A stretch of DNA of 64,000 nucleotides from Oceanisphaera pacifica (GTDB lineage Bacteria; Pseudomonadota; Gammaproteobacteria; Enterobacterales; Aeromonadaceae). The stretch is from assembly GCF_017498065.1 (NCBI RefSeq), contig NZ_JAGDFX010000004.1:124001-188000 (forward strand), written 5' to 3'. Shown here piece after piece: positions 1 through 64,000 of the stretch. Made by a program: the position numbers and the translations under genes. Position 1 is the stretch's first letter; the number at the start of each line of letters is the position of its first letter. The notes under the pieces are model-generated. The model was not told the DNA's origin. It was given only the letters and a program-made list of their open reading frames with translations, and searched no databases.

Positions 1-173
1 TGCAGCAGTTCGCTGGCATTAGGCGCAAACTCAGCCTGTTTCGCACTCATACGCACACTGTATAAATACTCTTTGGGCCAGACTTGTCCATCTACTTGCT
101 CTTGGTTGGGATCTTGCTTATTTTCAGCATCAATTAAAGCCCATACTTGCTGTAGTCGAGAGTTATTGGTCAT
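1..173 (-). CDS. DUF4202 family protein, N-terminal part (runs off the window)
   Basis: Reading leftwards from an ATG at 173, an open frame continues to the window edge and encodes about 57 residues. Visible features are an early run with D-A-E-N-K-Q-D-P-N, then a P-K-E-Y-L-Y-S-V-R-M-S stretch and an A-P-N-A-S-E-L-L segment. This order (Asp-Pro-Asn, Tyr-x-x-Arg-Met, Pro-x-Ala-Ser-Glu) is what I remember of the start of DUF4202 proteins, whose function is not known. The gene is divergent from hmp and shares its 200-bp upstream region, so common control by the FNR-like site is possible. The family call rests on only the first quarter of the protein. Confidence 0.6.
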   Translation of the reverse strand, partial: MTNNSRLQQVWALIDAENKQDPNQEQVDGQVWPKEYLYSVRMSAKQAEFAPNASELL

Positions 174-304
174 TTCATCGTCCTGTATCTAAGCTCAGCG
201 CCTTACGCTAAGCGCTATACGCCAAAGTTGGCTCTTGTCGTACCTGAATTGCGCCTGTGCGTACCGCTGCTCGGAGGGTTAAACACAAAAAATATAAATT
301 TATA

Positions 305-318
305 TTGATGCAAATCAA
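305..318. promoter_or_regulatory. FNR-type binding site upstream of hmp
   Basis: The sequence TTGATGCAAATCAA matches the FNR consensus TTGAT-N4-ATCAA perfectly. It lies about 60 bp before the hmp start and between two divergent genes. A 16-bp AT-rich perfect palindrome (AATATAAATTTATATT, 291-306) abuts it and could be a second operator or an UP-like region. In E. coli hmp is repressed by FNR and by NsrR; I see no good NsrR site here. Control of hmp by this site is inference. Confidence 0.6.
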
Positions 319-376
319 GTGACACTATAACATACCCACTAAGTTGCATTACAAATACACATTAAGGCAGTTAATC

Positions 377-1573
377 ATGTTGGATAGTCGCACCCGAGAA
401 ATTGTAAAAAGTACCGTCCCTTTGCTTGAATCAGCCAATACCGCACTGACCGAGCACTTCTATAAACGGATGTTTCGTGATAACCCCGAGCTTAAAGACG
501 TGTTTAACCTAAGCAATCAAGCTTCAGGTCGCCAACCCGCTGCCTTGTTTACTGCGGTACTCGCCTATGCCAAAAATATTGATAACCCTGCCGTGTTAAG
601 CCACGCCGTTGAGCGCATTGCCCAAAAACATACTGGTTTCTCTATTAAGCCAGAGCAATACGATATTGTGGGTCATCACCTATTAGAAACCATTAAGGAG
701 TTGGCCCCCGACGCCGCCACCCCCGAAGTGATTGACGCTTGGGGCCAAGCCTACGGCGCCTTGGCCGGCATTTTTATTGGCCGCGAAGAACAGCTATATC
801 AAGAAAAAGAACAACAAACCGGCGGCTGGCGTGGTTACCGCAACTTTGTGGTGAGCGAAAAGCGCGAAGAAAGTGCCCTGATCACTAGCTTCTTGTTAAC
901 GCCAGAAGACGGGGATGCTGTGCTCGACTTTTTACCCGGTCAATATCTTAACTTGCATCTAGTTAGCCCTAAGCTGGCTAATAATGAATATCGTCAATAT
1001 TCATTATGCCAAGCGGCAAACGGTAAAAACTATCGCATTGCCGTAAAGCGTGAGCCTAACGGTGTGGCCTCTAATTTTATGCATGATGAAGTGCACATTG
1101 GCGATACGCTGCAAGTACTGCCGCCATCGGGTGACTTCTTTATGGAAGTAAGCACTGACACTCCTGTGGTGTTAATTTCTGGCGGTGTGGGTCAAACGCC
1201 GATGCGCGCTATGCTTGACAAGCTTATTCAACATCAGCATAAAGCGGATATTCATTGGTTGCATGCCTGTGAAAATGGTCAACAACACGCGTTTAAAGAC
1301 AGCATTCAAGCGCTGCGCCAAGCCAACCATAATTTAACTACGCATGTGTGGTATCGCGAGCCCGAGGCGAACGCTCAAGAGCAAGCGCATTATAATGCTA
1401 CTGGCATCATGGATTTAAACCCATTAAAAGACAGTATCATCATGCCTCACGCCCATTATTACTTCTGTGGTCCTTTGCCTTTTATGGCAATGGTAAAAGA
1501 AGTGCTAGCTGGTTGGGGCATTAATGAAGAACGCTTACACTACGAAGTATTTGGCCCTCACGAGACGCTGTAA
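377..1573 (+). CDS. hmp: flavohaemoprotein, nitric oxide dioxygenase
   Basis: Hmp oxidises NO to nitrate with O2 and NAD(P)H in the cytoplasm. The 398-residue product (E. coli Hmp has 396) has an N-terminal globin domain (1-140) with the proximal haem His at H85 inside a Q-K-H-T motif, followed by a ferredoxin-NADP reductase-like FAD domain (about 150-255) with R-Q-Y-S-L, and an NAD domain beginning at G-G-V-G-Q-T-P. The frame is open further upstream, but the ATG at 377 gives the normal N-terminus and follows an AAGG ribosome site. The FNR-type site at 305-318 fits repression under anaerobiosis. It appears monocistronic. Confidence 0.95.
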   Translation: MLDSRTREIVKSTVPLLESANTALTEHFYKRMFRDNPELKDVFNLSNQASGRQPAALFTAVLAYAKNIDNPAVLSHAVERIAQKHTGFSIKPEQYDIVGHHLLETIKELAPDAATPEVIDAWGQAYGALAGIFIGREEQLYQEKEQQTGGWRGYRNFVVSEKREESALITSFLLTPEDGDAVLDFLPGQYLNLHLVSPKLANNEYRQYSLCQAANGKNYRIAVKREPNGVASNFMHDEVHIGDTLQVLPPSGDFFMEVSTDTPVVLISGGVGQTPMRAMLDKLIQHQHKADIHWLHACENGQQHAFKDSIQALRQANHNLTTHVWYREPEANAQEQAHYNATGIMDLNPLKDSIIMPHAHYYFCGPLPFMAMVKEVLAGWGINEERLHYEVFGPHETL

Positions 1574-1689
1574 TTCTACATAGATCTCACTATGAGATAC
1601 TGACGGTTTACAGTATTGGCGCACTGGTTTAAACAGAAGACTCCATCACACGATGTTAAGCACATCGCTCACATCAACAGGGGTTTTCT

Positions 1690-2532
1690 ATGGACATTAA
1701 TGCGCTACAAACACTGCTATTCGTTCCGGCCACACGACCAGAGCGCTTTGACAAGGCATTGGCCAGTGGAGCCGATGCCATTATTATCGACCTAGAAGAC
1801 GCAGTGCCCGCCGCAGAAAAAGAAGCGGCGGGTAAGGCACTTAGCACTTGGCTTGACACCCAACCTAACCACTCAGTATTAATCCGCATTAACCCCATTG
1901 ATAGCCCTTGGTTTAAACAAGATATACAGCTGTGTCGTTCTAAGGCAGTGGCTGGTGTGGTGGTACCTAAAGTTGAGGATGCTGATGCCTTAGCTGAGCT
2001 GGCCCGCGCTTGCGAAAAGCCTTTATTGCCGTTTATTGAATCGGCCCTCGCCTTACATCGTCTTAATGATATTGCCGCAGTCTCTGGCGTCGCCCGCTTT
2101 TTATTTGGCAAGCTCGACTTAGCCCTCGATTTAGGCATGGACTACCCACAACCAGCAGGCGAACCCTTAGATGAGTCGGCATTTTTATATGCACGCAGTC
2201 AGCTGGTGGTTTGTTCACGAGTGCATGGTTTAGCCGCTCCCATTGATGGTATTTTTACCGCACTTTATGACGCCAAAGGACTCACTGACTATGCCCGTCA
2301 AGGCATGCGCTTAGGCTTTAGTGGCTTTTTATTAATTCACCCCGCCCAAGTTAAACCGGCCCAAAAAGCCTTAACCCCCACCAGTGCTCAAATTTCTTGG
2401 GCCAAGCATATTATTGAGGCCGAAGCCCGTGAAAAAGGCGCTGTGGTGGCGGTAGGAGGTAATATGGTTGATTTACCTATTATATCTAGAGCTAAGCGAA
2501 TTATGGAGCTGGTGTCTAATTTAGGTAAGTGA
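1690..2532 (+). CDS. HpcH/HpaI-superfamily CoA ester lyase (CitE-like)
   Basis: The 280-residue protein is a TIM-barrel lyase of the HpcH/HpaI aldolase/citrate lyase beta-subunit family. Typical elements are L-L-F-V-P-A-T-R-P-E-R near the start, the D-L-E-D-A-V-P motif (around residues 36-42), I-R-I-N-P, and a late I-H-P-A-Q-V. Family members cleave or condense (3S)-malyl-CoA, citramalyl-CoA or citryl-CoA. With no citDF or malyl-CoA genes beside it, a stand-alone citramalyl-CoA or beta-methylmalyl-CoA lyase or thioesterase role (CitE-like) is likelier than citrate lyase. The substrate cannot be read from the sequence. It stands alone between hmp and the glutaredoxin gene. Confidence 0.75.
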   Translation: MDINALQTLLFVPATRPERFDKALASGADAIIIDLEDAVPAAEKEAAGKALSTWLDTQPNHSVLIRINPIDSPWFKQDIQLCRSKAVAGVVVPKVEDADALAELARACEKPLLPFIESALALHRLNDIAAVSGVARFLFGKLDLALDLGMDYPQPAGEPLDESAFLYARSQLVVCSRVHGLAAPIDGIFTALYDAKGLTDYARQGMRLGFSGFLLIHPAQVKPAQKALTPTSAQISWAKHIIEAEAREKGAVVAVGGNMVDLPIISRAKRIMELVSNLGK

Positions 2533-2641
2533 TGCTAAACACGGCTTCTTGTTTGAGATAGACTCGTTATTAAATATTGAGCAGCCATATCAGGCTGCTC
2601 AATTAATATCGATGAAATTATCAATCAAGTAAGGGGTCGTT

Positions 2642-3007
2642 ATGCTAGTTAAAGTGTTACGTAATGGGGTTGGGGGCATTTGGCAGCTGGGTGATTTAAT
2701 AACGCGCCCCACTAAAATGAAGCGCACACCCGAAGCACAGCTTGAGGTTGAAGAGCAGTGCAAAGAGTTAGCCTTATACCAACTGCCACGCTGCCCATTT
2801 TGCATTAAAGTGCGCCGTAATATGCACAAGCTAAACCTCCCTATAGAAAAACGCAATGTAAACCCAGGCTCACCTTATCGGGATGAGTTAGCAGCAGGCG
2901 GCGGTCGTGTAAAGTCACCTTGCCTACAGATTACAGAAAATGGTGAAACCCGTTGGATGTATGAGTCCAATGACATTATCGCCTATCTCGAACAGCGCTT
3001 TGCTTAA
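2642..3007 (+). CDS. glutaredoxin-like protein with CPFC active site
   Basis: This 121-residue protein has a short N-terminal extension (1-44) and then a thioredoxin-fold glutaredoxin/GST-N domain. The dithiol active site is C51-P-F-C54. A cis-Pro is present in V-K-S-P-C, and the Y-E-S-N-D-I-I-A-Y-L run is typical of the glutathione-binding half. Such proteins reduce disulfides or glutathione mixed disulfides in the cytoplasm. The extension begins with a weakly hydrophobic stretch (about 1-20) that could be a membrane anchor, though it is short for one. The gene is followed at once by a strong bidirectional terminator, so it is probably a single-gene unit. Confidence 0.8.
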   Translation: MLVKVLRNGVGGIWQLGDLITRPTKMKRTPEAQLEVEEQCKELALYQLPRCPFCIKVRRNMHKLNLPIEKRNVNPGSPYRDELAAGGGRVKSPCLQITENGETRWMYESNDIIAYLEQRFA

Positions 3008-3047
3008 AAAGTGAAGCGTGAAAACTAAAACGCTTCTGCTATATGTC

Positions 3048-3090
3048 ACGCAAAAAAATACCGAGCATTAAGCTCGGTATTTTTTTGCGT
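3048..3090. terminator. bidirectional rho-independent terminator
   Basis: Two perfect 19-nt arms (3048-3066 and 3072-3090) enclose a 5-nt loop. The stem core is TACCGAGC/GCTCGGTA and is flanked by A7 and T7 runs, so it can terminate in both directions. It separates the rightward glutaredoxin gene from the leftward entericidin-like gene. Confidence 0.9.
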
Positions 3091-3117
3091 GTTGCTTACT
3101 AAAAGTGTCACTAATCG

Positions 3118-3261
3118 TTAGTTTTGCACATCCCTTGCCGCGCCCTCTATGGCTTCTCCACCACGCTGAATATCTTCACCGGCGCCAGCAAAAGTATTAC
3201 ATGCGCTTAAACCACCAACTAAACCAACCACCATTAACACGGCCATTATCTTGTTTAACAT
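3118..3261 (-). CDS. entericidin A/B-family small lipoprotein
   Basis: The ATG at 3261 follows AAAGGAG and gives a 47-residue protein. It has a lysine-containing signal peptide, a lipobox ending L-S-A-C21, and a short mature part rich in Gly, Ala and charged residues (G-E-D-I-Q-R-G-G-E-A-I-E-G-A-A). This is the entericidin pattern: very small outer-membrane lipoproteins, in E. coli an antidote/toxin pair linked to stationary phase. Only one copy is present here. A longer frame exists upstream but has no ribosome site. Family membership is well supported; the role is not. Confidence 0.85.
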   Translation of the reverse strand: MLNKIMAVLMVVGLVGGLSACNTFAGAGEDIQRGGEAIEGAARDVQN

Positions 3262-3482
3262 GATGTTATTCTCCTTTAGGTGAGTTACCAATGATAGCCT
3301 AGCCTTAATTAGGTTCACTTGCGACCCTTGCCAGCATTTTTATGCCTGATATTGTCGTGACTCTCACACCAGCTTTACACACGGCATAAAGAAATACGCT
3401 TGACTCATTATTGCTTTACTCTGAATGAAACAATGTAAAATACATTCCATTATGATGAATATAATCACGAAAGGTCACTATC

Positions 3483-4613
3483 ATGCTTGAGGTGTTTTGG
3501 CAGTTTTTTAAATTAGGTTGGATAAGCTTTGGCGGGCCGGCAGCACATATTGGCTATTTTCAGCGCCACTTTGTGCAAAAGCTTGGTTGGATGCCGCAAG
3601 ACCGTTTCGCTTCCACTCTCGCCTTATGTCAGTTTTTACCCGGACCTGCATCAAGCCAGCTAGGCTTTGCCTTGGGGTACCAACGTGCGGGCTTGTTTGG
3701 TGCCATTGCCGCTTTTGTTGGCTTTACCCTACCCTCTTTTTTATTAATGCTAGGGTTGGCCTTAGCAGGCAGTGCTTGGGCTAACCAGCCCGCCGCCTTA
3801 GCGATAGTGACTGGGCTTAAGCTCTTTGCGTTGGTGGTTGTCGCCGATGCTGTATTGTCGATGTCTAAGCAATTTTGCCGCCAACAAAGTACGCTTATTA
3901 TTGCCATACTCAGTGCCGCCCTATTCTGGCTGTTGCCAAGCTTTATTAGCCAATTTGCCGTGTTATTGGTCGCAGCATTAGCAGGCTCATTCTTACTAAA
4001 AGAAGAGCCCAGTGAGCGCTCACATACCTTAGGCATTAGCTGGCCCTTTTTGGCTCTGTTTTTAGGGTTATTGTTACTTATGCCCTTGTTAAGCCTCACC
4101 GATACTGCTGCTATTTTTGCCGACTTTTATCAAGCAGGCAGCTTAGTTTTTGGTGGCGGTCATGTGGTGCTGCCGTTACTGGAAAACACCCTGCCCGAGA
4201 CGCTGTCACAAGATACCTTTTTAACCGGTTACGGTGTCGCGCAAGCTATGCCCGGCCCCATGTTTAGCATGGCCAGTTTTTTAGGAGCCGAACTTCACCC
4301 TAACGCCCCCGTGTTGGGCGCATTGGCGGCCACCTTTGGCATCTTTTTACCCGGTTTTTTATTGGTCTTGGCTTTACAGCATAGCTGGCATGCACTGGCG
4401 TCTAAGCCAATGTTGGCAGGCGCGGTGCGTGGCATTAACGCCGCTGTGGTGGGCTTATTATTAGCGGCACTCTATCAACCGGTGTTTGTGAGCAGCGTGA
4501 CTGGGGCGCCTGCACTTGCGGCGGCCGCCATTGGCTTGCTGGCTCTGCGCACCTTACGCTGCCCAGTGTTAGTGCTGATCCCGGTATTTATGCTGCTGGG
4601 GTTTTGGTTGTAG
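3483..4613 (+). CDS. chrA: chromate transporter, ChrA family
   Basis: The 376-residue integral membrane protein has two homologous CHR halves. Each carries the family signature: F-W-Q-F-F-K-L-G-W-I-S-F-G-G-P and Q-F-L-P-G-P-A in the first, and G-S-L-V-F-G-G-G-H-V-V-L-P-L-L and Q-A-M-P-G-P-M-F in the second. About ten to twelve hydrophobic segments are visible. ChrA proteins export chromate by proton antiport, and many chromosomal homologues have no proven substrate. There is no chrB regulator next to it. The start at 3483 follows GAAAGG. Confidence 0.9.
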   Translation: MLEVFWQFFKLGWISFGGPAAHIGYFQRHFVQKLGWMPQDRFASTLALCQFLPGPASSQLGFALGYQRAGLFGAIAAFVGFTLPSFLLMLGLALAGSAWANQPAALAIVTGLKLFALVVVADAVLSMSKQFCRQQSTLIIAILSAALFWLLPSFISQFAVLLVAALAGSFLLKEEPSERSHTLGISWPFLALFLGLLLLMPLLSLTDTAAIFADFYQAGSLVFGGGHVVLPLLENTLPETLSQDTFLTGYGVAQAMPGPMFSMASFLGAELHPNAPVLGALAATFGIFLPGFLLVLALQHSWHALASKPMLAGAVRGINAAVVGLLLAALYQPVFVSSVTGAPALAAAAIGLLALRTLRCPVLVLIPVFMLLGFWL

Positions 4614-4657
4614 TCACAATACAGCGCCAAGCTCCGCCAAAAGGCTAAACCTAAACC

Positions 4658-4854
4658 CTATTTGCCACGGAAGAACACGGAACCCGCAGAAAAATAGTGA
4701 TTAAATCTGACTAAACTAAGATAAAAGCCTTAATGGTTAAGAGCAAATACAGCTCCTACACGAGGGGGAGCTGTTACCATTAATTATCTCTTTCGTCGGT
4801 CTTACTTTAGCTTAATTTTTCCGTGTCCTTCCGTGGGTTCCGTGGCAAAAATAG
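4658..4854. repeat. intergenic inverted repeat, CCACGGAA type, copy A
   Basis: The left end reads TTTGCCACGGAAGAACACGG and the right end is its approximate reverse complement (TTCCGTG...TTCCGTGGCAAA), with about 150 bp between. The interior also has a small hairpin, AGCTCCTACACGAGGGGGAGCT. Related elements occur at 7494-7622 and 33736-33818, always in intergenic DNA. This element fills most of the 279-bp space between the convergent chrA and copA genes. Confidence 0.7.
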
Positions 4855-4892
4855 CTCTTGAAAATGTTGAGTTTGATGCTGGGTGCTGTCAG

Positions 4893-7370
4893 TTAAGTTT
4901 TAAATCGCTTTAGCCTTAGGGCATTAGTCACTACAAACACACTCGATAACGCCATGGCACCGGCAGCCAGCATAGGAGACAGTAAGATGCCAAATGCTGG
5001 GTATAAAATGCCGGCAGCCACCGGAATAAGGCAGGCGTTATAGGCAAAAGCCCAAAATAGATTTTGTCGAATATTGCGCAAGGTAGCCTGACTAATGGCC
5101 AAGGCATTCGGCACGGCGCGTAAGTCACCACTCATTAACACCACCTCTGCCGCTTCAATAGCAATATCGGTGCCTGTACCAATCGCCAAGCCCACATTTG
5201 CCTCGGCTAACGCAGGGGCATCATTAATACCATCGCCAACAAAGGCCACTGCGCCATATTGTTTACGCAGCTTTTTTAAGGCCGCCACTTTACCATTAGG
5301 CATCACCTCGGCCACGACCTCGTCTATGCCTAATTGTTTAGCTATGGCTTGTGCCGTGTGCTTGTTATCACCGGTTATCATGGCCACCTTTAGCCCAAGC
5401 TGATGCAGTGCCGTGATCGCCTCTGGTGTGCCCTCTTTAATGGGGTCGGCCACGGCAATAATGGCGGCTAACTTGCCATCAATGGCGGCATATAAGGGGC
5501 TTTTTCCTTGTTGGGCAAGCTGTTCGGCTTGCTGACTCAAAGCGCTTAGCTCATAGCCTAGTTTCACCAGATACCGATCGGCCCCCACTTCGACTTTTTG
5601 ACCGCCTACTTCAGCACATACCCCTAGCCCAGATAACGACTTAAAAGCCTGAGGCCCAATGATATTTAGCTGTTGCGCCTTGGCCTCAGCCACTATGGCT
5701 TGGGCTATGGGATGCTCTGAGTGTTGCTCTACTGCTGCCACTTGTGCCAATACCTGAGACTTATCAAAGCCTGCTGTTACGGTTAAATCGGTCAGCTCTG
5801 GCTGGCCTTTAGTGAGGGTGCCGGTTTTATCTAACGCCACCACCTTAGTGTTGCGTAAGGTTTGCAATGCTTGGCCTTTGCGAAATAACACGCCCAACTC
5901 AGCCGCACGTCCGGTGCCCACCATAATAGAAGTAGGCGTGGCCAAGCCCATGGCACAAGGGCAGGCAATAATCAGTACCGCGACCGCATTAATAAGGGCA
6001 AAACTTAAAGCTGGGCTTGGGCCCAGCCATAACCAGCATAAAAAGGTGAGTACCGCCATGGCCATCACTACGGGCACAAATACGCCGGTCACTTTATCCA
6101 CTAAGGCTTGAATAGGTAATTTCGCCCCTTGGGCTTGTTCAACCATGCGAATAATTTGTGCCAATAAGGTGTCGTTACCAATATGGGTGGTGTCACATTC
6201 CAGCGCGCCATTTTTATTAATGGTGCCACCTACTACCTCATCCCCAGGTTGTTTTTCTACCGGCACCGGCTCACCGGTTAACATAGACTCATCCACATAA
6301 GAGTGCCCCGAGTGCACTTTGCCATCAACCGGAATGCGCTCGCCTGGGCGCACTAACACACAATCTCCCACTCGCACTTGATCGAGGGCGACTTCTTCTA
6401 GTTGGCCATTACGACGTACTCGTGCGGTATTCACCTGTAAACTCAGCAGCTTTTGAATCGCTTCACCCGTGCGCCCTTTGGCTCTGGCTTCTAGGTTTCG
6501 GCCCAGTAAGATAAGAGTGACAATCACCGCCGCCGCTTCAAAGTAAACATGTTGCGTGCCTGCGGGCAGTAAGTCTCCCGCTAATAACACCACCAAAGAA
6601 AAGCTCCACGCCGACAAGCTACCTAAGGCCACCAAGGAGTTCATATCGGGCCCGCCTCGCAGCAAAGCCGGAATGCCTGAGCGTAAAAAGCGCAGACCTG
6701 GGCCGAATAATACCAAGCTGGTTAATACCAGTTGTAGGCTCCAGTTAAGGGTTTGCCCTAACGTTGCCTCAACCCAGTTGGCCATGCCGGGGATTAGGTG
6801 TGATCCCATTTCTAAAATAAAGACCGGCAAGGTAAAGGCAAAGGCCCACCAAAAGGCCCGCTGCAAGCTGTGTTGCTCTTGGGCTTTACGCGCTTGTTCG
6901 TCATCACGCTGACTAGATAGCGGCTCTGCGGTATAACCGGCCTTGTTAATGGTCGCCACTAGCTGCGCTTCTTCTAAGTGACCAGCCAATGCCTCAATAT
7001 GCGCGCTTTCGGTAGCTAAGTTCACATTGGCCACCCTAACCCCAGATAACTGTTGCAGCGCTTTTTCAACTCGCCCCACACAAGACGCGCAGCTCATGCC
7101 AATAATGCTCAGCTCAAAGGTTTCGTCACGCACGTTAAAGCCTATTTTGCTAATGGCCTGCACTAAGGCATCAACCTGAGTGTCTGCCGCCATCTCAATA
7201 TCGGCTTTTTCATTGGCCAAGTTAACCTTGGCCTCGGCTACGCCCGGCACATTTAGCAAGGCTTTTTCAACACGGCGCACACAAGAGGCGCAGCTCATGC
7301 CACTAATTGACAGTTGTAGCTGTTGTTGAGACTGAGATTGAGGTGCAACTGTAGAGGGGGTAACGCTCAT
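4893..7370 (-). CDS. copA: copper-exporting P1B-type ATPase
   Basis: CopA pumps Cu(I) out of the cytoplasm using ATP. The 825-residue protein has two N-terminal heavy-metal domains with identical G-M-S-C-A-S-C motifs (Cys 27/30 and 94/97), then transmembrane segments, the A-domain T-G-E-P, the intramembrane metal site C-P-C in A-C-P-C-A-M-G, the phosphorylation motif D-K-T-G-T-L-T and the hinge [10 protein letters not shown] place the start at the ATG at 7370, preceded by TTAGGAG at 7-nt spacing; an in-frame ATG 18 nt upstream would overlap that ribosome site. The promoter has a CueR-like operator (7404-7434), and cueR and copZ lie just upstream. Confidence 0.95.
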
Positions 7371-7403
7371 AAGTCGACTCCTAAGCATGGCATTGATACA
7401 TGC

Positions 7404-7434
7404 AGCTTAAGGCTTACCATAGGGGGAAGGTCAA
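7404..7434 (-). promoter_or_regulatory. CueR-dependent copA promoter
   Basis: On the minus strand there is a -35 TTGACC (7429-7434), a 19-bp spacer and a -10 TAAGCT (7404-7409). The long 19-bp spacer is the hallmark of MerR-family promoters. The spacer contains an imperfect dyad, GACCTTCC...GGTAAGCC, close to known CueR boxes (ACCTTCC...GGAAGGT). It lies 34-64 bp before the copA start. Confidence 0.8.
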
Positions 7435-7493
7435 GCTTCAAAAGCAGCGATCAGCCGTCAGCGATAAGCTATCAGTAGACAAAACTAAAACCT

Positions 7494-7622
7494 ATTTGCC
7501 ACAGAATACACAGACATAAAGGCGGTAAAAAATCGACAGCGAGTATGATTTATAAGATATGAATCCCATCACTTTTCGATCTTAATCGCATCTTAATTGT
7601 TTCCGTGTATTCCGTGGTAAAC
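7494..7622. repeat. intergenic inverted repeat, CCACGGAA type, copy B
   Basis: The left end is ATTTGCCACAGAATACACAG and the right end TTTCCGTGTATTCCGTGGTA; they are near reverse complements separated by about 90 bp. It is related to the elements at 4658-4854 and 33736-33818 but its interior differs. It lies between copA and cueR. Confidence 0.65.
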
Positions 7623-7642
7623 AAGTCTTTAAGAGCTCGCCT

Positions 7643-8035
7643 TTATGGTTTTTTAGAGAGTTGCTCGAGGATGGCGCATTGGGGGTTATCGTCGCCGGGA
7701 CAGGCGGAGATCATTTGTTGTAACGTGCTTTGCATGGCGGCCAGTTCATGCATTTTATGCTCCACTTCTTGCAAGTGATGCTGTGCTACTTCTTTCACCG
7801 CTCGACTTGGCCGAGCTGGGTCTTGCCATAAACGCAATAGGTCATCTATTTGAGCAATAGAAAACCCCAGCAGGCGGGCTTGGCGAATAAAAGTCAACAC
7901 CGCAATATTTTGCTCATTATATTGCCGATAGCCTGCCGCACTGCGCTTGGCCGGTTTAAGCAGTTTTATTTGCTCATAATGGCGGATCATTTTAGCCGAT
8001 AAACCACTACGTTTTGCCGCCTCACCTATGTTCAT
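7643..8035 (-). CDS. cueR: Cu(I)-responsive MerR-family regulator
   Basis: The 130-residue protein has an N-terminal MerR winged helix (M-N-I-G-E-A-A-K-R-S-G, 1-70), a dimerisation coiled coil and a C-terminal metal loop with C112 and C120 in A-C-P-G-D-D-N-P-Q-C. These are the same positions as the Cu(I)-binding pair of E. coli CueR, and there is no extra Cys that would suggest Zn or Hg sensing. It should activate copA, whose promoter at 7404-7434 has the expected architecture, and possibly copZ. The start ATG at 8035 follows AGGAGGTAGGTAG. Confidence 0.92.
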   Translation of the reverse strand: MNIGEAAKRSGLSAKMIRHYEQIKLLKPAKRSAAGYRQYNEQNIAVLTFIRQARLLGFSIAQIDDLLRLWQDPARPSRAVKEVAQHHLQEVEHKMHELAAMQSTLQQMISACPGDDNPQCAILEQLSKKP

Positions 8036-8162
8036 CTACCTACCTCCTACGGAGAGCTTAAGCGGTCTGCTACTTCGCTTAAACCACGCCAGCATATAAC
8101 CCGACCACTTACAGCTAAAGCGCCGGGCTATAAAAGGCGCTGTTTTTTGCTTTGCCGCTATT

Positions 8163-8360
8163 TTAGCTTTGTTTTGGCGGATAACCGGCATCAGTTAAGG
8201 TACTAATCAACTGCTGCTCTGTAGCACTGCTGTTAACGGTAATAAGGTGATTGAGTAAATCAAATTCTATTTCACAGTTGGGATCAAGTGTGGTTAATGC
8301 CTCATTAATGGCTCCCACGCAATGACCACAGGTCATATCGGGTAGTGTAAATTCAACCAT
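8163..8360 (-). CDS. copZ: copper chaperone, CopZ-like HMA protein
   Basis: This is a stand-alone 65-residue heavy-metal-associated domain with the Cu(I)-binding motif M-T-C-G-H-C (Cys 11 and 14). Proteins of this kind hand Cu(I) to CopA or the regulator in the cytoplasm. It lies directly upstream of cueR and copA in the same direction, but the 127-bp gap to cueR suggests its own promoter. The motif has His where CopA has Ala-Ser, which is common in chaperones of this family. The ATG at 8360 is preceded by AGGAAACGAACC. Confidence 0.88.
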   Translation of the reverse strand: MVEFTLPDMTCGHCVGAINEALTTLDPNCEIEFDLLNHLITVNSSATEQQLISTLTDAGYPPKQS

Positions 8361-8429
8361 GGTTCGTTTCCTTATCTAATTTATTTTTCAACACACATGC
8401 ACATATCAGATGTAACTGGCCGCTTAGCG

Positions 8430-9710
8430 TTATGCTTTACGCCACACCTGCTCCATAACTAACACAATTAAGGTACCGGTTAATAAACCATTACCCAATA
8501 GATATTGCGCCAGCCCTGGCCAGTCACGATACAGCTCTGGCGGTAAAAACATACAGCCTACACCCAGTAATACAGTTACGCCTAATATAGTACCAGAACG
8601 CTGATCAAGCGGATATTTTGTTAATAGCTGAAATGCTAACATCACCAGTTTAATAAAAGCCGCCAACAAGGCAGCGTTTGCCACAGGGGCGGGCAGCAGA
8701 GATAAAAAGCCCACAGCTGCAGGAAACAAACTCACACCGGCCAACAAGATACAAGCCACCATAAAAGGCGCGCGCCTTTGATCATTGGTAAGCTGAATAA
8801 AGCCTGCGGTAATTGGCAATGGCACGACCGCTATGGTGGATAAGCCCCCCGCCATCACATGGCTAATGCCCGAGGCTAAACTACTGCCATTTAAGGCATC
8901 TTTCATGCTTGGCTGCTCGCCCTTTACCACAGAGGAAATAGCAGTAATCGCCGCCACTTGGTTAGACACCAATAACAGTGAAAACAGCACCGCCACCACC
9001 AACATGCCTAAATCTAACTTAGGCAAGCCAAAGGCAAATAATGAAGGTAGGGCTATGCCCGATGCCGTGTTAGGCAGCGCATCGCCACTTAAATCAAATA
9101 TCGCAAAAGCACACCAACCAACCACTATGCCCATGAGTACCGCATAAGTACGCACTATGGCATAGCGACTAAAAGAGCAGAGCAAGACGCCAATAAAGAC
9201 CAATAACCCAATGGCGGCCACCGGCATCGTCATTAAGCCGGTTTGTGGATCCGTGACCATGCCACGAAAAAACACCCCCGACAGCTGGATCACCAGCAAT
9301 AACATAAAACAGCCAGTCACCAAGGGAGTAAATAAAAACAACAAGCGGTGGGTTTGTTTAGCCAGCCCCAGCACTAACATAATGCCCCCAGCCACTAACA
9401 CACCGCCGGCCAGTAAGCGCAATATTTCACCGCCTTCGTGGCCTTGCGCCCGCCCGATATAGGCCATCACAATAAAGACAATCGCCCAAGAGCCGGCCGG
9501 CCCATCTGCCACCGGATAACGATGCCCAATGCAAATTTGCACCAGCGAACTTAAGCCAACTAAGAGCAAGGTACGTTGCATTAAGCCCGCCACCTCGGCC
9601 CCTTCTAAACCAAAGGCCTGTCCTAAAATAATGGGCAGCGCCAAGGCATTAGCTAATAAAAAAATAAACCATTGGCCGACACTCAGTCCCCAGCCAAAAC
9701 GTGCATACAT
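8430..9710 (-). CDS. NCS2-type purine/pyrimidine permease
   Basis: The 426-residue protein is almost wholly hydrophobic, with about 12-14 membrane segments. It carries NCS2/UraA-like elements: P-I-I-L-G-Q near the start, P-V-A-D-G-P-A-G-S-W-A in the loop of helix 3, and G-G-L-S-T-I-A-V-V-P-L-P-I-T-A-G-F-I-Q-L-T in the helix 10 region. The family moves uracil, xanthine, urate or related bases with protons. The typical Q-N-x-G helix-10 signature is not intact (here P-L-P-I-T-A-G), so the substrate is open. It sits between the copper genes and zntR with no obvious functional link; the ATG follows GGAG. Confidence 0.65.
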   Translation of the reverse strand: MYARFGWGLSVGQWFIFLLANALALPIILGQAFGLEGAEVAGLMQRTLLLVGLSSLVQICIGHRYPVADGPAGSWAIVFIVMAYIGRAQGHEGGEILRLLAGGVLVAGGIMLVLGLAKQTHRLLFLFTPLVTGCFMLLLVIQLSGVFFRGMVTDPQTGLMTMPVAAIGLLVFIGVLLCSFSRYAIVRTYAVLMGIVVGWCAFAIFDLSGDALPNTASGIALPSLFAFGLPKLDLGMLVVAVLFSLLLVSNQVAAITAISSVVKGEQPSMKDALNGSSLASGISHVMAGGLSTIAVVPLPITAGFIQLTNDQRRAPFMVACILLAGVSLFPAAVGFLSLLPAPVANAALLAAFIKLVMLAFQLLTKYPLDQRSGTILGVTVLLGVGCMFLPPELYRDWPGLAQYLLGNGLLTGTLIVLVMEQVWRKA

Positions 9711-9720
9711 ATAGAACTCC

Positions 9721-9851
9721 AGCCCTTTGGGCAGCGATAAGCGATAAGCCTTAAGCGATCAGTTAAAGAACCAACAACAGCCCTTCGGGCAGCTATAAGC
9801 CGTCAGCCTTAAGCGGTCAGTTAAAGACCAACAGCAGCCCTTCGGGTTGTG
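9721..9851. repeat. 57/58-bp tandem repeat, about 2.3 copies
   Basis: Copy 1 is 9721-9778, copy 2 is 9779-9835, and a third copy starts at 9836 and decays after about 15 bp. Each unit starts AGCCCTTYGGGCAGC and contains CCTTAAGCGRTCAGTTAAAG. The initial AGCCCTTCGGGC can form a small hairpin. The array occupies the spacer between zntR and the NCS2 permease gene. Confidence 0.85.
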
Positions 9852-9892
9852 GTTTAGCTGATCGCTGACAGCTTCTAGCTTCCTGCTCTCTA

Positions 9893-10321
9893 TTAACGGG
9901 CATTATTATCGTCGGTTATTCTTTTGCCATCTAGCGCTTCTAAGATGGAGCAATGTTCCGCGCTTTCTAGCCCGCCGCAACAGGCATCAGATAACTGCTT
10001 CAACGAATCTCGAAACTGCTCTAACTCGGCAATGCGCTCTGTGACATCTTGTATTTTGGTGTCGGCTACCGCTTTTACTTGCGCGCACGTCACCTCGCAA
10101 CTGCTCACGCGCAATGATAACAGCTCATCAATTTCTTTTAAGGTAAAACCCACTCGCTTACTGCGCAAAATAAAATGTAACCGGCGTTTATCTTCCTCGC
10201 TGTAGACCCGATATCCGGCATCGGTACGGGAACTGGGTGATAATAAGCCCTCTTTTTCATAAAAGCGCAGCGTATCGGCCTTTACACCAAAATGCTTTGC
10301 TAGCTCACCAATTCGAAACAT
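9893..10321 (-). CDS. zntR: Zn(II)-responsive MerR-family regulator
   Basis: The 143-residue protein has a MerR helix-turn-helix (F-R-I-G-E-L-A-K, 1-70), a long dimerisation helix and Cys at positions 75, 79, 114, 115 and 124. C79, C114, C115 and C124 match the zinc ligands of E. coli ZntR in both number and spacing, and the A-C-C-G-G...C-S-I-L-E-A-L tail is a ZntR/PbrR signature. It normally activates a zntA zinc exporter gene; none is in this window, so its target is elsewhere. The ATG at 10321 follows GGGAG; a TTG one codon earlier is also in frame. Confidence 0.9.
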   Translation of the reverse strand: MFRIGELAKHFGVKADTLRFYEKEGLLSPSSRTDAGYRVYSEEDKRRLHFILRSKRVGFTLKEIDELLSLRVSSCEVTCAQVKAVADTKIQDVTERIAELEQFRDSLKQLSDACCGGLESAEHCSILEALDGKRITDDNNAR

Positions 10322-10474
10322 CAATTATTCTCCCTGCAAGCGCATAAAAATCCTCCCCTTATCCCCTAAAAATTCAGGGCATAGACATAAATAGTCACAC
10401 AAGCCGTGGCAAAATACAGTAGAATATGCCCCTGCGTTTCTGGCGTATTAGCCTTGCGGCTTAATGTGCTAGGC

Positions 10475-10517
10475 GGTTTGGTAAAATCGACGAGATGTGC
10501 GCCGATTTTACCAAACC
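10475..10517 (+). promoter_or_regulatory. strong hairpin in the purH leader
   Basis: Perfect 15-nt inverted arms, GGTTTGGTAAAATCG (10475-10489) and CGATTTTACCAAACC (10503-10517), flank a 13-nt loop. The structure ends 31 nt before the purH start. It is not followed by a T-run, so it is not a standard terminator. It could be an operator, a leader RNA structure affecting translation or stability, or a remnant of a mobile element. I do not see a classical PurR box nearby. Confidence 0.75.
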
Positions 10518-10548
10518 CCCCAATAGATCGTTATAGGAACGAGAAACC

Positions 10549-12132
10549 ATGGAAATTGCTCGCCCCATTCGCCGTGCGCTACTGAGCGTATCTAACAAAG
10601 ACGGTATTGTTGACTTCGCACAAGGTCTACACGACCGTGGTGTTGAACTCCTATCTACCGGTGGCACCGCCCGCCTGTTAGCAGAACAAGGCTTACCTGT
10701 CACTGAAGTGTCTGATTATACCGGTTTTCCTGAGATGATGGATGGCCGCGTTAAAACCCTACACCCAAAAGTACACGGTGGTATTTTGGGCCGTCGCGGT
10801 ACAGATGATGCCATTATGGCCGAGCACGCCATCGCCCCCATCGATATGGTAGTGGTTAACCTATACCCTTTTGCTAATACCGTTGCCAATGCCGATTGCA
10901 GCCTCGAAGATGCGATCGAAAACATCGATATTGGCGGGCCAACTATGGTGCGTGCCGCTGCTAAAAACCACAATGATGTCGCCATTGTGGTGAATGCCAG
11001 CGACTACGACCGTCTACTTAGCGAAATGGATGCCGGCCATAATAGCCTCACTCAAGCCACTCGTTTTAGTTTGGCCATTGCCGCTTTTGAACACACAGCT
11101 CAGTACGACGGCATGATTGCCAACTACTTTGGCACCATGGTGCCGGCTTATCATGCAGCCGACGAACAATCGGCTTTCCCGCGCACCATTAATTATCAGT
11201 TCACTAAAAAGCAAGATTTACGCTATGGCGAAAACAGCCACCAAAGTGCCGCTTTTTATGTAGAGAACAACATTGATGAAGCCTCTGTAGCCACGGCTAC
11301 TCAGCTGCAAGGCAAGGCATTATCTTTTAATAACATCAATGACACTGATGCCGCATTAGAGTGTGTTAAAGAGTTTGATGGCCCCGCTTGTGTGATTGTA
11401 AAGCATGCCAACCCTTGTGGTGTGGCATTGGGCGAGAATTTGCTTGAAGCTTACGATCGTGCATTTAAAACCGACCCTACCTCCGCCTTTGGCGGCATTA
11501 TTGCCTTTAACCGTGAGCTAGATGAAGTGACGGCCAAGGCCATTGTTGAGCGCCAGTTTGTGGAAGTGATCATAGCGCCTAGCGTGTCTGAGGCGGCGAA
11601 AGCCGTGGTGGCTGAGAAGAAAAATCTCCGCTTGTTGGTCTCGGGCCAATGGACGAGCAAAACTCAAGGCCGTGATATTAAGCGGGTTAACGGTGGCATT
11701 TTAGTACAAGACCGTGATCAGGGCATGGTGGGGTTAGATGACTTGCAAGTAGTCAGTAAACGCCAGCCCACTGACGCTGAGCTACAAGACTTATTATTTT
11801 GCTGGAAAGTGGCCAAGTATGTTAAGTCTAACGCCATTGTGTATGCAAAAGATGCGCAAACCATTGGGGTGGGCGCCGGTCAAATGAGCCGTGTTTATTC
11901 AGCCAAAATTGCCGGTATTAAGGCGGCCGATGAGAATTTGCAGGTTGAAGGTTCTGTGATGGCTTCTGATGCATTTTTCCCGTTTCGTGACGGGATTGAT
12001 GCGGCGGCAGCAGCGGGCATTAGCTGTGTGATCCAGCCTGGTGGCTCTATGCGTGATGATGAAGTGATTAAGGCGGCGGATGAGCATGGCATGACCATGG
12101 TATTTACCGGCATGCGTCACTTTCGCCACTAA
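10549..12132 (+). CDS. purH: bifunctional AICAR transformylase / IMP cyclohydrolase
   Basis: PurH performs the last two steps of IMP synthesis: formylation of AICAR and ring closure. The 527-residue length is standard. The N-terminal MGS-like cyclohydrolase domain (1-150) shows L-L-S-V-S-N-K and L-S-T-G-G-T-A; the C-terminal transformylase has [10 protein letters not shown] with the catalytic Lys-His pair, and the end is Q-P-G-G-S-M-R-D-D. The gene is followed by purD as in many Gammaproteobacteria, but the spacer is a long inverted repeat and not the usual short gap. A strong hairpin lies in its leader (10475-10517). Confidence 0.97.
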
Positions 12133-12293
12133 TTATAAGCTAGAAGCTAAAGCACGAGCAGGACAGGCGCATCACACGCCAACACGCTAAACCGCATCCA
12201 TGCGGCGCTCAGCACATGACATCCCTGTCATGTGATGGTCGGCTTAGTGATTGCCCCTGCCCTGCTCTGCAAGCGGAATTTCTAGTTTATATC
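12133..12293. repeat. long imperfect inverted repeat filling the purH-purD spacer
   Basis: The left arm (about 12133-12180, including TATAAGCTAGAAG and GAGCAGGACAGGCGC) pairs imperfectly with the right arm (about 12241-12292, including GCCCCTGCCCTGCTC and TTTCTAGTTTATA). Inside lies a perfect 9-bp hairpin, CACATGACA tccc TGTCATGTG (12213-12234). The whole spacer can fold as one branched stem. This looks like a MITE- or BIME-like insertion inside an operon. Confidence 0.7.
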
Positions 12294-12325
12294 AGTTGCT
12301 TTATACATTTAGAGGAACAAGATTG

Positions 12326-13618
12326 ATGAAAGTATTAATCATAGGTGGTGGTGGCCGTGAGCATGCATTAGCGTGGAAAGCGGCGCAGTCGGCGGGTGTT
12401 AGTCAGGTGTTTGTCGCACCGGGTAATGCGGGCACCGAGCTTGAGTCTAACTTGACCAATGTGGACATTGCTGCCACCGATATTCAAGGCTTGTTAGCCT
12501 TTGCCAAGCAAGAGCAAATTGGCTTAACGATTGTTGGCCCAGAAGCACCATTGGTGGCGGGTGTGGTGGATGCCTTTGAAGCTGAGAGTTTGGCCATTTT
12601 TGGTCCCTCTGCGGCGGCGGCGCAATTGGAAGGTTCTAAGGCGTTTAGCAAAGACTTTTTGGCTCGCCAACAGATCCCCAGCGCTGAGTATCAAAACTTT
12701 ACCGAAGTAGAGCCCGCGATTGCCTATTTGCGCAAAAAAGGCGCACCTATTGTGGTTAAAGCCGATGGGTTAGCCGCAGGTAAAGGGGTGATTGTGGCCA
12801 TGACCTTGGCTGAGGCCGAAAGTGCGGTGCACGATATGTTGTCGGGTAATGCCTTTGGCGATGCGGGTAGCCGCGTGGTTATTGAAGACTTTTTAGAGGG
12901 TGAAGAAGCCTCCTTTATTGTGATGGTAGATGGCGAAAACGTGTTGCCGATGGCAACCAGTCAAGATCACAAGCGGGTGGGTGACGGTGATACCGGCCCT
13001 AACACTGGCGGCATGGGCGCTTATAGCCCAGCTCCTGTGGTTACGCCTGATATCCATAAGCGTATTATGGAGCAGGTGATTATGCCTACCGTGCGCGGCA
13101 TGGCAGCAGAAGGCCATGTTTATAAGGGCTTTTTGTATGCAGGCTTAATGATCGATAAGGCAGGACAGCCAAAGGTTATTGAGTTTAACTGTCGCTTTGG
13201 TGACCCAGAAACTCAGCCCATTTTGCTGCGTTTGCAGTCTGACTTGGTTGAGCTGTGTTTAGCGGGTTGTAACGGCGAGTTAGATAAAGTGACCGCCGAG
13301 TTTGACCCACGCGCCGCTGTGGGTGTGGTGTTGGCTGCCGGCGGCTACCCAGCTGACGGTTATCGCAAGTTTGATGCCATCACCAATATTCCGGCAGAAA
13401 CTGACATTAGCAAAACCTTTCATGCGGGCAGCACCATAAAAGATGGCACCTTAGTGACATCTGGTGGCCGTGTACTGTGCGCCACTGCATTAGGTAACAC
13501 GGTAACAGAGGCGCAAGCCAATGCGTACGCCGTCACTAAGCAAATTAATTGGCAAGGCGTGTTCTATCGCCACGATATTGCCTATCGTGCGATTGAGCGC
13601 GAGAATCAAGCCTCTTAA
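12326..13618 (+). CDS. purD: phosphoribosylamine-glycine ligase
   Basis: PurD ligates glycine to phosphoribosylamine with ATP in purine synthesis. The 430-residue protein starts M-K-V-L-I-I-G-G-G-G-R-E-H-A-L, the standard N-terminus, and has the ATP-grasp motifs P-I-V-V-K-A-D-G-L-A-A-G-K-G-V and E-F-N-C-R-F-G-D-P-E-T-Q. I use the ATG at 12326, preceded by AGAGGAAC; an open frame runs 25 codons further upstream but falls within the inverted repeat. A hairpin terminator at 13639-13666 ends the purHD unit. Confidence 0.97.
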   Translation: MKVLIIGGGGREHALAWKAAQSAGVSQVFVAPGNAGTELESNLTNVDIAATDIQGLLAFAKQEQIGLTIVGPEAPLVAGVVDAFEAESLAIFGPSAAAAQLEGSKAFSKDFLARQQIPSAEYQNFTEVEPAIAYLRKKGAPIVVKADGLAAGKGVIVAMTLAEAESAVHDMLSGNAFGDAGSRVVIEDFLEGEEASFIVMVDGENVLPMATSQDHKRVGDGDTGPNTGGMGAYSPAPVVTPDIHKRIMEQVIMPTVRGMAAEGHVYKGFLYAGLMIDKAGQPKVIEFNCRFGDPETQPILLRLQSDLVELCLAGCNGELDKVTAEFDPRAAVGVVLAAGGYPADGYRKFDAITNIPAETDISKTFHAGSTIKDGTLVTSGGRVLCATALGNTVTEAQANAYAVTKQINWQGVFYRHDIAYRAIERENQAS

Positions 13619-13638
13619 TTGATTGCTACAAATAATAA

Positions 13639-13666
13639 GCCGCCCGCTTTTGATGGCGGCTTTTTT
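13639..13666 (+). terminator. rho-independent terminator of purHD
   Basis: The stem is GCCGCC (13639-13644) with GGCGGC (13655-13660), a 10-nt loop and a following T6 run. It starts 21 nt after the purD stop. Confidence 0.9.
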
Positions 13667-13677
13667 GTTTGAGCACA

Positions 13678-13882
13678 AGCGCAAGGGGTGATGTCAATCA
13701 ACCAACAACTATCACAATACCTAAAGAGGTCGAATAAATTCGCCCCCACATTTTAGGCATCCAATGTAACAGACAGCGGGACGCCATACGCTTTACGCTG
13801 ACCGCTATACAAAAAGTCAAAACGTTTTATCTGTAAGGTATGGTTTTGCACTGATGTGTTGTAGGGTCGATTTCAATCGACC
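13678..13882. repeat. cluster of small repeat remnants downstream of purD
   Basis: The convergent spacer contains GGTCGAATAAATTCGCCCCC (from about 13727), a palindrome-like GGTCGATTTCAATCGACC (13865-13882), and ACGCTTTACGCTGACCGCTA, which resembles ACGCTAAGCGCTATACGCC near position 205. GTCGA-type stems of this sort are common intergenic repeats in Gammaproteobacteria. I see no gene here. Confidence 0.45.
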
Positions 13883-13895
13883 AAAAATCATAGTT

Positions 13896-14378
13896 TTAAG
13901 ACAGCGTTTTTAGCATCCATACATCACAGCCGCCATGTATTGAGCCAGCGATGGGTTGAGTGAGATGTGTAAAACCAACGCTTTCATATAAACGTATTGC
14001 GGCTGTCATATTAGCTAAAGTGTCTAAATAACAGTGTTGATAACCCTGTTGCTGGGCAAAGGCTAAACAGGCTTTCGTGAGCGCCACACCTATGCCAAGG
14101 CCACGGTACTGGGGCAGTAAAAATAACTTTTTAAGCTCACAAGTATCGCTACCCGGCTGAAAAGGCGCTATGCCTGCTCCGCCAACGGGCTGATCATTAA
14201 CAAGCGCCACTATATATCGGCTACGGTTTTCTAGTAAGTAGTGCTCACTCATGCACGCCACTTCAGGGTCGCCTGGGCCAAAGCCGTCTCCTATGGCACC
14301 GAACTCTGCACCCACTTGTTTGATCACACGGCTAATATCGGCATTATGCTGCGCTTGAATGTCGACTAATTGATACAT
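13896..14378 (-). CDS. GNAT-family N-acetyltransferase
   Basis: The protein of about 160 residues has the GNAT core: a beta-strand with V-G-G-A-G-I-A, the L-K-K-L-F-L-L-P-Q-Y-R-G-L-G-I-G motif that forms the acetyl-CoA pyrophosphate loop (motif A, R/Q-x-x-G-x-G/A pattern) and a late Y-E-S-V-G-F segment. These enzymes transfer acetyl groups from acetyl-CoA to amines or peptides; the substrate is unknown. ATG at 14378 with AGGG upstream is preferred over an in-frame GTG two codons earlier. It follows cbiX on the same strand with a 40-nt gap. Confidence 0.82.
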   Translation of the reverse strand: MYQLVDIQAQHNADISRVIKQVGAEFGAIGDGFGPGDPEVACMSEHYLLENRSRYIVALVNDQPVGGAGIAPFQPGSDTCELKKLFLLPQYRGLGIGVALTKACLAFAQQQGYQHCYLDTLANMTAAIRLYESVGFTHLTQPIAGSIHGGCDVWMLKTLS

Positions 14379-14424
14379 AATCACCCTGATTTTAACGCTT
14401 TAACGCTGGCCTGCATTTTACACT

Positions 14425-14781
14425 TTAAAGTTGCTCACCTAACCAGTGAGCAAAGTTAGGCAAGGCGCCTAAGTGGGGAGAGAGACTAATAGTTACGTTA
14501 GGATATTGCTCGCGCTTTTGCTCTACCACACTGGGCAGATCATTAACCACATGACGGCCTTGAGCTAAAAAGTACGGAAATAACCGAATGCTAGTCGCAC
14601 CGGCGACAATTTGTTGATCAATAGCGTCGGCCAAGCTTGGCTCGGCCAGCTCCCAAAAGGCATGCCCCATCAGATCAAAACGTGAAGACATGCCACTAAA
14701 TAACGACTGAGCAAACGCTGCAATTTCTTCATTGGCCGCCACGCGACGACTACCATGGGCAACCAGTATAAAGCCTTTCAT
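14425..14781 (-). CDS. short CbiX-type sirohydrochlorin chelatase-like protein
   Basis: This 118-residue protein begins with a beta-strand and L-V-A-H-G-S-R (His9) and carries F-P-Y-F-L-A-Q-G-R-H-V-V-N-D-L-P (His77). These two His residues match the metal-binding pair of the short CbiX chelatases (CbiXS), which insert Co or Ni into sirohydrochlorin as homodimers. No cobalamin genes stand next to it. It could act in sirohaem (Fe) or cobalamin synthesis, or be a stand-alone homologue. It is preceded with a 1-nt gap by a gene of unknown function, so the two are co-transcribed. Confidence 0.8.
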   Translation of the reverse strand: MKGFILVAHGSRRVAANEEIAAFAQSLFSGMSSRFDLMGHAFWELAEPSLADAIDQQIVAGATSIRLFPYFLAQGRHVVNDLPSVVEQKREQYPNVTISLSPHLGALPNFAHWLGEQL

Positions 14782-14782
14782 G

Positions 14783-15211
14783 TTATTCCTTTTGTTTATG
14801 TTGTTTTACTAGCGGCTCCTGTGCTGCTAGTACATCGACACAATAATCCCAGCTGGCAATACGATAGTGCTGAATGTCCTTGTCTAAGTGTATACCTTGG
14901 CTTTGTTGATGAAACCAAATTAAAAAGCGAGAAGGAGTAATTAAGTGTATTTGGCTGTCTGATCCTGAGTCGTCATCGTCCATTTCCTCTAGCGCATCTG
15001 TGCCTTCTAACACACGATAACCGAGTAAATAATCAAACTGTAACTGATAAATGACTTGGGGCGCGACTGCTGCTTGTATAGGCATCCCCATAGAAAGTAA
15101 AAGTTGGCCTGTCCATACGTCCTGGTAGATTTCAGTTAACATTAAACCTGTGGTTAACCCTCGGCTACCAGCCCAAGGCGTGGTTATTTGTTGAATGCTA
15201 TTAACTTCCAT
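14783..15211 (-). CDS. conserved-looking protein of unknown function
   Basis: I do not recognise this 142-residue protein. It has no signal peptide or membrane segment, a central very acidic stretch (E-E-M-D-D-D-D-S-G-S-D, around 75-86) and a Trp/His/Gln-rich C-terminal third. The ATG at 15211 has GGGAGG at a suitable distance; an adjacent ATG at 15214 is too close. It ends 1 nt before the CbiX-type gene, so it is in an operon with a tetrapyrrole chelatase-like protein, which is the only clue to its role. Confidence 0.7.
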   Translation of the reverse strand: MEVNSIQQITTPWAGSRGLTTGLMLTEIYQDVWTGQLLLSMGMPIQAAVAPQVIYQLQFDYLLGYRVLEGTDALEEMDDDDSGSDSQIHLITPSRFLIWFHQQSQGIHLDKDIQHYRIASWDYCVDVLAAQEPLVKQHKQKE

Positions 15212-15278
15212 CATCGCCTCCCTGTGAGGGAACTGATTCTATTAAGTTATAACAACCTAACCACTAAAGAAGCAAGCT

Positions 15279-15312
15279 TGAAAAAACAGAAAACCCGGCA
15301 AAGGCCGGGTTT
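15279..15312 (-). terminator. rho-independent terminator of hupA
   Basis: On the minus strand, AAACCCGGC pairs with GCCGGGTTT (15304-15312 and 15291-15299) over a 4-nt loop, followed by TTCTGTTTTTTC. It lies about 50 nt past the hupA stop. Confidence 0.85.
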
Positions 15313-15360
15313 GAATACAGTATTGAGTAATAAAAACGAACAGCAGCTGCTGCGTTTTTG

Positions 15361-15633
15361 TTACTTAATGGCGTCTTTTAGCGCTTTACCCGCAACAAAA
15401 GCAGGAACATTGGCCGCTGCAATTTGTAACTCTTCACCAGTTTGAGGGTTACGGCCAGTGCGAGCAGCACGATGGTTTACTTTAAAGGTACCAAAACCAA
15501 CCAGTTGTACTGGGTCACCTTCTTTCAGGCTTTGCGTAATTCCGCCGAGTACTTCTTCTAACGCGGCCTTAGCCTGAACTTTATTTAAATCTGCCTTAGC
15601 GGCAATTGCATCAACAAGCTGAGTCTTATTCAT
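15361..15633 (-). CDS. hupA: nucleoid protein HU, alpha type
   Basis: HU is a small dimeric DNA-bending protein of the nucleoid. The 90-residue product has the family body: [11 protein letters not shown] start, the G-F-G-T-F-K-V bend and the DNA-arm sequence [12 protein letters not shown] with the intercalating Pro. Identity to HU-alpha, not HU-beta or IHF, is suggested by the closeness to E. coli HupA and by the nearby purHD genes. AAAGGATCCTT precedes the ATG. Confidence 0.95.
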
Positions 15634-15954
15634 AAGGATCCTTTCTCACTTGGCATTAAGTGGTTACCCACTCTATTCAAATTTAGGCATCAAGCAAAGC
15701 CTTTGTCTTACAGCTTGGCATCAAGTGCCGTTGTTTTGTGCAAAAACTGCGAAAAACATCACATAACGACCACAAGCAAGGCCGCTACGCTATAACAAAC
15801 AACAGACTCAGCATAACCGAGCCAAGCTCTCGCTTCCAGAGTTCAAGCACTTTTCAACATAATTAGTCTCACAGTACGCCTTTTATGCCGACAAGAATCG
15901 ACCGAAAGGTGATGCTGAATGATATGTAAAATGAAGTGCCAACTCCTGCCATAC
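15634..15954. other. 321-bp spacer upstream of hupA
   Basis: The region must hold the hupA promoter and the end of the dehydrogenase transcript, both on the minus strand. I see no open reading frame with a ribosome site, no clear hairpin terminator and no repeat of the families found elsewhere in the window. HU genes often have long regulated leaders (FIS, CRP sites), but I cannot pick a convincing site. Confidence 0.5.
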
Positions 15955-16827
15955 CTATTTCTTTTGCGAGGCTAAATCTTTGATTACCACCGTAGAATCA
16001 CAGCGGCCAAAGCCTTCTTCAAGCAATGTTTCATATACCTTGTGCACATGATCAGTTAGCGGCAGAGTTAAGCCCTGCTGCTTGGCTTCATCAAGGCAAA
16101 TGCCTAAGTCTTTGTGCATCCACTGGGCGGCAAAGCCAAAGTCAAACTCGCCATTGGCCATGGTTTGCGCACGGTTTTCTAACTGCCAACTTTGTGCCGC
16201 CCCACCGCCTAACACATCTATCATGGTGGGAATATCTAGCCCGGCTTTTTGTGCAATCATCAGACCCTCAGCAATGCCTTGCACGGCGCCAATAACACAA
16301 ATTTGGTTTACCATCTTACAGCGCTGCCCCGCGCCTACTGGCCCCAAACGGGTAACTTTTTTGCCGTATGCCGACAACACTTCTGCAGCTTCAGACACAT
16401 CGGCCTCAGCACCGCCGACCATAATAGTCAGTGCACCGTTTTCGGCTCCTAACTGGCCACCCGACACGGGGGCGTCAATAAAGCGTACGCCTTGCTTTTT
16501 TGCCGCTGCCGCTAACTCTTCAGACAGCATTGCTGAGGTAGTGGTGTGATCAACCAATAAAGCGCCGGCTTTTATGCCCGCCAATACGCCTTGTTCGCCA
16601 TACACCACAGCGCGTACATCGTCGTCATTACCGACACAGACCATCACCATATCAGCACCTTCTGCTGCCAGTGCTGGGGTGAGAGCGAAGCTGCCACCAT
16701 GGCGTTCGGCCCAATCTTTCGCCTTGGCTTCACTGCGATTATAAACACACACCTGATGACCGGCTTGTTGTAAGTGCCCCGCCATGGGGAATCCCATTAC
16801 CCCTAAACCGATAAATGCCAACTTCAT
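15955..16827 (-). CDS. beta-hydroxyacid dehydrogenase (3-hydroxyisobutyrate / tartronate-semialdehyde reductase family)
   Basis: The 290-residue protein has an N-terminal Rossmann fold, M-K-L-A-F-I-G-L-G-V-M-G-F-P-M-A, the substrate signature F-I-D-A-P-V-S-G-G and the catalytic Lys in R-C-K-M-V-N-Q. The family reduces or oxidises short 3-hydroxy acids or semialdehydes with NAD(P). The exact substrate is open: GarR-, GlxR-, MmsB- and gamma-hydroxybutyrate dehydrogenase-like enzymes share these motifs. It lies downstream of the ast operon but behind a terminator, so it is likely a separate unit. The start ATG follows AAGGAG. Confidence 0.8.
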   Translation of the reverse strand: MKLAFIGLGVMGFPMAGHLQQAGHQVCVYNRSEAKAKDWAERHGGSFALTPALAAEGADMVMVCVGNDDDVRAVVYGEQGVLAGIKAGALLVDHTTTSAMLSEELAAAAKKQGVRFIDAPVSGGQLGAENGALTIMVGGAEADVSEAAEVLSAYGKKVTRLGPVGAGQRCKMVNQICVIGAVQGIAEGLMIAQKAGLDIPTMIDVLGGGAAQSWQLENRAQTMANGEFDFGFAAQWMHKDLGICLDEAKQQGLTLPLTDHVHKVYETLLEEGFGRCDSTVVIKDLASQKK

Positions 16828-16884
16828 GACTGTGACTCCTTAATTTTAATGCTATTGGGTTAAATTTCGGTATTTGTATCATTG

Positions 16885-16929
16885 TTAACAAATAAAAAGA
16901 ACAGCCTCCGTATCAAAGATAAGGAGGCT
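16885..16929 (-). terminator. rho-independent terminator after astD
   Basis: AGCCTCC (16903-16909) pairs with GGAGGCT (16923-16929). On the minus strand the stem is followed by a T-rich run (GTTCTTTTTATTTG). It lies about 30 nt beyond the astD stop. Confidence 0.8.
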
Positions 16930-16959
16930 TAAAGGTTAATAATAGTGATAACGGGCGCG

Positions 16960-18474
<1,515 letters not shown>

Positions 18475-18482
18475 TTATTAGC

Positions 18483-19532
18483 TTAAGACTGTGGATGAGT
18501 TAATTTAACTAACCGAACGGTATCGCCCTCTTTTACTTTGAGCAAAGTGGCAATGTCTTTATGCAGCATCACCTGTTGTTTATCCTCATCGATCACGGCC
18601 TCAGCAATCAGTGCCCTAAAGTGCTTAAATTCAATATTACTGAGTAAATAGGTATGTTTATCTGCGTGGGCTGAATATTGTTGTTGTTCAAGAATACCCA
18701 CCGTTAGCCGTCGGCTCGTTCGTACACTGTGAATATGTGATAGCTCACACTCCACACTGGGGCCGGCATCAAAAATATCGACATAACCACGCCACCTAAA
18801 TCCTTCTTCTTCCAGCATACGCAGTGCAGGGCGCGTATTATCATGGGTGATGCCAATCACTGACTTGGCTTCTTTCGACAATAAGCTGACATAAATTGGA
18901 AACTTAGGCATAAGATCGGCAATAAAGCCTTTTCGACCAATGCCGGTGAGGTAATCTACGGTAGAAAAATCCATGGAAAAAAAGTGCTCTTGCAACCAGC
19001 ACCAAAAAGGACTGTTGCCTTTTTCATCTGATACGCCGCGCATTTCTGCCAAAATTCGCTGATCAAATAGCTCACTAAACTCAGCTAAAAATAAAAAACG
19101 ACATTTAGATAATAAGCGCCCATTTAAGCCATGGCGCGCCGGCTCTCGTAAAAAGAGCGTGCACAGTTCGCTTACACCTGTGTAATCATTGGTGAGGGTT
19201 AGAGTTTCTACCACATTATAAATGCCCAAGCGGGTTGAGCTATGAACTTGCTTACCTAACAGATAATTATAAAAAGGCGCAGACAAGCCCACAGCGCCAT
19301 CAATCGCACAGGTGCCCATCACCTCGCCGGTGTGAGTATCTTCAGCCACAAAGAAGTATAAAGACTCGCCTTTACTTGGCGCGCGCTTAGCAAAAGAAGC
19401 GATGGAGAGAGAAAGTTTGCTTTGCAGAAGTTCGTCATTTACTGGCAGCGAAGTAAAGCCATGACCAGACTCAATAGCAAACTGTTTAAGGGCGGGGAAA
19501 TCCCGCTGTTCGATGGGACGAATAACCAACAT
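18483..19532 (-). CDS. astA: arginine N-succinyltransferase
   Basis: AstA transfers succinyl from succinyl-CoA to arginine, the committing step of ammonia-producing arginine degradation. The protein of about 349 residues starts M-L-V-I-R-P-I-E-Q-R-D-F, shows the GNAT-like fold, and has S-R-L-G-I-Y-N-V-V-E-T-L and G-R-K-G-F-I-A-D-L-M-P-K-F-P-I-Y-V, both characteristic. I choose the ATG at 19532, with AAGGAGG at ideal distance, not the longer frame beginning 14 codons upstream. astB and astE are not in the window, as in Vibrio- and Shewanella-like genomes where they are elsewhere. Confidence 0.95.
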   Translation of the reverse strand: MLVIRPIEQRDFPALKQFAIESGHGFTSLPVNDELLQSKLSLSIASFAKRAPSKGESLYFFVAEDTHTGEVMGTCAIDGAVGLSAPFYNYLLGKQVHSSTRLGIYNVVETLTLTNDYTGVSELCTLFLREPARHGLNGRLLSKCRFLFLAEFSELFDQRILAEMRGVSDEKGNSPFWCWLQEHFFSMDFSTVDYLTGIGRKGFIADLMPKFPIYVSLLSKEAKSVIGITHDNTRPALRMLEEEGFRWRGYVDIFDAGPSVECELSHIHSVRTSRRLTVGILEQQQYSAHADKHTYLLSNIEFKHFRALIAEAVIDEDKQQVMLHKDIATLLKVKEGDTVRLVKLTHPQS

Positions 19533-19617
19533 ACAGCCCTCCTTATCACTTAAGTCGTGGCCAAAGCGAGGCAAGCAGCCCCGCTATTTATGGTCTATAT
19601 GGTTTAATTAACCACTG

Positions 19618-21250
<1,633 letters not shown>

Positions 21251-21832
21251 TTAAAGCAGACGAAGAAAGTTTTTAAGCAGTTGATGTCCGCCCTCAGTTA
21301 AGATGCTTTCGGGGTGAAACTGTACGCTATGTAAGGGCAGTTCGTTGTGCTGCATTCCCATAATGTCATCTTGCTCTCCCTCTTCTGTTTCACTCCATGC
21401 CGTTATATTAAAACAAGGCGGCAGACTGCTGCTTTCTACTACAAGAGAATGATAACGGGTGACCGTTAAAGGATCGGGCAGCACTGAAAATAGTCCCGTT
21501 CCTGTATGACGAATGACCGAGGTTTTACCGTGCATCACCTGCCGAGCTCGCACCACTTGACCACCAAAGGCTTGGGCTATAGCTTGATGCCCTAGACAGA
21601 CGCCTAAGATGGGGAGTTTACCAGCAAACTCGGTGATGGCTGCTAACGAAATACCCGCTTCATTGGGGGTGCAAGGCCCGGGCGAAATAACTAAGCCTTG
21701 AGGGCGCAATGCGGCTATTTCGGCCAAGCTAATATCATCGTTGCGTCGCACCACCACCTCTTGTCCCAACTCACCAAAATACTGCACTAGGTTATAGGTA
21801 AAAGAATCATAGTTATCGATTATTAGCAGCAT
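21251..21832 (-). CDS. pabA: glutamine amidotransferase component of aminodeoxychorismate / anthranilate synthase
   Basis: PabA/TrpG supplies ammonia from glutamine to chorismate-using PabB or TrpE. The 193-residue class I amidotransferase has [10 protein letters not shown], the oxyanion P-G-P-C-T-P, the nucleophile Cys in G-V-C-L-G-H-Q and the H-P-E-S triad end. pabA rather than trpG is chosen because it lies upstream of the argD/astC gene, as in enteric bacteria, and no trp genes are present. A 250-kb view would be needed to exclude a second paralogue. Confidence 0.88.
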
Positions 21833-21912
21833 GGTTGGCCTATGTGGAAAGAGTGTTGAGACTCGCTTATTTTGCTTGGTTAAAGGGTGATTAGCAATTA
21901 TGTGATAAACAA

Positions 21913-21935
21913 AAAGCGCCCGGTTAGGGCGCTTT
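21913..21935 (-). terminator. rho-independent terminator of the RND operon
   Basis: AAAGCGCCC (21913-21921) and GGGCGCTTT (21927-21935) form a 9-bp stem with a 5-nt loop. On the minus strand it is followed by TTGTTT after the T-rich arm, 38 nt past the RND pump stop. Confidence 0.88.
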
Positions 21936-21972
21936 GTATTAGGTGACTAAAGGGTTGATATATGTCTAGTTA

Positions 21973-24900
21973 TTAACCCTGAGTTTGTGGCTCGTCGGGC
22001 GGTAAACGAAATACAGTAACGTATAACAAGGGAACCACAACTAATGTAAGAACAGTGGCAAAGGCGAGACCAAACATGATCACTACCGCCATACTCTTAA
22101 AGAAGGGGTCAAATAATAATGGCGCCACCCCTAAAATCGTGGTGAAAGCCCCCAAGAACACCGGCCGCGCGCGACTGACTGCGGCATCTAACACAGCAGT
22201 AAAGCCAGACTTACCACCACGAATTTCCGCATCGGCTTGATCCACCAATACAATGGAGTTTTTCACCAACATCCCCACTAAGCTTAAGCAACCCAAGATC
22301 GCCATAAATTCAAACGGCACTTGGAAAATAACCAAACCAACAGTCACACCCACAATCGCCAATGGAGCCGTAAGCCAAATAACCAAGGGTTGACGCAGGC
22401 CGTTAAACATCACCACCACTGCTAAGATCATGGCGCTAAAACCATAAGGTGCAGAAATAGCTAGACCTTCGTTTGACTCATTAGACGCCTTATACTCACC
22501 GTGCCATTCAAGACGATAGCCTGGAGGTAGTTCCATGGCTTCAATCTTAGGCATTAACCTTGCTAGCAAGGGATTAGCTTGCTCCCCAGGGGGCGGATCG
22601 GCTTGTGCGATTATGGTAGGAAAGCGGTCAATTCGACGTAAGATAGAATCAACCCACTCCACATCCACACCAGTAATAAGCTGACTCACCGGCAGGTATT
22701 GTTGGGCAGTCGGGCTATACACTTGTACGCTGTCGATATCTTGCGCTACCGCACGCTCAGCCTCGGGCGCACGAGCAATAATGGGAATTAACTTATCACT
22801 TTCTCGATAGACACCCACTCGCTCTCCGGTAAAGGCGCGATTAATCGCTTGGCTAATTTGAGTAATATCAACCCCTGCTCGACGGGCTGCGACTTCATCA
22901 ACCACAGGGCGTAACACGGGCGTTTTTTCTCGCCAGTTATCTTGAATAGCAATCGCATCACCATCATCCGCCATAATCGTTTTCGCTTGTTCAGCTAATT
23001 GACGTAACACTGCGGGATCCGGCCCCATAAAGGCGGCTTCTATTTTTTTACCGCCGCCACGGCCCAGCATAAACTTCCAGGCTTTAATTGCCGCTAATGG
23101 ATGGCGTTCAGATAACTGTGCTTGTAAGTCTTCAACGAGTTGCGCAATGATGGTCGGATCGTCCACGTCCACCAATAATTGGCCATAACTGCTGTTCGGA
23201 TCTTCAGGGCTGTAGGTTAGCATAAAGCGCAGTCCGCCCTGCCCTACAAAACTGGTGACATGGGTGACGCCTTCTTGTTGCTCAACGTAGTCGGCCATTT
23301 CTGCAAGCTCAGCGGCAGTCTCTTTAATATCAGAGCCTTGAGGTAAGTACATGTCTACCACAAACTGGGGACGTGCCGACTCTGGCATAAAGCCTGGCTG
23401 TACCCAACCAAAACCAAAAATAGCCCCCGCTAAAAGCGCCAGCAAAACTCCGCCGGTGATCATTCGACGGCGCAGTGCACTGTTAAGCAAGCTACGATAG
23501 CGCGCTAAAATACCAGTAGGCTGATCATCGTCATGTTTAGCGCCCACTTTGACTTTCAGTAAACTAACACACAACAAGGGCGTTAAAGTGACCGCAAATA
23601 GCCAACTGAGCAGCATGGAATACATGATCACCCAAAATAAGGAGCCCGCGTACTCGCCCATGTCAGTCGGTGATAGACCAATAGCACTAAAAGCTAAAAT
23701 ACCCACTAAAGTACCGCCCAATAGCGGCCATTGAGTATCTCTAACTACCGCGGCCGCTGCCTGTTCGGCTTGCTCACCCTTTTGCATGCGCACCAAAATA
23801 CCGTCGGTCACCACTATCGCATTATCCACCAGCATGCCAAGGGCGATAATCAATGCCCCCAGCGAGACCCGCTGCATGGCGATATTATCCATATACATGG
23901 CAATTAAGGTGCCGGCCACTGTGAGTAGCAAGACGCTGCCCACAATCACACCACTGCGCCAACCCATAAAGATAATCAACACTAACACTACTATGGCAAC
24001 AGCAGCGGCAAGGTTAGCCACAAAGCCATTAACGGCATCGCGGACCGAGTCGGATTGATAGGATACTATGTTTAGATCCATTCCCAGCGGGCGTTGCCCA
24101 TCTAGCTCATGAAGGCGAGCACGCACCGCATCCCCCATATCCACCACGTTTCCGCCGGCAACTTGAGAGATACCTAAGCCAATGGCAGGCTTACCATCGT
24201 AGCTCATTAAAGCACGAGGTGGCTCTATGGTAGAGCGCGTAATGGTGGCGATATCTTTTAAGAAGATCACTTGATCGCCAGCAGGCGATGCCAAGGCAAT
24301 ATTGCCTAGGGCTGCGACTGAATCGACTTGTCCTTTGGGGCTAAGATGTACTCGTTGTGGGCCAATTTTAAGATTGCCTGACTCGCTGATCACATTTTGC
24401 TGACGTAACGACTCATAAATTTGGTTTTGTGAAATGCCCAGCTGCGCTGCTTTGGCTGAGGCTATCTCCAAAAATATGGCCTCTTGAGGCGCCCCTAAGG
24501 TGGCAATTCGTGCCACACCCGGCACTTGTAATAGCTCTCGCTCTAAATCATCAAGGTAATCTTTAATTTGCTGCAAGCTATAACCTTCACCGGTTACCGC
24601 ATAAAACAGCGCATACACATCGCCAAAATCATCATTAACATGAGAAGGCCCTGCCCCCGGGGGCAGGTTATTTTGTGCATCATTAATTTTACGTCTGAGC
24701 TTATCCCATACTTGCTCAAGCTCGGCTCGGCTATGGGCAAACTTCATCTCAATTTCAACTTTAACCAACGAGCTCCCCATTCGCGATACTGAGGTAACTT
24801 CTTTTAATTCTTGTAGCTGCTGTACCGCCTCTTCAATAACCTCTGTGACCTCTTCCGCCACCTGTGCAGGCAGAGCCCCCGGATAGGGAGTGGTAATGGC

Positions 24901-25035
24901 CGCTTGGCGGATCACAAATTCAGGATCCTCAAAACGCCCCAGCTTCTGATAACTAATGTACCCGCCAATCAGCACCAACACACACGCCATCCAAGCGATA
25001 GTACGTTTTGCTAATGTTTGTTCAGCAATATTCAC
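21973..25035 (-). CDS. RND-family efflux pump, inner-membrane permease
   Basis: The 1020-residue protein is an AcrB/HAE-type proton-driven RND transporter. It has an N-terminal membrane helix, large periplasmic loops after helices 1 and 7, and the conserved central region G-M-L-V-D-N-A-I-V-V-T-D (helix 4, with the Asp of the proton relay). A second conserved G-M-L-V-K-N-S-I-V-L-V-D lies near the C-terminus, as in helix 10. With the membrane-fusion protein just upstream it forms a drug, detergent or bile-type exporter; no outer-membrane channel gene is linked, so it must share TolC. The start is a GTG at 25035. The substrate is not predictable. Confidence 0.92.
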   Translation of the reverse strand: MNIAEQTLAKRTIAWMACVLVLIGGYISYQKLGRFEDPEFVIRQAAITTPYPGALPAQVAEEVTEVIEEAVQQLQELKEVTSVSRMGSSLVKVEIEMKFAHSRAELEQVWDKLRRKINDAQNNLPPGAGPSHVNDDFGDVYALFYAVTGEGYSLQQIKDYLDDLERELLQVPGVARIATLGAPQEAIFLEIASAKAAQLGISQNQIYESLRQQNVISESGNLKIGPQRVHLSPKGQVDSVAALGNIALASPAGDQVIFLKDIATITRSTIEPPRALMSYDGKPAIGLGISQVAGGNVVDMGDAVRARLHELDGQRPLGMDLNIVSYQSDSVRDAVNGFVANLAAAVAIVVLVLIIFMGWRSGVIVGSVLLLTVAGTLIAMYMDNIAMQRVSLGALIIALGMLVDNAIVVTDGILVRMQKGEQAEQAAAAVVRDTQWPLLGGTLVGILAFSAIGLSPTDMGEYAGSLFWVIMYSMLLSWLFAVTLTPLLCVSLLKVKVGAKHDDDQPTGILARYRSLLNSALRRRMITGGVLLALLAGAIFGFGWVQPGFMPESARPQFVVDMYLPQGSDIKETAAELAEMADYVEQQEGVTHVTSFVGQGGLRFMLTYSPEDPNSSYGQLLVDVDDPTIIAQLVEDLQAQLSERHPLAAIKAWKFMLGRGGGKKIEAAFMGPDPAVLRQLAEQAKTIMADDGDAIAIQDNWREKTPVLRPVVDEVAARRAGVDITQISQAINRAFTGERVGVYRESDKLIPIIARAPEAERAVAQDIDSVQVYSPTAQQYLPVSQLITGVDVEWVDSILRRIDRFPTIIAQADPPPGEQANPLLARLMPKIEAMELPPGYRLEWHGEYKASNESNEGLAISAPYGFSAMILAVVVMFNGLRQPLVIWLTAPLAIVGVTVGLVIFQVPFEFMAILGCLSLVGMLVKNSIVLVDQADAEIRGGKSGFTAVLDAAVSRARPVFLGAFTTILGVAPLLFDPFFKSMAVVIMFGLAFATVLTLVVVPLLYVTVFRLPPDEPQTQG

Positions 25036-25092
25036 GTTATGCGCCTTATATTTAAATCGTTACCTTTACGCCTTAAGTGCAATAACACCCCC

Positions 25093-26145
25093 TTATAGGG
25101 GTCTTACTAGCATGTCTTCTCGCAGTTGGCTAACACCAGCAGTCACAATTTTTTCACCACTCTTTAAGCCACTTTTCACAACTACATTGCTTCCCATGAC
25201 TTCTCCCAATTCCAAGGCGCGCAGCGACACGCGATCGGTATCTGGGTTGACGACCCATACCCCAGTGGTTCCATCGCCATTGGCATAGATGGCTTGTAAC
25301 GGCACTTGAATTGAGCGAGCAGTGTCTGTTGATAATGCATTAGTTGGGAATATATCCACGGACATACCCGGTAATATTGTTATTTCATTATCTGGCTCTA
25401 GCGCTAGCACCACTTCATAAGTTTGCGTTTGACTATTACTTTCTGAAGAAAATGATTTAAGGCTAACAGGCAGACGATGCTCTTCTTGCCCAGAGAAAAC
25501 CGCATAGCCCACCACTTGCTTAGGTCGATTACGCACAATGCGCTCGGGCACGTTAATCACAATTTCTAACTGACTAAGATCTTGCAAACTCACAATGGGC
25601 TCTTTGGCCTGCACATTACTAAAATTCTCTACCCGCCGCTTAGTAATTACCCCAGCAAAAGGAGCGGTTAAGCGCGTATCATCCACGTCTTTTTTAGCGG
25701 ATAAATAACGCGCACGGGCTACTTCCATCGCGGTTCTTTGTTGATCCACTTCCGCTTTAGCAATGGCTTGGCTTTGCTTCCAAATTTTTAGAACACGGTT
25801 ATAGTCAGTGCGAGCTTTGTTGTACTCGGCCTTAGCTGACGCCAGTACAATCTGATAGCTTTCACCATCTAAGGTTGCCACCAAATCTCCTTTCGCCACT
25901 CGCTGACCTTCTTTGACCGGTAGTTCAATTAAACGCCCCGGTATGTTAAAAGCCAGCTCAGCTCGCTCTACTGCTCGTACACGACCAGGAAAGCGTAAGT
26001 CTAACCTTGTCTCATCAGGATCCACGGTAAGCATTGTCACCGGTCGCGAGATTTCAACTGGCTCCTCTGTAACTTCTTTTTCACCACAACCACTCAATAC
26101 CCCCAGTAGCAAACTTGCTACCAGCCAGCCAATATATTTATTCAA
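25093..26145 (-). CDS. RND efflux membrane-fusion lipoprotein
   Basis: The 350-residue periplasmic adaptor has a signal peptide ending in a lipobox G-V-L-S-G-C20, a barrel-sandwich hybrid domain (V-K-E-G-Q-R-V-A-K-G-D-L-V-A-T-L-D-G, around 77-95), a long alpha-hairpin (around 105-155) and beta-barrel parts with the L-T-A-P-F-A-G-V-I motif. It links the RND pump to an outer-membrane channel. The only good start is a TTG at 26145, seven nt after GGGAG; no ATG is suitably placed. It is transcribed away from the winged-helix gene, with a 20-bp perfect inverted repeat in the shared promoter region. Confidence 0.92.
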   Translation of the reverse strand: MNKYIGWLVASLLLGVLSGCGEKEVTEEPVEISRPVTMLTVDPDETRLDLRFPGRVRAVERAELAFNIPGRLIELPVKEGQRVAKGDLVATLDGESYQIVLASAKAEYNKARTDYNRVLKIWKQSQAIAKAEVDQQRTAMEVARARYLSAKKDVDDTRLTAPFAGVITKRRVENFSNVQAKEPIVSLQDLSQLEIVINVPERIVRNRPKQVVGYAVFSGQEEHRLPVSLKSFSSESNSQTQTYEVVLALEPDNEITILPGMSVDIFPTNALSTDTARSIQVPLQAIYANGDGTTGVWVVNPDTDRVSLRALELGEVMGSNVVVKSGLKSGEKIVTAGVSQLREDMLVRPL

Positions 26146-26184
26146 CCTGATACTCCCGCTTTAAAAAGTGATTGCAGCCAACTA

Positions 26185-26232
26185 TCACACTAGTCTGTTA
26201 TCCCAGTATAGAGGGATAACAGACTAGTGTGA
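26185..26232. promoter_or_regulatory. 20-bp perfect inverted repeat between efflux operon and regulator
   Basis: Arms TCACACTAGTCTGTTATCCC (26185-26204) and its exact reverse complement (26213-26232) flank an 8-bp centre. The element is 40 bp from the membrane-fusion gene start and 85 bp from the winged-helix gene start. It could be the operator controlling both genes, or a hairpin in the efflux leader RNA. Perfect 20-bp symmetry is longer than most operators. Confidence 0.8.
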
Positions 26233-26317
26233 GTCAAACAGCGCTTGCAGACAACGCACCCTATGCCCAAAATGGGCGACCTAGCATGTTAACTATCCTT
26301 TACAATAAGAACTTACT

Positions 26318-26836
26318 ATGCCATTTAGTTATGAAAAGATTACCACCCATTTTGGCCATATTTTTCCGACCCATATAGAAGAATTATGCGAACTACTGAT
26401 TATTTTACGTAAACAATTTTCTGGGGACCTCGATTTAATGTTGATTTTAGCCATTATTGGCTCGCGAACTTTACCAGCAAGGCACACTAAGGCCATGACA
26501 TACGATGAATTTATTACTGATGATAACAAGAGCATTATCAGCCAGCCCATTAATATCCAATCTGTTGCTGAGTGCAGTGGCATTGCACGCGAAACAGTAC
26601 GTCGTAAAGTGAATAAATTAGAAGCCTTAGGCTATGTTACCCGTAATGACCACGGCATGCTTAAGGTGACTCCTAAAGCTACGACGGATCTCACCGCTTC
26701 TACAGAAGCCAGCATACAATATTTAGTAGCCCTGGGCGCAAGCGGCACAGCATTCGCTCATACAGATCACAAAGAGTCCAATTGCCCCCCCCCAGAGAAA
26801 AGATCAAAAGATAGGACAGGCAGATCTTTTAAATAA
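26318..26836 (+). CDS. winged-helix DNA-binding protein, probable efflux regulator
   Basis: The 172-residue protein has a helical N-terminal half and a winged helix-turn-helix at about 78-120 (I-Q-S-V-A-E-C-S-G-I-A-R-E-T-V-R-R-K-V-N-K-L-E-A-L-G-Y-V). The recognition-helix pattern resembles MarR/IclR-type wings but I cannot assign a family. Its divergent position to the RND operon with a shared inverted repeat suggests it controls that operon. The last 16 or so residues (after C-P-P-P) are encoded by a 9-C tract and a GGACAGGCAGATCTTTT repeat, so the native C-terminus has probably been replaced by mobile repeat sequence. Confidence 0.72.
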   Translation: MPFSYEKITTHFGHIFPTHIEELCELLIILRKQFSGDLDLMLILAIIGSRTLPARHTKAMTYDEFITDDNKSIISQPINIQSVAECSGIARETVRRKVNKLEALGYVTRNDHGMLKVTPKATTDLTASTEASIQYLVALGASGTAFAHTDHKESNCPPPEKRSKDRTGRSFK

Positions 26837-26900
26837 AGGGCTAACCTAGGACAGGCAAGTCTTTTAACATTTAGGAAAAGCTAAGACAGGCAATTTTTAA
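26785..26900 (+). repeat. C9 tract and GGACAGGC repeats at the 3' end of the winged-helix gene
   Basis: C9 occupies 26785-26793. Repeat copies are GGACAGGCAGATCTTTT (26814-26830), GGACAGGCAAGTCTTTT (26849-26865) and a decayed AAGACAGGCAATTTTTAA (from 26883). The first copy lies inside the coding frame. The layout (poly-C plus GGACAG units) matches the array at 21085-21228. Confidence 0.85.
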
Positions 26901-27047
26901 TCAGTAAAATAGCGAAAAATAGTGGCCAAGACGAGAGTATTAACGTAAAAATGATGCATGCCTGATTTTGGTGGGATTAAAACAGGATAAATCATCAATA
27001 AGCAGTAGGCTACTTATCATAAAAATCAGTCATATTAAAAATACCCT

Positions 27048-28079
27048 TTAGCCGTTCGGGTGCAGGGCTTCACTTTGTGCTTTTCCTCGGCACCATTTAC
27101 CGCCATATTTTTGCTTCATGGCGCACATGTCGCTCCAGCGCCCACATATACCGCTGTATTGACGATTAAATTCTTTCGCAGAGATTATCCAAGATTCAGT
27201 GCTGATATTGAGCCTAGCCAGTAAACTGGGTTGCGAAGACGGAATAAAACCTGGTTTATCATTGCGTATGGCTCTTCCCGTCCAATCGATCAAATCGAGA
27301 TAATCAATAAAGTGAAACGGGATCCCTGCGAGAATCGAGCCTTGTATAGTTCCAGCAAAAGCTAATAAAGGCTTCAAAGGTAACTTTTTAGCATCTGGGC
27401 TAGATTGAGAACTAGGCTGAGAGCCAGACAGTGTCGGTTTAGATGCTTCACCAATCCGTTGTTGAATAGAGGTGTAATCAGAGTCTTGCAGTGAGTTGGC
27501 CACTCCCGCTCGGATGGGATTTAAGTCGACATACATCATGCAGGCTAACAGCGCTTGCTCGCCAATTAATGCTTGGGATCGAAAGCGCCCATCCCAAAAA
27601 GCGCCTTTACAATCATCCTCTTGATTCGCCTTGTGGGAAATATATTGATTTAAGCTACTCATAAACCAACTAATGCTACCTAAACGCTCGTGCCAGTTTG
27701 CAATATCAGTATCTAATAACAGCTGCTCAGCGTCAGTTAACACCTCATCATTTAAGAACTTTTTGGCCACTAAACTACCCGAATATACTTGTAGCCAACG
27801 AAACACAACATCTTGATGTGAGAGAGATTGGTGAGTCTGCACATCGATTTTTAACACCAAGTGGTAGTGATTAGACATCACCGCATAGGCACAAATATCA
27901 ATACAAAAAATACTCGCGAGTCGCTTAGCCCTATCAATAATCCAGGCTCTGCGGTGCTCATAACTGCGACCTGTGTTTTCGTCTTCGCCACAAAGGTAAG
28001 CACGACGCACACAACGATGGATGACATGATAATAGGGCGTACTATTTACATCAATCAAATGACGGCGAGCGGTAGTCAT
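27048..28079 (-). CDS. REP-associated tyrosine transposase-like protein (Y1, RAYT group)
   Basis: This is a single-strand Y1 HUH transposase of the IS200/IS605-like superfamily. The 343-residue protein has the metal-binding HUH motif H71-Y72-H73 within Y-A-V-M-S-N-H-Y-H-L-V-L, a likely nucleophile Tyr (Y146) in S-S-L-N-Q-Y-I-S-H-K-A-N, and the W-D-G-R-F-R-S-Q-A-L and Y-V-D-L-N-P-I-R-A-G-V segments typical of RAYT proteins. It is longer than IS200 TnpA (about 150 residues), as RAYTs are, and has no flanking IS ends. GGACAG-type repeats cluster on both sides, the normal pattern of a domesticated RAYT and its target repeats. I take the ATG at 28079, which has a better-spaced TTAGG than the one two codons earlier. 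Confidence 0.88.
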   Translation of the reverse strand: MTTARRHLIDVNSTPYYHVIHRCVRRAYLCGEDENTGRSYEHRRAWIIDRAKRLASIFCIDICAYAVMSNHYHLVLKIDVQTHQSLSHQDVVFRWLQVYSGSLVAKKFLNDEVLTDAEQLLLDTDIANWHERLGSISWFMSSLNQYISHKANQEDDCKGAFWDGRFRSQALIGEQALLACMMYVDLNPIRAGVANSLQDSDYTSIQQRIGEASKPTLSGSQPSSQSSPDAKKLPLKPLLAFAGTIQGSILAGIPFHFIDYLDLIDWTGRAIRNDKPGFIPSSQPSLLARLNISTESWIISAKEFNRQYSGICGRWSDMCAMKQKYGGKWCRGKAQSEALHPNG

Positions 28080-28226
28080 AATCATTCCTAATCACTGTCC
28101 AATAACATCAAGCTTAGTCATTAAACGTGAAATAGCCCAATAAATAGCAAACACTAAGCAGGTGTGGGAAACCTATGACTGTCCTATAAAGTACTTTCGC
28201 AGTTGTGTAACAAAGTAAACGCTAGG

Positions 28227-29339
28227 TTACTGACCAAATCGTTGCAGTTGCATCTCTTGCAATCGACTTAACGTACGTCGAAATGGAAAGGCTAATGCAC
28301 CTTGGGTATAAAGCTCATGTAATGGCACCTCTGCACTCAGATACAGAGGTATCTTACGATCGTAGCACTCATCAACCAAGGCAATAAAACGGCGTACACC
28401 ATCGTCTTGGCGAGATAATGCTGGCAACTCTCTATCACCGGCTATCACTTGAGTCACGCCATCTTCAGTCCCTCTGGCAATTGCTTTTTGCTGATCGCTC
28501 CCTGTTAATTTAGGCACTTCACTAAGAAAAATACTTGAAAATGAATTACATAGCTCGATAAAGTCAGAAGCTGCCAAAGGTTGCTCACAGAGATCGGTAT
28601 AACGACACCACAACATCTGCTCTGTACGCTGTATTACTCGAATATTTTTGTGCCCTAACAATAATGTTTGTTTGTGCGCAGAGTTCGCTGCTAATGCTGA
28701 AAAAGCAGAGGCTAATGACTGAGGATCATTCACCCAGAAACGGCATACCGGCTGACCTGGGTGTAATCTATGATCTTCTTTTCCATTCATACTTAGCACC
28801 TGCATGTGGCGATTTATCGCATCAATCGCCGGGAGTAAGCGTTCACGATTAAAACCATTTTCATACAGCTTTTCTGGTGGCTGATTAGAGGTCACAACCA
28901 AAATCAACCCCTGTTCAAACAGCTGCTGCAATAAACGGCTTAGTAACATCACATCGCCAATATCACTAATAAACAGCTCATCTAAACATAGTACTTGGGT
29001 TTTGCTCGCCAGCTCTTGTGCTAATAACAGCAGCGGGTCTGCTTGTCCGGTAAGCTGAAACAAACGCTGATGAACCCAGCGCATAAAATGATGAAAGTGC
29101 ATTCGCTGGGAGTTAATAGCCAACTCAGTGGTGAGACTGCGATAAAAGCAATCCATTAGCCAAGTTTTACCCCGCCCAACTGGCCCCCACAAATACACAC
29201 CCGATATTTTGGTGTTACCGGCTTTTAGCTGCTGATAACAATGCTCTAGGTGCGTAACGGCAGCGCGTTGAGAGGCCTCTTCTTTAAAGCCTGCGTGCAA
29301 TGCTTGTTGATAGGCAAAGTAAGGAGAATTCTCAGACAT
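28227..29339 (-). CDS. zapE: cell division protein ZapE (AFG1-like ATPase)
   Basis: ZapE is a P-loop ATPase that acts at the Z-ring in E. coli under low oxygen or high temperature. The 370-residue protein has Walker A G-P-V-G-R-G-K-T (52-59), Walker B V-L-C-L-D-E-L-F and sensor V-T-S-N-Q-P-P-E-K-L-Y. The R-F-I-A-L-V-D-E-C-Y-D pattern toward the C-terminus is standard for the AFG1/ZapE family. In enteric bacteria the gene is near rplM-rpsI, which are not here. It is a single gene with a GGGGGAC ribosome site. Confidence 0.92.
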   Translation of the reverse strand: MSENSPYFAYQQALHAGFKEEASQRAAVTHLEHCYQQLKAGNTKISGVYLWGPVGRGKTWLMDCFYRSLTTELAINSQRMHFHHFMRWVHQRLFQLTGQADPLLLLAQELASKTQVLCLDELFISDIGDVMLLSRLLQQLFEQGLILVVTSNQPPEKLYENGFNRERLLPAIDAINRHMQVLSMNGKEDHRLHPGQPVCRFWVNDPQSLASAFSALAANSAHKQTLLLGHKNIRVIQRTEQMLWCRYTDLCEQPLAASDFIELCNSFSSIFLSEVPKLTGSDQQKAIARGTEDGVTQVIAGDRELPALSRQDDGVRRFIALVDECYDRKIPLYLSAEVPLHELYTQGALAFPFRRTLSRLQEMQLQRFGQ

Positions 29340-29405
29340 TTGTCCCCCGTTGATTAAAATGCCGCCCCATAACGCCTAGTTTGCAGTTAACTGCGCATAA
29401 GTTTT

Positions 29406-29480
29406 GCCTGTCCTGACTTTCAGTTATTCATCAGGAATTAGCTGTTATAGCGTTGCATGTGAGCTATGTTGTGCCTGTCC
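29406..29480 (-). repeat. two reversed GGACAGGC repeat copies
   Basis: GCCTGTCC occurs at 29406-29413 (in GTTTTGCCTGTCCTGA) and 29473-29480 (in TGTGCCTGTCCTCA), i.e. minus-strand GGACAGGCA copies lacking a full ATCTTTT tail. They lie between the DUF2750 gene and zapE. Confidence 0.65.
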
Positions 29481-29530
29481 TCACTCTGTAGTTAATTCTG
29501 ATCGCTGAGGCGTGTTGGACTAAACAGAAA

Positions 29531-29558
29531 CGGCCTGCTCTATCAATAGAACAGGCCG
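29531..29558 (-). terminator. terminator of the DUF2750 gene
   Basis: CGGCCTG (29531-29537) pairs with CAGGCCG (29552-29558), and the stem continues inward after one mismatch to a TCAA loop. On the minus strand it is followed by GTTTCTGTTTAG. It begins 19 nt after the stop at 29577. Confidence 0.8.
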
Positions 29559-29576
29559 CCAGCTAATCCCGTGTGA

Positions 29577-29918
29577 TTAAGCTAAATCTTTCACCACATC
29601 GAGCACATCCAGTTCAACCCCGTCTAGTTCGGCGTCCCAGTTTGGACCAATGCGCACACCGTCTTCGGACATATCTTCTACCCATACCTCTAAAAACTCA
29701 GGTAAAGTAATTTCAAAAGGCTCATACTCAGCCCATTCGTCAATACATTGCACTTTTGCGTCACTTTCGCTAGACCATACCGGCATAACTTCGGTATCTT
29801 CAAACTCGGATGAGTCACAAACGACCCAATCTTCCCCGAAGCGTAGTCCCCACATCACACGGTTTTGGGTAACCTCGTCAAGAAAACGCTGGTAACTTTG
29901 TTGATGACTGTCGCTCAT
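29577..29918 (-). CDS. DUF2750-family acidic protein
   Basis: The 113-residue protein is strongly acidic and has the pattern I associate with DUF2750: R-F-L-D-E-V near the start, V-W/M-W-G-L, a D-W-V-V-C-D-S-S segment, M-P-V-W-S-S-E-S-D-A and a late F-L-E-V-W-V. Function is unknown. There is no signal peptide, so it is cytoplasmic. ATG at 29918 with AAAGGTG is favoured over an in-frame GTG three codons upstream. It is monocistronic with its own terminator. Confidence 0.75.
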   Translation of the reverse strand: MSDSHQQSYQRFLDEVTQNRVMWGLRFGEDWVVCDSSEFEDTEVMPVWSSESDAKVQCIDEWAEYEPFEITLPEFLEVWVEDMSEDGVRIGPNWDAELDGVELDVLDVVKDLA

Positions 29919-30069
29919 GTTGTTCACCTTTGGGCTGGTAATGGGGAAGATACCCCTATAATGGGGCGATACTGAACCAAATCTCCCCTAGACTCAATTA
30001 AAACAATACTAACAGATACCGCGCCATACAAGGGCAGCATGCCCATATTAAATAATAGGAGCTGGAGTA

Positions 30070-30717
30070 ATGAAATTACCCGCCAAACAATTTGTGGCAA
30101 GCTTAGATGTTGATGCCCAATATACCTTTACTCCCGTCTGCCCTAACGAGCTTCCTGTGGTGGAGGGAGATACCATTGCCGATGAATTAAATAGCCAAGC
30201 GCAGTTTGCGAGGTATCGACTGGGGTCTAAAGATGCTCATTCTCCGCAGGCATTGTGGGTAAGTGACGATCAGCACCCCGCTTTTAGTAAGGTAGAAGGC
30301 GGGAATGTCGATATTCGCTGGCCAAGCCATGCCGTGCCAGGCACCAAAGGGTTTGAGCTGCTAGACGGCTTACCAAAGCCTGCTGACTATGATTTTTTTG
30401 TCTGGAAAGGCGTGGAGCTAGATATGCACCCTTACGGGGCCTGTTATCACGATTTAGCTGAACGCATGAGCACCGGCATTATTGAATATTTAACCGCAAA
30501 CGCCGTCAACACTGTGATTGTTGGGGGCTTAGCCACCGACTATTGTGTTCACCATACAGTGTTGCAGTTATTAAAAGCTGGGTTTAGCGTTATCGTTAAT
30601 CGCGCCGCCACCCGAGGGGTAGCTCAAGAAACGAGCCAAGCTGCCATCAGCAATATGCTCAAACAAGGTGCCCATTTTATACAACACAGCGCTGAGCTGG
30701 AGCCTAGCCATGATTAA
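30070..30717 (+). CDS. pncA: nicotinamidase
   Basis: PncA hydrolyses nicotinamide to nicotinate for NAD salvage. The 215-residue isochorismatase-fold protein has the catalytic triad D15 (D-A-Q-Y-T-F), K113 (V-W-K-G) and C159 (A-T-D-Y-C-V). Metal-binding His/Asp are also visible (D-D-Q-H-P-A-F, W-P-S-H-A). It overlaps the next gene, pncB, by 8 nt, so the two are translationally coupled and form the salvage pair nicotinamide to nicotinate to nicotinate mononucleotide. TAGGAGCTGGAG precedes the start. Confidence 0.93.
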   Translation: MKLPAKQFVASLDVDAQYTFTPVCPNELPVVEGDTIADELNSQAQFARYRLGSKDAHSPQALWVSDDQHPAFSKVEGGNVDIRWPSHAVPGTKGFELLDGLPKPADYDFFVWKGVELDMHPYGACYHDLAERMSTGIIEYLTANAVNTVIVGGLATDYCVHHTVLQLLKAGFSVIVNRAATRGVAQETSQAAISNMLKQGAHFIQHSAELEPSHD

Positions 30718-31930
30718 CAGCCACATTCAGCATCAACCTCAAGATGAATATGTAATAGAGTCGTTGCTTGATACTGATTTATATAAGTTCACTATGATGC
30801 AGACCGTATTGCATCAACACCCGGCGGCCGAGGTAGAGTATCACTTTCGCAGCCGTAATCTGGATTTAGACTTTAGTGATTGCATTGATGATATAGCCGC
30901 AGAAATAGCTCACCTTTGCCAGCTAAAACTCACCGAGGATGAACTGGCTTACTTGGGGACACTAGACTATATCAAACCTGATTTTATTCATTTTTTACGG
31001 CTATTTCGTCTCGATCAACGCTTTATTCACCTTAGCTGCCATCAAGGAACCTTAGATCTCAAAATACGCGGCCCTTGGCTGCACACTATTCTATTTGAAG
31101 TTCCTTTACTCTCTATTATTAGTGAAGTCTATTGTCGTCGTCATCATCCCAAGCCCGATTGGCAAGGCGCCCGTAGCCGCCTACAAGATAAAATTGATTT
31201 GGTGAAAAGCGACCTTACTCATGGCGACTTTCGCTTTTCTGACTTTGGTACTCGCCGTCGTTACTCTCGCGCTTGGCAACAAGAAGTGGTGATAGAGCTT
31301 GCGCAACAGCTACCACAACAATTTAGCGGTACCAGTAACTTAGACTTAGCACGCCGGCTTAACCTTAAGCCGGTGGGCACCCTTGCTCATGAATTTATGC
31401 AAGCTTTTCAGGCATTAGGCCCTCGACTCATTGATAGCCAGAAGATGGCGCTAGAAGCTTGGGTACATGAATATCGCGGTCAGTTAGGCATAGCCCTAAC
31501 GGATGTGGTGGGAATGGACGCATTTTTACGGGATTTTGATCTCTATTTTGCGAAATTATTTGATGGATTACGCCAAGATTCCGGTGATCCCGTGGAGTGG
31601 ACTGAAAAGGCACTCGCGCATTATCGGCGACTCAATATAGACCCGCGCAGCAAAACCTTGGTCTATAGTGACGGCTTAACCATGCACAGCGCACTCAATT
31701 TATATCAAAAGTTTAAAGATCAATGTAAACCTGCTTTTGGCATAGGGACTCATTTAACCAATGATATAATGAGCCATTCCCCCATTAATATAGTGCTTAA
31801 AATGACCCGTTGTAATGGCCAAGCGGTCGCCAAATTATCCGACAGCCCGGGCAAAGCCATGAGTGACGACGAGGGCTACATGGCCTATTTAGCTCAAGTT
31901 TTTAATGTGAATTTAGCAGCGGTCAAATAA
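30710..31930 (+). CDS. pncB: nicotinate phosphoribosyltransferase
   Basis: PncB joins nicotinate and PRPP to nicotinate mononucleotide using ATP. The 406-residue protein begins after an ATG inside the pncA end and contains the D-T-D-L-Y-K-F-T-M signature, D-F-G-T-R-R-R-Y-S-R with the phosphorylated-His region (G-T-L-A-H-E-F) and R-Q-D-S-G-D-P. The open frame extends 14 codons upstream, but the ATG at 30710 gives the standard N-terminus and an 8-nt overlap with pncA. Confidence 0.95.
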   Translation: MINSHIQHQPQDEYVIESLLDTDLYKFTMMQTVLHQHPAAEVEYHFRSRNLDLDFSDCIDDIAAEIAHLCQLKLTEDELAYLGTLDYIKPDFIHFLRLFRLDQRFIHLSCHQGTLDLKIRGPWLHTILFEVPLLSIISEVYCRRHHPKPDWQGARSRLQDKIDLVKSDLTHGDFRFSDFGTRRRYSRAWQQEVVIELAQQLPQQFSGTSNLDLARRLNLKPVGTLAHEFMQAFQALGPRLIDSQKMALEAWVHEYRGQLGIALTDVVGMDAFLRDFDLYFAKLFDGLRQDSGDPVEWTEKALAHYRRLNIDPRSKTLVYSDGLTMHSALNLYQKFKDQCKPAFGIGTHLTNDIMSHSPINIVLKMTRCNGQAVAKLSDSPGKAMSDDEGYMAYLAQVFNVNLAAVK

Positions 31931-31931
31931 A

Positions 31932-31957
31932 AAACGGCCAGCATCGGCTGGCCGTTT
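31932..31957 (+). terminator. rho-independent terminator of pncAB
   Basis: AAACGGCCAGC (31932-31942) pairs with GCTGGCCGTTT (31947-31957) over a 4-nt loop directly after the pncB stop. The T-run is only three residues, so efficiency in the forward direction is uncertain. Confidence 0.75.
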
Positions 31958-32001
31958 AAATATAAGCGTAATCTAGTGCTCATGTATGACAACTAAAAGG
32001 C

Positions 32002-32763
32002 TTACTGCTGAACGGTTAAGCTGCGGCCGTCGTTAGCAAAGACAATCACACTGCCATTATCGGTGCGCTCGACACGTTGTGCCTGTCCCAAGATGTCTAG
32101 CATGGTACGCTCGTGCTTCATTTGAGCCTCATCGCACATCATCATGGTGCCCGCCAGCTGAGACGTACTTAACATATCGCCTTGTAGCTGATAACTGCCA
32201 TTAAAGCTGTTACAAAACGCACGGCCAAACATTCGACCATCGTCGCCAAATTGAATGCTGGCTTCAACTTCCGCCTCAGCGGGCACCGACACCCCCTCAC
32301 CGTTTAAGTGGGTTACGCGCCACTCCACTCCCTCTAGTTGCGTAACTGTCTCGCCCTCGGTTACTTGCTGTAAGACTAGATCTCCTACCTCAGTCACACC
32401 TGGCTCAACTGAAATCCCTTTGGGAGCAGTACGCCAGCTCACTTGGTCTTGCTCTTTAATCACGGCACTGAGACTGTAAGCACCGGAGTTTAACTCTTGC
32501 GTATTCAGCATCACATTAAACGGAATCGGCAATGTTTGCTTATTCAAATCTATACGCTGCTTCGCCACAATGTCGCCATCAGCCACACTTGTATCGCGCA
32601 CTGTCACTTCAGCAACACTATTAGGCGCCAGCATAATACGGGACAAATAAGACAAAGAGCCCGTCACCTCTTGCTGTTGGCTTATATCATTATGTGCAGC
32701 ACAGCCGCTTAATGCCGTAATGGCGGCCACAGACGTTAATGCAAAAACAGAGAGTCGATTCAT
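32002..32763 (-). CDS. lipoprotein with YbaY-like and META (HslJ) domains
   Basis: The 253-residue protein has a signal peptide with lipobox A-L-S-G-C21, so it is a lipoprotein. Residues about 35-130 resemble the type III secretion pilotin-like YbaY domain (L-P-I-P-F-N-V, S-A-V-I-K), and about 145-250 form a META/HslJ domain (W-R-V-T-H-L-N-G-E, F-G-D-D-G-R-M-F-G-R-A-F-C-N-S-F-N-G, T-M-M-M-C). HslJ-like proteins affect heat shock and novobiocin resistance in E. coli; the fusion has no defined role. It is probably attached to the outer membrane, as the residue after Cys is not Asp. The ATG at 32763 is used; a TTG precedes it. Confidence 0.8.
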   Translation of the reverse strand: MNRLSVFALTSVAAITALSGCAAHNDISQQQEVTGSLSYLSRIMLAPNSVAEVTVRDTSVADGDIVAKQRIDLNKQTLPIPFNVMLNTQELNSGAYSLSAVIKEQDQVSWRTAPKGISVEPGVTEVGDLVLQQVTEGETVTQLEGVEWRVTHLNGEGVSVPAEAEVEASIQFGDDGRMFGRAFCNSFNGSYQLQGDMLSTSQLAGTMMMCDEAQMKHERTMLDILGQAQRVERTDNGSVIVFANDGRSLTVQQ

Positions 32764-32956
32764 CAATACACCTCAAATAATTAGGCTCTATTATCCCTGA
32801 GCAATAATGCAAATCCGCTTGCAAGCTAACGTGAAAGTAACAACTTGATCACTGTAACGATTTTTTCATCTAAATGCGCGAACCATAACAAAAAGTAAGA
32901 TCTTACCCCCAGCAAACAGCGCCACCACGACACAAACTGCCAAATCTATCAGGATG

Positions 32957-33050
32957 GGACAGTCAAAGCTTATAGCTCAAAAGAAAAGATAGGACAGTCA
33001 CATCTTTTGATACATAAATACGTAATAAAGGTGGGACAGTCAGATCTTTT
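32957..33050 (+). repeat. three GGACAGTC repeats
   Basis: Copies are GGACAGTCAAAGCTTA (from 32957), GGACAGTCACATCTTTT (32992-33008) and GGACAGTCAGATCTTTT (33034-33050). Units are 35 and 42 bp apart, similar to the 21-kb array. Confidence 0.88.
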
Positions 33051-33075
33051 AGTGCATAAATCTGTAATAAATAGT

Positions 33076-33104
33076 GCTAAATGCAGATAAACTCTGCATT
33101 TAGC
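33076..33104 (-). terminator. hairpin downstream of the histidine phosphatase gene
   Basis: GCTAAATGCAGA (33076-33087) and TCTGCATTTAGC (33093-33104) form a perfect 12-bp stem with a 5-nt loop, 12 nt after the stop at 33116. No strong T-run follows on the minus strand, so it may be a terminator or an mRNA-end stabiliser. Confidence 0.65.
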
Positions 33105-33115
33105 TTTTAATATCT

Positions 33116-33703
33116 TTAGCAGGTGATGCGTGTAACCTGACCATGATGCAGCTTAAAAAAGGCATTTTGTGGAATCGATTGCTGCCAAATCTCATGGTAT
33201 TCCAACCCTGCATATAAGCCACGTAAGATGGCACCAGATAAACCATGGCCAATAACAATAACCTGCTGAGGAAGCTTGGGATCTTGTAGCCAGTTATTCA
33301 GACGTTGCTTAGCATCAACAAAGCGCTCAGCCTTAGGTGCTTGTAAATACCAATCTAAAACCGCTTGTGAAATATGCGGAAATTTTAACTGTAAATCCGG
33401 TGCTCGCAGCTGTTCCCACTCTCCTAGCCCCACTTCCATCAATCGCTTATCGAGCTGTATATGATCAGCCGGTAGCTGCAGATGCTCACAAATAATGTGT
33501 GCCGTTTGTTGGGCGCGCCCTAGCGGGCTTGAATATATCGCCCAGTCTTTAGGATCCGCAATAAGCCCCGATAAGGTATTCGCCATGGCGTTAGCCTGCT
33601 GCAAACCTAGCTCGGTTAAATCTGAATTACAGTGCCCTTGCAACCGCTGCTCGGCATTAAATTGAGTTTGGCCGTGGCGCAATACATAAATAGTACGAGA
33701 CAT
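33116..33703 (-). CDS. histidine phosphatase family protein (GpmB/CobC-like)
   Basis: The 195-residue protein has the phosphohistidine motif L-R-H-G-Q-T (Arg9-His10-Gly11), R-L-Q-G-H-C-N-S-D-L-T, the S-S-P-L-G-R-A-Q-Q-T-A motif and the second catalytic His in V-I-G-H-G-L-S. The family contains phosphoglycerate mutase-like enzymes, alpha-ribazole phosphatase (CobC) and broad sugar phosphatases; sequence alone does not separate them. It is monocistronic and sits between repeats of two families. Confidence 0.82.
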   Translation of the reverse strand: MSRTIYVLRHGQTQFNAEQRLQGHCNSDLTELGLQQANAMANTLSGLIADPKDWAIYSSPLGRAQQTAHIICEHLQLPADHIQLDKRLMEVGLGEWEQLRAPDLQLKFPHISQAVLDWYLQAPKAERFVDAKQRLNNWLQDPKLPQQVIVIGHGLSGAILRGLYAGLEYHEIWQQSIPQNAFFKLHHGQVTRITC

Positions 33704-33735
33704 ATACTTTTACCTTAATCGCAAATCTAGCGCTG

Positions 33736-33818
33736 TTTGGCCACGGAATACACAAAATAAGACAAGTACGAAAGATAAAATCTTAGTCATTAATTCTTCC
33801 GGGTATGCCGTGGCAAGC
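33736..33818. repeat. intergenic inverted repeat, CCACGGAA type, copy C
   Basis: The left end is TTTGGCCACGGAATACACA and the right end TTCCGGGTATGCCGTGGCAA, near reverse complements with about 45 bp between. It is shorter than the copies at 4658 and 7494 and lies upstream of the phosphatase gene and downstream of purT. Confidence 0.65.
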
Positions 33819-33843
33819 AAGCCTTTAAACGTTTAAATATGTC

Positions 33844-35025
33844 CTAAAACTCGACTCTTACCTTGGCGGCACAGTCACAAGCTTTGGCTTTAGCGGCGTC
33901 AATATCATCAGCCAACGCTAAGGCAACCCCCATGCGGCGGCGGCCGCTGATCTCGGGCTTACCAAATAAACGCAGCTCGGTATCGGGTTCGGCCAAAGCG
34001 CCAGCTAAATTCCCAAATTGAGTTTGGCTAGACTGACCTTCTGGCAAAATCACCGCCGAGGCGGCGGGGCCATACTGGCGAATAAGCGGCACCGGCAAAC
34101 CTAAAATAGCGCGAGCATGCAAAGCAAACTCCGATAGGTTTTGTGAGATGAGTGTGACCAAGCCGGTATCGTGAGGGCGCGGCGAGACTTCACTAAACAA
34201 CACCTCGTCACCACGAATAAACAGCTCAACCCCAAAAACACCATAGCCGCCTAACGCGCTTGTAACTTGCTCTGCCATTTGTTGCGAGGCCGCTAAGGCG
34301 GCAGCACTCATGGCTTGAGGTTGCCAAGAAGTACGATAATCACCGTCTTCTTGTAAGTGCCCTATGGGCTCACAAAAACTGGTTCCCTTGGCGTGACGTA
34401 CCGTAAGCAAGGTAATTTCATAATCAAACTCAACAAAGCCTTCAATAATGACTCGGCCGCCCCCGGCACGCCCTCCTTCTTGGGCATAATCCCACGCGGC
34501 TTTAATATCATCTTGATGGCGTAAGGTGCTTTGGCCTTTGCCAGATGAGCTCATAATAGGCTTCACCACACAAGGTAGCCCTATTTCTGCCACAGCAGCT
34601 TGAAACTCACTTAAAGTACCAGCAAAACGATACGGCGAGGTTGCCAAGCCCAGCTCTTCGGCGGCTAAACTGCGAATGCCTTCTCGATTCATGGTCAACT
34701 GTGTGGCTCTCGCCGTTGGCACCACAGTAAAACCTTCTTGCTCTAACTCGGCCAAGGTGTCGGTCGCAATGGCTTCTATTTCGGGCACAATAAGATGCGG
34801 TTGCTCTTGCTCAATTACCGCCCTAAGTGCCGGCCCATCGAGCATGGAAATAACATGGGCACGGTGCGCCACTTGCATGGCCGGAGAGTTGGCATAGCGA
34901 TCAACCACTATCACTTCTACCCCTAGGCGTTGCAGCTCAATGGCCACCTCTTTTCCTAATTCGCCTCCACCACACAGTAATACTCGCGTTGCACTTGCCG
35001 AGAGCGGCGTTCCAATGGTTGTCAT
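33844..35025 (-). CDS. purT: formate-dependent phosphoribosylglycinamide formyltransferase
   Basis: PurT makes formyl-GAR from GAR, formate and ATP, an alternative to PurN. The 393-residue ATP-grasp protein has [41 protein letters not shown] and [12 protein letters not shown]. These are near invariant in PurT. ATG at 35025 is used; the preceding TTG is less likely. With purH and purD this is the third purine gene in the window, all separate units. Confidence 0.95.
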
Positions 35026-35117
35026 CAATATTGTCCCTATAAAAAATACACCGCGCTCAGCGGCAACAATAGAATAATATGCTAAATACGGGGCTAAAAT
35101 GCCATCTAGACTTGCTG

Positions 35118-35675
35118 TTAATGCTCTAAGAGAGAGTCCATATCATACTCAATAACAGCACTATTTTGCTTAGCCAACCAGTTTTCTGCCGCTAAGTTCC
35201 AATTTTGGTTTTGCTGCCAGTGCGCCATAATCTGCTCTAAATCTTGCGGCTGCCACTGCAAATCGCGCAATAGCGCTCTCGCCTTAGGCGATTCTTGCGC
35301 CAAACTGCGCCGAATGATGGTGTGCGGCTTATCATGGCTTGGCCAGGTTTCTTGGGCTAACTGTTGGCCCTTGGGGCCCATATCATCAAGCCTATCAAAA
35401 AAACGGGCAACAAAAGGCGCCGAGGCTTGTGGCAACCACACTGTCACACTGGCATCGGCTTTACCCGCCCATAGGCGCTGCCAAATTTGGCCTAACCGCA
35501 CTTCACTCACTGTAACGCTAAAGCCTTGCTGCTCTAATACCGCTTTCGCTAAGTGCGTTCGCGCAAGCTCCGCGGCGTCTGCCCCCGTTAATAAGTGAAT
35601 ATCTTTTGAAGGCTCTGAGCAAGCGGCTAATAACAAGCCAGAGACCAATAGCGCTATTTTAGCCAGTCGCTGCAT
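35118..35675 (-). CDS. small lipoprotein resembling a glycine betaine-binding (OpuAC/ProX) domain
   Basis: The 185-residue protein starts at ATG 35675 (AAGGAAC upstream) and has a lipobox L-L-A-A-C19. The mature part ([14 protein letters not shown], then [14 protein letters not shown]) resembles the start of OpuAC-type periplasmic binding domains for betaine or choline, but it is roughly 100 residues shorter than normal. No permease or ATPase is adjacent; the BCCT gene 1 kb away is unrelated in mechanism. It could be a reduced or auxiliary binding protein. Membership is a guess from two short stretches. Confidence 0.5.
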
Positions 35676-35852
35676 GATGTTCCTTAATAGTGATAAACAC
35701 CCCAAGAATGCCAGAATTTGACGCCAATATCATGTTACTCAGTACATTTAACCGCATATAGATATAGCGACGCTGGACATGCTAAAAGTCAGTAAAAGCA
35801 TCAACTTAAGGAGTGTATAAGCGTTAGTTATCATAACTGATATATAGTAAGG

Positions 35853-35999
35853 TTTGCCTGTCTTGCCTTTTTTGCAAGATTTGCCTGTCCTGTCTCTTGT
35901 TTTTTGCATGTTACAGTCTTGGTTATTATCTGAATTCAGCTCCCTTAAACCAATTAACTGCCTAAGAGCCTCACCATGAATAACAAGATTTGCCTGTCC
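35853..35999 (-). repeat. three reversed GGACAGGCAAATCTT repeats
   Basis: On the plus strand the copies read TTTGCCTGTCTTG (from 35853), AAGATTTGCCTGTCC (35876-35890) and AAGATTTGCCTGTCC (35985-35999). The third lies inside the next lipoprotein gene. Two of the three are identical over 15 nt. Confidence 0.85.
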
Positions 36000-36248
36000 T
36001 CACTTTTGTTGTTTAGCCTTTTACTTGGTGGTTGTGTGGCGCCTATAGAAACGCCCACTGGCCAGCAGCAGTCTAGGGGGGCGTCTTCAAAAGCTACAGC
36101 GGCGGACACTCGGCCGAGCACAAATAAAGCAGATAAAGCCGCTTTATCCGAACAAGAGAGGCGTGAGTTGCAGCAAGAGCTGGCAGCCGCGCAAAAGAAG
36201 CTGGAGGCTGCAGAGGCAAAGTTAAAAGCCATGCTAGAACAGGAATAA
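35976..36248 (+). CDS. small coiled-coil lipoprotein whose signal peptide contains a dispersed repeat
   Basis: The 90-residue protein has a signal peptide with lipobox L-L-G-G-C20, a Ser/Thr/Ala-rich linker (25-50) and a C-terminal helix rich in Glu, Gln, Lys and Leu (56-90: E-L-Q-Q-E-L-A-A-A-Q-K-K-L) that should form a coiled coil. I do not recognise a family; it resembles Lpp-like or LysM-less periplasmic tethers only in style. Codons 4-8 (K-I-C-L-S) are exactly the repeat AAGATTTGCCTGTCC, so the signal peptide incorporates mobile repeat DNA. The Cys at position 6 is unusual in a signal peptide. A terminator follows. Confidence 0.68.
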   Translation: MNNKICLSSLLLFSLLLGGCVAPIETPTGQQQSRGASSKATAADTRPSTNKADKAALSEQERRELQQELAAAQKKLEAAEAKLKAMLEQE

Positions 36249-36258
36249 CCCGTTAAAA

Positions 36259-36288
36259 AAGCACCGAATCCTCTCAAATTCGGTGCTT
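36259..36288. terminator. bidirectional terminator
   Basis: AAGCACCGAAT (36259-36269) pairs with ATTCGGTGCTT (36278-36288), with an 8-nt loop. The A6 on the left gives a T-run for minus-strand transcripts of the BCCT gene; it also ends the lipoprotein transcript. Confidence 0.85.
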
Positions 36289-36314
36289 GTGTCTTACTTT
36301 GTGCTTTTTGTCTA

Positions 36315-38411
36315 TTACAGGGGCTTATCAGCCAAGTAGGTCTCTTCTGGCTGCTCATCACTTTCGTTGACTAAGTCATCATCGTGCTCTTCCATCTTCC
36401 ACGGCAAGATACCTGGTGAAATATGTAAGAAGTGTAAGTACTTCTCAAACTGGTCGAGAATATCACTAATAATGTCTTGCTGATCGTAACCGTACACGTC
36501 GTAGGCCTGACCACCCCGGCGTAAAAACACCTCTGCACGGTAGTAGTGATCATCACTGTCCACCTCTTCTGTTTCGGGAAATGCAAAGTCTGGCATGGCG
36601 TAACCTCGCAGGCGCACCTCATAAATAAATTCCAGTTTTCCCTCTTGAAACACCTGAAATTGCGCGCGGCAGTTTTGCTCATCAAAGTTGACTTCAGCTT
36701 CCCAGCCTTGTTGCTCAAGCTCTACCTCAACCTTGTGCATGGCTTGAAAAGCAATGGTGCGTAAGAACTTTTCAACCGCTTCTCGCGGCGGAAAGTCCAC
36801 CAAATTTGCCAATCGTTTTTTCCAAAACCCAGGGCCTGATTTAACGCCCCCTTGTGGTGACTGCATATGCTGTTGCAAGCTCACCTCATGGTGACCTTCA
36901 ATAACCAGCGCGCGCCACATACCCACCATGGCAATCAGCATAATAATGGCGAACGGTAAGGCACTAACAATGGTCGCGGTTTGCAATGCGCCCAAGCCCC
37001 CCGCTAACAATAGCGCCGCGGCCACCACACCTTCGGTTGACGCCCAAAATACCCGCTGCCATACCGGTGTTTGCGCCACACCACCGGATGCCAGTGAATC
37101 AATCACTAAAGAGCCGGAGTCAGATGAGGTAACAAAAAAGGTAATAATCAAAAACACGGTAATAAAAGACACAATCGAGGTCAGTGGCAACTGTTCAAAT
37201 AGCTTAAACAAAGCAATGGCCTGATCGTTTTGTACTTCGTCAATGAGTGAGGTGTAACCGTCCACCATAATCAGGTGCAGGGCAGTATCACCAAATACCG
37301 AAAACCATAAAAAGGTAAACACGGTTGGCACCACCATCACCCCCACTACAAATTGGCGAATGGTGCGGCCTCGGCTAATTTTTGCAATAAATAAGCCTAC
37401 AAAGGGCGCCCACGCAATGGTCCAGCCGAAAATAAACAGCGTCCAGTTACCAATCCAATCACTAGCGGTATAGGCCTGCAAATTAAAGGTACGCTCAACG
37501 ATATTGCTTAAGTAACTGCCGGTATTTTGCATAAAGGTATTAAGAATAAATACCGTCGGCCCTACGGCAAACACGAAGATCATCAGCGAGATGGCCAATA
37601 CCATATTCAGCATCGACAGTCGCTTTACGCCTTTGTCCATGCCCGCCACCACCGACAAGGTCGCCAAGGCGGTAATCGCCACAATGGCGGTAATTTGTAC
37701 CGTAGTGCTTAGCGGAATACTGGGCCAAAGATAATTAAGACCCGCATTAATTTGTGCCACCGACAACCCAAGAGTGGTAGCAATACCAAACAAGGTACCC
37801 AAAATTGCGAATACATCCACGATATGCCCCATAGGACCGTGGATTCGCTCACCAATTAAGGGATACAAGGTTGAGCGCATCGACAGCGGCAAGCCATGGC
37901 GAAAAGCAAAATAGGCCAGCGATAGGCCCACCAAGCCATAAATGGCCCAAATATGAAAACCCCAGTGGAAAAATGAAATTTGCATGGCCTGCTTGGCAGC
38001 ATCCACTGTCATCGCAGGTCCTGCAGGGGGAGAGGCGTAATGTAATACCGGCTCTGCCACGCCAAAGAACAGCAAGGCGATGCCATAACCGGCCGAAAAT
38101 AACATGGCAAACCAAGCTACAAAGCTGTATTCAGGTTCAGCGTGATCGGGCCCAAGCTTAATATTGCCCCACTTACTAAACGCGACAGCCACAATAAACA
38201 CCAAAAATATGGCGACCGATAACATATAGAACCAGCCAAAACTTTGAGTAAAGTAGGCCAAAATATCTGAAAAGATGTCTCCCGCCAGTTCTGGGTTACT
38301 CATGGTACCAATCACCATAAGCGCAATAACAATGACGGCCGGAATGAAAACCGGCACTAAAATGGTAGAGGAAGGAGGTGATTTATCCGCACTCACCTTT
38401 TCTGAAGCCAT
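36315..38411 (-). CDS. BCCT-family transporter (choline/betaine/carnitine type)
   Basis: The 698-residue protein has about 12 membrane segments and the BCCT signature in W-T-L-F-I-F-G-W-T-I-A-W-A-P-F-V-G-L-F-I-A-K-I (in the window the motif G-W-T-x-A-W-x-P-F-x-G). The G-F-H-I-W-A-I-Y stretch and S-S-D-S-G-S are also conserved. After residue about 510 a 180-residue cytoplasmic C-terminal tail follows, long as in proton-coupled BetT/osmosensing types. The Gly-Met-Gly helix 3 motif of betaine carriers is not obvious. Substrate choline is a guess. ATG at 38411 with AGGAG is preferred over a GTG three codons upstream. Confidence 0.85.
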   Translation of the reverse strand: MASEKVSADKSPPSSTILVPVFIPAVIVIALMVIGTMSNPELAGDIFSDILAYFTQSFGWFYMLSVAIFLVFIVAVAFSKWGNIKLGPDHAEPEYSFVAWFAMLFSAGYGIALLFFGVAEPVLHYASPPAGPAMTVDAAKQAMQISFFHWGFHIWAIYGLVGLSLAYFAFRHGLPLSMRSTLYPLIGERIHGPMGHIVDVFAILGTLFGIATTLGLSVAQINAGLNYLWPSIPLSTTVQITAIVAITALATLSVVAGMDKGVKRLSMLNMVLAISLMIFVFAVGPTVFILNTFMQNTGSYLSNIVERTFNLQAYTASDWIGNWTLFIFGWTIAWAPFVGLFIAKISRGRTIRQFVVGVMVVPTVFTFLWFSVFGDTALHLIMVDGYTSLIDEVQNDQAIALFKLFEQLPLTSIVSFITVFLIITFFVTSSDSGSLVIDSLASGGVAQTPVWQRVFWASTEGVVAAALLLAGGLGALQTATIVSALPFAIIMLIAMVGMWRALVIEGHHEVSLQQHMQSPQGGVKSGPGFWKKRLANLVDFPPREAVEKFLRTIAFQAMHKVEVELEQQGWEAEVNFDEQNCRAQFQVFQEGKLEFIYEVRLRGYAMPDFAFPETEEVDSDDHYYRAEVFLRRGGQAYDVYGYDQQDIISDILDQFEKYLHFLHISPGILPWKMEEHDDDLVNESDEQPEETYLADKPL

Positions 38412-38616
38412 AAATCGCACTCCTGTATTATGTTTCGTTATATAAATGTCACGTACTCTTAACCAGTCTAACGTAAAAGACGGCCATTTTTTATCATAAA
38501 CAGGATTCAGTTGAAAAATGCTGGTCGCTTCAAGTATTTGGCATATATCTGCACAAAACTTTTAAAAATCAATTAGATGATGCAGCACTAGAATAGCCAG
38601 CAATGGCTCATTAAAA

Positions 38617-38636
38617 AGCCGCTGTAAACAGCGGCT
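38617..38636 (-). terminator. rho-independent terminator of the semialdehyde dehydrogenase gene
   Basis: AGCCGCTG TAAA CAGCGGCT is a perfect 8-bp stem with a 4-nt loop. The minus strand continues with TTTTTAATG. It lies 39 nt after the stop at 38676. Confidence 0.85.
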
Positions 38637-38675
38637 AAAAAGTAGGTAACAAGCACTCAATGAAAAACGTAATAA

Positions 38676-40121
38676 TTAGTTCACTTGGCCTAAGTTGACG
38701 TATTTGGTCTCTAAAAACTCATCCAAGCCCATGCTCGAGCCTTCACGGCCTAAGCCTGACTCTTTGACTCCCCCAAAAGGGGCCATTTCATTGGAGATCA
38801 TGCCGGTGTTGACCCCCACCATGCCCGACTCTAATGCTTCGGAGACGCGAAAGACGCGGTTGAGATCCTGGGTGTAAAAATAAGCGGCTAAGCCAAAAGG
38901 CGTATCATTAGCGCGCTTAATTACCTCAGACTCACTAGTGAAACGAAAACACGCAGCCACAGGCCCAAAGGTTTCCTCAGCGGCTAACAGCATCTGTTCG
39001 TTAGCGTCACTTAGTACTGTGGGTTGATAAAAAGTCCCCCCCAAAGCATGACGTTTGCCACCACAAACTAAGTGAGCCCCCTTCGCTAAGGCATCACTCA
39101 CATGTTGCTCTACTTTTTCTAGCCCTACTGAATTAATGAGGGGTCCCTGCTCGGCTCCCTCAGTCATTCCGTCCGCGACCGTAAGCCTGCTGGCTGCGGC
39201 AGCTAATTTTTCTACAAAGGCATCATAAATGCCCTCTTGTACAAAAAAACGATTAACACACACACAAGTTTGACCGGTATTTCTAAATTTCGACGCCATG
39301 GCGCCCGCCACGGCCGCGTCTAAATCAGCATCATCAAATACAATAAAAGGCGCATTGCCTCCCAGTTCTAGGGAGAGCTTTTTAACCGTGTCAGCGGCTT
39401 TGCTCATCAATAACTTACCCACTCTAGTCGAGCCGGTAAAAGACAGTTTACGCACGTCAGGGCTTGCCATCAGAGTGTCACTAATTGCGGCGGTATCACC
39501 CGAGACTAAATTAAGCACCCCCGCAGGTAATCCGGCTTGCTCCGCTAATACAGCCAAGGCATTCGCACACAAAGGAGTGTCACTCGACGCCTTCACCACA
39601 GCGGTGCAGCCCGCCGCCAGTGCCGGCCCTACCTTGCGGGTTAACATCGCCATCGGAAAGTTCCACGGTGTAATTGCGGCCACCACGCCCACGGGCTGCT
39701 TAATCACCCACAAGCGATTATCAACAGTGGGGCTGGGAATCGTCTCCCCGTTAGCGCGCTTAGCTTGCTCGGCAAACCACTCTAAAAAGCTAGCCCCATA
39801 AGCCACCTCACCTTTGGCTTCATTTAGCGGCTTACCTTGCTCTAATACCATCAATTCAGCTAAGGCATCTTGATGCTCCATCATCAATTCATACCAGCGG
39901 CGCAATATGGCCGCTCGCTCTTTGGCTGTTTTATTACGCCAAGAGCCAAAAGCTCGCTTTGCCGCATCAATGGCCGCTTGGGTTTCTTGAGTGCCGCATA
40001 CTGCCACCTTGGCAAGTAATTGGCCGCTCGCTGGATTATTCACTTCATACTGTTGTTTACTATCACGCCACTGGCCATCACAGTACCAGCCGGTTTGCCA
40101 TAAAAAATGTGCGTTATCCAC
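38676..40121 (-). CDS. gabD: NAD(P)-dependent succinate-semialdehyde dehydrogenase-type enzyme
   Basis: The 481-residue aldehyde dehydrogenase (E. coli GabD has 482) has W-N-F-P-M-A-M, the catalytic Glu in L-S-L-E-L-G-G-N-A-P-F-I and the catalytic Cys in N-T-G-Q-T-C-V-C. Strong match to the GabD/glutarate-semialdehyde group is seen in M-A-S-K-F-R-N-T-G-Q. I start it at a GTG (40121) because AAAGGAG lies seven nt before it and the longer frame has no ribosome site. No gabT or gabP is next to it, so it may work in GABA, putrescine or lysine breakdown; the reaction class is firm, the substrate less so. Confidence 0.85.
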   Translation of the reverse strand: MDNAHFLWQTGWYCDGQWRDSKQQYEVNNPASGQLLAKVAVCGTQETQAAIDAAKRAFGSWRNKTAKERAAILRRWYELMMEHQDALAELMVLEQGKPLNEAKGEVAYGASFLEWFAEQAKRANGETIPSPTVDNRLWVIKQPVGVVAAITPWNFPMAMLTRKVGPALAAGCTAVVKASSDTPLCANALAVLAEQAGLPAGVLNLVSGDTAAISDTLMASPDVRKLSFTGSTRVGKLLMSKAADTVKKLSLELGGNAPFIVFDDADLDAAVAGAMASKFRNTGQTCVCVNRFFVQEGIYDAFVEKLAAAASRLTVADGMTEGAEQGPLINSVGLEKVEQHVSDALAKGAHLVCGGKRHALGGTFYQPTVLSDANEQMLLAAEETFGPVAACFRFTSESEVIKRANDTPFGLAAYFYTQDLNRVFRVSEALESGMVGVNTGMISNEMAPFGGVKESGLGREGSSMGLDEFLETKYVNLGQVN

Positions 40122-40210
40122 TGAGCTTCTCCTTTTAAAAAATTGACGCCATAAGCTATCGACTAAAAGCAATATCAAATCATAAGCCTTTAACGCGCAT
40201 CATATGACGC

Positions 40211-40975
40211 TTAACGAAACTCGCCTTCGTCCCTGACATTGTTAAGCCAGCGCTGTCTTAAGGAGAGCAACTCTATAAGACCAAACTTAGCCTCTGGCTT
40301 GTTAGCACACCACGCCCAAGACTGATTACCGTAGTCAAAATGCCACCACGCACTGGGTAAATTGGTAAAACCAGCTTGTCGCATCACACTATGTAGTAAG
40401 CGACGATTTTCAATTACCTCAGCTTGTCGCGCACTCGGCTTGTCGATGACTTCAAAAGCACCACTATAAGACAAAGGACTAATCTCATCAAACTCCGTTC
40501 CCATGTCTAAAAACAGCCCTTCTGCATCACATAAAGTAACGTCAACCGCACCACCGGTTAAGTGTGAGCTAGGCGCAAGGGAGTCTGTGCTGGGCGGAGC
40601 AATAATATGACGGGTACGGTTAAGTAACTCAGACTCACTGTGGTGCACAGAATGAGCATTTATCGCGGCAAATAAACTATCAAATAAATATTGCTGCACG
40701 GATAAGGGGCGCCAGCCATCTAACACTACCAATTCTACCCCTATGGGCAAAAGGCGTGCTGCTTTGTATAAACGAAACAACACACTACGGCGAACATAAC
40801 AATCACTAAGCGCATTAGGTATGCCTTGATGAAAGTAAGCAGGATAAGACCGTAACGGGGCTTTAACTAACCCCAAGGATACTAGCGAGTCTTGATTGTC
40901 GATGATGGGTAGGGCTAGCACTGCCGTCCAATCCGGTGCGGGAGCTTGCACAATAGCCTGAGATAAAAAATTCAT
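40211..40975 (-). CDS. D-Ala-D-Ala dipeptidase family protein (VanX/DdpX, M15D) with altered active site
   Basis: The 254-residue protein has the M15 zinc motif S-x-H-x-x-x-x-x-x-D: S136-S137-H138 ... D145 and the last ligand H212 in W-W-H-F-D-Y-G. Arg89 in L-D-G-W-R-P matches the VanX substrate/transition-state Arg. In VanX and DdpX the residue three before the last His is a catalytic Glu (E-W-W-H); here codon 209 is GCG, Ala. If the annotation of that position is right, normal dipeptidase activity may be lost or changed. There is no signal peptide. A cytoplasmic role in dipeptide recycling is the family default. Confidence 0.8.
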   Translation of the reverse strand: MNFLSQAIVQAPAPDWTAVLALPIIDNQDSLVSLGLVKAPLRSYPAYFHQGIPNALSDCYVRRSVLFRLYKAARLLPIGVELVVLDGWRPLSVQQYLFDSLFAAINAHSVHHSESELLNRTRHIIAPPSTDSLAPSSHLTGGAVDVTLCDAEGLFLDMGTEFDEISPLSYSGAFEVIDKPSARQAEVIENRRLLHSVMRQAGFTNLPSAWWHFDYGNQSWAWCANKPEAKFGLIELLSLRQRWLNNVRDEGEFR

Positions 40976-41083
40976 ATTTTCGCCCTATCTCACAATAAAA
41001 AAATACCATAAAGCATGTTAAGAAGTCGGTGTTAGCCTCATTAACATAACGTCTATTTGCAAGAAAAAGCCACTGAATTAGCG

Positions 41084-41524
41084 CTATAGATCGCGAATAA
41101 AGGATTTATCGAGCTGCTTAAACGCCACATTAAGCGTTTCGCCAAGTTGAAAATAACAAGGTCGAGCAACGGGCTCGGCAATCGCAATGCCCGCGGTGGC
41201 GATTTGCTCATATAGCCTGCGATACCAGGTGACTAATGTGGGTGGCAACCGTGTATCTGCACGCTGGCCTAACCAATACAAACCTTGCATAGGTAAACTG
41301 GCTAAAAACAATATGGAGGCTATCACTCCCGGCCAAAAGCGCGGGTCACCAAACTGAAACTGCATCAGTACGCACAAAACAATGAGGGCTGGCATCACTC
41401 GTATCCCTAATCGAGTGGCATTAACAATGCGATATTCAGGAAATAACGCTGCCAACTGCCGCTCTTTAGGCCATACCGCCAAATAGGCACCCCCTCTGTG
41501 TAACTTGCTTATTAATATCCCCAT
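41084..41524 (-). CDS. yfbV: UPF0208 membrane protein
   Basis: The 146-residue protein has two central membrane helices (around 45-65 and 68-90) and the YfbV pattern W-P-x-x-R-Q-L-A-x-L-F-P-E. Gene order supports it: yfbV lies divergently upstream of ackA in E. coli and Vibrio. In E. coli YfbV influences Ter macrodomain organisation. AAGGAG precedes the ATG. Confidence 0.9.
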   Translation of the reverse strand: MGILISKLHRGGAYLAVWPKERQLAALFPEYRIVNATRLGIRVMPALIVLCVLMQFQFGDPRFWPGVIASILFLASLPMQGLYWLGQRADTRLPPTLVTWYRRLYEQIATAGIAIAEPVARPCYFQLGETLNVAFKQLDKSFIRDL

Positions 41525-41740
41525 TATGACTCCTTGAAAGCGTTTATCCGCTTGATAACGAGTGATCCCTTAACATAAAAAAATCGCCTTGTTAATAATA
41601 TTTTACGCCACTAGACGGAGATTATCCCACTGTTATTATCTTTATAAGGTTTGCACTTCTGTGTGTTCAGGCAACGGCCTGTAAGCAGGAAGCGACTTAG
41701 AAGGGTTACTTTATCTTTTATTTAACAGCAAGGTTTACAG

Positions 41741-42958
41741 ATGATTAGCAAACTGGTTTTAGTGCTTAACTGCGGCAGCTCGTCGCTTAAATTTGCCATT
41801 CTCAATGCCGATACCGGTGAGGAAAAACTATCAGGTCTTGCTGAATGCTTTTATCAGCCAGATACCCGCATTAGCTGGACCTTAAATGGTCAAAAAGACA
41901 GTGCATTTTTAGGTGCCAATAAGGCACACCAAGAAGCGCTTGATTTTATCGTCAATAATTTACTTATCTCTCACCCCGAATTAATGCAGCACTTAACGGC
42001 CGTTGGCCACAGAGTAGTACACGGTGGTGAGAAATTTACGCACTCCGTGATTATAGATGATGCCGTTATAAAAGGAATTAAAGACTGTGCGAGTTTAGCG
42101 CCTTTACACAATCCAGCACATTTAATCGGCATTGCCTCAGCCCGCAAATCCTTTCCAGATTTACCGCAGGTGGCCGTGTTTGATACCGCTTATCATCAGA
42201 GCATGCCGGAATCGGCTTATCTGTATGCCCTTCCTTATAAGCTATACCAAGATCATGATATTCGCCGCTACGGTATGCATGGCACCAGTCACTTCTTTAT
42301 TGCGCAACAAGCCGCTAAGTACCTTGATAAGCCACTCGACAAACTCAATATTATTAGCTGTCACTTAGGCAATGGCGCCTCTGTGTGTGCTATTAAAAAC
42401 GGCAAATCAGTTGATACCTCAATGGGACTCACCCCTTTGGAAGGCCTCATTATGGGCACTCGCTGTGGTGATATTGACCCGGCCATTATTTTTCATTTAC
42501 ACGATAATTTGGGTTACAGCTTAGACAGCATTAACACTATGCTAACCAAAAAATCTGGCTTATTAGGTCTTACCGGCCATACCAATGACTGTCGCTACAT
42601 TGCTGAGCATTACGACACTGAGCCTGAAGCCAAGCGTGCTATGGATATCTTCTGTCATCGTTTAGCAAAATATATTGCTGGTTACACCTGTACTCTAGAT
42701 GGTCGATTAGATGCTATCGTCTTTACTGGCGGCATTGGTGAAAACTCCATATTAGTGCGCGCTTTAACCTTAAAAAAGCTTAGTTTATTAGGCTTTGAAC
42801 TAGATCAAGAAGCAAACAAAAACGCGCGCTTTGGTAAAGCGGCTTGTGTTAGCATACCAAGCAGTATACCCGCGTGGGTAATTCCCACCAACGAAGAGTG
42901 GGTCATTGCGCAAGACGCCCAACGCCTTGCACAAAGCGCCCACACTCTCACAGCGTAA
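41741..42958 (+). CDS. ackA: acetate kinase
   Basis: AckA interconverts acetyl phosphate plus ADP and acetate plus ATP. The 405-residue protein has the kinase start [12 protein letters not shown], the family signatures G-H-R-V-V-H-G-G and [10 protein letters not shown], and F-T-G-G-I-G-E-N near the end. pta follows 14 nt later in an operon. In this strain acetyl phosphate made by Xsc during taurine use (60 kb) could feed either this kinase or Pta. Confidence 0.97.
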
Positions 42959-42972
42959 TAAAAGAGGACTTT

Positions 42973-45138
42973 ATGGCTAGAATAATCATGCTTATTCCCG
43001 TTAGCAGCGGTGCGGGTGCCACATCAATTAGTTTAGGCATGGTTCATGCCATGGAACGTAATGGCGTAAATGTCAGCTTTTTTAAGCCTGTGTCTCAACC
43101 AAGAACCCCTTATAAAATAAACGATCACTCCACCGCTGTGATTGCCATTGGCTCCAGTATTCACTCACCAGAGCCCTTTACTCTTAGCTATGCAGAAGGG
43201 ATGATCTCACGGGGTGAGCTGGATGTATTGCTTGAGGAAATTGTGGCTTGTGTTGAAAAACACGTAACCGACAGTGACGCCGAAGTCGTGGTAGTAGAAG
43301 GCTTGACTCCCACCGATAAACATCATTTTGCTAATCGTATCAACTATGATGTAGCCAAAGCCTTAGATGCCGATATGGTGTTTATTGCCCAGCCCGGCAA
43401 CGACAGCAGCCAGCAACTAAAAGAGCGTATTGAGCTGGCTTGCTCAAATTTTGGTGGTCTGACAAATAAGCAGATTGTTGGCTGCATTATTAATAAAGTG
43501 GGCGCACCTATGGACGAGCAAGGCAATACCCGCCCCGACTTGTCCGAAATGTTTAACCCCAATAACAAAATTGAGCCACACACACCTAATTTAGAAGTAT
43601 TGCAAGTATTTGGCAAAACCCCGCTGCGCATTTTAGGCTATGTTCCCTGGAATACCGAGCTCGTTGCCCCGCGCGCCATTGATTTAGCGCGCCACTTAAA
43701 TGCCAGCGTACTCAATGAAGGGGAAATAAGTACCCGTCGCTTACAAAGCGTGACCTTTTGTGCCCGTGACTTAAAAAATATGACGCAGCTATTTAGAGCC
43801 GACAGCCTCTTAGTTGCCTCAGGCGATCGCAGTGATGTGATCGTAGCCGTGTGTTTAGCGGCCATGAATGGCGTTAAAATAGGCGCCTTGTTGCTGAATG
43901 GCGGCTATCGCCCTGGGCCTGAGGTGATGAACTTGTGCCAACGCGCCATGGAGACCGGCTTGCCTATTTTAATGGTAGAAACCAACACTTGGCAAACCGC
44001 GGTGAACTTACAACACTTTAATATCGAAATTCCCACCGATGATCGTCAGCGCATTGGGGTGGTGCAAGATTATATGGCCAGCCATATTGATCAAAACTGG
44101 ATTGAGTCGCTGAGCGCCACCTCAACCCGCAGCCGTCGCTTGAGCCCACCGGCGTTCCGTTATCAGTTAACGGAGCTGGCGCGACGCGCTAATAAGCGCA
44201 TTATACTTCCTGAAGGGGAAGAGCCGCGCACCATTAAAGCCGCCATTATTTGTGTAGAGCGCAATATAGCTTACCCTGTACTACTGGGTAATAGAGAGGA
44301 AATTACTCGCGTTGCCGCACAGCAAGGAGTGGTGCTGGATGAGCGGGTCGACATTATTGAGCCTGATAATGTGCGCGAGCAGTATGTGGAACGCTTAGTT
44401 GAGTTGCGAAAAGGCAAAGGCCTCACCGATATTGTGGCCCGAGAGCAGTTAAAAGATAATGTGGTGCTAGGCACTATGATGCTAGAGCGTGATGAAGTGG
44501 ACGGCCTAGTATCGGGCGCCATTAATACCACCGCCAATACCATACGCCCTCCGTTGCAACTGATTAAAACAGCACCGGGATCATCTTTAGTTTCCTCCAT
44601 TTTCTTTATGCTACTGCCCGATCAGGTATTGGTTTATGGTGACTGCGCCATTAACCCCGATCCAAGTGCTGAGCAATTAGCCGACATAGCCATTCAGTCT
44701 GCAGAGTCTGCCATCGCCTTTGGCATAGAGCCTAGAGTGGCGATGATCTCTTACTCTACCGGCACATCAGGCGCAGGGGCTGAAGTGGTTAAAGTACGAG
44801 AGGCCACCCGTCTGGCACAAGAAAAGCGCCCAGACTTAGTGATTGATGGCCCACTGCAATATGATGCCGCCATTATGGAAAATGTCGCCAAGTCTAAAGC
44901 CCCCGACTCACCGGTCGCAGGCAAGGCTACTGTGTTTATTTTCCCTGATCTCAACACCGGCAATACCACCTATAAAGCGGTACAACGCTCAGCACAGTTA
45001 GTCTCTATTGGTCCCATGCTACAAGGCATGCGCAAGCCCGTTAATGACTTATCTCGTGGTGCACTAGTCGACGATATTGTTTACACCATAGCGCTCACCG
45101 CCATTCAGAGTGCGCAAATGACCGCGGCTAACAACTAG
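42973..45138 (+). CDS. pta: phosphate acetyltransferase
   Basis: Pta converts acetyl phosphate and CoA to acetyl-CoA. The 721-residue protein is the long type: an N-terminal P-loop-like/DRTGG region (1-340, [12 protein letters not shown] at the start) and a catalytic C-terminal PTA_PTB domain (from about 395; [28 protein letters not shown]). ATG at 42973 follows AGAGGAC; the frame runs further upstream only because it overlaps ackA. The taurine locus has no Pta of its own, so this is the likely partner of Xsc. Confidence 0.97.
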
Positions 45139-45172
45139 CTTAATTATCAAGCGCGCTTAGCTTCTCTGCTCT

Positions 45173-45212
45173 CAACAAAAACACCCAATGTGCACATTGG
45201 GTGTTTTTGTTG
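45173..45212 (+). terminator. 40-bp perfect palindrome, terminator of ackA-pta
   Basis: The whole 40 bp is self-complementary (core CACCCAATGTGCACATTGGGTG) with A5 and T5 flanks; it can terminate in either direction. It starts 35 nt after the pta stop. Confidence 0.9.
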
Positions 45213-45398
45213 CGCTTTAATCGCCGTTATTACCGCGCTATTGGTGCAAACTTGGCACAAGTAAATCCCTTTATAAAAATAAAAGCCTTTTCCTTATGGT
45301 GAAAACTGGTAACGTAACACTCTCGATATACTTTTTTCACACAACCTATCAATAACCACACTGTTAGTAACCGTGGTTTACAACAAGGAGAGTCATAC

Positions 45399-45899
45399 AT
45401 GTCTACCGTTACTTTTCAGGGAAATTCTGTTGCTGTTTCAGGCCAGTTTCCACAAGCAGGCCAGGCGGCGGCTGACTTCACACTGACTGATGGCGAGTTG
45501 AACGATGTTCGTCTGGCTGATTTTAAAGGTCAAAAAGTATTGCTAAACATTTTTCCAAGCGTTGATACCGGCGTCTGTGCCACCAGTGTGCGCACTTTTA
45601 ACGAAAAAGCCGCCGCTCTTTCAAATACTAAAGTACTGTGTGTTTCTATGGACTTACCTTTTGCTTTTGGTCGCTTTTGTGGCGCAGAAGGCATTGAAAA
45701 CGTACAAGCCGCCTCTGCTTTTCGTCATGCTGCATTCTTGAATGCTTATGGCGTTGCGCTAAGTGACGGTCCTTTGCGTGGCCTTGCGGCCCGTGCCGTG
45801 GTTTGCATCGACGAACAAGGCCAAGTCAGCTACAGCGAGCTGGTTTCTGAAATCACAGACGAACCTGCATACGATGCGGCTATTGCAGCACTTTCATGA
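45399..45899 (+). CDS. tpx: thiol peroxidase
   Basis: Tpx reduces H2O2 and alkyl peroxides using thioredoxin. The 166-residue peroxiredoxin has the peroxidatic Cys C60 in [10 protein letters not shown] and the resolving Cys C94 in F-C-G-A-E-G-I-E, exactly the Tpx spacing. The start follows AAGGAGAGTCATAC. It is flanked by spacers, so monocistronic. A weak stem CCGAGGT/ACCTCGG (45962-46008) with a long loop and a TTTTCT tail may end the transcript. Confidence 0.95.
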
Positions 45900-46181
45900 T
45901 CCTGATGGATCCCTGCTCAGTTAGGTTTTTTGATGTGATATCAATAAGCTAGCTTTAATGTCCGAGGTAATCTACAGACTTACTCACAGTTTATGTGGAT
46001 AACCTCGGCTTTTCTCCCTTCTGTACTTCTTTCTGTTAACCCTCAGCTGTTTTCCTATTGTTCGCGCTTTTCTGTTAACCTCAATACATACTGTCGATGT
46101 CAACCCTGTGGCTTCGCATATTGCTCAACAGTGAGTGGTGACATTGAATAAATGACCACTGGGTAGAAAGAGGATTGGATC

Positions 46182-47072
46182 ATGAACATACTCATTACAG
46201 GTGGGACGGGTTTTATTGGTCAGCGTCTCATGAACCATTTACGACCCCATCATAGCGTCACTGTACTCAGCCGTACGCCTAATAAAGTACACCAGCGCTT
46301 AGGCCACGATATTAAAGCGTTAGCTTCACTTGATGAACTCGATAACCTCAACCAGTTTGATGCCGTGATTAACTTAGCAGGCGAACCCATTGCCGATAAA
46401 CGCTGGAGCCCGGCCCAAAAAGAGCGGATTTGTCATAGTCGTTGGCATATTACCGAACAGCTTGTTAATAAGCTTAATGCTGGACATACACCACCCAAAG
46501 TATTGATCAGCGGATCGGCCGTTGGTTTTTATGGGCGCCAAGGCGAAGCTTTAGTAGATGAAGACTCCCACCCTCATGCAGAGTTTAGCCATGAGGTTTG
46601 CGCTAAATGGGAGCAACTGGCTGATGGTGCTGCCAGTGAACACACCCGGGTATGTCACGTGCGATTGGCGGTGGTAATAGGAAGTGAAGGTGGAGCCTTA
46701 AAAAAAATGCTGCCCGCTTACCGCTTAGGTTTAGGTGGCCCTATTGGTCATGGGCAACAGTATATGTCATGGATCCATATTGATGATGTGATAAGCCTGT
46801 TGTTGTTTTTATTAGAGCATGACGAATGCCAAGGCCCTTTTAATGCAAGTGCCCCAGAGCCGCTAACCAATCAGCAATTTAGCCGCACATTAGCTCGAGT
46901 ATTAAACAAACCCCATTTTGCCCGCATTCCCGCTTGGACCATGCGCTTATTATTTGGCGAAATGGCCGACTTACTGCTAACCGGGCAAAGAGTCATGCCC
47001 GTACGTCTGCAAAAAGCCGGTTTTCACTTTCGCTACCCTACTCTCGAAAAAGCCCTAAAAGCCACGCTTTAA
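46182..47072 (+). CDS. yfcH: TIGR01777-family nucleoside-sugar epimerase-like protein
   Basis: The 296-residue protein has an extended SDR Rossmann fold: N-I-L-I-T-G-G-T-G-F-I-G at the N-terminus, V-I-N-L-A-G-E-P-I, S-G-S-A-V-G-F-Y-G, and W-I-H-I-D-D-V in the middle. The DUF1731 tail (L-L-T-G-Q-R-V-M-P) identifies the YfcH/SDR39U1 family, whose substrate is unknown. The typical Tyr of the S-x-Y-x3-K triad is in the G-F-Y-G segment. It is probably a single gene. Confidence 0.9.
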   Translation: MNILITGGTGFIGQRLMNHLRPHHSVTVLSRTPNKVHQRLGHDIKALASLDELDNLNQFDAVINLAGEPIADKRWSPAQKERICHSRWHITEQLVNKLNAGHTPPKVLISGSAVGFYGRQGEALVDEDSHPHAEFSHEVCAKWEQLADGAASEHTRVCHVRLAVVIGSEGGALKKMLPAYRLGLGGPIGHGQQYMSWIHIDDVISLLLFLLEHDECQGPFNASAPEPLTNQQFSRTLARVLNKPHFARIPAWTMRLLFGEMADLLLTGQRVMPVRLQKAGFHFRYPTLEKALKATL

Positions 47073-47205
47073 TAACATAAACTACTTTTATTCACACACC
47101 ATAAAAGAGTGCAAGCACACCAATAAATACAACTTTACTTAAAAATTAAGTTTATATTTATACATTAAGATAATAGATCTTAAAAGTGTACTTGCACCTT
47201 AGTTG

Positions 47206-48240
47206 TTATAGCTCTCCTAACCCAAAGTAAATAAAACCGAGTACAAACAAGAGTAAGAATATGGTTTCAGCGACCATTAAAATGACCGGTTTCCAGCCCA
47301 CCACAGCTAACTTTTGAAACGAAGTTTTAATACCCAGTCCTGCAATGGCAGCGACCAGACACCAGCGGGATAAATCAGTCGCCATTTCGGTTGCCATAGT
47401 CGGGATCCAGCCTAGGCTGTTGATCAGCACTATCACGATAAAAGCAACAAGAAAACCTGGTAACATTGGAACTTTACCATTACTTCCTTCTGCACGACTC
47501 TTACGGAATAAAAATATAAACATCACGACTGCCGGCACCAGCATAGCAACCCGCAATAGTTTAACTAAGGTAGCAACAGATCCCGTATCTTCAGAAATCA
47601 TATAGCCAGCACCCACTACCTGAGCAACATCGTGAATCGTTCCCCCTAAAAAAACGCCCGCTTCGTTATCACTTAACCCCAGTAGACTAACGAGTAATGG
47701 ATAGACAATCATCGCCACAGTGGACAAGGTCGTCACCGCCACTACCGTCATAATTGTATTACGCTCGTGGGTTTCATGGCGTGGCATCACAGCAGACAGA
47801 GCCAATGCCGCTGACGCTCCACAAATAGCCACTGAACCTCCAGTTAGTAGTCCCATATCACGACTCAAACCTAGAATGCGTGCTAACAGTGCTCCCACGG
47901 CAATGGTTAAGGTCACGCCTGCGATCACCATAAATATTGGCGCAACCCCCAACGCGGCCACCTCATCTAGCGTGATCCGTACCCCTAACAAGGCCACGCC
48001 AAGGCGCAATATAGTGCGTGAGGTAAATTCAACACCGGCTAAACAGCGCCCTTCTTCAGTAAGAAAGTGCAATGTCATACCAAATAACAGCGCATACAGT
48101 AATGTAGGCCCACCATAATGATCCGCAATAAAGGTGGTTGCCAAAGCAATAGTGATACAGATGATGACACCAGGCATCAAGCGCTGGCCTGGTTCAATTA
48201 ATCGTTTAAATGAAGACTTTGGCGTTTCAATCATAGACAT
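47206..48240 (-). CDS. tauZ: YeiH-family membrane protein, TauZ-type putative sulfite/sulfate exporter
   Basis: The 344-residue protein has about 10 hydrophobic segments and the family pattern L-L-G-V-R-I-T-L-D-E and C-G-A-S-A-A-L-A-L-S-A-V-M (UPF0324/COG2855). Proteins of this group, named TauZ, are encoded in taurine clusters of Paracoccus and Rhodobacter and are proposed exporters of the inorganic sulfur product. Here it is the last gene of the tauKLM-usp-tauZ unit, 12 nt after usp. A second exporter, tauE, is at 59-60 kb. The start follows AGGAGG. Confidence 0.8.
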   Translation of the reverse strand: MSMIETPKSSFKRLIEPGQRLMPGVIICITIALATTFIADHYGGPTLLYALLFGMTLHFLTEEGRCLAGVEFTSRTILRLGVALLGVRITLDEVAALGVAPIFMVIAGVTLTIAVGALLARILGLSRDMGLLTGGSVAICGASAALALSAVMPRHETHERNTIMTVVAVTTLSTVAMIVYPLLVSLLGLSDNEAGVFLGGTIHDVAQVVGAGYMISEDTGSVATLVKLLRVAMLVPAVVMFIFLFRKSRAEGSNGKVPMLPGFLVAFIVIVLINSLGWIPTMATEMATDLSRWCLVAAIAGLGIKTSFQKLAVVGWKPVILMVAETIFLLLFVLGFIYFGLGEL

Positions 48241-48252
48241 ATTCTTTGCCTC

Positions 48253-48744
48253 CTATGGCCGTGCAACAGGAACAACCACGACAGGGACTTTAGCCCGTTT
48301 GATCACATCTTTAGTGACCCTACCGGCATGAGTTGCAATATAACTGCGTTTATTGGCCGCCATCACAATCAAATTAAATTTACCAATATTGGCAAAATGA
48401 GTGATAACTGACGCGGGATCACCTTCTAAGACCGTCAAGGTTATCTCACGATCTTTCGTAGCTTCGCGCAATTGAGGGTGACGAACCCAAAAAGCCTCCA
48501 ACTCCGCAGCTAACTTTTCATGAGATTGCTCGATACGCTGTTCCATGAGTGAGCCAAGCACGTCACGATCTCGTATATTCACTTTCAGGGTATTCATTAC
48601 ATCTTCTGTCAATGATTTAACTACGTGTAAAATATTCAGGCTAGACCCCGTAGCCAAAGCGAGATTAATGCTTTGCTCAATCACGTTGTCACAATTACCC
48701 CGCATACCGATACTGCATAAAATACGGTTAATTTTCTTCGTCAT
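48253..48744 (-). CDS. universal stress protein (UspA family)
   Basis: The 163-residue protein has the Usp fold: I-L-C-S-I-G at the start and the ATP-binding pattern V-L-E-G-D-P-A-S-V-I ... M-A-A-N-K-R-S ... V-T-K-D-V-I-K-R-A-K-V-P-V-V-V-V-P. I place the start at 48744, six nt after TTAGGAG, not at the ATG overlapping that site. Usp genes next to TRAP transporters are common; the solute TeaD-TeaABC system is an example in which the Usp regulates the transporter. A similar job for TauKLM is inference. Confidence 0.88.
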   Translation of the reverse strand: MTKKINRILCSIGMRGNCDNVIEQSINLALATGSSLNILHVVKSLTEDVMNTLKVNIRDRDVLGSLMEQRIEQSHEKLAAELEAFWVRHPQLREATKDREITLTVLEGDPASVITHFANIGKFNLIVMAANKRSYIATHAGRVTKDVIKRAKVPVVVVPVARP

Positions 48745-48812
48745 ATTCATCTCCTAAGCGATATTCTGTACTGGCTGATACCGCTAACCGTGTAATTAAA
48801 GGTGCTAATAAA

Positions 48813-50153
48813 TCAATAGCCCATAAGAGCAGGTAACCACAGTGATAATTGCGGGAAGTAAGCAATAACAAATACCGCAGTAATAGATGCAGCTGCGAAC
48901 GGAAGCGCTTTCACTGATATTTCTTCTATCGAAGCTCCCCCGATTCCCGAGGCAACAAATAAATTCTCACCCAATGGCGGAGTTTGAAAGCCAATGGCTA
49001 ACGAGCACACTACGACTATGCCCACATGTACCGGATCCATACCCAGCATGTACATAATAGGTAACAATACTGGAGTCAAAATCATAATCGCGGCTAAGGT
49101 TTCCATAAACATGCCGACGAAGAGCAAGAAGAAAATAATCATCGCCCAGATAGCATAAGTATTATCAGTAAAGCTAAGCATAGATTCTGCAATAATAGCC
49201 GGCACTTGATTTTCTACTAGCAAGCGACCAAAGACGGTTGCCGTAAATAAAATCAATAACACCCTACCGGTAATCCAAGTCGTCGTTTCTAGCGTTCGTA
49301 ATGCTGACTTAAGCTGCAGTTCTTTATGGAGAAAAGTACCCACTATTAGCGTGTAAACAATGGCTACTATAGCTGACTCGGTAGGTGTAAAGAGTCCGGT
49401 ATAAATACCGCCCAAAATAATAATGGGGGCCAACATTGACCATATTCCTTTACGCAATGCTGTCTTAATATCACTGAAAGACCAAGTATCACTCAACCCA
49501 CGATAACCACATTTTCGAGAAATAACGTAATTAACGGTCAGTAAAAAACTGGCCATAACAATACCAGGTACAACACCGGCAATAAATAACTTAGGAATAG
49601 ACAGTGTTTGAAAACTACCATGTAAAGCCACAGCTTCAGATGGCGGCTGTAGACCCATTCCAGAAATACCAAAAATGACCATAGGGATTGATGGAGGTAT
49701 CACAACCCCTAACCCCCCAGAAGACGCCGTCACCGCAGACGCATAGCCTTTGTTGTATCCGCGCTGTGCCATAGCGGGGATCATCAGCATGCCTACAGCA
49801 GCTGTTGTGGCTGGACCTGAGCCAGAAATAGCACCGAAGAACATACATGCAAATATAGTTGCCGCTCCCAAGCCGCCGGTCATAGGTCCCGCAAACGCCT
49901 CTGCGATATCCACCAGCCGTTTCGAAATACCAGCCGCCTCCATTAGCGCCCCAGCGAGAATAAACGCGGGCAGTGCCATAAGTGGAAAAGCACCCACTGA
50001 TGTAAAAGCCATTTGTACAAAAGCTAATGGATTCTCACCCAAAGTTAGATAGGTTGCCAAGGCTGCGACTGCCAAGGATACAGCAATAGGTGCACCCAGC
50101 ACTAACAACAAAAAGAAGGCCCCGAAAAGAACGGGTATGAGTGTATTTTCCAT
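48813..50153 (-). CDS. tauM: TRAP transporter large membrane subunit (DctM type, TauM-like)
   Basis: The 446-residue protein has about 12-13 membrane segments and DctM motifs such as I-F-A-C-M-F-F-G-A-I-S-G-S-G-P-A-T-T-A-A-V-G and I-P-P-S-I-P-M-V-I-F-G. It couples Na+ entry to solute uptake. The gene lies 2 nt after the small subunit gene. Assignment to taurine is from context (TauR, TauXY, Xsc), not from the transporter itself. Confidence 0.85.
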   Translation of the reverse strand: MENTLIPVLFGAFFLLLVLGAPIAVSLAVAALATYLTLGENPLAFVQMAFTSVGAFPLMALPAFILAGALMEAAGISKRLVDIAEAFAGPMTGGLGAATIFACMFFGAISGSGPATTAAVGMLMIPAMAQRGYNKGYASAVTASSGGLGVVIPPSIPMVIFGISGMGLQPPSEAVALHGSFQTLSIPKLFIAGVVPGIVMASFLLTVNYVISRKCGYRGLSDTWSFSDIKTALRKGIWSMLAPIIILGGIYTGLFTPTESAIVAIVYTLIVGTFLHKELQLKSALRTLETTTWITGRVLLILFTATVFGRLLVENQVPAIIAESMLSFTDNTYAIWAMIIFFLLFVGMFMETLAAIMILTPVLLPIMYMLGMDPVHVGIVVVCSLAIGFQTPPLGENLFVASGIGGASIEEISVKALPFAAASITAVFVIAYFPQLSLWLPALMGY

Positions 50154-50155
50154 GA

Positions 50156-50719
50156 TTATTTTTCTCCCATGCCCTGATTATTAGTGTCTGTGCTTTGACT
50201 TTTAGTTATTTCATCAAGGGCTTTGGCTTCAGGATCAATAAGATCTACCTTTTTAACAAAACGAAGATAGTTATTTTGAATAATACGTAATGTCATTGCA
50301 GCAAAGGCAATAGGTAGGATTAAATAAAAATATTTCATTGGAACACCCATAGTTTGGGACTTCCAAAATAAATTCATTTTATTGAAAACGAAGTCGTAAC
50401 TTAGATAGACAAAAAACGCATTAAACCCGATCCAAATAATATCTGTCAGTATCGAGCAAAATACTTCTACCCAAGGTGGTAAAAACTTAAACTGGAAAGT
50501 AACTCGATTGTGGGCGGACATTTTTGCAGCATATACTGCACCTAAATAAGCGAACCAAACAAAAGCATAGGTCGCCAGTTCATCCCCCCATGGTATCGAA
50601 TAGCTGAATATATTCCTTAGTACAATTTGAAGAAATAATAAAACAACAAAAAGTACTAAGAGCAACTGACAAAGGTAGCTCTCAATATTATTGATAAACT
50701 TAAACAGATTACTTTTCAT
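50156..50719 (-). CDS. tauL: TRAP transporter small membrane subunit (DctQ type, TauL-like)
   Basis: The 187-residue protein has four membrane helices and the DctQ-type P-W-G-D-E-L-A-T-Y-A-F-V-W motif near the second helix. It pairs with the large subunit. ATG at 50719 is preferred over a GTG four codons earlier. It is preceded by the binding-protein gene with a 99-nt gap that has no clear terminator. Confidence 0.83.
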   Translation of the reverse strand: MKSNLFKFINNIESYLCQLLLVLFVVLLFLQIVLRNIFSYSIPWGDELATYAFVWFAYLGAVYAAKMSAHNRVTFQFKFLPPWVEVFCSILTDIIWIGFNAFFVYLSYDFVFNKMNLFWKSQTMGVPMKYFYLILPIAFAAMTLRIIQNNYLRFVKKVDLIDPEAKALDEITKSQSTDTNNQGMGEK

Positions 50720-50818
50720 ACCTGCGACCACCTAAAGAAAAGACTCTCGTAACAATTTCCAAGCCAATCAGATAGACCAGCTTGGAAAATTGAAACGATA
50801 CTTGGTGAATTTTTGTAA

Positions 50819-51832
50819 TTACTTTTCTGGTGCCGGCTCACGACCTAGAACTTTTAGCACATTATCAAGCTTGTCTTTACCACCAATGCTTTTATAAAAT
50901 TTTGGCCAAATAGTAGATGCTTTGGCAATCCATTCACTTTCATTATTGGCAGGCTCGGTAATTGTCATACCATGCTCTTCTACCAAACGCTTTTTGATCA
51001 CTTCTTCTTGATCTATTAGATAATCATAACTGTGATCTGTCGCAGCCTGACCGGCTTCAAGCACAGTGGCCTGCATTTCTGGACTCAGACTCTGAAACTT
51101 CCCCTCACCTATTACCAATGGCTCTAAAGAAAACACATAACAGCTATTGGTAATATATTTTTGAACCTCATAGAACTTCATGGCATCAATGGTTACATAA
51201 GGGTTATCTTGGCCATGTACTACACCTTGCTGTAATGCAGTAAAGGTTTCAGACCAAGCCATTGGGTTAGGGTTGATATCCCATGCCTGATAAGACGCAA
51301 TCATGATTTCGTTTTTAGGTACTCGAATAACCATACCTTCGAGATCTTCTGGAGATGACACTGGCCTAACCGAGTTGGTTAACCTGCGACAGCCTGAGTA
51401 AGCCCACCCCACAATACGCACACCCGCATCACGAATCGTATTTTCTGTTAGCTCTTTACCCACGTCACCTTGGGTGAGTAGTTTAGCTTCTTCGGCGTCT
51501 TGAATAACATAAGGCAGTGTCAATACGCCTACAGTCGGTGAAAATGGAGTGATATTATTGATAGCCAAAATAGATAAATCAAGCATACCCATGCTTGCAT
51601 TATTGAGGGTATCTTGTTCACTACCAAGTTGGCCATTAGGAAATAAATTAACGTCTATCTTACCGTCAGTACGCTTTTTAAACTCCTCAGCAAAACGTTC
51701 TCCAAGTTCATACTGGGTGCCGCCCGCAGCATCACCAATAGCCATTTTCCAAGTTTCAGCCATCGTATTGGCACTGAGTGCCAAGCAGGCCGCTGATATC
51801 ATGGCTGGGAGTGCTAATTTATATGTACGCAT
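50819..51832 (-). CDS. tauK: TRAP transporter solute-binding protein (DctP type, TauK-like)
   Basis: The 337-residue protein has a cleavable signal peptide (M-R-T-Y-K-L-A-L ... A-N-T-M-A-E, cleavage near residue 25) and the DctP fold (F-A-E-E-F-K-K-R-T-D-G, L-F-P-N-G-Q-L-G-S-E, W-S-E-T-F-T-A-L-Q-Q-G-V-V-H-G-Q-D-N-P). The conserved Arg of the family that binds carboxylate substrates is seen in G-M-V-I-R-V-P-K-N. Taurine has a sulfonate, so the Arg would pair with that group. The gene is divergent from tauR with direct-repeat boxes in the spacer. Confidence 0.85.
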   Translation of the reverse strand: MRTYKLALPAMISAACLALSANTMAETWKMAIGDAAGGTQYELGERFAEEFKKRTDGKIDVNLFPNGQLGSEQDTLNNASMGMLDLSILAINNITPFSPTVGVLTLPYVIQDAEEAKLLTQGDVGKELTENTIRDAGVRIVGWAYSGCRRLTNSVRPVSSPEDLEGMVIRVPKNEIMIASYQAWDINPNPMAWSETFTALQQGVVHGQDNPYVTIDAMKFYEVQKYITNSCYVFSLEPLVIGEGKFQSLSPEMQATVLEAGQAATDHSYDYLIDQEEVIKKRLVEEHGMTITEPANNESEWIAKASTIWPKFYKSIGGKDKLDNVLKVLGREPAPEK

Positions 51833-51939
51833 AGTGATAAATCCTGTTCTTGTTGTTGATGTGGGAGAGTAGCTCTACTACTATCTCACCTACTCTTTCC
51901 TTAGCTCGCTTACGAAACTCATGTTAACAAATCAACCCT

Positions 51940-51969
51940 AAATGTTTAACTGGTGTTAACTGGCGTTAA
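51940..51969 (+). promoter_or_regulatory. putative TauR operator: 10-bp direct repeats
   Basis: CTGGTGTTAA (51950-51959) is followed directly by CTGGCGTTAA (51960-51969), and a decayed third unit ending TTTAA precedes them (51940-51949), so TTAA recurs every 10 bp. I recall that R. capsulatus TauR binds direct repeats of the type CTGGACYTAA; the similarity is striking. The boxes are 118 bp before tauK and 183 bp before tauR, in the 319-bp spacer, which otherwise shows nothing. Confidence 0.6.
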
Positions 51970-52151
51970 CACTTCCTTTTTACTCATTCTGGCGCTTAAT
52001 CCATAGAGCCAACCAGCAACCATGTATTGGGCCAGACGTATACTGTTGCATAAATTTATCCCTTTAATCCCAGATACTTATTTTTTATCGACCTTGATCA
52101 CTGTGTCATACTTGGGGACTATCACATTCAACAAAAATAGAGCCAAGCGCC

Positions 52152-53618
52152 ATGCTCCTTTTTCATCTCGACCCTAATCTGAACGAAACCCTACAGCGTC
52201 AGTTACGCGAAAAAATAGCTAATGCTATTCTCGACGGGCAGATCCCATTGGATAAAGCACTACCTTCCAGTCGCAAACTCGCTAATGAATTAAACATTGC
52301 GCGCAACACAGTCGTTCTGGCCTATGAGCAGTTACTTGATGATGGCTATTTGATTGCAAAAAGTCGTAGTGGTTATTTCGTCAATGCTGATATTTTGCAA
52401 GGTCACGCTGAAAAACAAATACGACTTAACGATATTGATGCTAAGCCCACATCATGGGAAACACTATTAACAGTTCGCCCTTCTTTACAGCACAATATTC
52501 GCAAGCCCAAAGACTGGTACAATTACGATTACCCTTTTCTTTATGGGCAGCTTGATCCTGCATTATTTCCAACCCAGCACTGGCGCGAGTGCAGCCGAGA
52601 TTCAATGAATGTGCAGGCAATACGCAGTTGGTCAGTGGATCATTTTGATGAAGATGACCCCTTACTTATTGAACAGATCCGTACTCGGCTACTACCAAGA
52701 CGTGGGGTATGGGCCAAGCCAGAACAAATTCTAATTACCGTTGGCACCCAACAAGCACTGTGGATGATAGCTCAGCTATTACTCAAAGCAGACCGACGCT
52801 TTGCCATGGAAAACCCGGGTTATGTCGATATGTATAATATTGCAAGTCTGTTGACTGAAGATATTCAATTGCAGCCCGTGGACGACCAAGGAATGCAAAT
52901 TGATGATTCTTTGTCTGAATGCCAGCTTGTTTATGTCACACCCAGTCACCAAAGCCCAACGACGGTGACTATGCCGCTAGAACGTCGCAGGCAACTCTTG
53001 GATTTGTCAGAAAAAGACAACTTTTTGATCATTGAAGACGACTATAACAGCGAAATAAACTACGAAAGTAACCCCACCCCTGCACTTAAAAGCTTGGACC
53101 GTCATGAACGGGTGATTTATATAGGTAGTTTGTCCAAGACTCTCGCACCAGGGCTGCGACTAGGCTATATGGTGGCACATCCAAAATTGATCAATGAAGT
53201 CCGCGCAATACGACGACTCATGTTGCGTCATCCGCCGACGAATAATCAGCGTACACTGGCATTATTTATTGAGCGTGGATATCACGATGTATTATTACGA
53301 CAAATCCATCGTGCACTTAAACAACGGTGGGAGTGTATGAGTAAAGCACTGCAAACTCACCTGCCTCAGTTTAGTACGCATTCTAATATCGGAGGTACTA
53401 GTTTTTGGCTAAAAGCCCCAGCAGATCTCGATTTTCGTAAGCTGCAAGCCTTAGCTAGAAAGCAGAGTATCTTGATTGAATGTGGCGATATTCACCATTT
53501 TGATCGGTCATGTAATGAGCATTTGCGACTTGGTTTCTCTGCGATACAGACAGAAAAAATCGAGCCAGGCTTAAAGCTCTTGGCTCGATTAGTACCGCAG
53601 GCTATGCGTGAACGCTAA
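52152..53618 (+). CDS. tauR: MocR/GntR-family taurine regulator
   Basis: The 488-residue protein has an N-terminal GntR winged helix (1-70; S-S-R-K-L-A-N-E-L-N-I-A-R-N-T-V) and a C-terminal class I aminotransferase-like domain (from about 110) with the PLP Lys K329 in S-L-S-K-T-L-A-P-G-L-R-L-G-Y. This is the MocR layout; TauR of Rhodobacter is such a protein and activates taurine genes. It lies between tauK and tauY, divergent from the first and convergent (6-nt gap) with the second. The effector should be a PLP adduct, possibly with taurine. Confidence 0.82.
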   Translation: MLLFHLDPNLNETLQRQLREKIANAILDGQIPLDKALPSSRKLANELNIARNTVVLAYEQLLDDGYLIAKSRSGYFVNADILQGHAEKQIRLNDIDAKPTSWETLLTVRPSLQHNIRKPKDWYNYDYPFLYGQLDPALFPTQHWRECSRDSMNVQAIRSWSVDHFDEDDPLLIEQIRTRLLPRRGVWAKPEQILITVGTQQALWMIAQLLLKADRRFAMENPGYVDMYNIASLLTEDIQLQPVDDQGMQIDDSLSECQLVYVTPSHQSPTTVTMPLERRRQLLDLSEKDNFLIIEDDYNSEINYESNPTPALKSLDRHERVIYIGSLSKTLAPGLRLGYMVAHPKLINEVRAIRRLMLRHPPTNNQRTLALFIERGYHDVLLRQIHRALKQRWECMSKALQTHLPQFSTHSNIGGTSFWLKAPADLDFRKLQALARKQSILIECGDIHHFDRSCNEHLRLGFSAIQTEKIEPGLKLLARLVPQAMRER

Positions 53619-53624
53619 TTCAGC

Positions 53625-55070
53625 TTATGGTCGCTCATCTTTATGGCTATACCATCGATACAAAACACTCTGCCCCAAGCGGCGAAACGGTGCAAAGACC
53701 TGTGATTCGACCATTTCTTTCACATTAGGGAAGGGGAGTTTAGAGTTAAAAATAGGCATACTCATGTCTATTTTTTCACCTGCTATCAGCTGTGCTAAAC
53801 GTTTTCCAGCCTGTGCCGAATACATAACGCCGTTACCACCATAACCCAGTGCGTAATATACTGTTTCTCTCGGATCAGGTTGGAAAATTCGAGGCATCAT
53901 ATCGTGACTGACATCCACCCATCCCCACCACGAGTAGTCTATCTTTATCCCCTGCAGTAGCGGAAATTTGCGATACATGTCCCTGATCAGCATATTCTTA
54001 TACTTTTCTTGCGGAGCATCGCGACCGGTAATCGCGCTGCGACTGCCAATTTGCAATCGATTATCGGGGAGCAAACGATAGTAATGGCGCAAGATACGGG
54101 TATCAGTGATCACCTGTCGCGTGTGCATATTACAAGCTGCAACCTCTTCATCGGTCAGGGGCCGTGTCACAATAGAATTAGATAACACAGGCAGCAGACG
54201 ATTTTTTAACTGCGAGTGCAAACCTTGAGACGTATAACCGCCGGTTGCCATCCCCACTGAACGTGCTTTAACCACACCTCCAGGTGTAGTTAAATAATGT
54301 ACTCCACTGCGTGTTTCCCAACTTTGTACCGGACTAGCGGGATGAATTTTCACCCCTAAAGCCCGCGCTTTACGATGATAGCCAAAGGCCAGCTTGCCAG
54401 CATGAATACCGATCCCCTCAGGTTCGTGCATGGCACCAGCAGCTTCTTGATCACCAAACCAATCTCGTTTAACTTCCTCCGCTCCCATCATTTGCGCATC
54501 GTAATTGAAGGTTTCACGCAGCAGTTTTGCTTCTTTTTCCAAAACGGGCATTTGTCGATCACGATGCGCTATATATAGGTGCCCACCAGGTTGTGGATCA
54601 CAATCAATATCTTTGATCAAATCTTTAAACGTTGCCATGCCATCAAGACACTCTTGATGTAATTTATGTGCAATATCCAAACCATAACGGTCAATCCACT
54701 GTGAACGTTTTAACCGACCTGTTGCACACTGCGCCTGCCCACCGTTACGAGTAGAGCACCCCCAACTAGTACGATTCGCCTCCAATACCGTCGCTTTAAT
54801 ACCGTACTTTTCTGCTAAAAAAATAGCAGCAGTCAGCCCCGTAAAACCGGCGCCAACAATCACGACATCAGCGTCCATATCACCTTGCACCGGACCGTCA
54901 TCTGCAGGAGGTTCACCCGCAGTGCCAATCCAATAAGTTGGTGCATAGTCTCGCCCCTGCCCCGGAGTCTCGCTGGTCAGCGGATCGTAAGTGGGATCAT
55001 AAGACTTCAGCGGCGCGGTGCGCTGTTCAGTATCTACACCGGCTTGATTGTTCAAATCTACAGTTTCCAT
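53625..55070 (-). CDS. tauY: taurine dehydrogenase large subunit, FAD-dependent (TauY-like)
   Basis: The 481-residue protein is a DAO-family flavoenzyme. It has an unusual 65-residue N-terminal extension, then the FAD Rossmann motif V-V-I-V-G-A-G-F-T-G (GxGxxG at 73-78), the E-A-N-R-T-S-W-G-C-S-T-R-N-G-G-Q segment and A-L-G-Y-G-G-N-G-V-M near the end. Similar enzymes include gamma-glutamylputrescine oxidase, so a broader amine substrate is possible. TauY is chosen because of the tauX gene 44 nt upstream, tauR beside it, and xsc nearby. TauXY oxidises taurine to sulfoacetaldehyde and ammonium, passing electrons to a cytochrome. Confidence 0.78.
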   Translation of the reverse strand: METVDLNNQAGVDTEQRTAPLKSYDPTYDPLTSETPGQGRDYAPTYWIGTAGEPPADDGPVQGDMDADVVIVGAGFTGLTAAIFLAEKYGIKATVLEANRTSWGCSTRNGGQAQCATGRLKRSQWIDRYGLDIAHKLHQECLDGMATFKDLIKDIDCDPQPGGHLYIAHRDRQMPVLEKEAKLLRETFNYDAQMMGAEEVKRDWFGDQEAAGAMHEPEGIGIHAGKLAFGYHRKARALGVKIHPASPVQSWETRSGVHYLTTPGGVVKARSVGMATGGYTSQGLHSQLKNRLLPVLSNSIVTRPLTDEEVAACNMHTRQVITDTRILRHYYRLLPDNRLQIGSRSAITGRDAPQEKYKNMLIRDMYRKFPLLQGIKIDYSWWGWVDVSHDMMPRIFQPDPRETVYYALGYGGNGVMYSAQAGKRLAQLIAGEKIDMSMPIFNSKLPFPNVKEMVESQVFAPFRRLGQSVLYRWYSHKDERP

Positions 55071-55114
55071 GACCGTTTCCCTTGATCGAGTTGCTAGGCT
55101 TTAGAGTAAATATC

Positions 55115-55498
55115 TCAAGCGTTAACAGGCGGGCGATTCTTACGGAAAGCATTTTTAATGGCTATTTTTCCATCGCGAAATGTTAATACATCAATCATAC
55201 GAGCTTCGGTCCGCAGGCCGTCAGCTGTGGTCCCTTTATAGGTCGTTTCCATAAAGCCTTTATCACCAACCACATAGAATTCACCATCTACCCAACAGGC
55301 ATCCGGCGCATTTTTCCACGCATTAGAAAGGCCTTCACGTACCGCTGCAGGCCCTACAAAGCTGGTACCTTGTAATTCTTTACCGGCCACGCCATTAAAC
55401 ACGCAATCCTCGGTCATCATCTCTAATAACGCATCAATATCGTGACGGTTAAGTGCATCGCCAAAGGCTTGAAGAAAAGCAACAGTAGGTTGGCTCAT
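55115..55498 (-). CDS. tauX: taurine dehydrogenase small subunit, NTF2/SnoaL-like (TauX-like)
   Basis: The 127-residue protein has an NTF2/SnoaL-like cone fold: L-N-R-H-D-I-D-A-L-L-E-M-M-T-E-D-C-V-F near the start and a Y-K-G-T-T-A-D-G-L-R-T-E...D-V-L-T-F-R-D-G-K-I later. TauX of Rhodobacter and Paracoccus is, as I remember, of this small type. It is translated first, followed by tauY. ATG at 55498 is chosen for its GGAG, over an in-frame ATG four codons up. A single CTGGCACTAA, resembling the TauR box, is on the minus strand at 55594-55603. Confidence 0.75.
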   Translation of the reverse strand: MSQPTVAFLQAFGDALNRHDIDALLEMMTEDCVFNGVAGKELQGTSFVGPAAVREGLSNAWKNAPDACWVDGEFYVVGDKGFMETTYKGTTADGLRTEARMIDVLTFRDGKIAIKNAFRKNRPPVNA

Positions 55499-55779
55499 AA
55501 TTAACTCCATTTAAAATAATTGGGTAATAACTTTCTCGTCCCATGACGTGAAAATCGAGTACGAATAAGTCTACGCCACCGTTTTTTTATTCATTAGTGC
55601 CAGTTACAACACATTGTTTGGGCCAAAAAATAACAAACTGGCAACCAAGAGCAACAACCAATGCAACATCAGAAAACAAGCAAAAAGTGAAACATAACGT
55701 TCCACTTTGAACTATTATTCTGATAAGTTAAGCTGAAGTGATTAAAATATAACTTTGTACGCGTCCAAAGGAGCAACAC

Positions 55780-56763
55780 ATGACAGATTTGCTAGGTAGC
55801 CAGCAGCCCGACACCCTACGTTCGGTACGTGAGCTCTTCGGTATAGACAGTGACTTAGAGGTGCCAGCTTTCAGCGAGCGCAACGAGTATGTTCCTGATA
55901 TTGATGAGGCTTATCGCTTTAATCCAGACGTGACCCTGGCCATTCTTGCCGGTTTTACCCGTAATCGCAGAGTGATGATTCAAGGGCTACACGGCACGGG
56001 TAAATCTACTCATATAGAACAAGTCGCGGCGCGCTTAAACTGGCCTTGCTTGAGGGTCAATCTAGACGGACACATTAGTCGTCTTGATCTGGTTGGCAAA
56101 GATGCAATTGTGATCAGGGATGGCGTTCAGGTTACTGAGTTTCAAGAAGGCATTGTGCCTTGGTCACTGCAACGCCCAATTGCATTAATTTTTGACGAGT
56201 ACGATGCTGGCCGACCCGATGTAATGTTTGTTATACAACGTATTCTCGAGCGCGATGGCAACTTCTCCTTACTGGATCAAAACCGTGTCATTCAGCCACA
56301 CCCCCATTTTCGCTTATTCGCCACAGCGAACACCGTCGGTTTGGGCAATATGTCAGGTATGTACCAAGGAACTCAGGTGCTAAACCATGCCCAAATTGAC
56401 CGCTGGAATATTGTGGCGAAGCTGGATTATCTGAGCGCTAAAGAAGAAGCCGCGATCATATTGGCTCGGGTACCGGAGAAAAATACCGAACAAGGCCGCA
56501 AGCTGATTGATAGGATGGTGAGTGTGGCTGACTTAACACGTAAAGGCTTTGCCGCTGGCGATATTTCGACCCTAATGTCGCCTCGCACCGTGATTACTTG
56601 GGCCGAAAACTGTGAGATTTTCCGTGACTCTGCAGTGGCCTTTAGGCTGTCATTCTTAAATAAATGTGACGATGCCGAACGCCAAATTGTGGCCGAATAT
56701 TATCAACGCTGCTTTGATGAAGAATTAGACGAGTCTTGGTCTAAGGAGTCACTTAGTCTATGA
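55780..56763 (+). CDS. cobS: CobS-like AAA+ ATPase
   Basis: The 327-residue protein is highly like the CobS subunit of the aerobic cobaltochelatase: V-R-E-L-F-G-I-D-S-D-L-E-V-P-A-F-S at 16-32, Walker A G-L-H-G-T-G-K-S-T (69-77), Walker B A-L-I-F-D-E-Y-D (135-142) and M-S-P-R-T-V-I-T-W-A in the C-terminal part. CobS assembles with CobT as an AAA+/VWA chaperone for CobN. No cobN or other cobalamin gene is in the window; instead it overlaps (4 nt) the CobT-like gene and is followed by two Lin0512 genes. Function here is unknown and may concern a sulfonate enzyme. AAAGGAG precedes the ATG. Confidence 0.85.
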   Translation: MTDLLGSQQPDTLRSVRELFGIDSDLEVPAFSERNEYVPDIDEAYRFNPDVTLAILAGFTRNRRVMIQGLHGTGKSTHIEQVAARLNWPCLRVNLDGHISRLDLVGKDAIVIRDGVQVTEFQEGIVPWSLQRPIALIFDEYDAGRPDVMFVIQRILERDGNFSLLDQNRVIQPHPHFRLFATANTVGLGNMSGMYQGTQVLNHAQIDRWNIVAKLDYLSAKEEAAIILARVPEKNTEQGRKLIDRMVSVADLTRKGFAAGDISTLMSPRTVITWAENCEIFRDSAVAFRLSFLNKCDDAERQIVAEYYQRCFDEELDESWSKESLSL

Positions 56764-58496
56764 GCAACCTAGCCCAGCAACAGGCCCGCCGCCAGCAACG
56801 GGTTGAAGAGCTGTGCGCCGCCTCCATACGAGCCCTTAGTGGCAAACCCGATCTGCACTTTCGTGGCAAAGTGTTATATCAGGGCGAGCGCAGTCTCCCC
56901 ATGCACGCGCCTCATCACCGCATCGATACCGCCACCGCCTCTTTTACCGACTGCCGTGCCGCAGCAGACGGCATGGCCTTACGCTTGATGTACAGCAATG
57001 CTAAATTACATCAAATGCATTGCCCGCAAAAACCCATTGCACGGCTCGTGTTCGAGTTGCTAGAGCAATTGCGCGTTGAAGCATTAGTACCTGCACATCT
57101 CACCGGTATCGCCACTAACGTGGAAGAACGTTTTGTACGCTGGTCCCAAGATTTTCACCGCTCTGGCCACACCGAAAACAGCAGTGGTATTCTTTTATAT
57201 ACAGTCGCACAAATGTGTTGGTCACGGCTTAATGCCTGCCAAGTATTAGAGGAAACGGAAGATTTTATCGAAAGTACCCGCTTTTCGCTGGCTTCGTCAA
57301 TGGGAGCTTCGCTGTCGGGACTGCGCCGCACTCGACATCAACAAGCAGCATTTATTCCCCACGCGCTGGCAATAGCCGAGCTGGTGGACGGTATTATAGA
57401 AGCACAACGTGCTGAGCAGGACGCAGACGAAGACCAGGGTCAGGATCAAGACCAAGACGCCCAATCAAGCTTCGCTCTGCTATTAGACTTTGATCAAGAC
57501 GGTGACGACAGCGACGGCTTTGCCACTGCACGCAGTGGTGCCAGTAGAGCTTATGGCGAGAACCAACAGGGTTATCAGGTATATAGCAACGCTTACGACC
57601 GAGAAGTAAAAGCCAGTAATTTGGTACGCGCGGCGCAACTGGAAGAATATCGAGAACGCTTAGATAAAGGCATTAGCGAACAGGGGATAAATATCCAACG
57701 GCTAGCGCGCCAGCTTACAGCAACGCTGGCACGCCCCCAGTCTGATGGTTGGTCATATGGCGAGGAAGAGGGGCGCATTGATGGTAGACGCTTGGCGCAA
57801 CTGGTAAGCTCGCCGACTGAACGGCGTCTATTTTATCAGGAGCGTCAACGACCCGTGGCCGATTGCGTGGTCAGTATCTTGATTGACTGCTCAGGATCCA
57901 TGCGCCATCAAATTGAACCTATTGCCATGCTAGCTGATTGTCTGATCCGCGCCCTAGATATGATAGGAGCCAGCAGCGAGCTATTAGGGTTTACCACTAA
58001 TACTTGGAATGGCGGTAAACCGCATAAAGAGTGGATGCGACAAGGTCGCCCCCCCTACCCCGGCCGGCTTAATGAAACATGCCACCTGGTGTTTAAGGAA
58101 GCAAATTGTGGATGGCGTCGCTCTCGCCGTGATATTGCCGCCCTACTCAAAGGCGATCTGTTTCGTGAAGGAGTCGATGGCGAGGCACTAGATTGGGCCT
58201 GTAACCGTTTACTTACCTGCAGTGAAAATAGAAAAATTCTTATCGTTATTTCTGATGGCAGCCCAGCAGACAGTGCGACTAACCTAACCAACGACGCTTA
58301 TTATCTTGATAATCATTTAAAAGAAGTGCTCGCCCGCCGCGAACGGCAAAACGAAGTAGATATTTTTGGGCTAGGCGTAGGCCTAGATTTGAGTCCATTT
58401 TACCGTCACTGTCTAGCCACTGATATGTCACAAGCACTAGATAGTCATCTATTTGATGAAATCGTGCGCTTGATTGGCCACCAGAAGCGTCGTTAA
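56760..58496 (+). CDS. cobT: CobT-like VWA-domain protein
   Basis: The 578-residue protein has a CobT-type N-terminal region (1-215), a highly acidic linker rich in Asp, Glu and Gln (about 218-250), and a C-terminal VWA domain. The VWA metal site is intact: D376-C-S-G-S380 (DxSxS) with a later T (in G-F-T-T-N) and D (in I-S-D-G-S). The gene overlaps cobS by ATGA, so both are coupled. In cobaltochelatase CobT joins CobS in a ring complex and presents CobN. Without CobN, the complex must serve another target; adjacent candidates are the two Lin0512 proteins, TauXY and Xsc. Confidence 0.83.
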   Translation: MSNLAQQQARRQQRVEELCAASIRALSGKPDLHFRGKVLYQGERSLPMHAPHHRIDTATASFTDCRAAADGMALRLMYSNAKLHQMHCPQKPIARLVFELLEQLRVEALVPAHLTGIATNVEERFVRWSQDFHRSGHTENSSGILLYTVAQMCWSRLNACQVLEETEDFIESTRFSLASSMGASLSGLRRTRHQQAAFIPHALAIAELVDGIIEAQRAEQDADEDQGQDQDQDAQSSFALLLDFDQDGDDSDGFATARSGASRAYGENQQGYQVYSNAYDREVKASNLVRAAQLEEYRERLDKGISEQGINIQRLARQLTATLARPQSDGWSYGEEEGRIDGRRLAQLVSSPTERRLFYQERQRPVADCVVSILIDCSGSMRHQIEPIAMLADCLIRALDMIGASSELLGFTTNTWNGGKPHKEWMRQGRPPYPGRLNETCHLVFKEANCGWRRSRRDIAALLKGDLFREGVDGEALDWACNRLLTCSENRKILIVISDGSPADSATNLTNDAYYLDNHLKEVLARRERQNEVDIFGLGVGLDLSPFYRHCLATDMSQALDSHLFDEIVRLIGHQKRR

Positions 58497-58559
58497 CAAT
58501 CAGCTCTAGCTTATGCTTCATATAAAACAGTCACACTGACTTACTAGAGGAACCATATA

Positions 58560-58913
58560 ATGGCAAAAACTCGTTTAGTGCATCAATTTGGTATGGGAAC
58601 TTCCATTCGCAGCCTTGATTACACACAGGCCTGCGATCGGGCCATTCGCGATGCATTATGGCATAACTCCCTGAATGTCGCTGATGCGTTTGATTTTCCT
58701 CGTGACGCCATGTTGATTGACGTTGAGCTTGGCGTACAACAACCTGAACAAGTAGATACTCAGGCGCTATTGGGCATTTTTCCCTATGGCAGCCCCCAAA
58801 TATCAGTGACTAAAGGCGGGCTAGACATCGACAAGCCCGACGGCAGTGGCACCTGCGTAATCGCTAATGCTGCGGTTATTGTTTCCTTCGATATGGAGCC
58901 CAATCATGACTGA
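58560..58913 (+). CDS. Lin0512-family protein, first copy
   Basis: The 117-residue protein matches the Lin0512 family of unknown function: an N-terminal strand ending F-G-M-G, then Y-T-Q-A-C-D-R-A-I-R-D-A-L-W-H-N-S-L, and a C-terminal D-G-S-G-T-C-V-I-A-N-A-A-V-I-V. Residues about 50-80 (I-D-V-E-L-G-V-Q-Q-P-E-Q-V-D) are also shared with the next gene. No signal peptide or membrane segment. The gene lies 63 nt after cobT and overlaps the second copy by 8 nt. The tandem pair likely forms a heteromer. AGAGGAACC precedes the ATG. Confidence 0.8.
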   Translation: MAKTRLVHQFGMGTSIRSLDYTQACDRAIRDALWHNSLNVADAFDFPRDAMLIDVELGVQQPEQVDTQALLGIFPYGSPQISVTKGGLDIDKPDGSGTCVIANAAVIVSFDMEPNHD

Positions 58914-59283
58914 ACAACGCATAATTTTAGAAATGGGAAGTGGTAATTCGCTGTACCGAGAAGACTATACTGAAGCCGCTTGTCGTGCGGTACAAGACGC
59001 CTTACGCCACTCATCAATTGTGCTTTTTAAATCATTGGGCTACGAACACAGTCAAATGCGAGTGCAAGTCACCATTGGCGTGCAACGCCCCGATCAAGTA
59101 AATTGCGCCACCGTTGCCGCTACCCTGCCCCGTGGCCGTGCTGAAGTCACCGCGGTACACGGGGGTCTGAATGTTCATGACCCTGATAACAACAATACCC
59201 ATGTTATTGCCAACGCAGCGGTCGCCGCATTTTTGCCGATTAAAGCGGGTGCATGGAAACTATCGCCATCCAATAGCGAATAA
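58906..59283 (+). CDS. Lin0512-family protein, second copy
   Basis: The 125-residue protein is a paralogue of the preceding one: E-M-G-S-G replaces F-G-M-G, then D-Y-T-E-A-A-C-R-A-V-Q-D-A-L-R-H-S-S-I, V-T-I-G-V-Q-R-P-D-Q-V-N and N-T-H-V-I-A-N-A-A-V-A. It has a C-terminal tail of about 12 extra residues. The start is the ATG at 58906 inside the end of copy one; the open frame extends 13 codons upstream but overlaps more. Coupled translation suggests equal dosage. Function unknown. Confidence 0.8.
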   Translation: MTEQRIILEMGSGNSLYREDYTEAACRAVQDALRHSSIVLFKSLGYEHSQMRVQVTIGVQRPDQVNCATVAATLPRGRAEVTAVHGGLNVHDPDNNNTHVIANAAVAAFLPIKAGAWKLSPSNSE

Positions 59284-59373
59284 CACCCCTCATCGCCCCT
59301 CTTGCACTGACTCCAATTAATGTTACAGCACGACAGGGCGGAGCTATTCCGCCCTATAAACACCTGCTGTATA

Positions 59374-60135
59374 TCAGCTAAATAAGCCCGCAACAATCAG
59401 TGATACGCCAATCAGCATCAATACAAAAAATACCAAACGCAACATTGTTTGTGCAGAAAATGGCGGTGGCCAATGCCTTCCTACCCAAGTTGCCATTGCT
59501 ATGATAGGGACAGTCCAAGCCGTGAGCGTTAGGATTTCAATATTCATTTGCCCCTGCCCCACTACGAATAGCGTTCGTACCCCAGATGAGACAGCAAACA
59601 ACAGAATTAAGGTCGTTCTAATACGAATAAGATCTAATGGTTGACGGTAGTAATGATAAATAAGTGGCGGCCCTGCAATACCGAACAAGCCTCCCAAAAA
59701 ACCCGACAAGCCACCAAACCACACAAAACTGATGCGACTGGCGACTTGTTGCTGAAGGCTAGGTTTAAGTAATAGCCCCGCGGCGGCATATACAATCACT
59801 AATCCCAGCAGGGCTTTCACGATATTTGCAGCACTACCACTCAGATAATTTAGCAATAGCACCCCAACGGTAATAGTAGGAATAATACCCAGTGCAACCA
59901 TGCCTACTGATGGCCAATGGACATAATGCAAGCGCCCAGGTAACGCAACCATACAATTAATCAGTGTCATGATACTGACCACGGCAGCAACCGATGTCAT
60001 TGGAGCAATGGCTAACCCACCCGCGAGCCCCATCACTATCATCCCTAAACCAAAACCGGTCACGGTCTGAAAGTACCCAGCAACGCCTGCAATAATTAGA
60101 AATAACCAAGGCGCTTCAATAATGAAGTTTATCAA
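59374..60135 (-). CDS. tauE: TauE/SafE-family sulfite exporter
   Basis: The 253-residue protein has about 7-8 membrane helices and the TauE/SafE (DUF81) two-repeat pattern: G-F-G-L-G-M-I-V-M-G in the first half and G-F-L-G-G-L-F-G-I-A-G-P-P in the second. In Cupriavidus TauE exports sulfite formed by Xsc. Here it is next to xsc, transcribed in the same direction, but a terminator at 60209-60228 separates them. The only fitting start is a TTG (60135), nine nt after GGAG. It ends close to, and convergent with, the second Lin0512 gene. Confidence 0.85.
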   Translation of the reverse strand: MINFIIEAPWLFLIIAGVAGYFQTVTGFGLGMIVMGLAGGLAIAPMTSVAAVVSIMTLINCMVALPGRLHYVHWPSVGMVALGIIPTITVGVLLLNYLSGSAANIVKALLGLVIVYAAAGLLLKPSLQQQVASRISFVWFGGLSGFLGGLFGIAGPPLIYHYYRQPLDLIRIRTTLILLFAVSSGVRTLFVVGQGQMNIEILTLTAWTVPIIAMATWVGRHWPPPFSAQTMLRLVFFVLMLIGVSLIVAGLFS

Positions 60136-60208
60136 TATTATTCACTCCGATAGAGCACGACGATTGCCGAGTACTGTAGCGTATTGGTTTACGTCCAGAT
60201 AACAAAAA

Positions 60209-60228
60209 ACCCTCGGCATGCCGAGGGT
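60209..60228 (-). terminator. rho-independent terminator of xsc
   Basis: ACCCTCGGCATGCCGAGGGT is a perfect 20-bp palindrome; on the minus strand it is followed by TTTTTTG. It lies 34 nt beyond the xsc stop. Confidence 0.9.
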
Positions 60229-60261
60229 AAAAAGAGCTATCGTTTATTCAACAACTAAGTA

Positions 60262-62097
60262 TTATACATAGTCTTGATATTTTTCAAGCAAGCGAACGGG
60301 TTTCTTCAGTGCGTCACGGCGGAACGGGTCACCTAGCTCACGCGTACACATCACTTCGATAATGGTCGTCTTACCTTCGTTCATCTGCATGCTAACGGCT
60401 TTTTTCAGTGCGGTTCCCACATCTTCCAAGCGGTCAACAGTGATACCTTCTGCACCCATAGCGCGTGCAATTTCAGCAAAGCTCTGGTTGTCTAATTCAC
60501 CGGCGACAAAACGACGGTTATAAAATTCAACCTGGTTCTTCTTCTCTGCACCCCATTGGCGGTTATGGAACACAACCACTGTGACTGGAATATCATGACG
60601 TACAGCTGTCATTGTTTCCATTAAACTCATGCCCCAAGCACCGTCACCGGTATAAGCAATCGCTGGGCGCTCAGGGGCAGCGACTTTAGCTCCCATAATC
60701 GTTGGGAAGGCATAACCACAGTTACCAAAGCTCATTGGTGCAAAGAAGCTGCGTGGTTTTTCAAAACGCAGGTAGCTATGAGCGACAGCGTTAATGTTAC
60801 CGATGTCAGTAGACACCATCACATCTTCTGGCATTGCTTTTTCAAGCTCACGCAACACTTGGCGTGGGTGCAAATAAGAGCCGCCAGAGAAAGGAGTCTC
60901 ATCCTTTGCTTCTTCAATAGCATCAAGGCTGAATGCGTCGGTTTCGTGCGTCCACTCATCTAACTCTTTCTCCCAAGCTGCCTTCTCGTTAGCAATAAGA
61001 TCGGCACGTTCACTACGGCTCGCATCACACACCAGCTCGCGCTCAGCCAGACGTTCAGTTAGCGCTAGTGCTGCGTCTTTCGCATCCCCACAAATACCGA
61101 CAGCAATCTTTTTCACTAGACCAAGCATCTTATTATCGGCATCAATTTGGATGATTTTTGCATCTTTCGGCCAATAATCCATGCCATGCTGCGGTAAGGT
61201 ACCAAAAGGCCCAAGACGAGTACCTAAGGCTAAAACGACATCGGCCTTAGCCATCAATTTCATACCAGCCTTAGAGCCTTGGTAGCCTAGAGGTCCAGCC
61301 CACAATGGATGGCTAGCGGGGAAAGAATCATTATGTTGATAACTATTCACTACTGGAGCACCCAAACGCTCAGCTAATGCCTTACATTCTTCTACACCAT
61401 CAGCCATAACAACGCCACCACCGGATATAATAACCGGGAACTTAGCGTTAGCTAATAGCTCTGCCGCCTCATTCAAACTTTTAGCACCGCCAGGACCGCG
61501 ATCTAAGCGTGCAGGCCGAGGAATTTCAGCTTCAATTTCACCATAGAAATAATCACGAGGAATATTAAGCTGAGTAGGCCCTATCTCTGACATTGCACGG
61601 TCAAAACAACGACCTGTATATTCAGCCATCCGCGATGGATGAGTCACGTGACCTTGATATTTAACGAACTCTTGGAACATTGGCAGTTGGTTACACTCTT
61701 GGAATCCCCCTAAGCCAATGCCTGTTGTTCCTGTTTCTGGCGTGATGATAACGACAGGGCTGTGCGCCCAAAAAGCTGCAGCAACACCGGTTACACTGTT
61801 AGATACACCAGGTCCATTTTGACCAATAAGAACACCGTGACGGCCAGATACGCGAGCATAACCATCGGCCATGTGTGCCGACCCTTGCTCATGTACCACC
61901 GGAATCAAGCGAATACCGGCTGGAGCGAAAATATCCATCGCATCCATAAAAGCCGAGCCCATGATACCGAACATGTCGGTCACGCCATTAGCCACCAGCG
62001 TTTCTACAAACGCCTCAGAAGGTGTCATTTTTTTCATGCCTTCAACAACTTGGCGCGTATCTGTTTCTTGACGGATTTCTGTATTGTTAGTGCTCAT
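60262..62097 (-). CDS. xsc: sulfoacetaldehyde acetyltransferase
   Basis: Xsc is the TPP enzyme that converts sulfoacetaldehyde and phosphate to acetyl phosphate and sulfite. The 611-residue protein has the TPP Glu E70 in V-V-H-E-Q-G-S-A-H-M-A-D-G-Y, a central acetolactate synthase-like domain, and G484-D-G-A-W-G-M-S with the distal N-R-Q-W-G-A-E-K-K-N-Q-V-E-F-Y-N-R-R-F. The last stretch is diagnostic of Xsc. ATG at 62097 follows GGAG; the frame extends 10 codons up without a ribosome site. It is divergent from the IclR gene, its likely regulator. Confidence 0.95.
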   Translation of the reverse strand: MSTNNTEIRQETDTRQVVEGMKKMTPSEAFVETLVANGVTDMFGIMGSAFMDAMDIFAPAGIRLIPVVHEQGSAHMADGYARVSGRHGVLIGQNGPGVSNSVTGVAAAFWAHSPVVIITPETGTTGIGLGGFQECNQLPMFQEFVKYQGHVTHPSRMAEYTGRCFDRAMSEIGPTQLNIPRDYFYGEIEAEIPRPARLDRGPGGAKSLNEAAELLANAKFPVIISGGGVVMADGVEECKALAERLGAPVVNSYQHNDSFPASHPLWAGPLGYQGSKAGMKLMAKADVVLALGTRLGPFGTLPQHGMDYWPKDAKIIQIDADNKMLGLVKKIAVGICGDAKDAALALTERLAERELVCDASRSERADLIANEKAAWEKELDEWTHETDAFSLDAIEEAKDETPFSGGSYLHPRQVLRELEKAMPEDVMVSTDIGNINAVAHSYLRFEKPRSFFAPMSFGNCGYAFPTIMGAKVAAPERPAIAYTGDGAWGMSLMETMTAVRHDIPVTVVVFHNRQWGAEKKNQVEFYNRRFVAGELDNQSFAEIARAMGAEGITVDRLEDVGTALKKAVSMQMNEGKTTIIEVMCTRELGDPFRRDALKKPVRLLEKYQDYV

Positions 62098-62232
62098 GAG
62101 TTTTCTCCAGGGTAGCCTCAAAGCCAATCGGTCTAAGTTTCACTTTTCGATTAATTTCATCCCTAAAATCGGAACGCGATTCAAAGTTAACCTTATCCAA
62201 ACCTAACGTCAACATAGATTTCACAATTTAAT

Positions 62233-62246
62233 ACAAATTGATTTGT
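62233..62246. promoter_or_regulatory. putative IclR-type operator between xsc and its regulator
   Basis: ACAAATTGATTTGT is a 14-bp near-perfect palindrome located 45 bp before the iclR-type gene and 136 bp before xsc. IclR proteins usually bind short palindromes in such divergent spacers. The assignment is by position only. Confidence 0.4.
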
Positions 62247-62290
62247 TTTTTGAAATAAAACATAATCATTATGACAAAGAGGATGACACT

Positions 62291-63088
62291 ATGATCAACA
62301 CTAAAGCTGGCAAACACCGCCTAGAAGGCGGCACTCCTACCCAGCGCCTGCTTGCGCTATTAGAAGTAATATCTGAAAAAGATCAATTTGTTACACTACA
62401 AGGACTAGTAGAAGAAACCGGTATCCCTAAACCAACGCTGCACCGCATGCTGCAGCAATTAGAAAGCTCCGGCATGTTACAGCGAGAGGCTGATGGGCGG
62501 CACTACAGCCGTGGTGCACGCTTACGCCGACTGGCAGAAAACCTACTATTGAACGATACCGTAGGCGGAGCACGGCATGCCATTCTGGCCTCGCTAGGGG
62601 AAGAAATAGGCGAAAGCTGTAATATCACTGCACTGTCTGGTGGTGAGGTATTGTATTTGGATCGCGTTGAGACACCCGCCCCACTGCGTTTTTATTTGCA
62701 GCCTGGTTCACGCGTGCCCGTACACTGTTCTGCCAGTGGTAAGCTGTTTCTAGCCCAAATGGCGCCAGCACAACGCAAACGCTTGCTTGCTGATATGCCA
62801 TTGAAGAAATTTACTCATAACACACTCACTGATTTTAACGCGCTTGAGGTGGAGATTGAGACGGTAAAACAGCAAGGCTATGCGTTTGACGACGAAGAGT
62901 TTTTGCCTGGGTTGCTATGTATTGCGGTATTGGCCTCTAACCCGAGCGGTGTGTCCAATATAGGGGTGGCTATGCAGGCTCCAATAATGAGAGTAACACG
63001 CGAGCAAGCCCTTTCATTTCTGCCCGCTTTACAACGCGCAGCCGACGCCATTGCAACCATCTGCCAAAATGGCTCAGCCACGAGTTAG
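62291..63088 (+). CDS. IclR-family transcriptional regulator
   Basis: The 265-residue protein has an N-terminal winged helix (T-P-T-Q-R-L-L-A-L-L-E-V-I, then G-I-P-K-P-T-L-H-R-M-L-Q-Q-L) and a GAF-like effector domain (about 95-260; V-L-Y-L-D-R-V-E, V-P-V-H-C-S-A-S-G-K-L-F-L-A). It probably regulates xsc, from which it is divergently transcribed. This locus thus has two regulators, MocR-type TauR and this one. ATG at 62291 follows AGAGGATG; a TTG 16 codons earlier opens the frame but is unlikely. Confidence 0.9.
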   Translation: MINTKAGKHRLEGGTPTQRLLALLEVISEKDQFVTLQGLVEETGIPKPTLHRMLQQLESSGMLQREADGRHYSRGARLRRLAENLLLNDTVGGARHAILASLGEEIGESCNITALSGGEVLYLDRVETPAPLRFYLQPGSRVPVHCSASGKLFLAQMAPAQRKRLLADMPLKKFTHNTLTDFNALEVEIETVKQQGYAFDDEEFLPGLLCIAVLASNPSGVSNIGVAMQAPIMRVTREQALSFLPALQRAADAIATICQNGSATS

Positions 63089-63206
63089 GCGTGAGGAGAT
63101 TAACTTTGTTAACTCAAGTAGTCGACATTATTAGCCCAAACGGGCCAATAATGTAAATATAAACAAACCGCCTTTAAATAAACTTTAATTCGTCTTCACA
63201 GCCCAA

Positions 63207-64000
63207 TTACCACTGGCGTAATCGACTCATCAAGGTATTACTGGTCATGCCGCCTAATCGTCCGGTTAATAGCAATAATACCGCGCCTAATAAGGGTAGG
63301 CCCACCCACAATAACGGGTGCGGCTGCCAGCTTAACCCCAACCAATACGGCAACAATATCGCCACACACAACTCAACAGCCACGGCGGCCGCTAGGCCGG
63401 AGACCAGCCCTGCTGCCAGCCATTCCCAATGTAATGACGATTTAATTAAACCAAGGCTTGCGCCTAGGGTGCGCAGTAGCAGTAACTCGCGGCGGCGGCT
63501 GGCCAAGGTGGTCTCTAATTGCGCCAATAAAACCAATATGCTGGCTCCGGTCACTAACGCCATAATAACCAATAATGCTTGGCTCACTTGAGCCAATACT
63601 TGGCGTAATTGCTGTAATAAAGCCTCTACGTCTAATAAGGTCATAGTAGGAAAAGCGCGGATTAGCTCAACTTCTAACGCTTTTTGCTCGGGGGGAAGAT
63701 AAAAACTGGCCAGCCAAGTCGCAGGATAATCAGCCAATACATCTGGGCTAAAAATAAAATAAAAATTAGGCCTCATGCTGTTCCAATCCACTTCACGCAC
63801 ATTGCGCACAGTGGCAGAAATCTGCTGGCCCGCTAAATCTAGGGTAATGGTATCCCCTAAGGTTAAGGCTAATCGCTCAGCTAATCCCGACTCGACAGAG
63901 ACACTATTCGCCGCTCTGCTCCACTGGCCTGCTATTAAGCGGTTACCATAGGGTAATTGCTCACTATAAGTTAAGTTAAGCTCTCGGCCAGTGCCGGCAT
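63207..64000 (-). CDS. ybbP: YbbP-like ABC transporter permease, C-terminal part (runs off the window)
   Basis: The frame is open from the window end to a stop at 63207, about 264 codons. It contains T-V-R-N-V-R-E-V-D-W-N-S-M-R-P-N-F-Y, typical of YbbP (D-W-D/N-S-M-R/Q-P-N-F), and then an FtsX-type domain with four membrane segments and R-R-R-E-L-L-L-L-R-T-L-G-A. YbbP with the ATPase YbbA is a lipid-handling or envelope ABC system of uncertain substrate. The N-terminal two-thirds are outside the window. It is not related to the taurine genes. Confidence 0.85.
   Translation of the reverse strand, partial: AGTGRELNLTYSEQLPYGNRLIAGQWSRAANSVSVESGLAERLALTLGDTITLDLAGQQISATVRNVREVDWNSMRPNFYFIFSPDVLADYPATWLASFYLPPEQKALEVELIRAFPTMTLLDVEALLQQLRQVLAQVSQALLVIMALVTGASILVLLAQLETTLASRRRELLLLRTLGASLGLIKSSLHWEWLAAGLVSGLAAAVAVELCVAILLPYWLGLSWQPHPLLWVGLPLLGAVLLLLTGRLGGMTSNTLMSRLRQW

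Follow-up and report, generated by a model that had tools for sequence, protein, structure and literature searches.

The window analysed here is a 64,000-nucleotide stretch of DNA from Oceanisphaera pacifica, whose genome (G000) comprises 37 contigs and is listed as 100% complete. A block of four genes at positions 55780-59283 encodes a CobS-like ATPase, a CobT-like protein and two Lin0512 proteins, and the Pfam and NCBIfam assignments place tauX- and tauY-like genes to its left and tauE and xsc to its right. We designated the first two proteins CobS-II and CobT-II (together CobST-II). The features of the locus are as follows:

52152..53618, + strand: MocR-type regulator, TauR candidate (PF00392 and PF00155; NF052282, 374.5 bits, cut-off 320)
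53625..55070, - strand: TauY-like FAD oxidoreductase (PF01266, 197.3 bits)
55115..55510, - strand: TauX-like SnoaL/NTF2 protein (PF12680, 68.7 bits)
55780..56763, + strand: CobS-II, CobS-like AAA+ ATPase of the Xsc-linked type (PF12556 and PF07728, CobS_N and AAA_5)
56760..58496, + strand: CobT-II, CobT-like VWA protein of the Xsc-linked type (PF06213 and PF11775, CobT and CobT_C)
58560..58913, + strand: Lin0512 protein, subtype A of the pair, optional accessory (PF09585, 105.3 bits; alignment)
58906..59283, + strand: Lin0512 protein, subtype B of the pair, optional accessory (PF09585, 114.1 bits; model and fold match)
59374..60135, - strand: TauE-like sulfite exporter (PF01925, 75.3 bits)
60262..62127, - strand: Xsc, sulfoacetaldehyde acetyltransferase of clade A, proposed client (TIGR03457, 1054.5 bits; tree; co-occurrence)
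62243..63088, + strand: IclR-type regulator (PF01614 and PF09339)

The ORF coordinates agreed with the preliminary description of four rightward genes, with a 4-nt overlap between cobS and cobT, a 63-nt gap before the first Lin0512 gene and an 8-nt overlap between the two Lin0512 genes. For the second of these we adopted the start at 58906, while the mechanical ORF list gives 58867. The Xsc score lies well above the TIGR03457 cut-off of 676.4, and the true start of this protein is probably the ATG at 62097. The cobS and tauXY genes point away from each other across a 269-bp spacer. We take the TauX-like and TauY-like proteins to be the small and large subunits of taurine dehydrogenase, and the MocR-type regulator presumably has the role of TauR. 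Such a role for a MocR-type regulator also appears in PMC5320631.

Both Lin0512 proteins far exceeded the PF09585 cut-off of 23.4 bits, and the match to TIGR02058 (51.4 bits) fell just under its cut-off of 56.85. The predicted fold of the second protein resembles PDB 3c8l, a member of the Lin0512 family; the window differs from that known case in having a subtype A/B pair behind cobST-II. Other matches of the Lin0512 fold were FtsZ C-terminal-domain-like and, more weakly, RidA/chorismate-mutase-like, and these model-based matches are uninformative for function. A plasmid search with the second protein returned no match.

CobS-II and CobT-II compared with cobaltochelatase subunits

The best NCBIfam match of CobS-II was CobS (TIGR01650) with 517.9 bits, under the cut-off of 558.55, and that of CobT-II was CobT (TIGR01651) with 300.8 bits, far under the cut-off of 759.05; hence the two proteins are relatives rather than typical members of these families. 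Mean identity to the canonical proteins was 64% for CobS-II and 29% for CobT-II. Among PDB structures CobS-II matched CobS with 467.7 bits and the best CbbQ with 37 bits, so CbbQ/NorQ are not its closest relatives. In the CobT tree, from which 41 of 138 rows had been left out as double fetches or near-duplicates, CobT-II formed its own branch with support of 100 against 22 canonical CobT, a separation that the preliminary description had named as a check. The CobT proteins of four further genomes with xsc (G153, G273, G353 and G249; 312-363 bits) were considered as candidates and rejected, falling on the canonical side of the tree; no Xsc stood beside these CobT genes in the locus pieces read.

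The ATPase and metal sites are intact, as had been read from the sequence (D376-x-S378-x-S380 and Walker A/B). The MIDAS of CobT-II is complete (D376, S378, S380, T413 and D499), with all five residues kept in 100/100 CobT-II rows of an alignment that includes near-duplicates, and the Walker A Lys and Walker B Asp-Glu of CobS-II were kept in 97/97 CobS rows. These rows, like the 90 loci described below, include close relatives and are not independent. CobST-II shares with CobNST its intact Walker and MIDAS residues and its domain architecture (CobS_N and AAA; CobT N-domain and VWA), but differs in the separate CobT-II clade, in scores under the NCBIfam cut-offs for both proteins, and in lying with xsc instead of cob genes.

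The absence of CobN from the window extends to the whole genome, which gave no PF02514 match; CbiC, the only cobalamin step searched besides CobN, gave no PF02570 match there either. That CobST-II is still a cobaltochelatase motor acting with CobN or another large subunit is hardly credible, and for the window genome it is contradicted. Homology speaks for it, through the CobS identity and PDB match given above, as do PF02514 matches in 5/11 CobT-II genomes; however, the other 6/11, the window genome included, had none. Of those matches, one is BchH (G488), one adjoins a TonB receptor (G600), and one was judged by Pfam alone (G202); a score over the CobN cut-off was demonstrated for G582 and G517 only. 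The CobN of G517 has a ChlI-type ATPase beside it, and no comparable neighbour emerged for that of G582. The distinct CobT clade, the CobN-less genomes and the different partner in sulfonate breakdown uphold the earlier suggestion that this pair was recruited away from CobN. Where records name CobST-II-type genes they are labelled "cobalt chelatase", a label that misleads predictions of vitamin B12 makers.

Co-occurrence of CobST-II with Xsc

Xsc breaks a carbon-sulfur bond and catalyses a central step in the breakdown of taurine, isethionate and sulfoacetate to sulfite. In 50 full loci, each read with 9 kb of flank at either end, Xsc was present in 45 (median gap 1.3 kb), an IclR relative also in 45 and TauY in 36 (median gap 5.0 kb), and Pta genes were frequent neighbours too. 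Across the wider set of 90 loci an Xsc piece was present in 76. Seven of the remaining 14 genomes carry Xsc elsewhere (1055-1083 bits), all inside clade A, and the other seven gave no Xsc match at E 1e-100; the contigs of these seven end beside cobST and may hide it. Same-strand, operon-like units without tauXY nearby also occur, with the orders xsc-cobS-cobT (L061 and L070), xsc-ackA-cobS-cobT (L066) and xsc-pta-like-cobS-cobT-Lin0512 (L153). The idea of a taurine-only locus did not hold, as one locus adjoins the sulfoacetate gene sauS. The window-type arrangement recurs in many genera, which is far beyond chance; Halomonas elongata (L038) is one species that carries the complete set.

Two even draws of 369 and 260 genomes, in which xsc was found in 51 genomes, gave the same picture. 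All CobT-II genomes carried clade-A Xsc, 5/5 in the larger draw and 7/7 in the smaller, or 11/11 when pooled with one genome common to both. Conversely, CobT-II occurred in 11/14 genomes with clade-A Xsc vs 0/37 with other Xsc, one of the 37 being a partial match (Fisher 7.6e-9, a value that ignores kinship), and in none of the sampled genomes without xsc. CobST-II is not always needed, since three genomes (G102, G242 and G566) and a Rhodococcus plasmid, over the 26 kb read, have clade-A xsc and no CobT-II or cobST, respectively. In G323, G107 and G582 xsc and cobST are both kept though on separate contigs or distant.

The Xsc tree was built from 100 of 123 distinct rows after 23 near-duplicates had been removed by hand; the partial Xsc of G120 was excluded, and the five full-length proteins of L016-L019 and L136 and the Xsc of the seven genomes with xsc away from the locus were included. 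Clade A, with branch support of 100, comprised 66 Xsc from cobST-II genomes and 4 from genomes without, and the 30 other Xsc fell outside it. The cobST label required 4 changes on this tree vs 28.4 when shuffled, and an earlier 86-row tree gave the same result. The constant partner of CobST-II is one clade of Xsc, neither TauXY nor Lin0512.

An acidic linker loop is present in clade A, with E410 in 74/74 rows, and is missing from 25/25 rows of the nearer Xsc. The clade-A C-terminus recurs in 2/25 other Xsc, and the four rows that lack cobST retain both loop and C-terminus, which speaks against a link of these features to CobST-II. Inside clade A, an acid at position 405 tracked cobST most strongly (67/70 rows with cobST, 1/4 without) and position 615 less so, both being weak, post hoc signals among 621 columns. 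A few conservative changes at other positions of Xsc also track cobST inside the clade. A mirror-tree test on pairwise distances among CobT, CobS, Xsc, TauY and Pta over 27 loci did not single out Xsc (0.61 for CobT-Xsc, 0.60 for CobT-TauY and 0.77 for CobT-Pta). As a further point against a dedicated Xsc motor, an Xsc of the clade-A kind from Alcaligenes defragrans was reportedly purified active with added thiamine diphosphate and Mg2+.

Of the clients or adaptors that the preliminary description had offered, Xsc is the one favoured by the genomes. Lin0512 was rejected as a core or defining part, being present in 10/50 full loci and absent from 40/50; it also occurs with ordinary CobT in genomes from a different class within this phylum, beside cobN in 2/14 such loci fetched. 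Taurine dehydrogenase TauXY as the client, with the motor loading or activating its FAD or metal and Xsc linked only indirectly through the shared pathway, strikes us as improbable. The divergent cobS-tauXY arrangement in the window and the frequency of TauY favour it, as do four full loci with TauY and no Xsc in the piece read, yet the genomes of these four carry clade-A Xsc outside that piece. TauXY is further set back by 3/11 CobT-II genomes in which TauY was not found at E 1e-60, and by genomes without CobT-II that have TauY together with other Xsc (G516, G661 and G562) or with clade-A Xsc (G102, G242 and G566).

Proposed function of CobST-II

We judge it fairly probable that CobST-II is an AAA+/VWA remodelling machine dedicated to clade-A Xsc, with reactivation as its likeliest action, and that it probably keeps this enzyme working in many sulfonate-degrading bacteria. 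Like MoxR-type pairs, it is encoded and co-inherited with one enzyme (clade-A Xsc, 11/11), and from the genomes we infer that Xsc is its physical client. CobS-II would form the ATPase ring, and CobT-II would dock onto Xsc through its VWA metal site, probably via an acidic residue. ATP hydrolysis would then open the active site, and the motor would eject dead cofactor or dead-end adducts, as CbbQO does sugar phosphates from Rubisco. Such products are expected to accumulate because Xsc makes sulfite beside thiamine diphosphate and sulfite degrades thiamine (PMC11206890). The precedent is CbbQO, an AAA+/VWA Rubisco activase according to PMC5385338 and PMC5437159. Both systems set AAA+ and VWA genes beside one metabolic enzyme, and reactivation is proposed for CobST-II as well; in contrast to CbbQO, CobS-II belongs to the CobS lineage and the proposed client is a thiamine enzyme.

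Cofactor ejection is our hypothesis, in preference to loading or assembly. A one-time action of CobST-II on clade-A Xsc, by insertion of thiamine diphosphate/Mg2+ or by tetramer assembly, seems unlikely to us, though all the co-occurrence evidence fits it equally well. It would resemble NirQ-NorD (NirQ/NorQ-NorD), an AAA+/VWA pair without a sulfonate link that is needed to make its client, nitric oxide reductase, functional and is a precedent for maturation (PMC5437159). The clade-A lineages without CobST-II (G102/G242 and G566) fit repair better than obligatory maturation, if weakly. Sulfonate genes cluster and move together, and genes for Pta and IclR often lie nearby as well, so CobST-II might only hitch-hike in a sulfonate gene island with no functional tie to Xsc. 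This is very improbable: it leaves the 0/37 in genomes with other Xsc unexplained, and both genes persist where they lie apart, as in G323, G107 and G582 and in 7/14 genomes without xsc at the locus.

Returning to reactivation, a more detailed version is offered tentatively, as a possible rather than a probable reading. CobST-II would be the first AAA+ activase that acts on a thiamine-diphosphate enzyme and would repeatedly clear sulfite-broken cofactor; clade-A Xsc would be recognised through its acidic loop (near E405/E410) and the C-terminal tail KYxDYV, with Lin0512 as an optional, general helper of CobST-type motors. If true, this extends the principle of Rubisco activase to thiamine enzymes, and if Xsc needs an ATP-driven caretaker, sulfonate breakdown has a hidden cost and a control point. 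A likely client of CobST-II is now named.

A literature search, which misses most subscription journals, returned no paper on a CobST-Xsc link among the matches listed, and none on Lin0512, on CobS and CobT without CobN, or on taurine, cobT and xsc together. In PMC4334477 the terms stand apart and unconnected. Sulfoacetaldehyde and cobaltochelatase do share a methanogen paper.

The four-gene set and its motor

Open reading frames and Pfam matches confirmed the four-gene set as first described: a CobS-like ATPase (CobS_N and AAA_5), a CobT-like VWA protein (CobT and CobT_C) and two Lin0512 proteins. The best NCBIfam matches were the CobS and CobT models, both under their curated cut-offs and, for CobT, far under (300.8 bits, cut-off 759.05). 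Divergent tauXY-like genes lie on the left flank, while the right flank carries convergent tauE and xsc, the latter encoding sulfoacetaldehyde acetyltransferase, with an IclR gene further out. Neither a CobN-family protein nor CbiC was found in this genome, which is listed as 100% complete.

Seven plasmid matches to the window's CobT were 46-54% identical and spanned 95-97% of the protein, and the next plasmid matches, canonical CobT included, reached 36-39% over about half of the length. In a tree of 97 CobT proteins, built by a quick search with long branches flagged, 74 proteins of the new type (CobT-II) and an outlier from genome G107 stood opposite 22 canonical CobT with a support of 100. 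All 100 CobT-II rows retained the metal site (D376, S378, S380, T413, D499), and all 97 CobS-II rows retained the Walker A lysine together with the Walker B Asp-Glu, so the motor should be functional as predicted from these residues. The G107 pair (L154:9071-14120) is very divergent, its CobT being 31% identical, and lies downstream of a pta-like gene and a dddP gene (665.2 bits, cut-off 600), with xsc on a separate contig. Another CobT-II match (G283:C1:3274679-3276325) was reported with one internal TGA, yet a 605-aa open frame was given.

Association of CobST-II with one clade of Xsc

We annotated 90 loci by similarity, all retrieved via CobT: the 80 best from a species-genome scan and 10 from plasmids and the window's genus. 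Among the 50 full loci (9 kb either side), Xsc was present in 45, TauY in 36 and at least one of the two in 49, together with an IclR relative in 45 and a Lin0512 pair in 10. The median gap to cobST was shorter for Xsc (1.3 kb) than for TauY (5.0 kb). The sole full locus with neither, L074, carries sauS (717.5 bits, cut-off 600), whose product is an acylating sulfoacetaldehyde dehydrogenase, and the same genome has Xsc outside the locus (1060 bits); the common point is thus sulfoacetaldehyde, the substrate of Xsc, whichever compound supplies it. In the gammaproteobacterial loci L061 and L070, xsc lies immediately upstream of cobS-cobT on the same strand, with no tauXY in the piece read; two others show the orders xsc-ackA-cobST (L066) and xsc, pta-like, cobST, Lin0512 (L153). 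The Xsc piece was missing in 14/90 loci: seven of these genomes have Xsc elsewhere (1055-1083 bits, all within the clade A defined below), and the other seven gave no Xsc at E 1e-100, their contigs breaking off about half a kilobase or less from cobST, which may hide an Xsc gene.

Two or more Xsc pieces at over 70% identity were present in 15/90 loci, often flanking cobST on both sides (L013, L023, L024, L028, L031, L032, L036, L037, L040, L069, L075, L079, L080, L084, L085). The pieces are sometimes identical, as in L028, and in L036 at least they look like a single gene split up. In Caballeronia, a CobW-type GTPase gene on the opposite strand (L010:11627-12595) overlaps the end of cobT-II, and a relative of it was found in 9/50 full loci.

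Because these loci had been retrieved through CobT, genomes were additionally drawn evenly. In a class draw of 369 genomes, CobT-II (at least 406 bits; next match 363) was found in 5 and xsc in 22, and in a one-order draw of 260 genomes, CobT-II (at least 522 bits; next match 311) was found in 7 and xsc in 30; all CobT-II genomes carried xsc (5/5 and 7/7). With both draws pooled, CobT-II occurred in 11 of the 14 genomes whose Xsc scored at least 1021 bits and in none of the 37 at 980 bits or less, one of them a partial match under the cut-off (Fisher 7.6e-9, uncorrected for kinship). In a tree of 100 Xsc proteins, 66 from cobST genomes and 4 from genomes without cobST formed one side (clade A, support 100), and the 30 others fell outside. 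The cobST label needed 4 changes on this tree versus 28.4 in shuffles; a single gain with three losses would suffice, and Rhodococcus, known from a plasmid stretch only, is among these losses. Identity to the window's Xsc was 76-98% within clade A and 61-71% or 45-48% in other rows; records from Sinorhizobium, Paracoccus and Cereibacter carry the 45-48% kind.

Alternative partners and the wider range of Lin0512

The preliminary description held that the module had been recruited to a client other than CobN, and this is borne out; of its proposed clients or adaptors, Xsc stands as the probable partner, narrowed to one clade, and TauXY does not hold as a rule. TauY was missing in 3/11 CobT-II genomes, and some genomes that have other Xsc but no CobT-II do carry it. 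CobN was likewise rejected as a constant partner, with no PF02514 match in 6/11 CobT-II genomes. The remaining five matches comprise a BchH (G488), a protein adjoining a TonB receptor (G600), one tested by Pfam only (G202) and two true CobN (G582 and G517), that of G517 being adjoined by a ChlI-type ATPase and CobW. CobN-family proteins adjoin TonB-dependent receptors at L267:2219-8184 and L270:4239-10940, and such proteins make PF02514 a poor marker of cobalamin synthesis.

Lin0512, the third candidate, was found in 4/61 genomes (that of the window plus 60 relatives), all four within the genus, and in 19/319 genomes of the phylum. CobT was present in 18 of these 19 (exception G434) versus 15/61 numbered genomes of the same phylum draw without a Lin0512 match (p 4e-8, families unbalanced). 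Lin0512 adjoins cobN in 2/14 loci retrieved from that draw, both from another class of the window's phylum:
L232:7599-15394, Lin0512 beside cobQ and cobW-cobN
L234:8898-15283, Lin0512 beside cobO and cobN
Given its company with CobT and these cobN-adjacent loci, Lin0512 seems to have a broader link with CobST-type motors than with taurine, and at L232 and L234 it is possibly an unrecognised helper of cobaltochelatase. Its predicted structure (pLDDT 88) matches 3c8l, a structure without assigned function.

Possible action on Xsc

CobST-II is homologous to CobST and is predicted, by analogy, to work like the Rubisco activase pair CbbQO, yet it should be classed with neither; in the search results and passages covered, no paper joining CobST to Xsc was found. 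According to passages of two papers (PMC5385338, PMC5437159), MoxR-type AAA+/VWA pairs act on enzymes whose genes adjoin theirs, and the metal site of CbbO interacts with Asp82 in the large subunit of Rubisco, a subunit whose final two residues are required for reactivation. Compared with nearer Xsc, clade-A Xsc has an acidic stretch in the linker preceding the last domain (E410 in 74/74 versus 0/25; numbering of the 621-aa ORF), modelled as a helix end and loop (pLDDT about 72-73), and the C-terminal end KYxDYV (exact in 62/70 clade-A rows versus 2/25). Both are also kept in the four clade-A rows without cobST and are thus only candidate features. An acid at position 405 (67/70 rows with cobST versus 1/4 without) is a post hoc hint.

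Xsc produces sulfite next to its own thiamine cofactor. Metabisulfite breaks down thiamine, according to a passage of PMC11206890. Hypothetically, the sulfite made by Xsc would harm the adjacent cofactor, and the enzyme would need care; alternatively, CobST-II may load the thiamine cofactor or assemble the Xsc enzyme. On the Rhodococcus plasmid pDK3 (L203:124-1117 and 11974-13782), a clade-A xsc occurs with a phosphotransacetylase gene, and thiazole synthase and thiS genes lie about 11 kb from xsc, with no cobST within the 26 kb read; this arrangement fits a link to thiamine supply, or chance.
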